A stretch of 64,000 nucleotides of DNA, from contig SKIF01000051.1 of NCBI GenBank assembly GCA_007116575.1, positions 1 through 64,000 of the forward strand, in the 5' to 3' direction. Made by a program: the position numbers and the translations under genes. The DNA comes from Paracoccaceae bacterium. GTDB taxonomy: Bacteria; Pseudomonadota; Alphaproteobacteria; Rhodobacterales; Rhodobacteraceae. Below are positions 1 to 64,000 of the stretch, in pieces; the stretch's first letter is position 1; each line of letters opens with the position of its first letter. Under the pieces are notes generated by a model that was not told the DNA's origin, did not search any database, and saw only the letters and a list, made by a program, of their open reading frames with translations.

Positions 1-14
1 CCCAGAAAGCGAAA

Positions 15-37
15 CGGCGCGCCCGAAGGGCGCGCCG
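15..37 (-). terminator. Rho-independent terminator of katG
   Basis: Perfect stem GGCGCGCCC-GAA-GGGCGCGCC just after the minus-strand stop; T-rich GTTTCGCTTTCT follows on the minus strand. Confidence 0.75.
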
Positions 38-60
38 CTCTCGATTGTCACCAATGGCGC

Positions 61-2280
<2,220 letters not shown>

Positions 2281-2324
2281 TTAAGGAGTTTGTTCTGATT
2301 GTAATGATCAGTTTTTCTGACTGC

Positions 2325-3125
2325 TCAGAGCGGTTTTCGCGCCGCTCGCCGCATCAGCCACCCGGCGATCAACACCGCGATCAGAACGAAGCCGATGATG
2401 ATCGTGGCGAGCGCATTCACATCCGGGCTGACACCGAGCCGCACCTTGGAGAAGATCACCATCGGCAGGGTCGAGGCGCCGGGGCCCGAGACAAAGGAGG
2501 CGATCACCAGATCATCGAGCGAGAGCGTGAAGGCCAGAAGCCAGCCCGCGACCAATGCAGACGCGATGACCGGCAGGGTGATGTCAAAAAACACCCGCAC
2601 CGGCCCCGCGCCCAGATCCCGCGCGGCCTCTTCGAGTGACTCGTCCATCTGGCGCAGACGTGATTGCGCGATAACCGCGACGAAGGCCGCGCAGAAGGTC
2701 GTATGTGCGATGATGATCGTGGTCAGGCCCCGCCCGGCGGGCCAGCCCAGTGTCAGCTCCATCGACACGAACAACAGAAGCAACGACAGTCCAGTGATAA
2801 CCTCGGGCATGACAAGCGGTGCCGTGATCATCCCGGTCAAGAGCAACCTTCCCGCAAAACTGCCGAAGCGCGTAAGCACGAAAGCCCCCAACGTGCCCAC
2901 GATCACCGCCAGATTGGCCGACCAGAAGGCCACCTGCAGGCTGATCCAGGCCGAACCGAGGATCTGCCGGTCGCGCAGGAGTTCGCCATACCATTTGGTC
3001 GAAAACCCGCCCCAGACCGTGACCAGGCGACTTTCGTTGAACGAAAACACCACCAGTGAGACAATCGGCGCATAGAGAAAGATGAAGCCCAGCGCGACAG
3101 CCATAGGCAGGAACCAGCCGCGCAT
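2325..3125 (-). CDS. potC: Spermidine/putrescine-type ABC transporter permease (PotC/PotI family)
   Basis: MRGWFLPMAVALGFIFLYAPIVSLVVFSFN; binding-protein-dependent permease; start trimmed to overlap the potB stop. Confidence 0.9.
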   Translation of the reverse strand: MRGWFLPMAVALGFIFLYAPIVSLVVFSFNESRLVTVWGGFSTKWYGELLRDRQILGSAWISLQVAFWSANLAVIVGTLGAFVLTRFGSFAGRLLLTGMITAPLVMPEVITGLSLLLLFVSMELTLGWPAGRGLTTIIIAHTTFCAAFVAVIAQSRLRQMDESLEEAARDLGAGPVRVFFDITLPVIASALVAGWLLAFTLSLDDLVIASFVSGPGASTLPMVIFSKVRLGVSPDVNALATIIIGFVLIAVLIAGWLMRRAARKPL

Positions 3126-4003
3126 CAGTCCATCTCCCGCCGGTTCTGCACCGATTGTAACCACATGATCGGGGCGACAACCAGAAACAGCATGACGATG
3201 GCGACAGCCGAGGCCACTGGCCAGTCTCGGCTCGAGAAGAACTCGTCCCACAGCACCCGCCCGATCATCAGCGTATCGGGGCCGCCCAGAAGGGCGGGGA
3301 TGACATATTCGCCGATCGCCGGGATGAACACGAGCATCGATCCCGCGACGATGCCGGGCAGCGACAGCGGCAAGGTAACCGTGAAGAACGTCACCACCGG
3401 CGAGGCCCCGAGATCGCTCGCCGCCTCCAGCAACGCGCCATCAAGCTTGGTCAGATTGGCGTAAAGCGGCAGAATCATGAAGGGCAGGTAAGTGTAGACG
3501 ATGCCGATATAGACGGCCAAATCCGTGTGCATCATGCGCAGCGGCGCGTCGATGACCCCCAGTGACATCAATGTGTTGTTGATCACACCATTGGTGCGCA
3601 AGAAGCCCATCCAGGCGTAAACGCGCAACAGGAAACTGGTCCAGAATGGCAGGATCACCATCAACAGCAGGATCGAGCGTTTCGGCTCGGGTGCGCGGGC
3701 GATGTAATAGGCAATCGGATAGCCGATCAGCAGCGCGAAAATGGTCGAGACCAGAGCAATACGGATCGAGGAAAGATAGGCATTGCGGTAGAGCGCGTCC
3801 TGAAACAGGAAACGGTAATTTTCCAGGCTCGCGATGATTTCCAGCGTCCCGTCTGGCGCGCGGTCGAACAGCGGCGTAAAGGGCGGGCGGGCGATGATCG
3901 CCTCGGCCAGAGAAATCCGGCCCAGCACGAAGAATGGCGCGAGAAAGAAGATGCCCAGCCAGAGCATCGGAATGGCAATGACCAGAGTGCGCCGCCAGCT
4001 CAT
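3125..4003 (-). CDS. potB: Spermidine/putrescine-type ABC transporter permease (PotB/PotH family)
   Basis: Multi-TM permease with EAASDLGASP motif, in operon with an ATPase and a binding protein. Confidence 0.9.
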   Translation of the reverse strand: MSWRRTLVIAIPMLWLGIFFLAPFFVLGRISLAEAIIARPPFTPLFDRAPDGTLEIIASLENYRFLFQDALYRNAYLSSIRIALVSTIFALLIGYPIAYYIARAPEPKRSILLLMVILPFWTSFLLRVYAWMGFLRTNGVINNTLMSLGVIDAPLRMMHTDLAVYIGIVYTYLPFMILPLYANLTKLDGALLEAASDLGASPVVTFFTVTLPLSLPGIVAGSMLVFIPAIGEYVIPALLGGPDTLMIGRVLWDEFFSSRDWPVASAVAIVMLFLVVAPIMWLQSVQNRREMD

Positions 4004-5133
4004 TCGGTCAGCACCCGAAAGGCCGCGGGCGGCACCGAGATCCAGACTTTCTCATCCCACGAAATCGGGGCCTCCTCGCGCAGCCGATTCGATTGGCTGG
4101 CCCGGATCAGCGCCCCGCTGGGCAGGCGCACGCGGTATTGCGACATATGCCCGATATAGCCCATCTCCTCGACCACGCCTTCCCAAGCGTTGGGCATGTC
4201 CTCGGGGCGCTTGCGGGTCAGCGCAAAGCGCTCGGGGCGCACCGCTCCCCAGATCGTCTGCCCGCGCGTCAGCCCCTCCTGGGGCAGCACCATCACATCG
4301 CCGAGGTCCGGTGTGGCAATGCGCATCATGTCGGGGGCGGCGGCCTCGACCACGCCTTCGAACAGGTTCACCGTGCCAATGAAATCCGCGACAAAGCGCG
4401 AGCGGGGGGTTTCGTAGATCTCGCGCGGCTCACCGATCTGTTCGATGATGCCATCCTTCATCACCCCGATGCGGGTAGCCAGCGTCATCGCCTCGTCCTG
4501 ATCGTGGGTGACAACGATGAAGGTCACACCGAGAGTTTCCTGAATCTTGATCAGTTCGAACTGGGTTTCCTCGCGCAGCTTCTTGTCGAGCGCGCCCAGC
4601 GGTTCATCAAGCAAGAGCAGCTTGGGCCGCTTCACAAGCGACCGCGCCAGCGCCACGCGCTGGCGCTGACCACCCGAGAGCTGGTCGGGCTTGCGCCGCG
4701 CCAGCTTTTCCAGCTTGACCATGCGCAGCATCTCGGCGGCCTTGGCATAGGCGTCGGATTTCTTCATCCCTTCGCGCAACAGGCCATAGGCCACGTTCTT
4801 TTCGACCGTCATATGCGGAAACAGCGCATAGGACTGGAACATCATGTTGGTGGGGCGGCGGTCGGGCGGCACGCGCGCCATATCCTCACCGTCAATGCGG
4901 ATACTACCTTCGGTGGGTTGCTCGAAACCTGCCAGCATCCGTAACAGGGTCGATTTCCCGCAGCCAGATTCGCCTAGCAGGCAAAACAACTCGCCCTTGA
5001 AGATGTCGAGATCGACATTCGAGACGGCGGTAAAGTCGCCAAAGCGTTTGGTCACCCCGCGCACCGATATGAAGGGGTTCGCAGACGGGTCGCGCCAGGG
5101 TTTCGTGTCGGCGGCAATCGCGGGTCCGTCCAT
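4000..5133 (-). CDS. potA: Spermidine/putrescine-type ABC transporter ATP-binding protein
   Basis: Walker A GESGCGKST, LSGGQRQRVALARS, LLLDEPLGALD; SD GGAG before the ATG at 5133 (ORF track start 5145). Confidence 0.92.
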   Translation of the reverse strand: MDGPAIAADTKPWRDPSANPFISVRGVTKRFGDFTAVSNVDLDIFKGELFCLLGESGCGKSTLLRMLAGFEQPTEGSIRIDGEDMARVPPDRRPTNMMFQSYALFPHMTVEKNVAYGLLREGMKKSDAYAKAAEMLRMVKLEKLARRKPDQLSGGQRQRVALARSLVKRPKLLLLDEPLGALDKKLREETQFELIKIQETLGVTFIVVTHDQDEAMTLATRIGVMKDGIIEQIGEPREIYETPRSRFVADFIGTVNLFEGVVEAAAPDMMRIATPDLGDVMVLPQEGLTRGQTIWGAVRPERFALTRKRPEDMPNAWEGVVEEMGYIGHMSQYRVRLPSGALIRASQSNRLREEAPISWDEKVWISVPPAAFRVLTE

Positions 5134-5171
5134 CGCTTCTCCCATCCGGCAAGGCTCTCGGAGACCAGAAA

Positions 5172-5201
5172 GCGCCCCTGCACAAACCTTGGCAGGGGCG
5201 C
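5172..5201 (-). terminator. Intra-operon hairpin between potF and potA (attenuator or 3' stabiliser)
   Basis: GCGCCCCTGC-N10-GCAGGGGCGC, perfect 10-bp stem directly after the potF stop. Confidence 0.6.
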
Positions 5202-5207
5202 CGGTGT

Positions 5208-6296
5208 TTACTGACCCGTGCGCACCCGTGTCCAGAGCCGCGTCACTGTGCGGTCCGTCCGGCTGTCATAGGTCGTCCCGGTGAACAGCGTCTCGCTGAC
5301 GTCTTCGGTCGGGAAGATGGCCGGGTCGTTGAAGATATCCTCGTCAACCATCGGCCAGGAGGCCGCATTGGCATTTGGGAACCAGACATAATTGGTGATC
5401 ATCGCCGTGATCTCGGGCTCGAGGATGAAGTTGATGAAGGCATGTGCGTTTTCCGGGTTCGGCGCATCGGCCGGGATGCCCATCACGTCGAACCACTGCA
5501 TCGCCCCCTCGCGCGGAATGGCGTACCAGACATTCACGCCCTGCCCCGCCTCTTCCGCACGCTCGGCGGCCTGCAGCACATCACCCGACCAGCCCACGGC
5601 CACGCAGGTTTCACCATTGGCCAGATCGGTGATGTATTGCGACGAGTGGAAATAGCGCACTGTGTCGCGCACCTCCATCATCATCTCGGCTGCCGCCTCG
5701 AAATCGGCCGGGTCGGTGGATTGCGGGTCCTTGTCCATCCAGGCGAAGGCCGCCGGAAACATGTCGGTCGGGGAATCGAGCCATGAGATGCCGCAATCCG
5801 CAAGCTGTCCGGCGATCTCGGGGTCGAAGATCATGTCCCAGGTGTCGACCTCGAAATCCTCGCCCAGACGCTCGGCCACCATGTCGATATTGTAGCCGAT
5901 GCCAGTGGTGCCCCACATGTAGATGACCGAGTGTTCGTTGCCCGGATCATGCGTTGCGACAGCAGCGGTCAGTTCCGGGTCCATGCCCGCCAGATTGGGG
6001 ATCAGGTCCTTGTTCAGCGGCTGATAGACCCCGGCGGCAAGCTGGCGCTGCAGGAAAGTGCCGGTCGGCACCACCACATCAAAGCCCGACGAGCCCGCCA
6101 GCAGTCGCGCCTCGAGCGTGTCATTGCTGTCATAGACATCGTAATTCACCGAGATGCCGGTGCGTTCGGTGAACAGTTCCAGCACCTCGTCAGTGATGTA
6201 ATCCGACCAGTTGAAGACATTGACCGTCTCGGTCAGTGCCGGCCCTGCGGCCAGACCCATCGCGGTGCCAATGGCGAGAATCTTGCGTGTGCTCAT
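5208..6296 (-). CDS. potF: Spermidine/putrescine-type periplasmic binding protein
   Basis: Signal peptide, then VNVFNWSDYITDEVLELF...; PotD/PotF family. Confidence 0.93.
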   Translation of the reverse strand: MSTRKILAIGTAMGLAAGPALTETVNVFNWSDYITDEVLELFTERTGISVNYDVYDSNDTLEARLLAGSSGFDVVVPTGTFLQRQLAAGVYQPLNKDLIPNLAGMDPELTAAVATHDPGNEHSVIYMWGTTGIGYNIDMVAERLGEDFEVDTWDMIFDPEIAGQLADCGISWLDSPTDMFPAAFAWMDKDPQSTDPADFEAAAEMMMEVRDTVRYFHSSQYITDLANGETCVAVGWSGDVLQAAERAEEAGQGVNVWYAIPREGAMQWFDVMGIPADAPNPENAHAFINFILEPEITAMITNYVWFPNANAASWPMVDEDIFNDPAIFPTEDVSETLFTGTTYDSRTDRTVTRLWTRVRTGQ

Positions 6297-6461
6297 GTCA
6301 GTCTCCCGGTTGCGGCCATCGCTCGTTTATTCGGCGACTGTGCCATCATGAGACCATACCACATGAAAACCGGCGGTTTTGGCAAGCCCGTTTCGCATCG
6401 CGCGGGCAATAATTTGATCAAATCCTGGGAAATTGCCGCGATTTGGGCGGAAATGCCCGCC

Positions 6462-7454
6462 TCATGCCCCGATCTTCAGGGCAATCTTGCCAATATGCGC
6501 CGAGCTTTCCATCCGCGCATGCGCCGCCGTCGCCTCGGCCAGCGCGAAGTCACTGTCCATCACCGGTGCCAGCCGCCCTGCGGCCAGCAACGGCCAGACC
6601 TTTGCCTCGAGTTCACGCGCGATGGCCGCTTTGGCCGCGTCCGATTGGGGGCGCAGGGTCGAGCCGGTGATCGTCAGCCGCCGCACCATCAGTGGGGCGA
6701 AATTCACTGCCATCTTTGGCCCCTGCAGAAAGGCAATCTGCACCAGGCGCCCGTCCTCGGCCAGCGCGCGCAGGTTGCGCGGCAGGTAATCGCCCCCCAC
6801 CATGTCGAGGATCAGATTCGCCCCGCCCTCGTTCTGTAGCACCTGAACGAAATCCTCGTCGCGGTAATTGATCGCACGCTCGGCCCCCAGCCCCTCGCAG
6901 GCCGCGCATTTCTCTGCCGACCCGGCAGTGGCAAAGACCCGCGCCCCGAAGGCTACCGCGAGTTGAATCGCCGTCGTCCCGATCCCCGAAGAGCCGCCAT
7001 GCACCAGAAACCGCTCGCCTGACTGCAAGCCCCCGCGCATGAAAACATTCGACCAGACGGTGAAAAATGTCTCAGGCAGGCAGGCCGCCTCGCGCAGCCC
7101 CATGCCTTCGGGCACCGGCAGTACCTGCCCGGCATCGGTCACGGCATATTCGCCGTAAGCCCCGCCGGGAAACAGCGCGCAGACCTGGTCGCCGATCTTC
7201 CACCGCGTCACCCCGGCCCCCAGCGCCACGATCGTGCCCGACCCTTCCAGCCCCGGCAGGTCGCTCGCGCCCGGCGGCGGGTCATAGGCCCCGGCGCGCT
7301 GCAGGCAATCGGGCCGGTTCACACCGGCCCATGCCATGCGGACCACCACCTGACTCTGCCCCGGCACCGGCACCGCTCGCTCGGCCATCCGCAACACTTC
7401 CGGCCCGCCGGGTTCCGAGATTTCGATCACGCGCATCACATGGGGCAGATCCAT
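6462..7454 (-). CDS. NAD(P)H quinone oxidoreductase, zinc-independent MDR family (PIG3-like)
   Basis: GEPGGPEVL-like N-terminus, FLVHGGSSGIGTTAIQLA. Confidence 0.88.
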   Translation of the reverse strand: MDLPHVMRVIEISEPGGPEVLRMAERAVPVPGQSQVVVRMAWAGVNRPDCLQRAGAYDPPPGASDLPGLEGSGTIVALGAGVTRWKIGDQVCALFPGGAYGEYAVTDAGQVLPVPEGMGLREAACLPETFFTVWSNVFMRGGLQSGERFLVHGGSSGIGTTAIQLAVAFGARVFATAGSAEKCAACEGLGAERAINYRDEDFVQVLQNEGGANLILDMVGGDYLPRNLRALAEDGRLVQIAFLQGPKMAVNFAPLMVRRLTITGSTLRPQSDAAKAAIARELEAKVWPLLAAGRLAPVMDSDFALAEATAAHARMESSAHIGKIALKIGA

Positions 7455-7517
7455 CCGGTCCTCATTTTCTTGCCAGAAATACTCAAATGCGCCGCTGCGC
7501 TCGTGCGCGAACGCCTG

Positions 7518-8387
7518 CTAGAGCGCCACCTCGCGCGAGAGCGCGAAATCCCAATAGAGCGCGCGCGCACGATCCGCCATCGGCGTGGCCGCAAAGACCC
7601 GGTCCTGATAGCGCGCCACCGGCATCACCTTGGCGATATTGCCGGTGACGAAAATCTCTTCGGCCTCATCGAAATCCGCGAGCGTCAACGAGGTCTCAAC
7701 CACCTCGACCCCATCGGCGCGCAACAGCCCGATCACCCGCGCGCGCGTCAGCCCGGCAAGGAACATGCCGTTCGGCACCGGCGTGAACACCACCCCGTCG
7801 CGCACCATGAAGACATTGGTCGAGGCGGTCTCGGCCACATGACCATTGATGTCGAGCGAGAGCGCGTTGGAAAAGCCCCGCGCGCGGGCATCGGCCATGA
7901 TACGGGCGTTGTTGGCATAGAGTGAGCCTGCCTTGGCCTCGGTCATCGCCATGTCGGGGCGCGGGCGGCAGAAGGGCGAGACGGTGAGCGAGAAATCCCC
8001 CGGCTTGGGCATGGGCAGGCTTTCGATACAGATCGCAAAGCCGGTGCTTTCGGGCTCTGGGTCAATGATGCCGGGCGTCGAGTCACGCGCCCACATCATC
8101 GGGCGCAGATAGAGCTCTGCGTCCGGCGCGAATTTTGCGCAGCCTTCCTCCATCAACCCCTGCACAGTCTGCGCGTCAACCGGCGGAATCATCCCCATCA
8201 CTTGAGCCGAGCGGATGATGCGCGCACTGTGCAGGTCCAGATCCGGGCGGGCACCCTCGAACTGGCGCGCACCGTCAAAGACCTGAGAGCCCAGCCATGC
8301 GACGTGATCCGCGGCACCGATAATCGGCGCGTTGCCCCGGTGCCACTGCCCCTCATACCAGGTCAGGATTTCTGTTCCGACGGCCAT
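7518..8387 (-). CDS. Class IV aminotransferase (branched-chain aminotransferase-like)
   Basis: GSQVFDGARQFEG, fold-type IV PLP features (SLDINGHVAETASTNVFMV). Confidence 0.85.
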   Translation of the reverse strand: MAVGTEILTWYEGQWHRGNAPIIGAADHVAWLGSQVFDGARQFEGARPDLDLHSARIIRSAQVMGMIPPVDAQTVQGLMEEGCAKFAPDAELYLRPMMWARDSTPGIIDPEPESTGFAICIESLPMPKPGDFSLTVSPFCRPRPDMAMTEAKAGSLYANNARIMADARARGFSNALSLDINGHVAETASTNVFMVRDGVVFTPVPNGMFLAGLTRARVIGLLRADGVEVVETSLTLADFDEAEEIFVTGNIAKVMPVARYQDRVFAATPMADRARALYWDFALSREVAL

Positions 8388-8444
8388 GCAATCCCCCCAA
8401 ATACCTCTGACTTGGGGGCACCTAGCGCTCTTGTCGTACCCGCG

Positions 8445-9134
8445 TCAAGCCTTGGGCACGGCCGGGCTATAGCCCGGCAGGTCATCCCGCGCAGACCGTA
8501 CCGGCGCCCGTACGCAGGACAACAGAGCATTCGGTCCCGCCATCAGCAGACGGCCAAGCGGGTTCCTCTGCACGGCACCTTTCACCCGCTCGAACTGCAT
8601 CACCTCGTCGATGCGCCGGTCCAGAAAGCTCCATGTCGCGGCCGCGCCGGGGCTGTCATCACCCAGCCAGTAAAGCACCGTGGAGGAATAGACCCCTGCC
8701 AGCGTGGCGCGTTTGGTGTACCAGTTGTAATCGGTCGAACTGTCGCCAATGCTGGTCCAGATCAGGTCGACAGTGCCCCAGATCGCGCTGACACCGTCGG
8801 CCGCGTAGGGAGGCAGCGCGAACAGCGTGGTGCCCCGTCGCACCAGCTCTCGGTCTTCCGCCGCCTCGATGCGGTAGCGCACCGCCGTCGCGATGCGGTC
8901 GCGGAATCGCAAATGGCTCAGATCCTCGCTCGCCAGCCGCGCCGCCATCTGCGCATCGCCACGCCGGTGATAGGCCAGCGCCAGATCCACACCGCCGCGC
9001 GGGTAGAGCACGCGGGCCGTGGCAAGGTCGACCCCGGTATCCGCACAGGCGGCGCGCAGCGCATCCTCGCTCCAGCCATCGAAGGGGACATGGATCAGGG
9101 CCGCATCCAGAAGGGCCGTGGCCTGGTCAGTCAT
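8445..9134 (-). CDS. COQ9 family protein
   Basis: ALIHVPFDGWSEDALRAAC...; COQ9-like with YNWYTKRATLAGVYSSTVLYWLGD. Confidence 0.88.
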   Translation of the reverse strand: MTDQATALLDAALIHVPFDGWSEDALRAACADTGVDLATARVLYPRGGVDLALAYHRRGDAQMAARLASEDLSHLRFRDRIATAVRYRIEAAEDRELVRRGTTLFALPPYAADGVSAIWGTVDLIWTSIGDSSTDYNWYTKRATLAGVYSSTVLYWLGDDSPGAAATWSFLDRRIDEVMQFERVKGAVQRNPLGRLLMAGPNALLSCVRAPVRSARDDLPGYSPAVPKA

Positions 9135-9247
9135 CGCACTAGCCTCTTTTGCCTCGCTCGATTCAGTATCTAGCACAAGCGACGTAAAATCCAGTCGCGC
9201 GCTGCTTGCTGCAGGCAGATGGGCATAACCGGCAAGCGCGGGCGGGG

Positions 9248-11668
9248 CTAACCGCGCAAATGCCCTCCAGTGGCCTTCTCAACCTTCTCGACAATCTTGC
9301 GGCTCACAGCCTCGATCTCGTCTTCGGTCAGCGTCTTGTCGACGGGCTGCAGGCGTACGGTCAGGGCCAGCGATTTCCGACCGGGGCCGAACTGCGCCTC
9401 GGCCTTCGGGCCAGAGAATTCGTCAAAGACCTGCACCGCCTCGATCAGCGCCTTGTCGGCACCGCGCGCCGCATTCACCGCGCTCAGCGCCTCAACCTCC
9501 TGCGCCATGACAAAGGCGAAATCGCGTTCCACCGGCTGCAACGCGTTGACCGTAAGAGACGGGCGAGTGGCCTTGCGCGCCTTGGGCTGCGGAAGGTTTT
9601 CCAGCCAGACCGTGAAACCCAAGACGGGGCCTTTAAGGTCAAAGCCGCGCAGCACGCGCGGGTGCAACTCGCCATACACCGCCAGCGGCAGTTTCGGCCC
9701 GAGCGCGATCACCCCGGCACGCCCCGGGTGGAACCATTCGGGCACCGCGCGGGTGATCTGCGCACGCGCTGGCGCGCCGATGGCGGCCAGCACGGCCTCG
9801 GCATCGGCCTTGGCATCGAACACATCGACCTGGCGGCGCGCGCCATGCGGGTCGCGCGGGGCAGTCGCGCCGACCAGAAGCCCTGCCGCCTGCACATGCT
9901 GCTCACCGGGTTCTCCCCCGGCAAAGGCCGGTCCGACCTCGAACAGCGCGCAGTCGAACGCACCGCGCGCCTGATTGCGTGCGGCAGCCTGCAGCAGCCC
10001 GGGCAGCAGATCGGGGCGCATATGGGTCATCTCCGAAGAGATCGGGTTTTCCAGCCGCAGCGCATCACTGCCACCGCCGAAAGCCTGCGCCGCGCCCACG
10101 TCAATGAAGCTGTAGATCACGCATTCGTTGTAGCCCAGTCCCGCCAGCATCCGCCGCGCCGCGCGCTCGCGCGTCTGCAGCAGCGTCAGGATCGGACGCG
10201 GCACGCCGACCTGCGCGCGCGGCAGGGGTTGGGCCTCAAGCCTTGTCAGTGAGGCGATTCGGGCGATTTCCTCGACCAGATCGGCAGAGCCCAGAATATC
10301 GGGCCGCCATGTCGGCGGATATGCCTGATCGCCCTCAAGCCCGAAGCCCAGCGCGGACAGTGTTGCGCGCTGTTCTGCCTCGGAAATGTCCATCCCCACC
10401 AGCGCACCGACGCGGGCCGGATCGAAACGGTAGCTGCGCGTGGTGTCGGGCACTGCCCCGTCCGCGACGACATGCGAGGGCTCGCCCCCGCACAGGTCGA
10501 GCACCATACGCGTGGCCAGTTCCAACCCGTCAATGGTGAAGGCCGGGTCCACGCCGCGCTCGAAACGGTAGCGCGCATCAGAGTTGATCTTCAGCGCGCG
10601 CCCCGTGGCGGCAATGGTGATCGGGTCCCAATAGGCCGATTCCAGAAACACATCGACGGTCGCTTCGGTGCAGCCCGAATGCTCGCCCCCCATGATGCCG
10701 GCAAGGCTCTCTGGGCCAGAGTCGTCGGAAATCACCATCTGCCCTGCCGAAAGCGTGTAGGTCTTGCCGTCGAGCGCGAGCAATTCCTCGCCGCCCTGCG
10801 CGGGGTGAATCCGCAGACGGCCCTGCACCTTGGCCAGATCGAACACATGCAGCGGGCGGTTCAGATCGAAGGTGAAAAAGTTGGTGATATCGACCAACGC
10901 CGAGATGGGCCGCAATCCGATGGCGCGCAGGCGTTTCTGCAACCAGTCGGGCGAGGGGCCGTTGCGCAAGCCCCGGATCACGCGACCGGCGAAGAGCGGG
11001 CAGCCCTTTTCCTTCAGCACCGGATCAATGGTCACGCTTACCGGACTGTCGAACGCCCCAGCCACAGGCGCGACCTCCAGTGGTTTCAACACGCCCAGCC
11101 CGCGCGCGGCCAGATCGCGCGCGATACCGCGAACGCCCAGCGCGTCGGGTCGGTTGGGGGTGATCGCAATCTCGATCACCGGGTCATTCAGACCCGCATA
11201 ATCGATATAGCGCGCTCCAAGGGGCGCATCCTCGGGTAGATCAATGATGCCCTCATGGTCATCCGAGAGCATCAATTCGCGCTCGGAACACAACATTCCG
11301 TTGCTTGCCTGCCCCCGGATCACACCCGGTTTCAGGTCAACCCCGGTGCCGGGAACATGCGTCCCGACCGGGGCAAAGACACCGCGCATCCCGGTGCGGG
11401 CATTGGGCGCGCCACAGACGACCTGCACTTCCTCGGGCGCGCCCTCGGGCCCGGCGGGCCAGGTCTCGACGCGGCACAGGCGCAGGCGGTCGGCGTCCGG
11501 GTGCTGCATAGCCTCGATCACGCGGGCGATGCGGAACGCACCCAGCGTATCAGCTGGATCCGTGATTTCCTCGACCTCGAGCCCCAGATCGGTCAGCGCC
11601 TCGGCAATCTCGGCCAGTGTGGCATCAGTCTGCAGATGATCCTTGAGCCAGGACAGCGTGAATTTCAT
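9248..11668 (-). CDS. pheT: Phenylalanyl-tRNA synthetase beta subunit
   Basis: MKFTLSWLKDHLQTDATLAEIAEALTDLGLEVE, tRNA-binding and B3/B4 domains. Confidence 0.97.
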   Translation of the reverse strand: MKFTLSWLKDHLQTDATLAEIAEALTDLGLEVEEITDPADTLGAFRIARVIEAMQHPDADRLRLCRVETWPAGPEGAPEEVQVVCGAPNARTGMRGVFAPVGTHVPGTGVDLKPGVIRGQASNGMLCSERELMLSDDHEGIIDLPEDAPLGARYIDYAGLNDPVIEIAITPNRPDALGVRGIARDLAARGLGVLKPLEVAPVAGAFDSPVSVTIDPVLKEKGCPLFAGRVIRGLRNGPSPDWLQKRLRAIGLRPISALVDITNFFTFDLNRPLHVFDLAKVQGRLRIHPAQGGEELLALDGKTYTLSAGQMVISDDSGPESLAGIMGGEHSGCTEATVDVFLESAYWDPITIAATGRALKINSDARYRFERGVDPAFTIDGLELATRMVLDLCGGEPSHVVADGAVPDTTRSYRFDPARVGALVGMDISEAEQRATLSALGFGLEGDQAYPPTWRPDILGSADLVEEIARIASLTRLEAQPLPRAQVGVPRPILTLLQTRERAARRMLAGLGYNECVIYSFIDVGAAQAFGGGSDALRLENPISSEMTHMRPDLLPGLLQAAARNQARGAFDCALFEVGPAFAGGEPGEQHVQAAGLLVGATAPRDPHGARRQVDVFDAKADAEAVLAAIGAPARAQITRAVPEWFHPGRAGVIALGPKLPLAVYGELHPRVLRGFDLKGPVLGFTVWLENLPQPKARKATRPSLTVNALQPVERDFAFVMAQEVEALSAVNAARGADKALIEAVQVFDEFSGPKAEAQFGPGRKSLALTVRLQPVDKTLTEDEIEAVSRKIVEKVEKATGGHLRG

Positions 11669-11748
11669 GTCTCTTCCCCGAAATCGGCCACTGGCCTGCC
11701 CCTAGCCCAGATCCGCGCCAGAGAAAAGCCAGAGCACGACCAGCGCGC

Positions 11749-12540
11749 TCAGCGGTCGCGCGGGTCGCGGCTGTCGGTGTCGTTTTCGTTTTCGTCCTCA
11801 TCCTCGTCATCATCGGGCAGGTTGAAGAAGCTCTCGGCATCGCTGTAATCGGCGGCCTTGGCCGTGTCCTGCCCTTCCGAGTTCAGATCGCTGATCGAGA
11901 AATTCTCGAGCCCGGCAATACTGGCGGGCATCTTCGGCTCGGCCTCCATTTCGAGTGATTGCTCGGTCGAGACCAGCTTACGCCGCTCGTCATCGCTCAT
12001 CACCACGCCCTCGGCCTCGCGCTTGGCAGCCGCTTTCTGCACTTCCTTGTCCAGTTCAGACTGGCGGCACAGTCCCAGCGCCACCGGGTCGATGGGCTGC
12101 AGATTGGCGATGTTCCAGTGCGTGCGCTCGCGGATCGCCTGAATGGTGCTGTTGGTAGTGCCGACGAGACGGCGGATCTGCGCATCGGCAAGCTCGGGAT
12201 GGAATTTGACCAGCCAAAGGATCGATGCGGGGCGGTCCTGGCGCTTGGACAGCGGCGTATAACGCGGGCCACGGCGCTTTTCCTCGCCTTCGGCCGCGGG
12301 GTTGTATTTGAGCTTGAGCTCATAGCGCGGGTCCTTTTCGCCGCGCTCGATCTCGATCGGGTCAAGCTGGTTGTTGGCCAGTGGGTCAAAGCCCTTCACG
12401 CCCCCGGCCACATCGCCATCGGCAATGCCCTGCACTTCCAGCTCGTGCAGTCCGCAGAAATCGGCAATCTGCTTGAAGCTGAGCGTTGTGTTATCCACCA
12501 GCCAGACAGCAGTGGCCTTGGGCATCAATGGTTTTGACAT
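11749..12540 (-). CDS. DUF1013 family / TrcR-like cell cycle regulator
   Basis: MSKPLMPKATAVWLVDNTTLSFKQIADFCGLHELEVQGIADGDVA; start trimmed from 12963; acidic C-terminus DDDEDEDENEND. Confidence 0.85.
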   Translation of the reverse strand: MSKPLMPKATAVWLVDNTTLSFKQIADFCGLHELEVQGIADGDVAGGVKGFDPLANNQLDPIEIERGEKDPRYELKLKYNPAAEGEEKRRGPRYTPLSKRQDRPASILWLVKFHPELADAQIRRLVGTTNSTIQAIRERTHWNIANLQPIDPVALGLCRQSELDKEVQKAAAKREAEGVVMSDDERRKLVSTEQSLEMEAEPKMPASIAGLENFSISDLNSEGQDTAKAADYSDAESFFNLPDDDEDEDENENDTDSRDPRDR

Positions 12541-12677
12541 GACGTGATCTCCTGTCATAGGAGCGCGGGTGCGGCGCGCAATATCTCTGTGGTCCGGGAA
12601 TCGGCTGCAGGCGGGGCCTGCCTGTCCTCGATGTCGGGGATGGTGGCGTCTATAGCGAAAACCGGGGAAGAGGAAAA

Positions 12678-13334
12678 GTGCAAATGCGCTGGATCGGGAT
12701 AGCGGTGCCAGGGATCGCAGCGCTCGTGATCTGGCTCTGGCCATTGACGCAGGACGAGCACACGGAGGACGGCTATTTCGTGCTGGCCGTAAGCTGGACC
12801 CCGTCCTGGTGCGCCGCCGAAGGCGCGGCGCGGGGCGATGCGCGCTGCGCGGCGGGCGCGGGACGGGGCTGGCTTGTCCACGGGCTCTGGCCACAGCATG
12901 AGGCTGGCGGCTGGCCCGAATTCTGCGACACAGATCACCGACCCCCGAACCGCCGACTGACAAGCGAAATGCGCGACATCATGGGCTCGGACGGTCTGGC
13001 GCGGCATCAATGGGCCAAGCACGGCACCTGCTCGGGGCTCGCCCCGAGCACCTATTTCGACCACACGCGCGATGCCTTTGAGGCGCTCGCCTTCCCTGAA
13101 GCGATTCGCGCCCGCGAGGCACCATTGCGACGCGCACCCGACGAAATACTGACCAGCTTCCGCGCAGCCAATCCCGGCATTGGCCCGGACATGGCGATCC
13201 TGACCTGCCGCGCGGGCGATGCGCAGGAGATACGGCTGTGTCTGACCCGCGATCTGGAACCGCGCCGCTGTGATGCTCAACTTCTGGCACGCAGGTGCCA
13301 GGCCGAAAAGATCGCACTACCCGTCAAACCCTGA
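12678..13334 (+). CDS. Ribonuclease T2 family protein
   Basis: Both catalytic motifs: VHGLWPQHE (CAS I) and HQWAKHGTC (CAS II); N-terminal hydrophobic segment. Confidence 0.88.
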   Translation: MQMRWIGIAVPGIAALVIWLWPLTQDEHTEDGYFVLAVSWTPSWCAAEGAARGDARCAAGAGRGWLVHGLWPQHEAGGWPEFCDTDHRPPNRRLTSEMRDIMGSDGLARHQWAKHGTCSGLAPSTYFDHTRDAFEALAFPEAIRAREAPLRRAPDEILTSFRAANPGIGPDMAILTCRAGDAQEIRLCLTRDLEPRRCDAQLLARRCQAEKIALPVKP

Positions 13335-13339
13335 GCCCG

Positions 13340-15472
13340 TTACCGAGACGCCCGCGCGTCAGGGGCTTGCGTCGGCAGTATCGCGGCCAGAAGTTCGACC
13401 AATCGCGCCAGCTTGAGCGGCTTGGTCAGGCAGTCGTCAAACCCCGCGGCGAGATAGCCTTCAACCTGATGGGTCATGGCATTGGCGGTGAAAGCCACAG
13501 CCGGGGTGCGGGCGCGCCCCTCCTCGGCCTCGATCTCGCGCAGGCCGCGCAGCAGCGATACCCCGTCCATGTCCGGCATGGAAATATCGCAGATCACGAG
13601 GTCGAACCGGGTGCTGCGAAATGCCTCAAGCGCTTCGGGACCACCGCTCGCCAGCGAGACCCGCGCCCCCACCCGCCCCAGCATCATCCTGAGCACCACC
13701 AGATTGGTGCGATTGTCATCCACCGCCAGAACCGAAAAGGATGGTAGTGGCGTCAGCCCGCTTCCGTCCTGCACAGGCTCATCGGGCAAGTCGCTATGCG
13801 CGGCCAACGCCAGTGGCAGGCGCACAGTAATACGCGTGCCCTTGCCCCGCGCACTGTCGATGCCCAATGTACCGCCGAACAGGTCAGTCAACGATTTGAC
13901 GATTGCCATACCCAGCCCGGTGCCGCCGAAGCGGCGCGAGATGGTGGTATCGGCCTGCGTGAAGGGCTCCAGCACCTTGACCTGTTGCTCGGATGTCATG
14001 CCGATACCGCTGTCCGAGACCTGCAGCACAACGCAGTTCGCGTCGGGCGCGCCGATCTTCACCGTGACATGGCCCGTCTCGGTGAATTTGAGCGCATTGC
14101 TGATCAGATTGTGCAGGATCTGCATCAGGCGATGCGGATCACCCAGACGCGGTTGACGCAGCGCGTCCTCCAGCACCACGGAAAAAGACAGCTTCTTCTC
14201 GGAGGCGCGCAGAGTGTGAACTTCCTCTGTACGGCGGGCCAGATCAGCCAGCGAGAACGGGATTTGTTCGAGCTGCAGGGCATTTGCCTCGATCCGCGTC
14301 ATGTCGAGCAGATCATCGATGATGCTCATCAGCAACTGCCCCGATTCGCGCAGGATATCGATAAGCTGGCGCTGTGCTGGGTCACGGGTCGTTTCGGAGA
14401 GGATTTCGGTAATCCCCAGCACACCGTTCAGCGGCGTGCGCAATTCATGGCTCATATTGGCCAGGAAATTGGACTTGGTCTCATTGGCGCGGTGCGCTTC
14501 GGCCAGCGCTGCCTCGCGCGCCTGTTCAGCCTCGACCAGCGCGGTCACGTCCGAGACCGCATAGAGCACCCGGTCCGACGCGCCCGTGTCGGACCTGATC
14601 GGGGCGGCATTGACCGAGATATAGCGCCGCCCGCTGTCGGAATACATCGCGATGCGGTTGTTGGTCACATTCTCGCCAGTATGCCGAACGCGAGTGTAAG
14701 GCATATCCTCGACCGGCTGCGGTCGTCCCTCAAGATCGGTGACGCGCCAGTGCGGGCTGTCATACCGCTGCCCCACCAGGTCCGAGACTGGCAGGCCCAG
14801 AACCTGCTCGCAGGCGTCATTGGCGAAGATGAATGTCCCGGTTTCGTCCAGCACCAGAAGTCCGGCGGCAGAGGTGCTGACGATGCCCTGAAGAAACGCC
14901 CGCTCGCGCGCCAGTTCCTCGGTCGCGGAACGGCGCAACAGCACTGATCGCACCACATCGGCGAAGGCCCGCAGCAGATAGACCTCGCCCGGCAGGAAAT
15001 CGCCCCGCTTGGCGACTGAATCGAAGCCGACAAAACCGTATATCGCGCCGGCCTCCAGCATTGGCACCATCAGCAGCGAGCGGATCTCCTGCGCGGCAAG
15101 GAACTCATGCTCGGCAGAGCCGGGCAGGAAATCCGCGATATCGGGGATCAGCAACACCTCATTTCGACCCATCGGATCCAGCAAGGCAGCGAAATCGTCC
15201 ATCGGCAGGCGCTGAAGATGGACGATCATGGCGGCAATGCCGGGCGCGCACCATTCATGCGTGTTGCTGACGCAGTCATCCTCGCGGACAAAGATATAGG
15301 CCCGATCGCGCTGCGCAAACGCGCCAAGCCGGGCCAGACTCTCATCGATTGCAGCGTCGATATCGCCGATATCGGCCGAAAGCAGACGATGAATCAATTC
15401 CACCACCAGCGCCTGAATCTCGGTCAGGCGGGCTTCATTTGTCTGAGGTTCGTCCGGGGAAGAATGAGACAA
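13340..15472 (-). CDS. Hybrid sensor histidine kinase (GAF-PAS-HisKA-HATPase-REC)
   Basis: FLANMSHELRTPLNGVLGI (H box), DSGIGM, GTGLGMAIV, AVDDNRTN...ICDISMPDMDG...KPL. Confidence 0.92.
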   Translation of the reverse strand: MSHSSPDEPQTNEARLTEIQALVVELIHRLLSADIGDIDAAIDESLARLGAFAQRDRAYIFVREDDCVSNTHEWCAPGIAAMIVHLQRLPMDDFAALLDPMGRNEVLLIPDIADFLPGSAEHEFLAAQEIRSLLMVPMLEAGAIYGFVGFDSVAKRGDFLPGEVYLLRAFADVVRSVLLRRSATEELARERAFLQGIVSTSAAGLLVLDETGTFIFANDACEQVLGLPVSDLVGQRYDSPHWRVTDLEGRPQPVEDMPYTRVRHTGENVTNNRIAMYSDSGRRYISVNAAPIRSDTGASDRVLYAVSDVTALVEAEQAREAALAEAHRANETKSNFLANMSHELRTPLNGVLGITEILSETTRDPAQRQLIDILRESGQLLMSIIDDLLDMTRIEANALQLEQIPFSLADLARRTEEVHTLRASEKKLSFSVVLEDALRQPRLGDPHRLMQILHNLISNALKFTETGHVTVKIGAPDANCVVLQVSDSGIGMTSEQQVKVLEPFTQADTTISRRFGGTGLGMAIVKSLTDLFGGTLGIDSARGKGTRITVRLPLALAAHSDLPDEPVQDGSGLTPLPSFSVLAVDDNRTNLVVLRMMLGRVGARVSLASGGPEALEAFRSTRFDLVICDISMPDMDGVSLLRGLREIEAEEGRARTPAVAFTANAMTHQVEGYLAAGFDDCLTKPLKLARLVELLAAILPTQAPDARASR

Positions 15473-15720
15473 GATGACATTCCATTCCTGGCGCAGGCTG
15501 TCAGTCGGGCGGAAATGGCAACCAGACTACACCGCGTTCCGGCCCACCACCCGACACGGGCCGCCCCACACTCTACGATCCGTCTGGTTAACATATGCTT
15601 TAGGCACCCCGGTTGCAATCTTCTCGCAGCAACAGGTCTTGCGCTGGGGATGGCCATGACTATAACGCCCCTCAATTTGTCTGCCGGGCGGCAGACGTCC
15701 AGGTCATCCGGGAGTCCGTC

Positions 15721-19062
<3,342 letters not shown>

Positions 19063-19385
19063 GCACAGCTCGTCCAAGGATTGCGATCAGGGAAAGTACC
19101 ACCATCCCGCAGATTGCAATCGGTACGAGGCCGGGTTTACGGGGCCTGTGGGACGTGCACGGAATTTGTCCGGCTAACTGCCGCAGCACCGCGCGGAGAA
19201 CCCGTTGCCCCGTTTCGAAATCCAATCCGGCGCGCACAATGGCGGAGCATGCCACACATGGCATCAGCGTGTGCGCTGAAGCGCTTCTGCTCGATGCAGG
19301 ATTAACCAGCACCGAGCAGAGTCCTGACACGTTCCAACTTAACGGCCCACGCTGGACAGAGTTGGATCAGCGATGCGAAGTGGTC

Positions 19386-20642
19386 TTACAAGACGGCCTG
19401 AACCGCGTCTTCTTCTTCTTCATCCTCGTCAATATCGAACCACTCGTCATCATGGTAGACGTGCCCGAAAGAATTCAACAAGTCCTCAATCGTGTCACCG
19501 GTATTGTCGAGCAGACCGTCGCCGCCGGCACCCACATTGCCAAGTGCATCGCCAAGGCTCTGCCCCAGTTCAGAAACGGTTGTGTTCAGTGAGGACCCTA
19601 AACCCAGCTTCCCCAAACCAAGGCCGTCTGTCAGCCCTTCGACCGTGTCACCCGTGTTGCCGAGCAGATCGGACACCCCGTCGCCAACACTCTCTACCGT
19701 GTTGCCTAAAGTGTTACCCAATCCAGTGAGGATTGAATTCAGATTGCCGCCCAGATTCCCGAGAAGTCCCCCGCCAGTGCTCGGGTGCGTCACCGGCACA
19801 TCCATGTCGTCATCGTCCATGTCGGACATGTCATCCATGTCCTGATCGTCCGCCTCGTCCATCATCGGTTCAGACGCGAAAGGGCTGTCGATCTCGATGA
19901 CCGTGCCATCGTCGAGTTCAATTGTCGCACTGATGATGGCGGTCGCTGGATCCGTGATGACGGGTTCATCCGGAAACGCAGCGGCAACACCATCCAGAAC
20001 TGCCTGAACCTGTCCTTCAAGCAGAGCAAAGTCAGGTTGTGCGGGGTCGAAATCATCCGGGATGTCGGGGATGTCAAAGAACTCCGGGTCGAAGCCATCA
20101 ATCAAGACGACCTCGAACGAGACTGTCACAACATCACCGAATTCCATTTCATCGTCGTGATCATCCTCATCTACTGGATTCTGGTCCTGTTCATCCACTG
20201 GATGATGACCAGTGTTGCCCTGCGGTTTGTGACCTGCAAGCAGTGACCCGTTGAGCCCGCCAAGCAAATCTTCGATGGTGTTGCCGACATTGTCCAGCGC
20301 CTGCCCGCCGCCATCGCCCACTATGGTGACGACATCATCGGCAGTGCCGCCAAGGTCCGTCAGGGTGTTGTTGAGTCCAGCCCCCAGTCCAGTCTTGCCA
20401 AGACCAATCGACTCTACCGTAGATTCTACGGTGTTGCCGACATTATTCAGTAGCCCCGAAGCGCCTTCGCCCGCGTTTTCGGTCACGTTCGAGATCGTAG
20501 AACCGAGATCCGTGACAAGTGTGTTCAGGTTCGAACCCAGATTGCCAAGTAATCCGCCACCACCTTGCGACCCGCCAAGCAAGCCGCCATTGCCAAGCAG
20601 CCCACCGAGCAGACCGCCGTCGCTATCATGCCCCTTGGTCAC
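19386..20642 (-). CDS. Gly/Leu-rich plus Asp-rich repeat protein of unknown function; ORF track start is GTG, possibly extended to 20740 by -1 frameshifting
   Basis: Two ~103-aa GLLGNLG..NLN... repeats flank a central acidic domain; C-terminus DEDEEEEDAVQAVL. Confidence 0.75.
   Translation of the reverse strand: MTKGHDSDGGLLGGLLGNGGLLGGSQGGGGLLGNLGSNLNTLVTDLGSTISNVTENAGEGASGLLNNVGNTVESTVESIGLGKTGLGAGLNNTLTDLGGTADDVVTIVGDGGGQALDNVGNTIEDLLGGLNGSLLAGHKPQGNTGHHPVDEQDQNPVDEDDHDDEMEFGDVVTVSFEVVLIDGFDPEFFDIPDIPDDFDPAQPDFALLEGQVQAVLDGVAAAFPDEPVITDPATAIISATIELDDGTVIEIDSPFASEPMMDEADDQDMDDMSDMDDDDMDVPVTHPSTGGGLLGNLGGNLNSILTGLGNTLGNTVESVGDGVSDLLGNTGDTVEGLTDGLGLGKLGLGSSLNTTVSELGQSLGDALGNVGAGGDGLLDNTGDTIEDLLNSFGHVYHDDEWFDIDEDEEEEDAVQAVL
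19464..19772 (-). repeat. Second copy of the internal ~103-aa repeat
   Basis: GGLLGNLGGNLNSILTGLGNTLGNTVESV...GLGLGKLGLGSSLNTTVSELG...LLDNTGDTIEDLL parallels 20247-20558. Confidence 0.8.
20247..20558 (-). repeat. First copy of the internal ~103-aa repeat
   Basis: GGLLGNLGSNLNTLVTDLGSTISNV...SIGLGKTGLGAGLNNTLTDLG...ALDNVGNTIEDLL. Confidence 0.8.
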
Positions 20643-20674
20643 ATGGATTGTACCTTCGAGATGGGCTTCTGGAC

Positions 20675-20740
20675 TCAGGTTATCCGGGTGACTGCTGATG
20701 CCTTTTTTACATTCACCCCTTTGAACAGACGCAACACCAT
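20675..20740 (-). other. Short 5' ORF (MVLRLFKGVNVKKASAVTRIT) with a strong SD, containing an in-phase A_AAA_AAG slippery heptamer
   Basis: Minus strand ...TTAGGAGAAGTG-ATG GTG TTG CGT CTG TTC AAA GGG GTG AAT GTA AAA AAG GCA...TGA; the -1 frame at AAA AAG enters the 19386-20642 ORF. Confidence 0.6.
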
Positions 20741-20997
20741 CACTCTTCTCCTAATTTAAAGTGTAGTCTCAAAGGAATCTTTTTGGGCCTTGGCCGTCAA
20801 GATATTGCTGTCTCAGATTCCTGAACAGTCTGTTTCAGAGTGTTTTTTTGAGCTTGGGTGAAACTTGCGTGGCGGCCTGCTCGTTATTACGGGCCTGAGT
20901 GAAATAGCGGCTGCAAAATCGCCTTCAACCGGGCCATTCCCTCTCGGGCATCAGAACGGTCGGCTGACTCAAGAACGACAGTTGGCAAAGTGATTCG

Positions 20998-22620
20998 CTA
21001 TCTCCAGCGGACCACGGGCAATCCGCTAGGCACACGATCAGGCAAGCCCATCCGCCCCTCTTGCGCATCTGCATCCGTCAGCGCCTCGAGGAAGCTCAGC
21101 AGGAAGCCGATCTCTTGGGCATCAAGGATGACCAGCGGGCGCTGCGCCATGCTGCGCGCGGCGGCGGCACGGATCTCGGCGCGGAGCTTTTCGTTCTCGA
21201 ACATGGCATAATCATCCGCCTCGGCCCCGAGATCTGGCAGCACAGCCTGCGGCACGTAGCGCGCCAGCCCCGCGACCGGATCGATATGGTGCTCGAGAAA
21301 GGCGCGAAGGTCTGAAAACGCCCCCGAATGCCCCCAGGGGCCCGTCTGTGTGACATTGCGCAGCATCGGTGTGCGGAAGGCATAGGCGTCGGCCTCATCA
21401 CCCGACACGAAGGCCCGCCCGATATCCATCGTATAGCCATCCGCATCGCGCTGCTTGCCCGGCCCGACAGGCGGGATGCCCATGGCGTGGAAGCCCTGAT
21501 CGGTCATCAGCGGGCCAGAATGGCACATGGCGCAGCCCGCCTTGCCGTAGAACAGCCCCATGCCCTCGCTCGCCTCGGGCGACAACGCCACCGCTTCGCG
21601 CAGATAGCGGTCAAAGGGTGTGTCGATGGCGCGAAACTCCCATTCGATGAACGCCGCAAGTGCGCGGCCGATCTCATCCATCCCGACAGGTGCCACGCGG
21701 CCGCGATGGGCGTTGAAGGCGGTGTGATACTCGGCAATGCCATCCACACGCGCGGCCAGCAGCCCCCAGGCCCCGTCATCACCATGGAACCGCTCGTCGG
21801 CCACCGCATCGGCAATCTCGTTCTCGCCGGGGCGGCCTGCCATCTCTTCGGGCGAGGTCGGCGGGAACAGGGCCTGCACGGCTAGTACCGAGTCAAACGA
21901 CATGTATTCCAGCGGCCCTTGCGGCGTCACGAAACCCGCCGGGTTGGCCGGATCGACCTCGACCCGGCCATCATGGAACATGACACGCAGCTCGGACGCA
22001 CCCAGATTCCACAAGGCCGGCGCATTGCGCGGGATCCGGCTGCTGGCCGCGAGTGGGCCATCTGCGTGACGGTCCGGCCCAAGCCCCGTGGCCCCAGTGC
22101 CCAGCCCCAGCGACACGCCATCGCCCGAGCTCAGTTGTGGATGGTGGCAGGTCGCGCAGGAAATATCCTTGTTGCCGGACAGGATCGGGTCAAAGAACAG
22201 CAACTGACCGATCTGCGCGAGTTCCTGATCGAGCGCGCGAAACTGAGTCTCGTCCAGTGGCGAGGGCAGGGTGAAGATCATCTCCTGCAAGGTCGGGTCG
22301 GGGCGCAGTGGCGGGCGCAGCGACCGTGTGGGGGCTGGCCGGGTACGTCTGGGGGCTGCGGCAGGAGCCGGTGCGGCTGTGCGCAGCACAGGTGCCGAGC
22401 GCGGCTGCTCGGAAGGTGCGAGGAAGACATCGTCCAGCAACTGACGCGCGCGCGCGTCGCCCGCCCGTTCCATGTGCCGCAGCGCCATGAAGGCATTGTA
22501 GAAATCGCCCTTCTCCATGGCCGCGAAACTGTGGTTGATGGTTTGCGTCTGGGCAGGCATCGCGCAAAGCGCGAGTGCAACAAAAGACGACGGCAAGCCG
22601 GTCGATTTGCGAAGTCGCAT
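20998..22620 (-). CDS. MauG/CcpA-type di-haem cytochrome c peroxidase
   Basis: Two CxxCH motifs (CATCHHPQLSSGDG, CAMCHSGPLMTD) and a signal peptide. Confidence 0.9.
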   Translation of the reverse strand: MRLRKSTGLPSSFVALALCAMPAQTQTINHSFAAMEKGDFYNAFMALRHMERAGDARARQLLDDVFLAPSEQPRSAPVLRTAAPAPAAAPRRTRPAPTRSLRPPLRPDPTLQEMIFTLPSPLDETQFRALDQELAQIGQLLFFDPILSGNKDISCATCHHPQLSSGDGVSLGLGTGATGLGPDRHADGPLAASSRIPRNAPALWNLGASELRVMFHDGRVEVDPANPAGFVTPQGPLEYMSFDSVLAVQALFPPTSPEEMAGRPGENEIADAVADERFHGDDGAWGLLAARVDGIAEYHTAFNAHRGRVAPVGMDEIGRALAAFIEWEFRAIDTPFDRYLREAVALSPEASEGMGLFYGKAGCAMCHSGPLMTDQGFHAMGIPPVGPGKQRDADGYTMDIGRAFVSGDEADAYAFRTPMLRNVTQTGPWGHSGAFSDLRAFLEHHIDPVAGLARYVPQAVLPDLGAEADDYAMFENEKLRAEIRAAAARSMAQRPLVILDAQEIGFLLSFLEALTDADAQEGRMGLPDRVPSGLPVVRWR

Positions 22621-22827
22621 GACAGTCCCTCGAAAAGAATCACGATATCGTTAAAATTTTTCGAAAGTTTAACGGTGCAGCGGGTCCGCACAAAGAAGTA
22701 TTTCGTTCGCAACATTGCCGCGATGCCATGGCGCTCGTAACCTGTGATCCTTTCATCACCTCCACCCGGCAGCGAGTTCTAGCCTCGTCATCGCAGCCCC
22801 TTTGCGCTAGCTCAGCAGGTAAGGTTC

Positions 22828-23940
22828 ATGCAGGAGTCTCCCTTGACCCAGACACGCGAGCTTGTCCTGATCGGCGGTGGTCATACTCATGCGCTGGTGC
22901 TGCATGACCTAGCACAACACCCGCTTCCTGATCTGCGCGTGACGCTGATCAATCCCGACCCGAGCGCGCCCTATACAGGCATGCTGCCCGGCTTCATCGC
23001 CGGGCATTACCCGCGCGAGGCGCTTGAGATCGACCTCGTCCGCCTCGCTGCGCGCGCCGGCGCGCGGCTGGTGCAGGCGCGGGCCATCGGGCTGGACCGC
23101 AGCGCGCGCCAGGTCGAGATCGAGGGTCAGCCCCCGATCCGCTACGATCTGGCCGCGCTCGATATCGGGATCACCTCGGACCTGCCGCAGATCCCTGGTT
23201 ATGGCGAATACGCGGTCTCGGCCAAGCCGCTCGGGGCCTATGCGCGAGCGTGGGAGGATTGGGTTGACGCCGTGCAGGCGGGCCGCGCCAGCCCCGAGAT
23301 CGCGGTCATTGGCGGCGGGGTCGCGGGGGTGGAACTGGCGCTGGCCATGGCCCACCGCATCCGCGCTCACATCACCATTGTCGAGGCCAGCACCCCCCTG
23401 CCCCATCTCGGCCCGCGCGCCCGCGCGCGGCTCTTGTCGCATCTGGCGCAAGCCGGGGTGGAATGGCGCGTGCCCGCCCAAGTTGCCGAGGTAACACCAA
23501 AGGGCGTGCGGCTGGCCGATGGCGCGGAAATCGAAGCAAGCCTTGTCCTCGGGGCCGCGGGCGCACGCCCGCAGGGCTGGCTGCGCGGTACCGGGCTTGA
23601 CCTGTCCGACGGCTTTGTCACGGTAGACCCGTTCCTGCGCTCGATCACCGACCCGACAATCTTCGCCGTCGGGGATTGCGCGCATATGGCCCATGCACCG
23701 CGCGCCAAGGCCGGAGTCTATGCCGTGCGGCAGGCCCCCTTCCTGCTGGCCAATCTGCGCGCCGCGCTGGGCGCGGGGCCGATGCGCGCCTATCACCCGC
23801 AGCGCGACTATCTCAAACTGATCTCGCTGGGCGAGCGCAGGGCTTTGGGCGAGAAATGGGGCATGGTGCTGGAGGGCGGCTGGCTGTGGCGCATCAAGGA
23901 CCGCATCGACGCGCGCTTCATGCAGCAGTTTCGGAACTGA
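22828..23940 (+). CDS. FAD-dependent pyridine nucleotide-disulfide oxidoreductase of the SelD-associated type, stand-alone
   Basis: LVLIGGGHTHALVLHDL, PYTGMLPGFIAGHY, AVIGGGVAGVELALAM, FAVGDCAHM. Confidence 0.85.
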   Translation: MQESPLTQTRELVLIGGGHTHALVLHDLAQHPLPDLRVTLINPDPSAPYTGMLPGFIAGHYPREALEIDLVRLAARAGARLVQARAIGLDRSARQVEIEGQPPIRYDLAALDIGITSDLPQIPGYGEYAVSAKPLGAYARAWEDWVDAVQAGRASPEIAVIGGGVAGVELALAMAHRIRAHITIVEASTPLPHLGPRARARLLSHLAQAGVEWRVPAQVAEVTPKGVRLADGAEIEASLVLGAAGARPQGWLRGTGLDLSDGFVTVDPFLRSITDPTIFAVGDCAHMAHAPRAKAGVYAVRQAPFLLANLRAALGAGPMRAYHPQRDYLKLISLGERRALGEKWGMVLEGGWLWRIKDRIDARFMQQFRN

Positions 23941-23987
23941 CGCAGCCCGCGTGTGCCACCACGAAAGCGACGCCTGCGCCATCACCC

Positions 23988-24004
23988 GCCCGGCTCTGCC
24001 GGGC
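23988..24004. terminator. Hairpin between convergent genes
   Basis: GCCCGGC-TCT-GCCGGGC perfect stem in the 23941-24075 gap. Confidence 0.4.
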
Positions 24005-24075
24005 AAGCGCCCGCGACGGGTGAGGGTTGGGTAGATAGGCACCCCGAGCGGGCGCTTTTCGCCGCCTAGAGGCCC

Positions 24076-26607
24076 TCATTCCTGCGCGCGCAGCACCTGC
24101 GCCGGGCGCGCAGCCAGCGGGCGCAGCGCAAAGCCCAGCCCCGCCAGCAATGTCGCCACGATCCCGCCCAGCACGATAGCGATGGCCGAAACCGGCTCGA
24201 ACTGATAGCTCGCCTGCATCACGAAACGCATCACGCCCCAGGCCGCCAGCGCCGCAGCCCCCAGCGCCACCAGCCCCGCCGCCGCGCCCATCAGCGCCGC
24301 GCGCAGCGCGAAACTGGCCAGAATGCGCCCCCGCGTCGCGCCCAGCGTTTTCATTACGGCCGCCTCGAAGACCCGCGCGCGCTCGCCCGCCGCCGCCGCC
24401 CCGATCAGCACCACGAAGCCTGTCAGCAAGGTCGCCAGCGCCGCATAGCGCGTGGCGGTGGCCATGGTCGACAGCGCCTCGGTCACGCGCTCGGCGGCCT
24501 CGCGCACGCGGATCGCGGTGATGTTGGGGTACATATTCGACAGGTCGCGCAGGATCGCGCCCTCGGCGGCCTCCAGCGCATAGACGGTCGCGATATGCGT
24601 ATGCGGCGCGGCCCGGATCGGCTCGGGCGAGAGCACCATCACAAAGCCGATGCCACCGGTCGAGAAATCCACTTCACGCAGATTGGCAATCTCGGCGGTG
24701 ATGTCGCGCCCGAGGATGTTCACGGTCACGCTGTCCCCGACCGAAAGCTCCAGTTCGGCGGCCTGTTCGGCCCCGAAACTGACCAGCGGCGGGCCGGAAT
24801 ACTCTTCTGGCCACCACTCTCCCGCCGTCAGGCGGGTACCCTCGGGGATTGTCGCCGAATAGGTCACACCGCGGTCCCCGCGCAACACCCAGTGACCTGC
24901 GCGCGGGTGTTCGCGCGCGGGAATGCCATTGAGCGCCGAGACCACTCCGCGCAGCATCGGCGCGGTCTCGACCCGGTCGACATTCGGGTCGTCATCCAGC
25001 CGCGCCAAAAACCCCGCCAACTGGTCATTCTGGATATCAAGGAAGAAATAGCTCGGCGCCCGGTCAGGCAGGTCGAGCGCGATGGCGCGGCGCAGGTTGC
25101 TGTCGATCTGGCCCACGGCGGCCAGCACGGTCAGACCCAGCCCCAACGACAGGATCACAGCGGTCGCCCCTTCGCGCGGATTGCTGATCGCGCCCATCGC
25201 CATGCGCAACGCCGTGCGACCACGCAGCGCGCGGGCGCGCGCGAGGCGCCGCGCCAGCAACCGCACCAGCATTGCCGCCAGCGTCAACACGGCCAATGCG
25301 CCCAGCACCCCCCCGGCGGTGGCAAAGGCCAGCCGTGGCACGGCGGCAAACCAGGCCGTGATCGCCACCAACGCCGTAACCAGCGCGACCGTGGCCAGCA
25401 GATAGGGCCAGCGCGGCCAGCGTGCGCCCGCCTCGGACATGCCGCGAAAAATCTCCGCCGCCCGCACATCCTCGGTCCGCGCCAGCGGCCAGAGCGTGAA
25501 GATGAGCGCGGTCATCGCACCATAGATCGCGGCCTCGACAAGCGCGCGCGGCTGGAGTCCGATCTCCAGATCGACCGGCACCTGATCAGCAACCAGCGGG
25601 GCCACGGCAAAGGGCACCAGCGCCCCCAGCACCAGCCCCAGCACCAGCCCCAGCCCTGTCAGCACGCCGATCTGCAGGAAATAAACCGCAAAGATCGTGC
25701 GGCTTTCCGCGCCGATGGTCTTGAGCGTGGCAATCACCTTGGTCTTGCCATCGAGATAGGTGCGCACAGCGGCTGACACGCCCACGCCACCCACGGCCAG
25801 CCCGGCAATCCCCACCAGCACCAGAAAGGACGAGACCCGCTCGATCACATTGCGAATCTGGGGCGCGGCATTGCGGCTGTCGCGCCAGCGCACGCCCGCG
25901 CCGTCGAACTCCGCCATGGCAACGGCGCGCGCCGCGTCGAGATTCTGGCCGGGCAGCAGCATCCGGTAATTTGTCTCATAGAGCGTGCCGGGGCCCAGCA
26001 ATTCGGCCCCTTGCAGTGCCTCGGCCCGCACGAGGGTGCGCGGGCCAAAGCCGAAATTCGCACCCAACCCGTCGGGCTCTCGCGTCAGATGGGCGCTGAG
26101 GCGAAAGTCCTGCACGCCAAGGCGGAAAACGTCCCCGGTCTCGAGCCCCAGCCGCTCGGCCAGAATGCGCTCCATCACGGCTCCTGGCAGCCCGTCACGT
26201 TCGGCCAGCGCCTCGGTCAGTGGCATTTCCGGCTCCAGCCCCACGCGCCCAACCAGCGGATAGGCCGCGTCCACGCCCTTGACCTGCGTGACCGAGCGTT
26301 CCGAAGTCTCGCCCTCACCCGCCACGGCCATGGACCGGAAATCGACCACTTCCGAGACCTCCACCGCAAAAACCTCCATCCAGGCGCGTTCCTCAGGTGT
26401 TGCGAAACGGTAGGTCATGCGCAACTCGGCATCCCCGCCCAGAAGTGTCGCACCCTCGCGCGCCAGCCCGTCATCGATCGCGCCGCGCACCGAGCCCACA
26501 GCGGCAATCGCCCCCACGCCAAGCGCGAGGCAGGCCAGAAACACCCAGAATCCGCGCAGCCCCCCGCGCAACTCGCGCTGGGCGATGTTCCAGGCGACCG
26601 CACTCAT
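24076..26607 (-). CDS. ABC transporter permease, FtsX/MacB-like (YbbP family)
   Basis: 843 aa, multiple TM, duplicated FtsX-like domains; overlaps the ATPase gene. Confidence 0.9.
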   Translation of the reverse strand: MSAVAWNIAQRELRGGLRGFWVFLACLALGVGAIAAVGSVRGAIDDGLAREGATLLGGDAELRMTYRFATPEERAWMEVFAVEVSEVVDFRSMAVAGEGETSERSVTQVKGVDAAYPLVGRVGLEPEMPLTEALAERDGLPGAVMERILAERLGLETGDVFRLGVQDFRLSAHLTREPDGLGANFGFGPRTLVRAEALQGAELLGPGTLYETNYRMLLPGQNLDAARAVAMAEFDGAGVRWRDSRNAAPQIRNVIERVSSFLVLVGIAGLAVGGVGVSAAVRTYLDGKTKVIATLKTIGAESRTIFAVYFLQIGVLTGLGLVLGLVLGALVPFAVAPLVADQVPVDLEIGLQPRALVEAAIYGAMTALIFTLWPLARTEDVRAAEIFRGMSEAGARWPRWPYLLATVALVTALVAITAWFAAVPRLAFATAGGVLGALAVLTLAAMLVRLLARRLARARALRGRTALRMAMGAISNPREGATAVILSLGLGLTVLAAVGQIDSNLRRAIALDLPDRAPSYFFLDIQNDQLAGFLARLDDDPNVDRVETAPMLRGVVSALNGIPAREHPRAGHWVLRGDRGVTYSATIPEGTRLTAGEWWPEEYSGPPLVSFGAEQAAELELSVGDSVTVNILGRDITAEIANLREVDFSTGGIGFVMVLSPEPIRAAPHTHIATVYALEAAEGAILRDLSNMYPNITAIRVREAAERVTEALSTMATATRYAALATLLTGFVVLIGAAAAGERARVFEAAVMKTLGATRGRILASFALRAALMGAAAGLVALGAAALAAWGVMRFVMQASYQFEPVSAIAIVLGGIVATLLAGLGFALRPLAARPAQVLRAQE

Positions 26608-27305
26608 TCCGCAGCCTCGGGGCGCTTGACCTCCTCGCCCGCGATCGCCCCGTCGGCCAGCCGGATCACCCGGTCGCAGCGCGCCGCCAGATCCGGCGCA
26701 TGGGTGACGAGGATCAGCGTCACATCATGCCGGTCGCGCAGCCCGAAGAGCAGGTCCATGATGGCCTGGCCATTGGGGCCGTCGAGATTGCCTGTCGGCT
26801 CGTCGGCCAGCAGGATTGCAGGGCGCGGGGCCGCCGCGCGGGCCAGTGCCACGCGCTGCTGTTCGCCACCCGAAAGTTGCGCCGGGTAGTGGTCCAGCCG
26901 GTGGCCAAGCCCAACTGCGCGCAATTCCTCTTCGGCGCGCTCGAAGGCGTCGCGACGACCGGCCAGTTCCAGCGGGGTCGCAACATTTTCAAGAGCTGTC
27001 ATGGTCGGGATCAGGTGGAAAGACTGGAACACCACCCCCATATGTTCCCTGCGAAACCGGGCCAGGGCGTTTTCGCCAAGGGCTGTCAGGTCATGGCCAA
27101 GCGCCATCACCTGCCCGCCCGTGGCGCGTTCGAGCCCGCCCATAAGCATAAGGAGCGACGATTTGCCCGACCCCGACGGCCCGACCAGACCCAGCGTCTC
27201 GCCGCGCGCCACATCCAGCGTGATTTCGCGCAGGATGTTGACCGGCCCGGCATTGCCCTGCAGCGTCAGCTCGACATCCCTGAGCGAGAGAATCATGTCC
27301 TTCAT
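26604..27305 (-). CDS. ABC transporter ATP-binding protein (YbbA/LolD-like)
   Basis: GPSGSGKSSLLMLMGGLE, LSGGEQQRVALARA, ILLADEPTGNLD. Confidence 0.92.
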   Translation of the reverse strand: MKDMILSLRDVELTLQGNAGPVNILREITLDVARGETLGLVGPSGSGKSSLLMLMGGLERATGGQVMALGHDLTALGENALARFRREHMGVVFQSFHLIPTMTALENVATPLELAGRRDAFERAEEELRAVGLGHRLDHYPAQLSGGEQQRVALARAAAPRPAILLADEPTGNLDGPNGQAIMDLLFGLRDRHDVTLILVTHAPDLAARCDRVIRLADGAIAGEEVKRPEAAE

Positions 27306-28023
27306 TCATTCCATCCTTCGTGTCACGCGCTTCCCTGCATATGGGGCAACAGGGTCATTCGGCAACCGCTGCAACGCAGCGCTTGGCACAGTAACGCTTG
27401 TATTGGGTCTTTCCGTCGGGGCGGCGTCGGCAGAGCCTTTGCGCCTTGTCGCCCTTGGCGACTCGTTGACGCAAGGCTACGGCCTTCCCGCTGACGAAGG
27501 CTTCGTGCCGCAGCTTGAGTCTTGGTTGCAGTCACAAAACATGGATGTGGTCGTGATCAATGCCGGTGTGTCGGGCGATACGACCGCCGGCGGGTTGGCG
27601 CGGATGGACTGGACGCTGGCCGAGCCGGTCGATGCGATGCTGGTCACGCTTGGCGGCAATGACCTTTTGCGCGGGATCAACCCGGCGGCCAGCCGCGAGA
27701 ACCTTGACGGCATCCTTGCCCGGCTCGCGCAGGAGGGAATCCCGGCCATGCTGGCGGGGCTGCCCGCACCGGGGAATTACGGCCCGGAGTTCCAGCGCGC
27801 CTTCGAGCGGATGTATATCGACCTGGCCGCCGAATACGAGGTCCCGCTCATTCCAGACTTCATGCAACCCATGACCGAGAAAGCCGATGCAGGCATGAGT
27901 TTCACCGACCTGATGCAGGACGACCATATCCATCCCAATGCCGATGGCGTGGCGCTGATCGTCGAAGGGATCGGGCCTGAGATTCTGCGATTTCTGGAGG
28001 GTCTGGACGATGGCCCGTCCTGA
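27295..28023 (+). CDS. tesA: Arylesterase/acyl-CoA thioesterase I (SGNH hydrolase, TesA-like)
   Basis: Signal sequence, then LRLVALGDSLTQGYGL, TLGGNDLLRG, DHIHPNADG. Confidence 0.9.
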   Translation: MSFIHSILRVTRFPAYGATGSFGNRCNAALGTVTLVLGLSVGAASAEPLRLVALGDSLTQGYGLPADEGFVPQLESWLQSQNMDVVVINAGVSGDTTAGGLARMDWTLAEPVDAMLVTLGGNDLLRGINPAASRENLDGILARLAQEGIPAMLAGLPAPGNYGPEFQRAFERMYIDLAAEYEVPLIPDFMQPMTEKADAGMSFTDLMQDDHIHPNADGVALIVEGIGPEILRFLEGLDDGPS

Positions 28024-28056
28024 CGGCCCGCCCGGCACGGCCCAAGCCGTTGCCCT

Positions 28057-28089
28057 GCCCGCTACTTCTTGTTAATGGGCGCAGCAATG
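28057..28089 (+). other. Conserved non-coding element, copy A (upstream of metK)
   Basis: GCCCGCTACTTCTTGTTAATGGGCGCAGCAATG; aligns with 32695-32728. Confidence 0.45.
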
Positions 28090-28143
28090 CAACGGACGCG
28101 GGACGGCGGTGCAATGCGCTCGCGGATTGAGGGATAGGCAGGC

Positions 28144-29310
28144 ATGACACGCGATAATTTCATTTTCACCTCAGAATCGGTTTCCGAGGGGCATCCCGAC
28201 AAGGTCTGCGATCGTATTTCCGACGCTGTGCTGGATGCACTTCTGGCGGAGGAACGCAGCGCGCGGGTGGCCTGCGAGACCTTCGCCACCTCGTCGATGG
28301 TTGTGATCGGCGGCGAGATCGGGCTGTCGGACCCAGAGCGGCTGAAGGATTACATGGGCCGAATTCCCCAGATCGCGCGCGACTGCATCCGCGATATCGG
28401 CTATGAACAGGACAAGTTTCACTGGAACACCTGCCATGTGCTGAACTTCCTGCACGAGCAATCCGCTCATATCGCGCAAGGCGTGGACCGCGATGGAGCG
28501 GGCGATCAGGGTATCATGTTCGGCTATGCCGTGGACGAAACACCCGAGTTGATGCCCGCCCCGATCCAGTATGCCCATGCCATCCTGCGCCGTCTGGCCG
28601 AAGCGCGCAAATCCGGGGCCGAGCCGACCCTACGCCCGGATGCGAAATCGCAACTCTCACTGCGCTATGAGGGCGGCAAGCCTGTCGAGGTGACGCAGCT
28701 TGTGCTCTCTACCCAGCACGCCGATGAGGCGCAGGGTTCGGATGATATCCGCGCCATTGTCGAGCCCTATATCCGCGAGGTTCTGCCCGAAGGCTGGCTG
28801 ACCGAGAAAACCGAATGGTGGGTCAACCCAACCGGCACCTTCGTGATCGGCGGCCCCGATGGCGATGCCGGGCTGACCGGGCGCAAGATCATCGTGGACA
28901 CCTATGGCGGCGCGGCCCCGCATGGTGGCGGCGCATTTTCGGGCAAGGACCCAACCAAGGTGGACCGCTCAGCCGCCTATGCGGCCCGCTATCTGGCCAA
29001 GAACGTCGTCGCCGCCGGGCTGGCGCGGCGCTGCACGCTGCAGATTTCCTATGCCATCGGCGTTGCCAAGCCGCTGTCGATTTATGTCGACACCCATGGC
29101 ACCGGACAGGTCGCGGATATGGTCATCGAGCGCGCGGTCGCAAATGCCATGGACCTCACCCCGCGCGGCATCCGCGAGCATCTGGGCCTCAATCGCCCGA
29201 TCTATGCGCGCACGTCGGCCTATGGCCATTTCGGGCGCGCGCCGGAAGCGGATGGCGGGTTTTCCTGGGAACGCACGGATCTGATCGAGGCGCTGAAAAA
29301 GGCTGTCTGA
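28144..29310 (+). CDS. metK: S-adenosylmethionine synthetase
   Basis: [44 protein letters not shown]. Confidence 0.98.
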
Positions 29311-29409
29311 TCCGGTATCTGAACGAAAGATTGCAGCGCGCGCAAAGCGCCCTCTGGGCGTGTTGTCAAATCTCTGGACCCGGAAATCCGAACGCGCTGT
29401 TTCCTGCCC

Positions 29410-30330
29410 TCACGACAGACGCAATCCGACCATCGAGCCTGTGCCACGCAGCAAGTCCTCGGCAGGCATCGCCCGCTTGCCCTCGCGCTGCAGCGCGCGC
29501 AACTCTACTGCTCCGTTTCCGCAAGCCACGACGAGATCCGACAGCACCTCGCCCGCTTCGCCCCGCCCCGCCACGGCGCGCGCGTCAAGCAGCTTCAGCC
29601 GCCCGAAAGGTGCCTCGCACCAGGCCCCGGGGAACGGCGCAAGCCCCCGGATATGGCGCGCGACCTCTTCAGCGGGGCGGGTCCAGTCCACCTGCGCCTC
29701 GGCCTTGTCGATCTTGGCGGCATAGGTCACGCCTGCCTCGGTCTGCGGCACAGGCTCAAGCGCGTCCAACCTCGCCAGGGTCTCGGCAATCAAGGCGGCC
29801 CCCATCGCCGCAAGCCGGTCGTGCAGGCGACCGCCGCTATCAGCTTCGGTGATCGGCGTTGCCGCCCGAGCCAGCACCGGCCCGGTGTCGAGCCCCGCCT
29901 CCATCTGCATGATGCAGATCCCCGTTTCGGTATCGCCCGCCATGATCGCGCGCTGGATCGGGGCCGCACCGCGCCAGCGCGGCAGAAGCGAGGCATGAAT
30001 GTTCAGGCAGCCAAGACGTGGCGCGTCCAGCACCGGCTGCGGCAGGATCAGCCCATACGCGACCACCACTGCCACATCTGCCTCCAGCGCCGCAAACTCG
30101 GCCTGTGCCTCAGCCCCTTTTAACGAAGCCGGATGGCGCACGGGCAGGCCGAGAGCTTCCGCGCGAGCATGAACCGGCGTCAACCGAGGTTGTTTGCCGC
30201 GCCCAGCAGGGCGGGGCGGCTGAGTATAGACGCAGACGATCTCATGCGCGGCATGGAGTGCCTCAAGCGCAGGCACCGCAAAATCGGGCGTGCCCATGAA
30301 AACCAGTCGCAGCCGCCCTGCCCCACTCAT
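29410..30330 (-). CDS. fmt: Methionyl-tRNA formyltransferase
   Basis: [39 protein letters not shown]. Confidence 0.97.
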
Positions 30331-30824
30331 CGCGCGAGCTTTCGTGCACGGCGCAACAGCATGTCACGCCGGGTCTTGCCGAGATGGTCGAAATACATCC
30401 GCCCCTCCAGATGGTCGATCTGATGCTGGACGCTGGTCGCCCAGAGCCCGACAAGCTCGCGCTCCTCAGACTCGCCAGCGTCGTTTAGGAAGCGCACGGT
30501 CACAGCGCGGGGCCGCTCGATCCGGGCCGAAACGCCGGGCAGGTTGGGGCTGGCCTCGTCATGGTCGCGCATTTGATGGCTTGCGTACAGGATTTCCGGG
30601 TTGGCCATGCGCAGCGCCTGCCCGCGCGCCTCGGAGGCATCCACCACAGCAAGGCGCAGCATTACCCCGATCTGGGGCGCGGCAAGCCCGACCCCCGGCA
30701 TGGCCTCCATCGTATCGATCATGTCCTGCCAGAGCGTACGGATTTCGTCCGTCACCTCGGCGACTGGTGCCGCCGATGCGCGCAAGCGCTTGTCCGGCCA
30801 CCGCAGACAGCGCCGAACACTCAC
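30327..30824 (-). CDS. Peptide deformylase paralogue, probably catalytically altered
   Basis: Motif 1 GVGLAAPQ intact; motif 2 EASPN instead of EGCLS; motif 3 HQIDH instead of HELDH. Confidence 0.88.
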
Positions 30825-31342
30825 CCCCGCGCCCGCTCGCGCTTGAGCTTGACCATCTTGCGCGTGATCATGCTGCGCTTGATCGCACCCAGATGGTCGA
30901 TGAAGAGCTTGCCATCAAGATGGTCCAGCTCATGCTGCGCGCAGGTGGCCCAGAGCCCGTCGAACTCTTCTTCCTGCGGCTTGCCGTCAAGCCCCGTCCA
31001 GCGCATCACCACCCGCGCAGGCCGCGTGACTTCGCCATAGTGTTCGGGGATCGAGAGGCAGCCTTCCTCATAGGTGCTCATCTCTGCCGAAGTGCTGACA
31101 ATCTCTGGATTGATCAGCACGATCGGGCGCGGGTCCGCGTCGTCTTCCTTGACGCAATCCATCACGAACAGTCGCTTGAGAATACCCACCTGCGGCGCGG
31201 CCAGCCCGACACCGGGTGCGTCATACATGGTTTCCAGCATATTCTCGGCCAGTTGGCCGATCTCGGACGAGATATTCTCGACCGGAGCACAGCGCTTCTT
31301 CAGCCGAGGGTCAGGGTGGATCAGGATCGGAAGAATGCTCAT
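30821..31342 (-). CDS. def: Peptide deformylase
   Basis: [22 protein letters not shown] all present; start trimmed to MSILPILIHPDPRLKK. Confidence 0.95.
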   Translation of the reverse strand: MSILPILIHPDPRLKKRCAPVENISSEIGQLAENMLETMYDAPGVGLAAPQVGILKRLFVMDCVKEDDADPRPIVLINPEIVSTSAEMSTYEEGCLSIPEHYGEVTRPARVVMRWTGLDGKPQEEEFDGLWATCAQHELDHLDGKLFIDHLGAIKRSMITRKMVKLKRERARG

Positions 31343-31443
31343 GAGCAGCGATCTAAGCCAACGCTGCGCGCCGTTCAATGGGCTTTTGGGCTTGCAGCGC
31401 GGCGCAAGGCAGGTCAGCTTGCAGCGCAAAGCGGAGGGCAGCG

Positions 31444-32616
31444 ATGAGTTTCGACCAGATCACCGACCGGCGCGGCACCCATTCGATGAAATGGGACATG
31501 ATGGAAGAACGCTATGGCGTCTCGCCCCAGACCGGCCTGCCGATGTGGGTGGCCGATATGGATTTCAAGGCCCCCGACTGCGTCGCGGCGGCGCTGCGAC
31601 GGGCGGTCGATCATGGGGTATACGGCTATTTCGGCGATGACACGGCCTATCGCAAGGCAATTTGCTGGTGGATGTCCGAGCGCCACGGCTGGCAGGTGGA
31701 CCCGGGCCACATCTTCACCACGCATGGGCTGGTCAATGCGGTCGGCTTGTGCCTGCACACATGGACCACGCCGGGCGACGGGGTGCTGCTATTCACCCCG
31801 GTCTATCACGCCTTTGCCCGCACCATCGAAGGCGCGGGGCGCATGGTGGTCGAATGCCCGCTGGTCCAGCGTGACGGGCGTTACGAGATGGATTTTGACG
31901 TGGCGGACGCCGCTGTGACAGACCGCACACGCATGGTGATCCTTTGCTCGCCCCACAATCCCGGCGGGCGGGTCTGGAGCCAGGCAGAATTGCTGGCGCT
32001 GGCCGAGTTCTGCGCGCGCCATGACCTACTGCTGGTTTCAGACGAGATTCACCATGACCTGGTGATGCCGGGTCATCGGCATATTCCCATGCCGCTGGCC
32101 GCGCCCGACTGCCTGTCGCGGCTGGTGATGCTGACCTCGGCCTCGAAAACGTTCAACATCGCGGGCACGCATTGCGGCAATGTCATCCTGCCCGATGCAC
32201 AGTTGCGCGCGCAATTCGCACGCACCATGGTCGGGCTGGGCATCTCGCCCAACTCTTTCGGGCTTCATGCCGTGACAGCCGCCTATTCACCCGAGGGCGC
32301 GGACTGGGTCGATGCGCTTTGTGCCTATCTCGACGGGAACCGGCGAGAGTTCGATGCCGGCATCAACGCCATCCCCGGCTTGCGCTCGATGGGGCTCGAG
32401 TCGACCTATCTGGCCTGGGTCGATTTCGCAGGGACAGGAATGGATCGGGCCGACTTCACCCGGCGGGTCGAACAAGACGCGCAGATAGCCGTCAATCACG
32501 GGCCGACCTTCGGGGCAGGTGGCGAGAGTTTCCTGCGCTTCAACCTCGGTGCCCCGCGGTGTGTGATCAAGGATGCGCTCACCCGGATGCAGCGGGCCTT
32601 TGAAGACCTTCAGTAG
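31444..32616 (+). CDS. MalY/PatB family PLP enzyme (putative C-S lyase / cystathionine beta-lyase)
   Basis: MSFDQITDRRGTHSMKWDMMEERYG...LPMWVADMDF; SASKTFNIAGTHCG. Confidence 0.92.
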   Translation: MSFDQITDRRGTHSMKWDMMEERYGVSPQTGLPMWVADMDFKAPDCVAAALRRAVDHGVYGYFGDDTAYRKAICWWMSERHGWQVDPGHIFTTHGLVNAVGLCLHTWTTPGDGVLLFTPVYHAFARTIEGAGRMVVECPLVQRDGRYEMDFDVADAAVTDRTRMVILCSPHNPGGRVWSQAELLALAEFCARHDLLLVSDEIHHDLVMPGHRHIPMPLAAPDCLSRLVMLTSASKTFNIAGTHCGNVILPDAQLRAQFARTMVGLGISPNSFGLHAVTAAYSPEGADWVDALCAYLDGNRREFDAGINAIPGLRSMGLESTYLAWVDFAGTGMDRADFTRRVEQDAQIAVNHGPTFGAGGESFLRFNLGAPRCVIKDALTRMQRAFEDLQ

Positions 32617-32694
32617 CGCATTGTGACAAGGCCACCGTGCCTGTCTGAAAGAGCTTCGCGCACAGCGCCCGTGCGCCAGCGCAGCTTGTTTCTG

Positions 32695-32728
32695 GCCCGT
32701 CACTTCGCAAGTAATGGGCAGGGCAATG
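32695..32728 (+). other. Conserved non-coding element, copy B (upstream of the glutathionyl-hydroquinone reductase gene)
   Basis: GCCCGTCACTTCGCAAGTAATGGGCAGGGCAATG; GCCC/GGGC and ACTT/AAGT can pair. Confidence 0.45.
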
Positions 32729-32744
32729 ACAGGAGGCACAGGAC

Positions 32745-33725
32745 ATGGGCCAGCTTATAGACGGCGAGTGGTCGACCGAATGGTATGACACCAAATCCAC
32801 CGGCGGCGCGTTCAAGCGCAGCACGTCGAAATTCCGAAACTGGGTGACGGCAGATGGCAGCCCCGGCCCGTCGGGCGAGGGTGGCTTCAAGGCCGAGGCC
32901 GGGCGCTATCACCTGTATGTCTCCTATGCCTGCCCATGGGCGCATCGCACGCTGATCTTTCGCGCGCTCAAGGGGCTGGAGGGGCTGATCGATGTATCAG
33001 CGGTGCATCCTGACATGCTCGACGATGGCTGGACCTTTGCGCAGGACTTCGACGGTGCGACCGGCGACCAACTGCATGGGACACGCTACATGCGCGACGT
33101 GTATCTGCGCGCGGACCCGAAAATCTCGGGCAGGGTGACCGTGCCCGTGCTCTGGGACAAGGAGCGCGAAACAATCGTCTCGAACGAATCCGCAGAAATC
33201 ATCCGCATGTTCAACTCGGCCTTCAACGCGATCACAGGCAACAGCGACGACTACTATCCGGCCGAGTTGCGCGAAGAGGTCGATGCCGTGAATGATCGTA
33301 TCTACGACACGCTCAACAATGGCGTCTACAAATCCGGCTTCGCAACCTCGCAAGAGGCCTATGACGCGGCCGTGCACCCGCTGTTCGAGACGCTGGACTG
33401 GCTGGAAGAACGGCTGTCAGGGCAGCGCTATCTGGCAGGCGACCGATTGACCGAGGCCGACTGGCGGCTGTTCACCACGCTGATCCGGTTTGACAGCGTC
33501 TATCACCTGCATTTCAAATGCAACCGTCGGCGGATCGTGGATTACCCCGCGCTCTGGGCCTACACGCGCGAGCTATACCAATATCCGGGCGTGGCAGGGA
33601 CTGTGCGGATGGACCATATCGTGCGGCATTATCACTACAGCCACGACACGATTAACCCCAATCGCATCATCCCGATCAACCCGAAGCTAGATTTCGCGGC
33701 GCCGCACGGGCGAGAGGCGCTATGA
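32745..33725 (+). CDS. Glutathionyl-hydroquinone reductase (YqjG/ECM4-type GST)
   Basis: YVSYACPWAHRTLIFRALKGLE; GGAGG SD. Confidence 0.93.
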   Translation: MGQLIDGEWSTEWYDTKSTGGAFKRSTSKFRNWVTADGSPGPSGEGGFKAEAGRYHLYVSYACPWAHRTLIFRALKGLEGLIDVSAVHPDMLDDGWTFAQDFDGATGDQLHGTRYMRDVYLRADPKISGRVTVPVLWDKERETIVSNESAEIIRMFNSAFNAITGNSDDYYPAELREEVDAVNDRIYDTLNNGVYKSGFATSQEAYDAAVHPLFETLDWLEERLSGQRYLAGDRLTEADWRLFTTLIRFDSVYHLHFKCNRRRIVDYPALWAYTRELYQYPGVAGTVRMDHIVRHYHYSHDTINPNRIIPINPKLDFAAPHGREAL

Positions 33726-33843
33726 TCTGATACCGGGGAACATCAGGCCATAAGGCTGTGAAATGCAGCGGCACATCGCTTGGGGCTTGTTTCGGGTCAT
33801 GCGCTTCGCTAGCAATTAAGTGAAATTGCGAGGGGTGCGTGCC

Positions 33844-34620
33844 ATGTCCAAGTCATCAACTGCCAGCAAAGGCCGTCAGGGGGTGTTCACGCCGACACCC
33901 GAAGCCAAGGGCAAGGCCACCCGAAACCGGGTCATCGCCTTCTGCCTCTGGGCAGGAGCGATCGCTCTGCAACTGGTCGCGATCTTCTGGGTCATGCGCC
34001 CAAGCTTCGACGAACAGGTCGAGGCGCAGGGCTTCCCGGAGTGGCGTTTCTATCTGTTGCTCGGCTTCGTCGCTGTGATCGGGTTGCTGGCCGTCGGCGG
34101 CAATCTGCTTTGGAAACAGGCCAACCGGCTTGATCCCGCATCCGAAAGAGAGCCGGTCAAGTTCTTCATCCAGAACCAGCTCGGCGCGTTTATGACGCTC
34201 GTAGCCTTCCTGCCGCTGATCATCATGATCTTCCTGAACAAGGATATGGACAGCAAGCAAAAGGGCATTGCCGGGGGGGCGGCAGTGGTTGTGGCCGTCG
34301 TGGCGACTGTGATCGGCATCGACTTCACGCCGCTCTCGCAGGAACAGGCCGCAGTGGAGTCGCAAGTGGTCACCCAATTGGTCGGCGAGGATCGCGTCTG
34401 GTGGAGTGGGGGCGGCAATGTCATGCATCTCTGCCAGGACGTCTCTGACCTACGCAATGTGACCACCGGAATCTCCAGCGGTACGGTTGCCGAGGCTTTT
34501 GCGGCCGGCAAGACTGGCATCACACTGAACCTGACCCAGAACCTGTCGCAATGTGACCTCGCAACTCCCGCGAATATAGACGAGATCATCGACTGGGTCC
34601 GCGCTTCGCGCGGTCGGTAA
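33844..34620 (+). CDS. Predicted membrane protein of unknown function
   Basis: Four hydrophobic segments in the N-terminal half, then a soluble C-terminal part with Cys residues (HLCQD...LSQCD); start trimmed from 33820. Confidence 0.75.
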   Translation: MSKSSTASKGRQGVFTPTPEAKGKATRNRVIAFCLWAGAIALQLVAIFWVMRPSFDEQVEAQGFPEWRFYLLLGFVAVIGLLAVGGNLLWKQANRLDPASEREPVKFFIQNQLGAFMTLVAFLPLIIMIFLNKDMDSKQKGIAGGAAVVVAVVATVIGIDFTPLSQEQAAVESQVVTQLVGEDRVWWSGGGNVMHLCQDVSDLRNVTTGISSGTVAEAFAAGKTGITLNLTQNLSQCDLATPANIDEIIDWVRASRGR

Positions 34621-34979
34621 AAGTCACAGGCACATCGTCTCTCGGACATGTCTGATAAGGCATGAAATGCTGCGAGAAACAGCCTGCAGCGAGGTCATGG
34701 ATATTGAGCAACGCGCAGGGTCCCATGCGGACCAGAGCATCACGAGACTGTGTTCGCACCCGCCAACTCTCGATCACAGTGTCATCGCTATGCACAGTCT
34801 TTGCGTCTGAAAAAGCAACTCTGAACTCTAGCATCTAAAGCCCTCTGATTTGGGTGATTGATTTGCGTGCTGTTGCCTTCAGGGCAGCTTGCTGGGCGCG
34901 CTGGCTGCGGCACCGGTTTCGGTGCCAGCGCGAGAGGCAAGACAGCAAAAGGCCGCTCGCTCCTCGCACTCACCACGGG

Positions 34980-36005
34980 TCAGCAAACAGTCATCTCCGA
35001 CGCCATGTCCTCATCATCGATGACTGCCGCATCATCCCCGAGGTCAGGTTCCTTCATGAGCATCTCGGCGAAGGCCTCGTAGTCGATCATTCCGTCGCCC
35101 ATCATGCTGTCATCCATCACGCCGTCGGCCGCCATGTCGTCGCCCGCCATGTCGTCATCCATCATCGCCTGATCGAGAGCGGCAAGGATGTCTGCCACAG
35201 CAGGCCCTGCGAGGTTCGAAACCGCGCCAACAGCGTCATTCGCAAACTCGGCAAGCCCGAGCGCAGAGAAATCGAGGCCTGCCGGGTCGAGCGTCGGGTC
35301 GTTTAGCTCGAGTCCGAACCCTGCCAGCTCATCAACCGCGCCCAGCGCCTCGAAGACAATCGCGCCGTTGATCTGGATCTCGATCACATTCTGCAGCAAT
35401 TGCTGCGACAGCGCGTCCAGTTCCACGCCGTCGGGCGGGGCGAAACGTGCTTCAGTCTCTGCGACGATCTCGGGCAGGCGCACGTTGACGAAATCCGCAA
35501 ACGCTTCTTCTGCGTCAAGCGCAGCAAAGATGTTGCCAAAGCCCTCCGCCAGCGATCCCCGATTCGCCAGAATGCCTGACTCAAGCGCGCCAGCCAGGTG
35601 CTCAAGCGCGCCATCAAGGGGCTGGCCACTGTCAAGTCCGTCCTGAAACTGTGCGATCCCGTCCAACAAATCCGAACGGTCAATCATCATCGATTGCGGC
35701 AGATTCAGTGCCGCCAGAACGGCCCCGAAACCATCATCCGTGTTCTCGATGAATGCAGCCACGTTCAGAATCGCCGCGCCGTTCATGACCATCACCTCGC
35801 CCAGCTCGGCAGGATCGGGACCGTCCATGTCACCGGGTGCACCCATCATGTCGTCGCCCGCCATGTCGTCATCCATCATGGCGTCGTCCATGACGAGGGC
35901 CTCGTCTTGCAGCTCGTCGGGACGGCTTGAGCCGCTGCCGCTGCCTGACCGGGAACCAAAACCAAAAAGGCCAAACAAACCCAGGAAAAGAACAAAGAAG
36001 TTCAT
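34980..36005 (-). CDS. Asp/Met-rich acidic protein of unknown function with N-terminal hydrophobic anchor
   Basis: MNFFVLFLGLFGLFGFGSRSGSGSGSS then MDDAMMDDDMAGDDMM...; start trimmed (SD GGAGAG). Confidence 0.78.
   Translation of the reverse strand: MNFFVLFLGLFGLFGFGSRSGSGSGSSRPDELQDEALVMDDAMMDDDMAGDDMMGAPGDMDGPDPAELGEVMVMNGAAILNVAAFIENTDDGFGAVLAALNLPQSMMIDRSDLLDGIAQFQDGLDSGQPLDGALEHLAGALESGILANRGSLAEGFGNIFAALDAEEAFADFVNVRLPEIVAETEARFAPPDGVELDALSQQLLQNVIEIQINGAIVFEALGAVDELAGFGLELNDPTLDPAGLDFSALGLAEFANDAVGAVSNLAGPAVADILAALDQAMMDDDMAGDDMAADGVMDDSMMGDGMIDYEAFAEMLMKEPDLGDDAAVIDDEDMASEMTVC
35134..35165. repeat. 32-bp exact direct repeat, copy 1
   Basis: ATGTCGTCGCCCGCCATGTCGTCATCCATCAT, identical to 35848-35879. 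Confidence 0.95.
35848..35879. repeat. 32-bp exact direct repeat, copy 2
   Basis: ATGTCGTCGCCCGCCATGTCGTCATCCATCAT, encodes MMDDDMAGDDM like copy 1. Confidence 0.95.
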
Positions 36006-36218
36006 GTGCGACTCTCCACTTTCTTCGAGGAGGTAACGCCGCACATTTCATAGAAGTTTCATGAGTGCGTGTTTTTTCGTGATGTGAGCGGCATGGCAGC
36101 CGGTGATCGTGCGATGCAGATTACGGAACGGACAAGCGCCAGCCGCACTCACGAAAAAACCATTTTCACCTTCTGGCGTGTCGGTTAACGTCGCAGACAT
36201 CGATTTTCAGGGGGCATC

Positions 36219-37397
36219 ATGCGCAGTCTCAAGATACTTACTCTCACGCTGGGTCTTGCAGCCGCCACAACGGCGCAGGCGCAATCTTGCGGGGGCGATT
36301 TCGGGGCGTTTGTGAACGGGTTGCGCAGCGAGGCGGCCAATCGTGGGCAGGACCAGACGCTGATCGAGTCATTCTTTCGGGGGGTCCAGCGCAATCAGGC
36401 CGTAATCAATGCTGACCGCCGACAGGGGATCTTCCAGCGCCCGTTTCTGGATTTCTCTCGCGCGCTGATCTCGCAGAACCGGATGAATGCCGGGCGCGCC
36501 AATTACGACCGTCACCGCGCGGTGTTCGACCGCGCGCAGCGCGACTATGGCGTGCCACCGGGGATCCTGCTGGCTTTCTGGGCGTTCGAGACCGATTTCG
36601 GGGCCAATCAGGGCGATTTCAACACGGTCAATGCATTGGTCACGCTGGCCCATGACTGCCGCCGCCCCGAACTGTTCCGCCCGCAGGTCTTTGCCGCGCT
36701 CGAGATGTATCGCCGCGGCATGATGGACCCGCGCACCACCCGTGGGGCCTGGGCGGGCGAGATCGGGATGGTGCAGAAACTGCCCTCGGATATCATCGGT
36801 TACGCGGTGGATGGTGATGGCGACGGACGGATCGACCTACAGCGCTCGGCCCCCGATGCACTCCTCTCTGCAGCCGCCATGCTGCGCGGCAAGGGTTGGC
36901 GCGCGAATGAGCCATGGATGCACGAGGTCGCAATTCCGCAGGGGCTGGACCTGCGTCAGACAGGATTGCGCACCGAACTGTCGGTGAGCCAGTGGCAGCA
37001 AATGGGCGTGCGCCCCACCCATGGCAGCCTGCCTGCGGGCAATCTGCGCGCCTCGATCATCCTGCCGCAGGGCCATCGTGGCCCGGCCTTCATGGTGTTC
37101 CACAACTATCGTACGCTGTTCGAATGGAACCAGAGCTTCATCTACGTCACCACGGCAGCCTATTTCGCCACCCGGCTGATGGGCGCGCCGGTTTATCAGG
37201 CTGGCAACCCCGAACAGGGGCTCAATCAGGACCAGATGCGCCAGTTGCAGGAACGGCTGACGCGGCGCGGGTTCGATGTCGGCGGCATTGACGGCATTCT
37301 TGGGGCCAATACCCGCGCCGCCGTGCAGGATGTGCAGGCTCAACTAGGCATGCCCGCCGATGGCTGGCCGACACCTCAGCTTTTGCGTGCGCTGTAG
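36219..37397 (+). CDS. Lytic murein transglycosylase (MltB-like) with C-terminal peptidoglycan-binding domain
   Basis: Signal peptide; GVPPGILLAFWAFETDFGANQGDFNT; C-terminal LTRRGFDVGGIDGILGANTRAAVQDVQ. Confidence 0.92.
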   Translation: MRSLKILTLTLGLAAATTAQAQSCGGDFGAFVNGLRSEAANRGQDQTLIESFFRGVQRNQAVINADRRQGIFQRPFLDFSRALISQNRMNAGRANYDRHRAVFDRAQRDYGVPPGILLAFWAFETDFGANQGDFNTVNALVTLAHDCRRPELFRPQVFAALEMYRRGMMDPRTTRGAWAGEIGMVQKLPSDIIGYAVDGDGDGRIDLQRSAPDALLSAAAMLRGKGWRANEPWMHEVAIPQGLDLRQTGLRTELSVSQWQQMGVRPTHGSLPAGNLRASIILPQGHRGPAFMVFHNYRTLFEWNQSFIYVTTAAYFATRLMGAPVYQAGNPEQGLNQDQMRQLQERLTRRGFDVGGIDGILGANTRAAVQDVQAQLGMPADGWPTPQLLRAL

Positions 37398-37510
37398 TCC
37401 CGGCCTGAACGGGTCGATTTTGCTTGGTTTTGCGCGGGTTTTCTTTCAATCTCTGATCGGCGCAATTTGTCGCGCCCCAGTCTGTCAGAACAATGAATAG
37501 GGAGTATCTT

Positions 37511-37852
37511 ATGGGACGTCGGGACGAATTGATCGAACGCTATGCCAGAGACCTGCGCGAGAAGATCGGGGTCGAACCGGATATGGAGCTTTTGCGCAAG
37601 GTCACGATCGGTTGCGGACCCTCGATCTACAATGCCGATGCCAGCACTGTCGCGATGACCCAGCAACACGAGCTTGACACGGTGCGGCGCAATTTCCTGA
37701 TGAAGAAACTCGGTCTGCCCGACGGTCAGGAATTGCGCGACGCCATCGACGCGGTGATGGAGCAATATGGCCGCTCCGAGCGCAACAAGTATCGCGCGGT
37801 GGTCTATTATCTGCTGACACGGCATTTCGGCAAGGAAAGCGTCTACGACTGA
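37511..37852 (+). CDS. DUF2853 family protein
   Basis: MGRRDELIERYARDLREKIGVEPD...YYLLTRHFGKESVY; start trimmed from 37493 (SD GGAG). Confidence 0.85.
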   Translation: MGRRDELIERYARDLREKIGVEPDMELLRKVTIGCGPSIYNADASTVAMTQQHELDTVRRNFLMKKLGLPDGQELRDAIDAVMEQYGRSERNKYRAVVYYLLTRHFGKESVYD

Positions 37853-37994
37853 CGCAGCCGAAGGTTAACAGGAACGCTAAAATACGCGAGACTTTGGGCT
37901 TGCCCGACGGCGGCGCTTTCGGGATACTCGAGTCACCTGGTCAGGATGACCGGAGTCTTAGCTTCCCGTGATGTGAAGGGCACGTGGGTGAGTG

Positions 37995-38018
37995 GGGGTT
38001 CCGGTTCTCCGGAACCCC
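37995..38018. terminator. Strong hairpin in the DUF2853-lon intergenic region
   Basis: GGGGTTCCGG-TTCT-CCGGAACCCC perfect 10-bp stem; weak T-tract. Confidence 0.5.
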
Positions 38019-38200
38019 GTCTTCATATGCAGTGTCCGGATGCGCCTTGCACGCAAGGACCGGTCCTTCGCGCAGACCCGGTGCACAAGGCCACAACGCG
38101 TCACTTCGTGAGCCCCCGCCACATCGCGGTCATACCCTTGCCGCATTGCCCCTGTCATCACGACAGCGCCGATGTCAGCTCCGCCAGCCCATAATGACGG

Positions 38201-38230
38201 CTTGAAAATCGCCCCGCCAGCCCACAGATT
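38201..38230 (+). promoter_or_regulatory. Candidate sigma-32/RpoH-type promoter of lon
   Basis: CTTGAAA, 13-nt spacer, CCCACAGATT; 36-65 nt upstream of the lon ATG. Confidence 0.5.
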
Positions 38231-38266
38231 AGCGGCAACCCACGCATTCGAACCGAGGATCGCAGA

Positions 38267-40672
38267 ATGACCGATGTCACCCGCCACCCCGTCCTGCCGC
38301 TGCGCGATATGGTGGTGTTTCCGCACATGATCGTGCCACTCTTTGTCGGCCGCGAAAAATCCGTGCGTGCGCTGGAAGCGGTGATGGCCGGGGAGTCTCA
38401 GATCCTGTTGGTGTCGCAGAAGGATCATGCGCAGGAAGACCCGGGCGAGGAAGATATCTTCCGCGTCGGTGTACTGGCGAATGTACTGCAACTGCTCAAG
38501 CTGCCAGATGGTACGGTCAAGGTACTGGTCGAGGGGCAGAATCGTGTACGCATTGACAGCTTCGCCCCGAATGAAGAGTTTTTTGAGGCAGAGGCCACGC
38601 TGCTGCCCGAGCAAGAGGGCGACCCCGCCGCGATCAAGGCACTGATGCGCTCGGTGCAGAACGAATTCGAACGTTATGCCAAGGTCCGCAAGAACATTCC
38701 CGACGAGGCGCTGACCGCGATCGCCGAAGCCAGCGATCCGTCAGTTCTGGCCGATCTGGCTGCCGGGCATTTGGGCGCGGATGTAGCGCAGAAGCAGAAG
38801 CTTCTGGAGACCGGCAACACGGCGCAACGGCTGGAAGAGATTTACGGGCTGATGCAGGGCGAATTGTCAGTGCTGCAGGTCGAGCGCAAGATCAAGAGCC
38901 GCGTGAAAAGCCAGATGGAGCGCACCCAGCGCGAGTATTACCTGAATGAGCAGATGAAGGCCATTCAGAAGGAACTCGGCGACGGCGAGGACGGCCAGAA
39001 CGAAATCAAGGAACTGGAAGAGCGTATCGCGGCCACCAAGCTGAGCAAGGAGGCGCGCGACAAGGCCGAAGCCGAGCTGAAGAAGCTCAAGTCCATGTCG
39101 CCCATGTCGGCCGAGGCCACAGTGGTGCGCAATTATCTCGACTGGATGCTTTCGATCCCCTGGGGTGTGAAAAGCCGCGTCAAGAAGGACCTGAACCGCG
39201 CGCAGGACATCCTTGATGCCGATCACTACAGCCTCGAAAAGGTCAAGGAACGCATAGTCGAGTATCTCGCCGTGCAGGCTCGCTCGGCCAAGCTCAAGGG
39301 CCCGATCATGTGTCTTGTGGGCCCTCCGGGCGTGGGCAAGACCTCGCTGGGCCGCTCGGTCGCAAGGGCCACGGGGCGTGAATTCATCCGAATCTCGCTT
39401 GGCGGCGTGCGTGATGAATCCGAGATCCGCGGCCATCGGCGCACCTATATCGGCTCGATGCCCGGCAAGATCATTCAGGCGCTGAAGAAAGCCAAGACCA
39501 CCAACCCGCTGATCCTGCTCGATGAGATCGACAAGATGGGGCAGGATTTCCGCGGCGACCCGGCCTCGGCCATGCTCGAAGTGCTGGACCCGGAACAGAA
39601 CTCGACCTTTGTCGATCACTATCTGGAAGTGGAATATGACCTCTCGAATGTCATGTTCCTGACCACGGCGAACAGCTACAACATGCCGTCGCCGCTCTTG
39701 GACCGGATGGAGATTATTCCGCTGTCGGGCTATACCGAGGATGAGAAGCTGGAAATCGCGCGCCGCCACCTGCTGCCCAAGACGATCAAGAATCATGGGC
39801 TGCGCAAGGGCGAGCTGACGATTTCCGATGCAGCCATCATGGAAGTGATCCGCCGCTATACCCGCGAGGCCGGGGTGCGCAATCTGGAACGCGAGTTGAA
39901 CAAGATCGCGCGCAAGGCCGTGACCAAGATCGTAAAGAAGGAAACCGCAAAGGTGATCGTCGCGCGCGACAATCTGGCCGATTTCCTGGGCGTACCGCGG
40001 CACAAATTCGGGCTGGCCGAGAAGGAAGACCAGATCGGCGTTGTCACCGGGCTGGCCTGGACGCAGGTGGGCGGCGATCTGCTGCAGATCGAGGCGTTGC
40101 GCTTGCCTGGCAAGGGCCGGATGAAAACCACCGGCAAGCTGGGCGATGTGATGAAGGAATCGATCGACGCGGCCAATTCCTTCGTGCGCTCCATCGCGCC
40201 ACAAATCGGGGTCAAGCCGCCGCGCTTCGACACGCTCGACATCCATGTGCATGTGCCCGAAGGCGCCACACCCAAGGATGGGCCAAGCGCAGGCGTGGCC
40301 ATGGTGACCTCCATCGTCTCAGTGCTGACCCAGATCCCGGTGCGCAAGGATATCGCCATGACCGGCGAGGTGACCCTGCGCGGCAATGTGCTGGCCATCG
40401 GCGGGCTGAAGGAAAAGCTGCTGGCGGCGCTGCGCGGCGGGATCACGACAGTCCTGATCCCTGAAGAGAACGCCAAGGACCTGCCCGAGATCCCCGACAA
40501 TGTGAAGGAGGGTCTGACAATCATCCCAGTTGCCCATGTCTCCGACGTGCTGCGCCACGCGCTGGTGAACGAGCCGACCCCGATCGACTGGGACGAAGCC
40601 GCCGAGGAAGCCTCACGCCTGGCCCGACTGACAGCCGAGTCAGGCAGGGAAAGCCCGCGCGCGGCCCATTGA
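38267..40672 (+). CDS. lon: ATP-dependent protease La
   Basis: [33 protein letters not shown]; catalytic region [11 protein letters not shown]. Confidence 0.98.
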
Positions 40673-40723
40673 GTCGGCGCGTTAGGACGCAGGCCCGTCT
40701 TGCAATAGGCCCTGGAAGAAACA

Positions 40724-40748
40724 AAACCCGGCCACTTCGGCCGGGTTT
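40724..40748 (+). terminator. Terminator of lon
   Basis: AAACCCGGCC-ACTTC-GGCCGGGTTT, then GCTATTT. Confidence 0.8.
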
Positions 40749-40939
40749 GCTATTTCCAGGCAGGTATCACAGGGGTCTGCGCGCTTTTCACGCGGGCAGC
40801 GCCTGCTCTTGCCGCGCCGCCATTGCGCATTTCCTGATGTTGCCAGCAGCGACGAGAACCGGCTTCCAGACCGCAGCGCTGTCCGCGCGAGGCCGCGCGG
40901 GCGGGTGGGTGGGGCGCGATCTCGCGCGGGCAGGCGGGG

Positions 40940-41662
40940 TCAGGCGAAGAACTGCGCCCCGTTGGCGCTGATCGTCGAACCGTTGACAAACCCTGCCTCG
41001 TCCGCAACAAGAAACGCCACGCAGCGCGCGATCTCATCGGGCTCGCCCAGACGCCCCGCCGGGATCTGGCCAATGATCGCCTCGCGCACCTTCTCGGGCA
41101 CCGCCATCACCATCTCGGTTGCGATGTAGCCAGGGCAGACCGCATTCGCCGTGATGTTGAACCGCGCGCCTTCTTGCGCAAGGCTGCGAACGATACCGAT
41201 ATCGCCCGCCTTCGTGGCCGCGTAATTCACCTGACCGAACTGGCCTTTCTGGCCATTGATCGACGAAATCACGACGACACGCCCGAACTTGCGCTCGCGC
41301 ATCCCGGGCCAGACCGGATGGATAGTGTTGAACACGCCGGTCAGGTTGGTGTCGATCACCTCTTTCCACTGTTCGGGCGACATCTTGTGAAAGGGCGCAT
41401 CGCGGGTGATCCCGGCATTGGCCACCACGATGTCGATGGGGCCCAGATCTGCCTCGACCTGCGCGATCCCGGCCTTGGACGCGTCATAATCCGCCGCGTT
41501 CCACTTATAGGTCTTGATGCCGGTCTCTTCAGTGAACTTCGCCGCCGCGTCATCATTGCCCGCATAGGTCGCGGCCACTGTGCAGCCCTGCGCCTTGAGC
41601 GCCTTTGAAATGGCCGCGCCAATGCCGCGCGATCCGCCCGTGACCAATGCCACTCGTGCCAT
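40940..41662 (-). CDS. phaB: Acetoacetyl-CoA reductase
   Basis: SDR: MARVALVTGGSRGIGAAI; YAATKAGDIG; follows a thiolase gene. Confidence 0.93.
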   Translation of the reverse strand: MARVALVTGGSRGIGAAISKALKAQGCTVAATYAGNDDAAAKFTEETGIKTYKWNAADYDASKAGIAQVEADLGPIDIVVANAGITRDAPFHKMSPEQWKEVIDTNLTGVFNTIHPVWPGMRERKFGRVVVISSINGQKGQFGQVNYAATKAGDIGIVRSLAQEGARFNITANAVCPGYIATEMVMAVPEKVREAIIGQIPAGRLGEPDEIARCVAFLVADEAGFVNGSTISANGAQFFA

Positions 41663-41755
41663 TCTGATCCCCTCCTGCCTGGAATTCTATGTCTCGAAAC
41701 AATTGCTACAGAAGCTGCGCCGCTTGCGCAAGATTATTACGCAAGCAGCAGCCAC

Positions 41756-42928
41756 TCACCGCTCGAGACACATGGCGACACCCATGCCACCACCGATGCA
41801 AAGCGTTGCCAGACCCTTCTTGGCATCACGACGCTGCATCTCGAAAAGCAAGGTGTTCAGGATGCGGCAGCCCGACGCCCCGATGGGGTGGCCAATGGCA
41901 ATTGCGCCGCCATTGACGTTCACCTTCTCCACATCCCAACCCATATCCTTGTTGACGGCACAGGCCTGCGCAGCAAAGGCTTCATTGGCCTCGATCAGGT
42001 CCAGATCCTCGGGTTTCCACCCAGCCTTGGCCAGCGCCTTGCGGCTGGCATGGATCGGCCCGACCCCCATGATCGACGGGTCCAGACCAGCGGTCGCATA
42101 GCTGGCGATCCGCGCCAGTGGCGTGAGTCCGCGTTTTTCGGCCTCTTCAGCACTCATCAGCATGACCGCTGCCGCGCCGTCATTCAGCCCCGAAGCATTG
42201 GCGGCGGTCACAGTGCCATCCTTGGTAAAGGCCGGGCGGAGTTTCTGCATTGCCTCCATCGTCGCGCCGTGGCGGATATACTCGTCATTCTCGACCACGA
42301 TATCCCCCTTGCGGGTCTTGACGGTGAAGGGCGCGATCTCATCGGCGAATTTACCCGCCTTCTGCGCAGCCTCGGCCTTGTTCTGGCTGGCCACGGCAAA
42401 GGCGTCCTGTTCCTCGCGGGTGATCTGCCATTTTTCGGCGACATTCTCGGCGGTCTGGCCCATGTGATAGCCGTTGAACGCGTCCCACAACCCGTCACGG
42501 ATCATGGAATCGATCATCTTCATGTCACCCATCTTCTGGCCCGCGCGCAGATGTGCGACATGCGGCGAAAGGGTCATGTTTTCCTGCCCGCCCGCAAGCA
42601 CGATGGCGGCGTCGCCAAGCTGGATATGCTGCGCCCCGATCGCGACCGCCCGCAGCCCCGAGCCGCAGACCTGATTGAGCGACCATGCCGCCGACTCGAT
42701 CGGAAGGCCCGCATTGACATGCGCCTGACGCGCAGGGTTCTGGCCCTGCCCGGCGGTCAGCACCTGCCCGAGAATGGTCTCGGACACCTCGGCCTTGTCG
42801 ACACCCGCGCGCGCGACCACCGCCTCAAGCACCACCGCGCCAAGGTCATGTGCCGGGGTGTTGGCAAAAGCGCCTCCGAATGAGCCGACGGCCGTACGGG
42901 CTGCGGAAACGATAACGACATTGGTCAT
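41756..42928 (-). CDS. phaA: Acetyl-CoA acetyltransferase
   Basis: [43 protein letters not shown]. Confidence 0.94.
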
Positions 42929-43185
42929 GGGAACTCCTCTCTCCAGTCGCGATAGCCAGACCGCGTAGCCTGTTGGTGGGCGGGCACCGGCTTTGATGTT
43001 CTTCCTGTTCTATCATGCCGGGGGCCGGGCGCAACGCACCTTGCGCCAATGCGTGCGCAACCAGTGGGCCAAGACAGGAGAATCGCGTTTGTTGTGCTAC
43101 CTTCGACAGATTGTTTCCCGCAAGTTCAGGCAACGCGATGGACTTATCGCTTTCAAATGCGTTAAGCTCGCGTTAGTGAAATGGC

Positions 43186-43512
43186 ATGGAAAACCGCCTC
43201 GCAAAATATCATCTTGGGCAGGTCGTCCGTCATCGGCGCCACGCCTTTCGGGGTGTCATCTTTGATGTCGACCCAGCTTTTTCCAATACCGAGGAATGGT
43301 ATCGCGCCATTCCCGAAGAGAGCCGCCCGCGCAAGGATCAGCCCTATTACCATCTGCTCGCGGAGAATGACGAAAATTTCTACGTTGCTTATGTGTCTGA
43401 GCAGAACCTGATTCTGGACGACACGGGCGAACCAGTCGAACACCCCGACCTCTCAGAGATTTTCGGCGACTTTCGCGACGGGCACTATCCGCTCCAGATT
43501 GCTCTGAACTGA
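43186..43512 (+). CDS. hspQ: Heat shock protein HspQ
   Basis: YHLGQVVRHRRHAFRGVIFDVDPAF...YHLLAENDENFYVAYVSEQNL. Confidence 0.92.
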   Translation: MENRLAKYHLGQVVRHRRHAFRGVIFDVDPAFSNTEEWYRAIPEESRPRKDQPYYHLLAENDENFYVAYVSEQNLILDDTGEPVEHPDLSEIFGDFRDGHYPLQIALN

Positions 43513-43588
43513 TCCTCTCGCGCCGCGTGACTGACATGCTCAGGATGCCGCGCGGCAATATGTCTGTCTGACGCCCTCATTCGGCAGA

Positions 43589-44029
43589 TCAGCGCGGGGC
43601 GCGACTCGACGCATCAATCGGGATCGTGAAGCACAGGATATTCTGGCCATTCCTGTGCTGGTAGCTGACCTTGCGTGTCAGGTTGCGGATAATGAACCAT
43701 CCATAGCCGCCCTCGTTCAACTCGGACGGGTCCGGTGCAATCTGACCCAGCAGGGACGGGTCGAATGCGATGCCCTGATCAATGATATGGCATTCCAGCG
43801 CGTGATCGGTCTGGAGAAGCTGCAGCGCGATTGTCCCGGGCTCTTTCGGGTAGCCGTGCCGGACGATATTCGTCATCACCTCGGCCAGAACCAGATTGAG
43901 ATCCTCTGCCCACTCGGACGGGATAGCGCATGTACCGAGATAGCGGTCGAGGTCGCGTAAGGTGCAACGGATATCGTCAAGCTTGCCCTGGCATTCCAGG
44001 CGCAGGACCTTGTGGCGGTCCGTCATCAT
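43589..44029 (-). CDS. Serine/threonine kinase-type anti-sigma factor (HATPase_c_2, RsbW-like)
   Basis: NLVLAEVMTNIVRHGYP; DQGIAFDP; GGYGWFIIRNL. Confidence 0.85.
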   Translation of the reverse strand: MMTDRHKVLRLECQGKLDDIRCTLRDLDRYLGTCAIPSEWAEDLNLVLAEVMTNIVRHGYPKEPGTIALQLLQTDHALECHIIDQGIAFDPSLLGQIAPDPSELNEGGYGWFIIRNLTRKVSYQHRNGQNILCFTIPIDASSRAPR

Positions 44030-44088
44030 GTCCCCCTTCCAGCCTCCCGACCTTCAAGACATACTTGCATGAGCCGCAGCACGCGCCG

Positions 44089-44430
44089 CTACTCGGCGGC
44101 GCTGATGGCCTCGGTTTGCGGAACATGGTCGTGGATACGAAACACTGTGTCCATGCGCGTCAGGCGGAACAGTTTGCGCACGCTGCCGGACAGGGCCGCG
44201 ACTTCCAGCGGGCGGTCGGGGCCGAGAAGCTTCATCACGCCGACAATGGCACCAAGCCCGCTGCTGTCGAGAAACTCGACCCGCGAGAGGTCCAGAATGA
44301 CCGGGGTGCCCGAAAGTTCCATGGCATCGCGGATCATGTCCTTGAATGTAAGCGCGACGGCAGCATCGAGCCGCGTTTCCTGCACTGACACGACCAACGC
44401 CTCACCGGCGCGACCAAAGCTGACCTGCAT
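44089..44430 (-). CDS. STAS domain protein (anti-sigma factor antagonist-like)
   Basis: VILDLSRVEFLDSSGLGAIVGVMKLL; start trimmed to MQVSFGRAGEAL. Confidence 0.88.
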   Translation of the reverse strand: MQVSFGRAGEALVVSVQETRLDAAVALTFKDMIRDAMELSGTPVILDLSRVEFLDSSGLGAIVGVMKLLGPDRPLEVAALSGSVRKLFRLTRMDTVFRIHDHVPQTEAISAAE

Positions 44431-44518
44431 CAGAACCCCTTTCTTGTGCTTGGTTTTGAGGAGAGTATCTGGCAAAGATTACCAACTTCTTGCTGCGACA
44501 GAACAATGGGGGCGACAT

Positions 44519-45697
44519 ATGGGCCAGGTTGCAATTCTCGGAGCATCGCGCACGCCGATGGGCGGCTTGCAAGGCGTGTTCGCCGGAGTGGCGGCGGCGC
44601 GGCTGGGAGGCGCAGCGATCTCCGGGGCGCTAGCCAATGCCGGGCTGTCAGCCTCGGAGATGGAAGAGGTGCTGATGGGATGTGTCCTTCCGGCAGGACA
44701 GGGACAGGCCCCGGCGCGTCAGGCCGGGTTCGAGGCCGGGCTGGGCGAAGGCGTGCCCGCGACGACGCTCAACAAGATGTGCGGCTCAGGTATGAAGGCC
44801 GCGATGGTCGCGCATGACCAGATCGCGCTGGGCACGACCGAAGTAATGATCGCGGGCGGGATGGAGAGCATGAGCGAGGCCCCCTATCTGTTGCCGAAAA
44901 TGCGCGCGGGCGCGCGGCTCGGGCATGGGCAGGTGATCGACCACATGTTTCTCGACGGGTTGGAAGACGCCTATGACAAAGGCCGTCTGATGGGCACCTT
45001 CGCCGAGGAATGCGCGACGCATTTCCAGTTCACGCGCGAAGCGCAGGACGAATATGCCCTGCGCTCGCTGTCAAACGCGCTGGACGCGCAGGCTTCGGGG
45101 GACTTTGCACGCGAGATCACGCCAGTGACGCTGACGGGCCGCAAGGGTGAGGTGGTTGTCGCGGAGGACGAGCAGCCCAAGAGCGCACGGCCCGAGAAGA
45201 TCCCGCATCTCAAACCGGCCTTTCGCAAGGATGGGACCGTGACGGCAGCGAATGCCTCGTCGATCTCGGACGGTGCTGCGGCACTGGTGCTGGGGTCCGA
45301 TGCGGCAGCCGAGCGGCTGGGCGCGACGCCACGAGCTTGGATCCGTGGCCATGCCAGCCACGCCCAAGCGCCCGGCTGGTTCACGACCGCACCGGTGCCA
45401 GCCGCGCGAAAGCTTCTGGACCGGCTGGGCTGGAGCGTGTCGAATGTGGATCTGTGGGAAGTGAACGAGGCTTTTGCGGTGGTGCCGATGGCCTTCATGC
45501 ATGAGATGTCCTTGCCGCGCGATGTGGTGAACGTCAATGGCGGGGCCTGCGCACTGGGCCATCCAATCGGAGCCTCGGGGGCCCGGATCATGGTGACGCT
45601 GATCAACGCGCTTGAGGCGCGGGGGTTGAAGCGCGGGGTGGCGGCGATCTGCATCGGCGGTGGCGAAGGCACGGCAGTGGCGGTGGAAATCGCGTGA
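44519..45697 (+). CDS. Acetyl-CoA C-acyltransferase (thiolase)
   Basis: [35 protein letters not shown]; start trimmed from 44012. Confidence 0.93.
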   Translation: MGQVAILGASRTPMGGLQGVFAGVAAARLGGAAISGALANAGLSASEMEEVLMGCVLPAGQGQAPARQAGFEAGLGEGVPATTLNKMCGSGMKAAMVAHDQIALGTTEVMIAGGMESMSEAPYLLPKMRAGARLGHGQVIDHMFLDGLEDAYDKGRLMGTFAEECATHFQFTREAQDEYALRSLSNALDAQASGDFAREITPVTLTGRKGEVVVAEDEQPKSARPEKIPHLKPAFRKDGTVTAANASSISDGAAALVLGSDAAAERLGATPRAWIRGHASHAQAPGWFTTAPVPAARKLLDRLGWSVSNVDLWEVNEAFAVVPMAFMHEMSLPRDVVNVNGGACALGHPIGASGARIMVTLINALEARGLKRGVAAICIGGGEGTAVAVEIA

Positions 45698-45703
45698 GGG
45701 GAA

Positions 45704-45738
45704 GCGCCCTTGCCCCCCATCGAGGGGGGCGCGGGCGC
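45704..45738 (+). terminator. Intra-operon hairpin
   Basis: GCGCCC-TTG-CCCCCC-ATCGA-GGGGGG-CGC-GGGCGC after the thiolase stop. Confidence 0.5.
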
Positions 45739-45778
45739 GTCGCGGCTGCGCGCTCCGGCACCTGTGAGAGGGAAGCAC

Positions 45779-46237
45779 ATGACCGACTACGACGGATTGC
45801 GCGCCCGTATCCGCGCGCTGACCGAGGGCGAGACGGATACTGTGGCGCTGATGGCAACACTCGCCTGCGAGATACATCATGCCGATGACCGGTTCGACTG
45901 GACCGGGTTCTACCGTGTCACTGAACCGGACGTGCTGAAAATCGGCCCCTATCAGGGCGGGCATGGCTGTCTGGTGATCCCGTTTTCGCGCGGTGTTTGC
46001 GGAGCCTGCGCACGCACGGGCGAGATACAGCTCGTGCCGGATGTCGAGGCGTTCGACGGCCATATCGCCTGCGCCAGCTCGACCCGCTCGGAGCTTGTGC
46101 TGCCCGTGCGTGACGCGCAAGGCGCGCTGATCGGTGTTCTGGATATTGACAGCGACCGGCCCGATGCTTTCACCGATGCGGATGCGACAGCACTTGACGC
46201 AATCCTGCGCGAGGTTTTCGGAAAGGCCGGCTCATGA
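45779..46237 (+). CDS. GAF domain protein, free methionine-(R)-sulfoxide reductase-like
   Basis: DWTGFYRV, GPYQGGHGCLVIPFSRGVCGACARTG, IACASSTRSELVLPV. Confidence 0.88.
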   Translation: MTDYDGLRARIRALTEGETDTVALMATLACEIHHADDRFDWTGFYRVTEPDVLKIGPYQGGHGCLVIPFSRGVCGACARTGEIQLVPDVEAFDGHIACASSTRSELVLPVRDAQGALIGVLDIDSDRPDAFTDADATALDAILREVFGKAGS

Positions 46238-47286
46238 CGCATCTCTGGGTCAGGGCCGAGCAGCGGCCACAGGAAGAGCGCGTCGGCATCACGCCCGATG
46301 GTGTGCGCGCGCTGGTCGATCTTGGCATTCGCGTGACCATCGAGGAAAGCCCGCAGCGCGCCTTGCCGGTGCAGCCATATCTCGATGCCGGGGCGGAGGC
46401 GGCCCCTTTTGCAAGCTGGCCGGATGCACCCCAGGACGCGATCATCTTCGGGCTGAAGGAACTGCCTGCGAATGGCACGCCGCTGCGGCACCGCCATATC
46501 CTCTTCGGTCACGCCTTCAAGGGCCAGCCCGCCGGACAGGTGCTGCTGGCGCGCTTCCGCGCCGGGGGCGGGGTGCTTTATGATCTGGAATACCTCAGCG
46601 ATGCCGACGGGCGGCGCGTGGCGGCCTTTGGCTACTGGGCGGGATACGCGGGCGCAGCAGTCGCGCTGCTGGCCTACGGCGCGCAGGCGCGTGGTGGCCT
46701 CTGTGCGCCCGTTTCGCGTTTCGCCGATCAGGGCGCGATGCAGGACACGGTCGCGCAGGCGCTCGACGGGCTGACGCCCCCGCGCATGCTGATTATCGGA
46801 GCGCTGGGACGCGTGGGCGCAGGCGCGGGCGACTTTTGCCGCAGCCTCGGTTTGCCGCTCACCGAATGGGACATGGCCGAGACGGCGCATGGCGGCCCCT
46901 TTCCGGAAGTGCTGACGCATGACGTCTTTCTCAACTGCATCCTCGCGCGCCCCGGAACGCCTGTCTTCGTGCCTGCCGAGGCAACGCGCGCCCCGCGCGC
47001 GTTGCGGGTCATCGGCGACATCGCTTGCGACCCGGACTCGGATTTCTCGCCGATCAAGGTATATGATCATGCGACCAACTGGGCCCAGCCCGTGCTGCGT
47101 GTCGCCGGACAGCCACCACTCGATGTGATGGCAATCGACAATCTGCCCTCGCTTCTACCAGTGGAATCATCGTACGACTTTGCGGCACAATTGCTGCCGC
47201 ACCTGATGACGCTTGACCAGCTGGATGAAGGGGTCTGGGCGCGGGCACGGACCGTGTTTGACAGGCATATCGCGGGGCTGGAATGA
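46234..47286 (+). CDS. Saccharopine dehydrogenase (lysine-forming)-like protein
   Basis: MTHLWVRAEQRPQEERVGITPDGVRALVDLGIRVTIEESPQRALP; ALGRVGAGAGDF. Confidence 0.85.
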   Translation: MTHLWVRAEQRPQEERVGITPDGVRALVDLGIRVTIEESPQRALPVQPYLDAGAEAAPFASWPDAPQDAIIFGLKELPANGTPLRHRHILFGHAFKGQPAGQVLLARFRAGGGVLYDLEYLSDADGRRVAAFGYWAGYAGAAVALLAYGAQARGGLCAPVSRFADQGAMQDTVAQALDGLTPPRMLIIGALGRVGAGAGDFCRSLGLPLTEWDMAETAHGGPFPEVLTHDVFLNCILARPGTPVFVPAEATRAPRALRVIGDIACDPDSDFSPIKVYDHATNWAQPVLRVAGQPPLDVMAIDNLPSLLPVESSYDFAAQLLPHLMTLDQLDEGVWARARTVFDRHIAGLE

Positions 47287-48092
47287 AGACTGAACGCTTG
47301 GACGGGATTGACTGGAACGATGCGCTGGCCAATGCGCCCCATATCGAGGGCGCAGAGGCCTATACGGACCTCTGGGCGGCTTGTGCGGCTGCATTCCGTG
47401 AGCACGCGCGCGGCGAGACAGATATTGCCTATGGCGACAGCCCTCGCGCGCGGCTTGACCTGTTCTTGCCCGAAGGGGCGCCACGCGGGCTGGTGGTCTT
47501 CGTTCATGGCGGTTACTGGCTGCGCTTTGACAAAAGCTACTGGTCCCATCTTGCGGCCGGGCCGATTGCGCAGGGTTGGGCCGTGGCGCTGCCAGGCTAC
47601 ACGCTGGCCCCCGAGGCGCGCCTGCCGCAGATCACGGCGCAGATCGCACAGGCCATCGACTGCGCGGCAGCAAGAGTTCCGGGGCCGATCCGTCTGAGCG
47701 GCCATTCGGCGGGCGGGCATCTGGTGACGCGCATGCTATGCCCGGATGTTGCGCTGGGCGCTCGGGCGCGGATTGCGCATGTCCTGTCGATTTCTGGAGT
47801 GCATGATCTGCGCCCGCTCTTGCTTTCAGAGATGAACGAGCAGTTGCACCTGACCCCCGAGACGGCCCGCTCCGAAAGCCCCGCCCTGCAGCATCCGGTG
47901 CCCGGCATTCCGGTCACGATCTGGGTTGGCGGGCATGAGCGGCCCGAATTCCTGCGCCAGTCGGCATTGTTGCGCGAGGCCTGGGGCGGTGACACGCGGC
48001 TGGTGGTCGATGGGACGCGGCACCATTTCGATGTGATCGCCGGTCTGGAAGACCCGAAAAGCCCGCTTGCGAACGCCTTGCTTGATCCTTGA
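47283..48092 (+). CDS. Alpha/beta hydrolase (esterase / kynurenine formamidase-like)
   Basis: VFVHGGYWLRFDKSYW; LSGHSAGGHL. Confidence 0.85.
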   Translation: MKTERLDGIDWNDALANAPHIEGAEAYTDLWAACAAAFREHARGETDIAYGDSPRARLDLFLPEGAPRGLVVFVHGGYWLRFDKSYWSHLAAGPIAQGWAVALPGYTLAPEARLPQITAQIAQAIDCAAARVPGPIRLSGHSAGGHLVTRMLCPDVALGARARIAHVLSISGVHDLRPLLLSEMNEQLHLTPETARSESPALQHPVPGIPVTIWVGGHERPEFLRQSALLREAWGGDTRLVVDGTRHHFDVIAGLEDPKSPLANALLDP

Positions 48093-48350
48093 GCGCAAGG
48101 CTGCAGGCCACATATTGGCACCTTTCGGTCAGCCATGATTGCTTCAAGCCTGAAATTTCATGCCTAAAACATTTGATTTTTGCTGCAACTTGAGCAAAAC
48201 TCGCGAAAAGACTCGACCAGCAGGGAAATCCCCATGACCTTAAGCTGTATTCTTCCAATTCAATCGCGCAACCTCCCTGCGTGAGCCAGATATGTCCTGC
48301 TGCCCGGTAGCGTTCCGAGGTAGCCCCAAATCCTGTTACCGGGGGTACCC

Positions 48351-49268
48351 ATGACACTCGCGCTGTTTCTCGAGCAAATGCTCAATGGCGTGCAATTCGG
48401 CCTGATGCTGTTTCTGATGTCAGCCGGGCTGACGCTGGTCTTCGGCGTTATGGGGCTGATCAACCTCGCGCACGGGTCGCTTTACATGATCGGGGCTTTC
48501 CTCTGTGCGGCCATTGCCAGCGCCACGGGCAATTTCTGGCTGGGGCTTGCGGGCGGGATCGCAGCCGCGGCGGCGGCGGGGGCGCTGATCGAGGTCGTCG
48601 TGATTCGGAGGCTCTATGCACGCGACCACCTTGATCAAGTGCTGGCCACCTTCGCGCTGATCCTGATCCTGTCCGAGGCGATGCGGCTGATATTCGGCCC
48701 CTTCCCGCTCTATCTCAACGTTCCTCCGGTGCTGCGCGGCACGGTCAATTTGGGAATCGTGGACTATTCGCTCTATCGCCTTGCGCTGATCGGCTTCGGC
48801 ATTGCCGTGGCGGTCGGGCTGTGGCTGCTGATCACGAAGACGCGGCTCGGCATCCGCATTCGCGCCGGGGAGTCAGACCGCGAGATGATTGCGGCGCTGG
48901 GGGTCAATATCCGCGTGCTCTATACGGTCGTCTTCGCACTCGGTGCAGCGCTGGCGGGGCTGGCGGGCGCGCTGGTGGGGGCCATCCAGTCGGTGCAGGT
49001 GGGCATGGGCGAGCCTGTGCTGATCCTGGCCTTTGTGGTCATCGTGATCGGGGGCATCGGGTCAATCAAGGGCGCCATGGTCGGCGCGCTTCTGGTGGGC
49101 GTGATCGACACGATGGGCCGCTTCCTGCTGCCGCGCGTCTTTGCCACCATCTTCGATGCCTCCGCCGCCGCAGGGACCGGGGCCGCGCTGGCCTCGATGC
49201 TGATCTATCTGCTCATGGCGCTGGTGCTGATCTTCCGCCCGAAAGGATTGTTCCCCGCTCATGGATAA
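48351..49268 (+). CDS. Branched-chain amino acid-type ABC transporter permease (LivH family)
   Basis: QMLNGVQFGLMLFLMSAGLTLVFGVMGLINLAHGSLYMIGAF. Confidence 0.93.
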   Translation: MTLALFLEQMLNGVQFGLMLFLMSAGLTLVFGVMGLINLAHGSLYMIGAFLCAAIASATGNFWLGLAGGIAAAAAAGALIEVVVIRRLYARDHLDQVLATFALILILSEAMRLIFGPFPLYLNVPPVLRGTVNLGIVDYSLYRLALIGFGIAVAVGLWLLITKTRLGIRIRAGESDREMIAALGVNIRVLYTVVFALGAALAGLAGALVGAIQSVQVGMGEPVLILAFVVIVIGGIGSIKGAMVGALLVGVIDTMGRFLLPRVFATIFDASAAAGTGAALASMLIYLLMALVLIFRPKGLFPAHG

Positions 49269-50241
49269 CACGCGCAAGGAATGGCTGCTCAATGCGCTCA
49301 TGGCGCTGGCCCTTTTCGGAGTGCCACTCTGGGCGCTGATGGCGAACGAGCCCTTCATCATCACGCTGGCGACCCGAATCGCGATCCTTGCGATTGCGGC
49401 GGTCGGGTTGAACATCGCGCTGGGGCTGGGCGGCATGGTCTCTTTCGGACATGCGCTCTATCTTGGCCTCGGGGGCTATGTTGCCGGTATCGCGGCGCAT
49501 CACGCCTTCAACGGAACGCCCATCCTTGCGGGCATCCCCGGCACCAACCAGATGCTGGTGATCTGGGCGATAGCGATGGTGCTGTCCGGGGCCATCGCGG
49601 CCATTGTGGGCGCGCTTTCCCTGCGCACCTCCGGGATCTTCTTCATCATGATCACGCTGGCCTTCGCGCAAATGGGATTCTTCTTCACGCTCTCATGGCC
49701 CGCCTATGGTGGCGAGGACGGGCTGCCCATATTTGTGCGCAACCAGTTTCCCGGGCTGAACACGGCGCGCCCCTGGGATTTGTTCCTGATCTCCTATGGC
49801 GTGCTGATGGTTGCGCTTGTCATCTTCGCCATGCTGCGCGCGGCGCGCTTCGGCGCGGCGCTGATGGCGATCCGCCAGAACCCAGACCGCGCGGCGGCCA
49901 TCGGCATCTCGCCTTTCGGCATCAAGCTGGTGGGCTTCATCCTGTCAGGAATGATCACCGGGCTTGCCGGCGCGATGATGGCCGACCTGACCCGCTTTGT
50001 GAGCCCCGCCATGATGGCCTGGACCATGTCGGGCGAATTGATCGTGATCATTATCCTGGGCGGTGTGGGGCGGCTTTTCGGCCCGGTCGCGGGGGCAGCT
50101 ATTCTGGTGGGGTTCGAGGTTTTCTTTGGCGGGCTGACCGAGCACTGGAAACTGTGGCTGGGCCTCGTGCTGCTGGCTGTCGTTCTGTTTGCGCGCGGCG
50201 GGCTGATTGGGCTGATTGCAGGGAGGGCACAGAATGGCTGA
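49261..50241 (+). CDS. Branched-chain amino acid-type ABC transporter permease (LivM family)
   Basis: AAVGLNIALGLGGMVSFGHALYLGLGGYVAG; overlaps livH-like. Confidence 0.93.
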   Translation: MDNTRKEWLLNALMALALFGVPLWALMANEPFIITLATRIAILAIAAVGLNIALGLGGMVSFGHALYLGLGGYVAGIAAHHAFNGTPILAGIPGTNQMLVIWAIAMVLSGAIAAIVGALSLRTSGIFFIMITLAFAQMGFFFTLSWPAYGGEDGLPIFVRNQFPGLNTARPWDLFLISYGVLMVALVIFAMLRAARFGAALMAIRQNPDRAAAIGISPFGIKLVGFILSGMITGLAGAMMADLTRFVSPAMMAWTMSGELIVIIILGGVGRLFGPVAGAAILVGFEVFFGGLTEHWKLWLGLVLLAVVLFARGGLIGLIAGRAQNG

Positions 50242-50989
50242 TCCGGTGCTTGATCTGCGCGGCCTGTCGCGCGCCTTCGGCGCGCTCAAGGCAACCGACG
50301 ATGTATCGCTGACGCTGATGCCAGGCGAAACCCACGCCCTGATCGGCCCCAATGGCGCAGGAAAATCGACGCTGATGGGGCTGGTCTCGGGCAAGATCGC
50401 GCCGGATGCGGGCGAGGTCTGGCTGGAAGGGCAGAATATCACCGGTCTGTCGGTTGCCAAACGTGCGGCACTTGGGCTCGGACGCAGCTTTCAGGTTTCC
50501 TCGCTGATCCCGGAATACTCGGCGCAGCGCAATGTCATGCTGGCGCTACAGGCGCGGCAGGGCCACAGCTACCGCTTTCTCAAACCCGTGATGCGTGACC
50601 GGGGCCTGCGTGACACAGCACGCGCCATTCTCGCGCGCGTGGGGCTTGATGCGCGCGCCTCGGTCGAGGCCGCCGTGCTCAGCCATGGCGAACGCCGCCT
50701 GCTGGAAATTGCTGTGGCGCTTGCGCTCAAGCCGCGCTGTTTCCTGCTCGACGAGCCAATGGCGGGGCTTGGCTCCGAGGGCACGGCGCGGCTGGTCAGT
50801 TTCCTGCAGAACCTCAAGGACGAGGCCCCCATCCTGCTGGTCGAGCATGACATGGACGCGGTCTTCCGCCTTGCCGACCGGATCTCGGTACTGGTCTACG
50901 GGCGTATCATCGCCACCGGCACAGTGGATGAGATCCGCGCCAATGCACAGGTCCGGGCAGTCTATCTGGGCGAGGAGACCCCGGCATGA
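50234..50989 (+). CDS. Branched-chain amino acid-type ABC transporter ATPase (LivG family)
   Basis: IGPNGAGKSTLMGLVSG; LSHGERRLLEIAVALALKP. Confidence 0.93.
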   Translation: MADPVLDLRGLSRAFGALKATDDVSLTLMPGETHALIGPNGAGKSTLMGLVSGKIAPDAGEVWLEGQNITGLSVAKRAALGLGRSFQVSSLIPEYSAQRNVMLALQARQGHSYRFLKPVMRDRGLRDTARAILARVGLDARASVEAAVLSHGERRLLEIAVALALKPRCFLLDEPMAGLGSEGTARLVSFLQNLKDEAPILLVEHDMDAVFRLADRISVLVYGRIIATGTVDEIRANAQVRAVYLGEETPA

Positions 50990-51675
50990 GCGCGCTACTC
51001 GAACTCGAGGATCTGGAGGTCTTCTATGGTGCCTCGCAGGCGCTGTTCGGGGTCAGCCTGCATGTCGCCGAGGGCGAGGCCGTGGCGCTGATGGGCCGCA
51101 ACGGCATGGGCAAGTCCACCACAATCGCCACTGCCTGTCGGATGCTTCCGCTGCGCGCGGGCCGCGTGCGGTTTGCCGGACAGGATATCAGCACCTGGCC
51201 CTCTTTCCGCGCCGCGCGGCTGGGGTTGGGGCTGGTCCCCGAGGGGCGGCGGTGTTTTCCGAACCTGACGGTCAGCGAAAACCTCGTTGCCGCGGCCCGA
51301 CCGGGCTATTGGGACATGGCGCGGGTGCATGGTCTGTTCCCACGGCTGCAGGAGCGCGAGTCCCAGCTTGCCGCCACGCTCTCGGGCGGCGAGCAGCAGA
51401 TGCTCGCCATTGGTCGCGCGCTGATGACCAATCCGCGCCTGCTTCTGCTCGACGAGGCCACAGAGGGGCTCGCCCCCGTGATCCGGCGCGAAATCTGGGC
51501 CGCTATCACAAAGCTGAAAACCGAAGGGCTGTCGATCCTACTCGTGGACAAGACTCTCTCCGAGATCCTGCCCTTCGCGGATCGCTGTGTCATTCTCGAG
51601 CGCGGCGCGGTCGCCTGGCAGGGCGCGCCCTCGGAGTTCACGCGCGAGGTCGAGGACGCCTATCTCAGCGTCTGA
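50986..51675 (+). CDS. Branched-chain amino acid-type ABC transporter ATPase (LivF family)
   Basis: GRNGMGKSTTIATA; LSGGEQQMLAIGRALM; LLDEATEGLAP. Confidence 0.93.
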   Translation: MSALLELEDLEVFYGASQALFGVSLHVAEGEAVALMGRNGMGKSTTIATACRMLPLRAGRVRFAGQDISTWPSFRAARLGLGLVPEGRRCFPNLTVSENLVAAARPGYWDMARVHGLFPRLQERESQLAATLSGGEQQMLAIGRALMTNPRLLLLDEATEGLAPVIRREIWAAITKLKTEGLSILLVDKTLSEILPFADRCVILERGAVAWQGAPSEFTREVEDAYLSV

Positions 51676-51774
51676 ATACCCATCCTTGAGCCAATATCTG
51701 CGGGGCGAGTCAGGGGAAACCTGTCCCGCTTAGTGGTCAGGGAGTTTGAGGCACAGGAATCCCTCAATCCCCCC

Positions 51775-52653
51775 TCACGAAATGCGCGCCCGCTGCACCG
51801 CCAAAATGCCGCCCATGATCACCAGAACTCCGATCACGTCGAAGATCCCCAGCGCCTCGCCAAGCAGAAGTGCCGCCACAGCAACCCCGAAGAACGGGTT
51901 GAGGAAATGGAAACTCGCCGCGCGCACGGCCCCGATCCGCCCCACCAGTGCGAACCAGACCCAGGTTGCCGCCAGACCCGGCACCAGCACCGTGTAGCTG
52001 AAGGCCGCTACCAGCCGCCAGGTCCAGTTCACCTCGGGTACTTCGAGCACCATCGCCGGGACGATCAGCACCAGCGACCCCACCAGCATCTGCATGCCTA
52101 CGATCATCAGCAGGTTCCCGCCTGCCCCCGAGGCCCCGCGCACGGCCATTGTCGCCACTGTCAACGAAATCACGCCCAGAACGCAGAGGGCCACCCCGAA
52201 CAGATCCACCCCGCCCCCAAGCCGCGCGCCCATGATCAACGCGACCCCGAGGAAACCCGCAAGCAGACCGGCCAGCGCCAGCGGACGCAGCCACTCGCGC
52301 AGGAACAGCCAGCCTGCCAGCGCCACCAGCAGCGGCATGGTCGAGGCGATGATCGCGGCCAGCGAGGCTTCCACCGTCTGCATCGCCACGAAATTCAGCC
52401 CCAGATAGAGCGCATTCTGCGAGATGCCGAAGATCACCACCGCACGCCACTGCCCGCGCGTCAGATGCCAGCTTTGCCCCAGCGCGCGCGCAATCGCTAC
52501 CCCGATCAGCCCGGAAATCAGGAACCGCAGGCTGAGTGCATAAAGCGGCGGCGCGTCCATCACGATCATCCGCGCCGAGGTGAAAGCAGAGGACCACATC
52601 AGCGCAAACGCCAGCCCCATCGCAAGCGCGCGCCAGTCAATCCCGTCCATCAT
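51775..52653 (-). CDS. EamA/DMT superfamily transporter
   Basis: About ten TM segments in two EamA-like halves; ATGA overlap with the upstream MATE gene. Confidence 0.88.
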   Translation of the reverse strand: MMDGIDWRALAMGLAFALMWSSAFTSARMIVMDAPPLYALSLRFLISGLIGVAIARALGQSWHLTRGQWRAVVIFGISQNALYLGLNFVAMQTVEASLAAIIASTMPLLVALAGWLFLREWLRPLALAGLLAGFLGVALIMGARLGGGVDLFGVALCVLGVISLTVATMAVRGASGAGGNLLMIVGMQMLVGSLVLIVPAMVLEVPEVNWTWRLVAAFSYTVLVPGLAATWVWFALVGRIGAVRAASFHFLNPFFGVAVAALLLGEALGIFDVIGVLVIMGGILAVQRARIS

Positions 52654-54026
52654 GCGTGCCACGGCTGCGCCTCCACCCGACCCGGGCCGCGCCAGAAGCG
52701 CAGCATCAGCAAAAGAGCGGCCACCGACAGCCCGACCACCAGCCCGGCCCAGACCCCCTCGCCGCCATAATCAAGCCGAATGCCCAGCACATAGCTTGTG
52801 GGCAGACCGACGCACCAGTAGCTGAAGGCCGCAATCAGCATCGGCCCGCGCGTATCCTGCACCCCGCGCAACAGCCCCATCGCCATAACCTGCGCCCCGT
52901 CGGCGAGTTGAAACAGCGCCGCAACGATCAGGAACGAGGCCCCGATAGCGATGATCTGCGCGCGCGCGGGTTCATCGGGTGACAGGAACAGGCCGACGAG
53001 GAACGGACCCATCGTTATATAGACAGCCATGGTCAGAAGCGCAAAGAGGATCGAGACGCTCACCGAGGTCATGGCCCCGGCACGAAGCGCCGCCTGATCG
53101 CGCTGCCCGCGCGCACGCCCGACCAGAACGGTTGCCGCGTTGGAAAGCCCCAGATGCACCATGAACAGCATCGCCGTGATCTCGAGCGCGATACCATGGG
53201 CTGCAAGTTCATGCGTGCCGATCCAGCCGACCATGATCGCAGTCGCCGAAAACAGCCCCGACTCCGCAACCAGCGCTACCCCAATCGGCCAGCCCAGCCG
53301 CCAGACCTGCCCCATTGCCGACCAGTCAGGCCGCCAGAAGCGCAGGAACAGCGCATAGCGTCTCAGGGGTGCCGCTCCGGCGCAGTAGACCGCCAGCACG
53401 GCTGCGGTCACAAGGCTGACAAGAATGGTGGCAATGGCGGCCCCGCGCACGCCCATTTGCGGCACGCCGAGATTGCCGAAAATGAAGATCCAGTTCAGCG
53501 CGATATTCAGAAACACTGCCCCGACCGTGACCCAGAGCGCAACTTGCGGGCGACCCAATGCCGCAAGATAATTCTTGAGCACCATCACGATCAGCGCAGG
53601 CACCATCGAAAAGCCCAAGAGCCGCATATAGGCCTCACCCAGCGGTACGACGTCTTCAGGCTGGCGCAGCAGCGTCAGCAGTGCGCCCGAAAACCAGAAC
53701 AGCGGCAGCATCACCAGTCCGAAGCCGATAGAGAGCCACAGACCCATACGCGTTGCACGGCGCACTTCGGTATCATCCTCCGAGGCGGCGGCCGTGGCGA
53801 CTATCGGCATCACGGCGTTGGCGAAGCCGCTGCCGAAGGTGAATACCGCAAAGAAGAGCGCTGCTCCTATCACGCCTGCGGCCAGATCGGCGACGCCATA
53901 CCAACCCAGCATGATCGTGTCAGTCACCGCCAGCAGGAATTGCGCCAGATGGCTGCCCGCCAGCGGCAGCCCCAGCGCAAGCACCATGCGCAGATTGGTC
54001 CGGAACTGTGTGAAGTAAGCACGCAT
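52650..54026 (-). CDS. MATE family efflux transporter
   Basis: LALGLPLAGSHLAQFLLAVTDTIMLGWYG; 12 TM. Confidence 0.92.
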   Translation of the reverse strand: MRAYFTQFRTNLRMVLALGLPLAGSHLAQFLLAVTDTIMLGWYGVADLAAGVIGAALFFAVFTFGSGFANAVMPIVATAAASEDDTEVRRATRMGLWLSIGFGLVMLPLFWFSGALLTLLRQPEDVVPLGEAYMRLLGFSMVPALIVMVLKNYLAALGRPQVALWVTVGAVFLNIALNWIFIFGNLGVPQMGVRGAAIATILVSLVTAAVLAVYCAGAAPLRRYALFLRFWRPDWSAMGQVWRLGWPIGVALVAESGLFSATAIMVGWIGTHELAAHGIALEITAMLFMVHLGLSNAATVLVGRARGQRDQAALRAGAMTSVSVSILFALLTMAVYITMGPFLVGLFLSPDEPARAQIIAIGASFLIVAALFQLADGAQVMAMGLLRGVQDTRGPMLIAAFSYWCVGLPTSYVLGIRLDYGGEGVWAGLVVGLSVAALLLMLRFWRGPGRVEAQPWHA

Positions 54027-54067
54027 CCTGCCCGGTTAGCCAAAGCCTGTGCGCGCGGCAAGATGTG

Positions 54068-54967
54068 TCAGGATATTTTTAACATGTTCAACGCCAAAGC
54101 CACGATCACCAGCCCGGCAAGCCCCTCGATGACCGGCATCAGGCGCCGCGCTCGCTCCATTCCTGCCAGCCGCCCGACAGTTCCCTCGCGCGCAAGAACG
54201 GCGGTAGCGGCCACAGCCATCGTGACCGAGGCGGTGCCCAGCGCCATCACCAATACGCCGAGGATTCCCTGCCAGACCAGACCCATGCGCCAGGTCAAGA
54301 GCAGCACGAACAGAGCGCCGGTGCAGGGCCGGATCGCAATCGCACCGATCAGCATCAGCGTGTCGCGCCAGCCGCTCAGCGCCTGCACTTCATGCAATTC
54401 CGGCCCGTGCCGATGGCCGCAATCCGAGCAGGTGCCGTGACCGCCCGCCGTCGCCAGCGCCGGCGGCGCGAAACCCTGCGCCATCGCACGCCGAAAGGCG
54501 CGGGCGATCAGCCACAACCCGATCAGCGCAATCGCAATCAGGCTCGCGCGCTCCAGCCAGACATCGCCGGTCAGTTGCAACGCCTCGCGCGAGGCGTCAA
54601 AAACCAGCACCCCGGCATAGACCAGCGCGATCGCGCTTAGCCCCTGCGCCAGCGAGGCCGCAAGCCCGACCCCGACCAGCCGTCCCAGCGGAACCTCGAC
54701 CCCGGCGCCATAAGCCCCGATCAAGACCTTGCCATGCCCCGGACCAACAGCATGGACAAACCCATAGGCAAAGCACAGCGCCCAGAACCCCGCGAGCGCG
54801 CCGGGTTCGCCTGCGCGCAAGGCGCGCAGCCCTTGCGCCATCCGGTTCTGAAACCCGCGCTGCGCCTCCATCGCCCAGGACGTGATCTGCGCCATGTTCC
54901 CCGAAAGCCAGAGCAGTGCCAGCACGACCACGAGCGCCAGCGCGAGGAGGATCAGGGCGCGGCGCAT
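54068..54967 (-). CDS. Nickel/cobalt transporter family protein (NicO/RcnA-like)
   Basis: YGFVHAVGPGHGKVLIGAY; His/Cys-rich loop HGTCSDCGHRHGPELHE. Confidence 0.85.
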   Translation of the reverse strand: MRRALILLALALVVVLALLWLSGNMAQITSWAMEAQRGFQNRMAQGLRALRAGEPGALAGFWALCFAYGFVHAVGPGHGKVLIGAYGAGVEVPLGRLVGVGLAASLAQGLSAIALVYAGVLVFDASREALQLTGDVWLERASLIAIALIGLWLIARAFRRAMAQGFAPPALATAGGHGTCSDCGHRHGPELHEVQALSGWRDTLMLIGAIAIRPCTGALFVLLLTWRMGLVWQGILGVLVMALGTASVTMAVAATAVLAREGTVGRLAGMERARRLMPVIEGLAGLVIVALALNMLKIS

Positions 54968-55602
54968 GTCAGCCTCACCTCATCCGAGAACAGCGCGCCC
55001 ACCGCCGGGAAATCGGCCTCGATATCCATACCTGCGCCCAACAATTCATCCAGCGCGGCCTCCAGATTCGCGCTGGCAGCGTCCCAGTCGGGCTCGAAGA
55101 CACGAGCCACGCAATCACTGCGGCCCCTGATCTGCGGGTGTCCCACAAGTGTGTAACTGGTGTAATAGGTCGGGTCATAGACGGCGACGGCCCATTCCTG
55201 CGCGGGGTCGGGCCTGTCGAGGAAATGGCGCAGATGACGCGAGCGCAACTGCCCGTCGAAGTAATCCGAACTCCACTCGACCGGCCCAGTCAGCGCAAGA
55301 GGCTCTCCCCCCTGGGTAACATGGGTATCGCCGTGGTACCCTTCGATCCAGTTCATGTCGAAACCGTCCAGCGCCGCGCGCTCCTCCTCGGTGACGGTGC
55401 CGGTGAAATCCGGGTCCAGCCCCATATCCGAGACCAGCAGCATCGAGAAGAACTCGTCATAGACCCAGGCAATCTCGATCCCCTTTGGCTGACCCTGATC
55501 ATCGAAGACGACCGCCAGTTCGACATCGACGAAGATATGCGGGTGTGCCCGCAAGGGCGCGGCCATCAGCATCAGCACAGTAAAGGCAATTCCTCGGCGC
55601 AC
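54952..55602 (-). CDS. DUF1007 family periplasmic protein
   Basis: GTG start, signal peptide, then AHPHIFVDVELAVVFDDQG. Confidence 0.85.
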   Translation of the reverse strand: MRRGIAFTVLMLMAAPLRAHPHIFVDVELAVVFDDQGQPKGIEIAWVYDEFFSMLLVSDMGLDPDFTGTVTEEERAALDGFDMNWIEGYHGDTHVTQGGEPLALTGPVEWSSDYFDGQLRSRHLRHFLDRPDPAQEWAVAVYDPTYYTSYTLVGHPQIRGRSDCVARVFEPDWDAASANLEAALDELLGAGMDIEADFPAVGALFSDEVRLTCAAP

Positions 55603-55725
55603 GACCTGTCCTGTCCCACTTTGCGCGCCCAGACGTACCCTGCCCACGCGCCGGGCTCAAGTCACAGCACAGTGCGGTCCCTGCCGCAGGTGGACGGGCT
55701 CTGGCGCGGCGGGGCTGCACGGGAG

Positions 55726-56574
55726 CTAGAAGTCCAGCCCCAGATCGAGCACTGGTGCCGAATGCGTCAGCGCGCCGACCGAGATGAAATCCACCCCGGT
55801 CCGCGCCACGTCGGCGATGCGGTCCAGCCGCATGTTGCCCGAAGCCTCGGTGACAAGCCGCCCGTCCACCCGCGCGACAGCCTCGGCCAGCATTTCGGTG
55901 CCCATATTGTCGAGCAGCACCACATCGGCCCCACCGACAGCCAGCACCTCGTCCAACTGCGCCAGAGTATCGACCTCGATCTCGATCCTGCGCATGTGGC
56001 TGGCCTGCGCCCGCGCCGCCTGCAGCACCGCCGCAATACCGCCCGCAGCCGCGATGTGATTGTCCTTGATCAGAATCGCGTCCGACAGCCCGTAGCGATG
56101 CGCCGCGCCCCCGCCATGCAGCACGGCCTCTTTCTCGACCAGCCGCAGCCCTGGCGTGGTCTTGCGGGTGCAGGTGATGCGCGTCCTGGTGCCTTCTGTC
56201 TCGCGCACGAAAGCGGCCGTCAGCGTGGCAATGCCCGAAAGGCGGCCTGCGAAATTCAGCGCCACGCGCTCGGCAGAGAGGATCGAGGCAGCTGCCCCCT
56301 CGATCCGCATCAGCGTCGTGCCTGCATCGACCGCGCTGCCGTCAGGGCGCAGTGTCTCGACCTTGAGCGCCGGGTCCACCAGCCGGAAGGCCATGGCGGC
56401 AAGCTGCATGCCCGAGACCACGCCCGCCGCGCGCGCATTCAGCCGCGCGCTGTAGCGCAGCCCTTGGGGAATGACCGCCCGCGTGGTCACATCGCCCGAA
56501 GGCCCGAGATCCTCGGTCAGCGCAGCGCGCACCAGTGGTTCCAGCAGCAGGTCGGGGAGAGGTTGGACGCTCAT
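55726..56574 (-). CDS. nadC: Nicotinate-nucleotide pyrophosphorylase (carboxylating)
   Basis: ALTEDLGPSGDVTTRAVIP; RITCTRKTTPGLRLVEKEAVLHGGGAAHRYGLSDAILIKDNH. Confidence 0.96.
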   Translation of the reverse strand: MSVQPLPDLLLEPLVRAALTEDLGPSGDVTTRAVIPQGLRYSARLNARAAGVVSGMQLAAMAFRLVDPALKVETLRPDGSAVDAGTTLMRIEGAAASILSAERVALNFAGRLSGIATLTAAFVRETEGTRTRITCTRKTTPGLRLVEKEAVLHGGGAAHRYGLSDAILIKDNHIAAAGGIAAVLQAARAQASHMRRIEIEVDTLAQLDEVLAVGGADVVLLDNMGTEMLAEAVARVDGRLVTEASGNMRLDRIADVARTGVDFISVGALTHSAPVLDLGLDF

Positions 56575-58136
56575 TGCATCTCCTGACATGTTTCGGCGAT
56601 CCGCTCGGCCCCGGCGAGCATGATCGTCGAGCGTTGCGCCTGCGCCGGGTCGCTTGTGGGGAAATCATCGCGCCAATGCGCGCCACGGCTCTCGCGTCGG
56701 CTGAACGCCGACGCGGCAATGAGGGTTGCTGTCGCGGCCATGTTCGCAAAATCGGGGCAATCGGCATGGGCGCGGGTCAATTCCGCCACTCGCAGCAGCG
56801 CCTTGCGCAGGCCGTCCCCGGTGCGGCGCACACCGACATGGGTGGTCATGATCCGGCGCAACTCGGCAACCGCCTGCGGATCACAGGACGCGCCGCCCGG
56901 CGCGAAATCGAGCGTGACCGGCGGGGCGGTGCTGTCCCCTGCCCTCCCGCTCGACAGTATATCCGCAGCCACAAGGCGCGCGAAGACAAGCGCCTCCAGC
57001 ACCCCGTTCGAGGCCAGCCGATTGGCGCCATGCAGCCCGGTCGAGGCCGCCTCGCCGCAGACCCAGAGCCCCGGCAGCGAGGCACGGCCATGCACATCGG
57101 TCGCCACTCCGCCCATGTGGTAATGCGCCGCCGCCGCCACCGGGATCGGCGTGCGGACCGGGTCGATGCCCGCGCGGGCGCAAGCTTCGGAGACAGCAGG
57201 AAAGCGCGTCGTGATCTCTGGCCCGATGGCCTCGCGCGTATCGAGCATCGGGCGCAACCCGGCCTGCGACTGCGCGAAGACCGCGCGCGCGACTATATCA
57301 CGCGGGGCTAAGTCGGCCTGCGGGTGTTCGTCCTGCATGAAGAACTCGTCGCGCTCATTGACCAGCCGTGCACCTTCACCGCGCAGGGCCTCGGTGGCCA
57401 GCGGCGCGGGGTCAAGGCCCACGTCCATTGCGGTCGGGTGGAACTGCACGAATTCCATATCCGCCATCTCGGCCCCGGCGCGCGCGGCCATGCCCATCAC
57501 CTGCCCGCGAATGCGCGGCGGGTTGGTGGTCATGGCATACAGCCCGCCCGAGCCACCGCCCGCCAGCACCACGGCAGGTGCGCGCAAGGCGCGCTTCCGG
57601 CTGACGCGGCCATCAGTGAGCCCGGCGAGTTCGACACCCACCACGCGGCCTTGTTCCACGACCAGCCCTTGCGCCACTACGCGCTCCATCACCTGCACCG
57701 AGGGCGTGGCGCGCACCGCGGCGATCAACGTCTCCATGATCATCCGGCCCGCCTGATCGCCCTTGACGCGCACCACGCGAGGCATGGAATGGGCAGCCTC
57801 GTTGTTAAGGATATAGCCCCCCTCTGCATCACGGTCGAAGGGCGTGCCCTTAGCGGTCAGATCAAGGATATGGCCGGGGGCAGCCCCGGTGACCAGCGCA
57901 GCAATCGCGGCATCGACCGTGCCCGCCCCGGCGGAAAGGGTGTCGCGGGCATGGGCTTCAGGGCTGTCACCCAACGCCATGGCAGCGGCAATCCCGCCCT
58001 GCGCCCAGGCCGAGGAAGCCCCTTCCCCCAGCGTCTCGGGCGAGATGACCAGCACCGGGCGCGGGGCCAGACTCAGGGCGGCATAGAGCCCGCCGAGCCC
58101 GGCACCGACAATCACGACGCGCTCGGTGCGCTCCAT
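56571..58136 (-). CDS. nadB: L-aspartate oxidase
   Basis: VIVGAGLGGLYAALSLAP; SSAWAQGGIAAAM; HMGGVATDVHGRASLPGLWVCGEAASTGLHGANRLASN. Confidence 0.96.
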   Translation of the reverse strand: MERTERVVIVGAGLGGLYAALSLAPRPVLVISPETLGEGASSAWAQGGIAAAMALGDSPEAHARDTLSAGAGTVDAAIAALVTGAAPGHILDLTAKGTPFDRDAEGGYILNNEAAHSMPRVVRVKGDQAGRMIMETLIAAVRATPSVQVMERVVAQGLVVEQGRVVGVELAGLTDGRVSRKRALRAPAVVLAGGGSGGLYAMTTNPPRIRGQVMGMAARAGAEMADMEFVQFHPTAMDVGLDPAPLATEALRGEGARLVNERDEFFMQDEHPQADLAPRDIVARAVFAQSQAGLRPMLDTREAIGPEITTRFPAVSEACARAGIDPVRTPIPVAAAAHYHMGGVATDVHGRASLPGLWVCGEAASTGLHGANRLASNGVLEALVFARLVAADILSSGRAGDSTAPPVTLDFAPGGASCDPQAVAELRRIMTTHVGVRRTGDGLRKALLRVAELTRAHADCPDFANMAATATLIAASAFSRRESRGAHWRDDFPTSDPAQAQRSTIMLAGAERIAETCQEMQ

Positions 58137-58140
58137 CCGC

Positions 58141-59190
58141 TCAGGCTTTCGGGGCCGACAGGTCGATCATCCGCTGCACCGCCAGCCGCGCTTTCTCGGC
58201 GACATCGGGCGCGACCTCGATCTGCGTTGTCATCGTGTGCAGCGACCACAACACCTTTTCGAGGGTGATTTTCTTCATAAAGGGACACATGTTGCACGGC
58301 CCGATGAACTCGACCTCCGGATGCGCGTCCGAGATGTTCGAGGCCATCGAGCATTCGGTAACCAGCATGGCCCGTGCGGGGCGCTCGCGGCTGACATAGT
58401 CAAGAATGCCCGCGGTAGAGCCCGAGAAATCGGCCTCTGCCACGACTTCGGGCGGGCATTCGGGGTGAGCGATGATACGCGTGTCGGGGTTCCATTCGCG
58501 GAAGTCGCGAATGTCGGCAGCGGTGTATTGCTCGTGCACGATGCAGGAGCCCTCCCACCAGACGATGCGCTTTTCGGGCACCTGCGCCGCGACATTCTGC
58601 GCCAAATACTGGTCCGGCGTCATGATGATCGTCTCGGCGTCAAGCGCACGGATGATCTGGACCGCATTGGACGAGGTGCAGCAGATATCAGACGCGGCCT
58701 TCACCTCTGCCGTGGTGTTGACATAGCTGACAACGGGTGCGCCCGGATAGCGCGCACGCATCTGGGCCACGCCCTCGGCGGTGATGCTGTCGGCCAGCGA
58801 ACAGCCCGCTTCCATGTCGGGCATCAGCACAGTCTTGGCCGGGTTGAGGATTTTCGAGGTCTCGGCCATGAAATGCACGCCGCATTGCACGATCACATCG
58901 GCCTTGGTGCGCGTGGCCTCGATCGCCAGTTGCAGGCTGTCACCCACGACATCGGCAATGCCGTGAAAGATCTCGGGCGTCATATAGTTATGCGCAAGGA
59001 TTGTTGCGTTGCGTTCCTGCTTCAACGCATTGATTGCCGCCACATAGGGGGCATGAATCGCCCAGTCGGCAGGCGAGACAACGCGCGCCATGCGGGCATA
59101 TTCGGTCTGCATGCTGGCCGCGAGCGCCGGATTGGGCGCCAGATCATAGACCGATTTCAGATCCTCGCGGATGGTGGGCATGTCCAGCAT
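58141..59190 (-). CDS. nadA: Quinolinate synthase
   Basis: NATILAHNYMTPEIFHGIADVVGDSLQLA; CGVHFMAETSKILNP; CTSSNAV; start trimmed from 59262. Confidence 0.96.
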   Translation of the reverse strand: MLDMPTIREDLKSVYDLAPNPALAASMQTEYARMARVVSPADWAIHAPYVAAINALKQERNATILAHNYMTPEIFHGIADVVGDSLQLAIEATRTKADVIVQCGVHFMAETSKILNPAKTVLMPDMEAGCSLADSITAEGVAQMRARYPGAPVVSYVNTTAEVKAASDICCTSSNAVQIIRALDAETIIMTPDQYLAQNVAAQVPEKRIVWWEGSCIVHEQYTAADIRDFREWNPDTRIIAHPECPPEVVAEADFSGSTAGILDYVSRERPARAMLVTECSMASNISDAHPEVEFIGPCNMCPFMKKITLEKVLWSLHTMTTQIEVAPDVAEKARLAVQRMIDLSAPKA

Positions 59191-59415
59191 GGCAATGCTC
59201 TCTCTCTCTCGCGCCCGTAGGCAGGCGGGGCCTGCATATGGGGGTCTGGGGCGGAAGATCAAGGGAAAAGGCGTGTCGTGACAGGGGCAGCATGTGCGCG
59301 CAGGGTGTCGCTTTGGACCCGAGAGCGCCGCAAACTGGCCAGAGCACTCTGCCCGCGCGCGCTAGGAGACTGAGAAATGCCTGCGATCCAGCGGGCGGAT
59401 CAGGAGTGTCGGATC

Positions 59416-60984
59416 ATGGCAGACGCGGCAACAGATGCAGGCCAACCCTCGGGCGGAAGGCGCACAAGGGGCGCAGGTGGTGGGGCGGCGCGGCGCGCCG
59501 CGCGCACAGCAGTCAGTATCGAAACCGCGCGCTACATCGAGCGCAATATTCCCAATCTGGAAGTCCTGAACGAGGAAGCGCTGCAGATCATCGAGACCAA
59601 TGCCGAGACCGTGCTGGCCGAGATCGGGGTGAATTTCGTTGATAACCCGGAGGCGCTCGCACGATGGCGCGAGGCCGGGGCCGAGGTCACGGGCGAGCGT
59701 GTGCGCATCCCGCGCGGGCTGGCGCGGCAGCTTTGCGCCACGGCACCGGGCAGCTTCACCCAGCACGCCCGCAACCCCGCCCGCAATGTCGAGATCGGCG
59801 GGCGCAACCTTGTGCTGGCACCGGTCTACGGCCCCCCCTTCGTGCGTGATGCAGCAGGCGGACGGCGTTATGCCACGATGGATGATTTCCGCAATTTCGT
59901 GAAGCTGGGCTATATGTCGAAATGGCTGCACCATTCCGGCGGTACGGTCTGCGAGCCCACCGATATTGCCGTGAACAAGCGCCATCTGGATATGCTTCAG
60001 GCGCATATGGTCTATTCCGACAAGCCCTTCATGGGGTCGGTAACAGAGCCGGTGCGTGCAGCCGATTCGGTCGAAATGGCGAAGCTGCTGTTTGGCGCGG
60101 ATTTCGTGGACCAGAACACGGTCATGACCTCGCTGATCAACATCAATTCGCCGCTGACCTTCGATTCGGTGATGATGGGCGCGCTGGAAGTCTATGCGCG
60201 CGCGAATCAGGCCTGCGTCATATCGCCCTTCATCGTCGGTGGAGCTATGGCCCCGACGACAGTCGCGGGCACGCTGACACAGGTGCTGGCCGAGGTTCTG
60301 GCCGGTGTGGCCTATAGCCAGCTTGTCCGTCCCGGCGCGCCCGTGATCATGGGTGCCTTCGTAACCTCGATCGACATGAATTCGGGCGCACCCACTTTCG
60401 GCACGCCGGAGGCGGCTCTGATCACCTATGGGGCGGGGCAGCTCGCGCGACGACTTGGGCTGCCCTATCGCTCGGGCGGGTCGTTCTGCGGGTCGAAACT
60501 GCCCGATGCGCAGGCAGCCTATGAGACCGCCAACAGCCTGAACATGGCGCTGCTGGCGGGCGTGAACTTCATGCTGCATTCCTGCGGCTGGCTGGAAGGC
60601 GGGCTGGTGGCCTCCTATGAGAAATTCGTGATGGATGCCGACCAGCTCGGCGCGCTGCATGGACTGGCACGGGGTATTGACCTATCCGAGAACGGGCAGG
60701 CAATGGATGCAATCCGCGAGATTGGTCCCGGCGGGCACTACCTTGGCTGCGCGCATACCCAGGCCAATTTCAAGGATGCCTTCTGGCGGTCGGATCTGCT
60801 GGATTACAAACCCTTCGAAACCTGGGAGGATGAAGGCGGGCGGGATACGCAGGCGCTTGCCACTGCGCGGGTGACGAAACTGCTGCAAGACTATCAGCAA
60901 CCCGCGCTTGATCCCGCCATCGCCGAATCGATCCAGGCCTATATCGATCAGCGCAAGGCATCGGAGCCCGACGCTTTCGGGTAA
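59416..60984 (+). CDS. Trimethylamine methyltransferase (MttB) family protein, non-pyrrolysine type
   Basis: MttB-like fold throughout (IVGGAMAPTTVAGTLTQVLAEVLAGVAYSQLV) with no internal amber codon; start trimmed from 59377. Confidence 0.88.
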   Translation: MADAATDAGQPSGGRRTRGAGGGAARRAARTAVSIETARYIERNIPNLEVLNEEALQIIETNAETVLAEIGVNFVDNPEALARWREAGAEVTGERVRIPRGLARQLCATAPGSFTQHARNPARNVEIGGRNLVLAPVYGPPFVRDAAGGRRYATMDDFRNFVKLGYMSKWLHHSGGTVCEPTDIAVNKRHLDMLQAHMVYSDKPFMGSVTEPVRAADSVEMAKLLFGADFVDQNTVMTSLININSPLTFDSVMMGALEVYARANQACVISPFIVGGAMAPTTVAGTLTQVLAEVLAGVAYSQLVRPGAPVIMGAFVTSIDMNSGAPTFGTPEAALITYGAGQLARRLGLPYRSGGSFCGSKLPDAQAAYETANSLNMALLAGVNFMLHSCGWLEGGLVASYEKFVMDADQLGALHGLARGIDLSENGQAMDAIREIGPGGHYLGCAHTQANFKDAFWRSDLLDYKPFETWEDEGGRDTQALATARVTKLLQDYQQPALDPAIAESIQAYIDQRKASEPDAFG

Positions 60985-60999
60985 TCTGGTTCAAGGACC

Positions 61000-61042
61000 A
61001 CCCCGCGCAGAGTGCGCCCCACCCGCACGCTCTGCGCGGGGT
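61000..61042. terminator. Bidirectional hairpin between convergent mttB-like and ftsH genes
   Basis: ACCCCGCGCAGAG...CTCTGCGCGGGGT, 13-bp perfect outer stem. Confidence 0.65.
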
Positions 61043-61067
61043 AGTGTTGAGGGAACCCGTCTTGGCG

Positions 61068-62888
61068 CTACTCTGCAGCCTCGGGCCGTGCCTTGCCGAT
61101 GAGTGCGGGAAAGTCGTCAGGCGTGATCGTCTCACGCTCCAGCAACAGCGCCGTGCCTGCATCCAGATCGTCGCGGCGCGCGGCCAGCAACTCCTTTGCA
61201 CGCAGATAGGCCCGGTCGATCAGGTCGCGCACGGCCAGATCGACCTCGCGCGCGGTTTCCTCGGAATGGTCGCGCGGGGTGACGCTATAGCGGTCCTCAC
61301 CCAGAAACCCGCCACGCTCGGGCTCCAGCACGGCCTGTCCCAGCGCCGGGTGCATCCCGAAACGCGTGACCACCTGCCGCGCAATATCGGTGACGCGCGC
61401 CAGATCATCTGCCGCCCCGGTCGAGATCTCGTTCAGGACCAGTTCCTCGGCGGCGCGGCCTGCCAGCAGCACCATCATGCGGCTTTCCAGATCGGCGCGG
61501 GTGATCAGGAACCGGTCCTCGGTCGGGCGCTGCATCGTGTAGCCCAGCGCGCCGATGGAACGCGGAATGATCGAGACCTTGTGCACCGGGTCCGCGCCGG
61601 GGATCGAGGCCGCTGCCAGCGCATGGCCCATCTCATGCACTGCCACTGCATGACGCTCGGAGGGGTTCAGAAGCCGGCCCTTGCGTTCCAGCCCGGCGAC
61701 GATCCGCTCCAGCGCCGCCGTGATATCCTCCATCGCGACCCGATCAGCCGCGCGCCGCGTGGCCTGAATCGCGGCCTCATTCACCAGATTGGCCAGTTCG
61801 GCCCCGGTGAAGCCCGGTGTCAGCGCGGCAATCGCGTCCAGATCCAGCCCCACATGCTGCACCTTGCGCAGATGCACCTTGAGGATTGCCGCGCGCCCGG
61901 TCTTGTCGGGCCGGTCGATCAGCACCTGCCGGTCGAACCGGCCCGCGCGCATCAGCGCGGGGTCGAGGATTTCGGGGCGGTTGGTCGCGGCGAGAAGCAC
62001 GATCCCCTCGCGCGGGTCAAACCCGTCGAGTTCGGTCAGAAGCTGGTTAAGGGTCTGTTCTTTCTCGTCATGCCCACCGCCCATGGCCGAAAGGCCGCGC
62101 TTCTTGCCCAGCGCATCCAGCTCGTCGATGAAGATGATGCAGGGCGCGGCCTTGCGCGCCTGCTCGAACAGGTCGCGCACCCGCGCGGCCCCCACGCCCA
62201 CAAACATCTCGACAAATTCCGAGCCCGAGATCGAGAAGAACGGCACCCCCGCCTCGCCCGCTATTGCGCGCGCGACCAGAGTCTTGCCCGTGCCGGGCGG
62301 GCCAGTGAGCAAGATCCCCTTGGGCAGGCGCGCACCGAGGCGGCCATAATGGTCGGGCTCCTTCAGAAAGGAGACAACCTCCTGCAACTCGGATTTGGCC
62401 TCGTCGATCCCAGCCACGTCATCGAAGGTCACGCCTGTGTCGCGCTCGACATAGACCTTGGCCTTCGACTTGCCGACATTCATCATGCCGCCCATGCCCT
62501 GCCGCTCGATCAGGCGCCGGAAGAAGAACACCCAGATGCCGAAGATCAGCACCACCGGCAACACCCAGGACAGGATTGCTCCGATTGCCGTGTTCTCGAC
62601 CGTGCCGTCGAATTCGGCGGTGCTGGCTTCCAGCCGTTCAGTCAACTCGCCGGGCACGATATTGGTGACGAAATGCGTCCGCCCGTCGATCGGTTCGCGA
62701 TAGCGCCCCGAGATGCTTTCGGAGCGCACCTGCACCGAAGCGATTCGGTCTTCCTCCAGCAGTTCGAGAAACTGGCTGTAGGGGATGCGTTCGGTCACTG
62801 TCGCCTGTGACCACATGTTCTGGAAGGCCAGCAGCAGCAGCAGGGCTGCGATCCAGTACCAGATATGGAATTGCTGTTGCTTGTCCAT
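61068..62888 (-). CDS. ftsH: ATP-dependent zinc metalloprotease FtsH (possibly a paralogue)
   Basis: [54 protein letters not shown]. Confidence 0.95.
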
Positions 62889-62962
62889 CTGCGGGCTCTC
62901 TGGTCAACTGCTTTCGCAGTTCCACTATACCCGAACCATACCCCGAAGGAATAAAATCAGCG

Positions 62963-62990
62963 GGGCCGCGTCATTTGCGTGACGCGGCCC
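62963..62990 (-). terminator. Terminator of the TRAP permease gene
   Basis: GGGCCGCGTCA-TTTGCG-TGACGCGGCCC; minus strand continues GCTGATTTTATTCC. Confidence 0.75.
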
Positions 62991-63022
62991 ATTGTCGCTG
63001 TTGTGCTTGCCTTAAGTCTGTC

Positions 63023-63997
63023 TCAGGCGGTCTTGTTGCGCATCTTGAGCCCGCGCTGATAGAGGAACACAGCCCCCGCCACGCCCAGACCAATCAGATC
63101 CGAGGTCCAGCCGCCCGCGATCATGGCAAGCGCCGCCGCACCAACGGCCAGACGCAGGGGCCATGGAATCGCGCCGAAAAGCCACCCCTGCACAGCCGAG
63201 GCCAGCAGATAGATGCCCAGCGCCGCCGTTATGAAGACGTGCAGAATCTCCAGCGGCTCGCCCTGCATGAGCAGCGACGAACTGTAGAAGAACATGAACG
63301 GCACGACAAAGGCGGCAAGCCCGATCTTGAAGGCTTCCACCGAGGTCCGCATCGGGTCGGATTGCGCAATCGCCGCACCGGCATAGGCCGCAAGCGCCAC
63401 AGGCGGGGTGATGGCCGACATGACCGCATAGTAGAAGATGAAGAAATGCGCCGTCAGCGGCTCGATCCCCATGCGGATGAGACCCGGCGCAATGACCGAG
63501 GCCGCGACAGCATAGGCAGCTGTCGTGGGCATCCCCATGCCAAGGATAATGGCCACGCACATCGCGAAGAACAGCGCCAGAAGCTGGCTCTGGCCCGCAA
63601 TCGCCATCAGCACACCCGAGAGCCGCACCCCGATCCCCGTGATCGCGATGATGCCCACGATAACCCCGGCAGCAGCACAGACCGCCACCAGTTGCAGCGA
63701 CATCTTGGCCGCGATCTCGAGCGCGTAGGGGATCATCTTGAAATGCTCGACCGCCTGCGCGACGCCGTTTGCGAGGCGTGATTTCATGCGCAGGGTCATC
63801 ATGATGCCTGCAAGTGACATCAGGCTGATGATGATCGAGACCACAAGCTGCATGGTCGTCCCGTCGCCCCAGCCATCGACGAGGATTTGCGCGGTCACCA
63901 CCAGTGGCATGGCCGCCAACACGCAGAGGATCAACCCCATCAAGTGGTTCTGCAAGCCCTCCTCGCGGCCGTCGATCACGACGCGGATATAGCTCAC
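63023..63997 (-). CDS. TRAP transporter large permease, 4TM/12TM fused type; C-terminal part, truncated by the window edge
   Basis: ILGMGMPTTAAYAVAASVIAPGLIRMGIEPLTAHFFIFYYAVMSAITPPVALAAYAGAAIA; ORF runs to the window end. Confidence 0.88.
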   Translation of the reverse strand: MSYIRVVIDGREEGLQNHLMGLILCVLAAMPLVVTAQILVDGWGDGTTMQLVVSIIISLMSLAGIMMTLRMKSRLANGVAQAVEHFKMIPYALEIAAKMSLQLVAVCAAAGVIVGIIAITGIGVRLSGVLMAIAGQSQLLALFFAMCVAIILGMGMPTTAAYAVAASVIAPGLIRMGIEPLTAHFFIFYYAVMSAITPPVALAAYAGAAIAQSDPMRTSVEAFKIGLAAFVVPFMFFYSSSLLMQGEPLEILHVFITAALGIYLLASAVQGWLFGAIPWPLRLAVGAAALAMIAGGWTSDLIGLGVAGAVFLYQRGLKMRNKTA

Positions 63998-64000
63998 CGC

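Follow-up and report, generated by a model that had tools for sequence, protein, structure and literature searches.

The locus and its two reading frames

We studied a 64-kb window (the whole stretch of DNA that was analysed) from a Roseinatronobacter-type bacterium, in which an accessory segment (19063..20997), absent from relatives, separates the convergent carB and mauG-type peroxidase genes. In the closest relatives only about 20 bp separate these two genes, whereas here they lie 1.94 kb apart; the extra DNA has a lower G+C content and holds a 418-aa Gly/Leu/Asp-rich ORF that opens at a GTG (19386..20642, minus strand). For the portion of the segment from 19063 to 19400, the genus offers nothing similar apart from a 23-nt match. 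The TGA inside the carB matches of two genomes (G012 and G021) is just a natural stop that comes slightly earlier.

Ahead of the ORF, the minus strand carries an ATG at 20740 that is one base out of step with it. This start is preceded by a Shine-Dalgarno (SD) sequence, AGGAG (20748..20752, minus strand), whose duplex with the anti-SD amounts to -7.5 kcal/mol; the initial annotation had both the AGGAG and the ATG right but gave AAGTG between them, where the spacer is really AAGAGTG (7 nt). As that annotation described, the frame opened by this ATG (frame 0, MVLRLFKGVNVKKASAVTRIT, 20675..20740, minus strand) ends at a TGA (20677-20675) after 21 codons and on its way reads GTA AAA AAG, i.e., an A_AAA_AAG heptamer in phase (20702..20708, minus strand; six A's at 20708-20703, then G 20702), probably the place where either a single base was lost or ribosomes slip by -1. 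The sequence AAAAAAG, or its complement CTTTTTT, occurs nowhere else on either strand of the 64 kb. The -1 frame runs without a further stop from a TAG at 20753 through the whole of the 418-aa ORF, so that a -1 step at the heptamer, which stands at codon 13, does lead into this ORF as had been claimed, with NVKK-GISSHPDNLSPEAHLEGTIHVTK as the junction (spanning peptide ...NVKKGISSHPDN...) and a full product of 452 aa. Scanning the -1 frame from GTG 20642 back to TAG 20753 revealed no ATG, GTG or TTG 5' of the GTG.

Codon usage was scored against the usage of the window genes and that of the ORF itself. By this measure, the best-scoring frame is frame 0 on the 5' side of the A-tract and the -1 frame on its 3' side, i.e., two coding frames are joined by a one-base step at the tract. 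The stretch of 60 nt that separates the tract from the GTG (20643..20702, minus strand; GISSHPDNLSPEAHLEGTIH in the -1 frame) is both stop-free and high in codon score, a combination that 0.25% of copies with shuffled bases attain (joint p about 0.0025), which suggests that it is coding. The 11 frame-0 codons before the tract form a short stretch, and 13% of stop-free shuffles score equally well. GTG 20642 is preceded, 10 nt 5', by an AAGG and pairs with the anti-SD at only -4.0 kcal/mol (-7.5 for ATG 20740), in agreement with its earlier description as a weak start on which the ORF would otherwise depend. Given the codon score of the 60-nt stretch and this difference in anti-SD pairing, the gene probably once started at ATG 20740, and GTG 20642 is less likely to have been its original start. 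The N-terminus MVLRLFK bears a weak likeness to MSLLRKL and MSFFKKL of two relatives.

A small domain family in Roseinatronobacter

The middle of the ORF (19839..20150, minus strand) encodes a domain of ~100 aa, shared with three Roseinatronobacter proteins, whose structural model has a predicted beta-beta-alpha-beta-beta order (mean pLDDT 78). A Gly/Leu/Asn-rich arm is present in two copies flanking this domain, as repeats about 0.8-1.0 kb apart, and is predicted, at low confidence, to be helical. Neither Pfam nor NCBIfam holds a family for the protein; in the PDB no relative was found by sequence or by fold, with no significant match to the domain model; and tblastn searches of phages and plasmids, together with viral contigs, gave no matches to the gene. 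Weak PHROG matches to phage tape-measure proteins were set aside, as they cover the Leu/Gly/Asn helical repeats, where they probably reflect composition. The ~100-aa domain represents an undescribed and rare family, and the combination of a helical arm with an acidic domain would, by its composition, fit a structural protein that is secreted or associated with the cell surface.

The distribution of this domain is patchy: only three other genomes carry it, all of them Roseinatronobacter, namely G028 (JAIUNA010000265.1), G020 (SLAT01000188.1) and G022, and no credible further member was found among 395 genomes of the order. The gene is missing from most species. Weak matches within the genus (E 0.02-0.4) were mostly glutamyl-tRNA synthetase-like, MlaD-like or of other kinds, the only real one being the G020 member (L008), and an order-level match in G120 was dropped since it overlaps a methyl-accepting-chemotaxis-like frame. 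In G020, G022 and G028, the copy lies between the convergent genes ftsH and mfd, which adjoin each other, with no copy, in other species. Like the window protein, these spacer proteins combine the ~100-aa domain with a long helical arm and acidic segments and are encoded between convergent genes; they differ in having arms built of Lys/Glu-rich or apolipoprotein-like helices, whereas the window arm is Gly/Leu/Asn-rich, occurs as a copy on either side of the domain and is encoded at the carB-mauG locus. All four members (window 19063-20997, L003, L008 and L103) are located between convergent housekeeping genes that have a short gap in most relatives, which suggests that insertions have happened more than once at sites of this type; neither flanking repeats nor mobile genes were recognised at the four loci.

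The members differ in their state of preservation. That of G020 is intact (MSLLRKLSAKKHS...) but only distantly like the window gene at its N-terminus. The G022 member (L103; G022:C1, about 1278100-1279400, minus strand), found in a 100%-complete genome of 6 contigs, reads MSFFKKLAATKLNKAVEL-TAG-KDLAEK..., and beyond this TAG, at codon 19, an open constrained frame of about 266 codons continues, with no usable start soon after the TAG. In the G028 member, a single in-frame TAG lies between the helical arm and the domain, at codon 144 of the listed ORF (L003 1456-1458; L097 about 1780-1782). As two of the three other members are broken by an in-frame TAG, lesions are common in the family, and with the window gene included three of the four members are interrupted exactly once. 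Neither G022 nor G028 yielded a suppressor tRNA(CUA) when searched for one. Across 274 codons, the G020 and G022 members differ at 55 first, 38 second and 141 third positions, giving a dN of about 0.20 and a dS that is saturated, 5' as well as 3' of the TAG; from this pattern of substitution we conclude that the family was under constraint. An A7 run is also present in the intact G020 member, at about codons 22-24 (L008, about 1139-1147), so that 5' homopolymers recur in the family.

Signals around the heptamer

An internal SD-like element, AAGGGGTGA (20713..20721, minus strand), precedes the heptamer: the 3' end of AAGGGGTG lies 5 nt ahead of it, at the distance first noted, and the AGGGG is positioned 8 nt before its second base, within the 6-17 nt range established experimentally for stimulatory SD sequences (PMC4066793). 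An SD-like sequence 6-17 nt upstream is also found at 19% of coding positions. The pairing of AAAGGGGTGAA with the anti-SD reaches -12.5 kcal/mol, exceeding both the initiation SD (-7.5) and the dnaX SD (-7.6), and a pairing as strong and within range occurs at 0.5% of coding positions and at none of 440 positions near gene starts. Immediately 3' of AAGGGGTGA, the third frame contains a start-stop pair, ATG TAA (20712-20707), which could act as a ribosome trap.

Downstream of the heptamer, the hairpin that had been called weak comprises only 4 bp, and we found no structure beyond chance, the folding being that of shuffled sequence (z -0.14 to 0.15). A 55-nt hairpin at a distance of 10 nt conforms to a published hairpin rule, as do 54 of 60 random positions. 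In the three genomes of the genus that were searched for tRNAs (G000, G022 and G028), tRNA-Lys(UUU) was the only tRNA-Lys found, by a search that missed tRNA-Tyr and is hence not exhaustive. Comparison with the homologues did not bear out conservation of A_AAA_AAG and the frame step, the heptamer being absent at the 5' end of all three.

The A_AAA_AAG class is the most shift-prone heptamer class in E. coli. In that organism, a background of 0.05% is raised at most ~tenfold by heptamers with no stimulators, and heptamers aided by the moderate IS911 stimulators reach up to ~112 times a background of 0.04% (PMC4066793); on the basis of these rates, our estimate for slippage at the window site is a yield from well below 1% up to a few percent.

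Origin of the frame step

The reading we favour, with a probability of about 0.55 (here as elsewhere a judgement and not a computed value), is that of a disposable accessory gene frameshifted by an indel and perhaps leaky. The gene belongs to a small Roseinatronobacter family, with a long helical arm and an acidic beta-beta-alpha-beta-beta domain, that has repeatedly been lost or interrupted. Translation would originally have run from ATG 20740 (MVLRLFKGVNVKK-GISSHPDNLSPEAHLEGTIHVTKGHDSDGG...), until one base was lost, most likely an A from an original A7 run, leaving most ribosomes to stop at TGA 20677 and to produce a 21-aa basic peptide. The in-phase A_AAA_AAG would then be an automatic by-product, as GTA AAA AAA GGC minus one A gives GTA AAA AAG GC, and for this reason the phase of the heptamer is not evidence for programming. 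Any full-length protein would be owed either to weak initiation at the GTG or to a few percent of leaky -1 slippage, in which a minority of ribosomes, their 16S rRNA paired with the internal SD, may shift at A_AAA_AAG and thereby produce the 452-aa protein. The layout of the frames, the coding character of the 60-nt stretch, the patchy distribution and the broken relatives are observed, while the indel (as opposed to selection) behind the frame step and the leakiness of the gene are inferred. Several observations favour an indel. Coding signal is present 5' and 3' of the A-tract, in a different frame on each side, the N-terminus weakly recalls those of two relatives, the gene is absent from most species, and two of the three other members have one TAG each in an otherwise open frame, one of them in the 100%-complete genome. 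An alignment of about 17 kb of neighbouring genes with those of the closest relative, G031, revealed no frame breaks, and the contig is therefore not error-ridden. Moreover, singleton fs-genes with no conserved site usually represent indel mutations or sequencing errors (PMC3711429). Weighing against an indel, a search for a second genome of the species found none and the ancestral A7 was not seen; the internal SD, above 99.5% of coding positions, would be an unexplained coincidence; the 418-codon ORF has no second lesion; and the best-covered relative pair points to strong constraint on the gene.

Programmed -1 ribosomal frameshifting of the dnaX type, in which tandem tRNA-Lys slippage helped by AAGGGGTGA would yield a 452-aa protein alongside the 21-aa peptide, appears to us unlikely but worth serious thought. 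It would account for a heptamer of the best class that is in phase and unique in 64 kb, for the strength and placement of the internal SD, and for a -1 frame that is coding 5' of the GTG, and the site is like the E. coli dnaX signal in its in-phase A_AAA_AAG, its upstream SD-like element and the single tRNA-Lys(UUU) found. However, the SD spacing is 7-8 nt here and 10 nt in dnaX, and, unlike dnaX, the window site has no strong downstream hairpin beyond chance, is not conserved, and shifts at codon 13 into a long ORF rather than to an early stop. Moreover, a heptamer lacking stimulators would give a low yield, its phase is equally explained by an indel, and the family is often broken. Of the dnaX-type proposal in the initial annotation, the layout and the original ATG start hold and the mechanism is possible; with no relative carrying the motif and no downstream structure exceeding chance, it is not the likeliest reading. 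The window gene also resembles the singleton fs-genes among the GeneTack classes (PMC3711429) in having a single homopolymer frame step, an accessory gene, an unconserved site and relatives that are also broken, but differs in the very strong internal SD that lies beside the step here. With three of the four members interrupted exactly once and the rest of the frame constrained, one may also picture an undescribed small family whose expression is held down by recoding, either close to the 5' end or at the boundary of the domain, i.e., by -1 slippage here and by amber read-through in G022 (codon 19) and G028 (codon 144), an idea that we regard as improbable.

Plain initiation at GTG 20642, with the upstream SD-ATG frame as a short leader ORF or a chance occurrence, is a doubtful alternative, somewhat less credible than dnaX-type programming: the GTG is a legal start with its AAGG, and the 418-aa ORF contains the entire shared domain, but its SD is weak, the 60 nt before it look coding in the ORF frame, and the TGA of the leader, 32 nt ahead, is too distant for tight coupling. 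An assembly or sequencing error, whereby the true tract would have seven A's and the gene would be intact, is very improbable even though the genome is a draft of 142 contigs and a single homopolymer indel would suffice, as the neighbouring 17 kb is free of frame breaks. Tracts of 6-7 bases, moreover, are seldom miscalled in short-read assemblies. Hardly more probable is slipped-strand phase variation, with A6/A7 switching turning the gene off and on; a homopolymer at the frame step, an often interrupted family and a possible secreted or surface protein (from composition only) would suit it, yet A6 is shorter than the 7-nt indicator tract (PMC3711429), and the relatives are interrupted by TAG codons, not by changes in tract length.

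A programmed shift at this site would count among the rare bacterial -1 frameshifts that lie outside dnaX and mobile elements; it would be driven mainly by an unusually strong internal SD, and the protein family would be new. If the shift is not programmed, the site would serve as a caution that heptamer phase alone cannot separate recoding from an indel: an in-frame A7 followed by G will, on losing one A, always leave a textbook in-phase A_AAA_AAG. On either reading, the locus describes a domain family that is rare and often broken.
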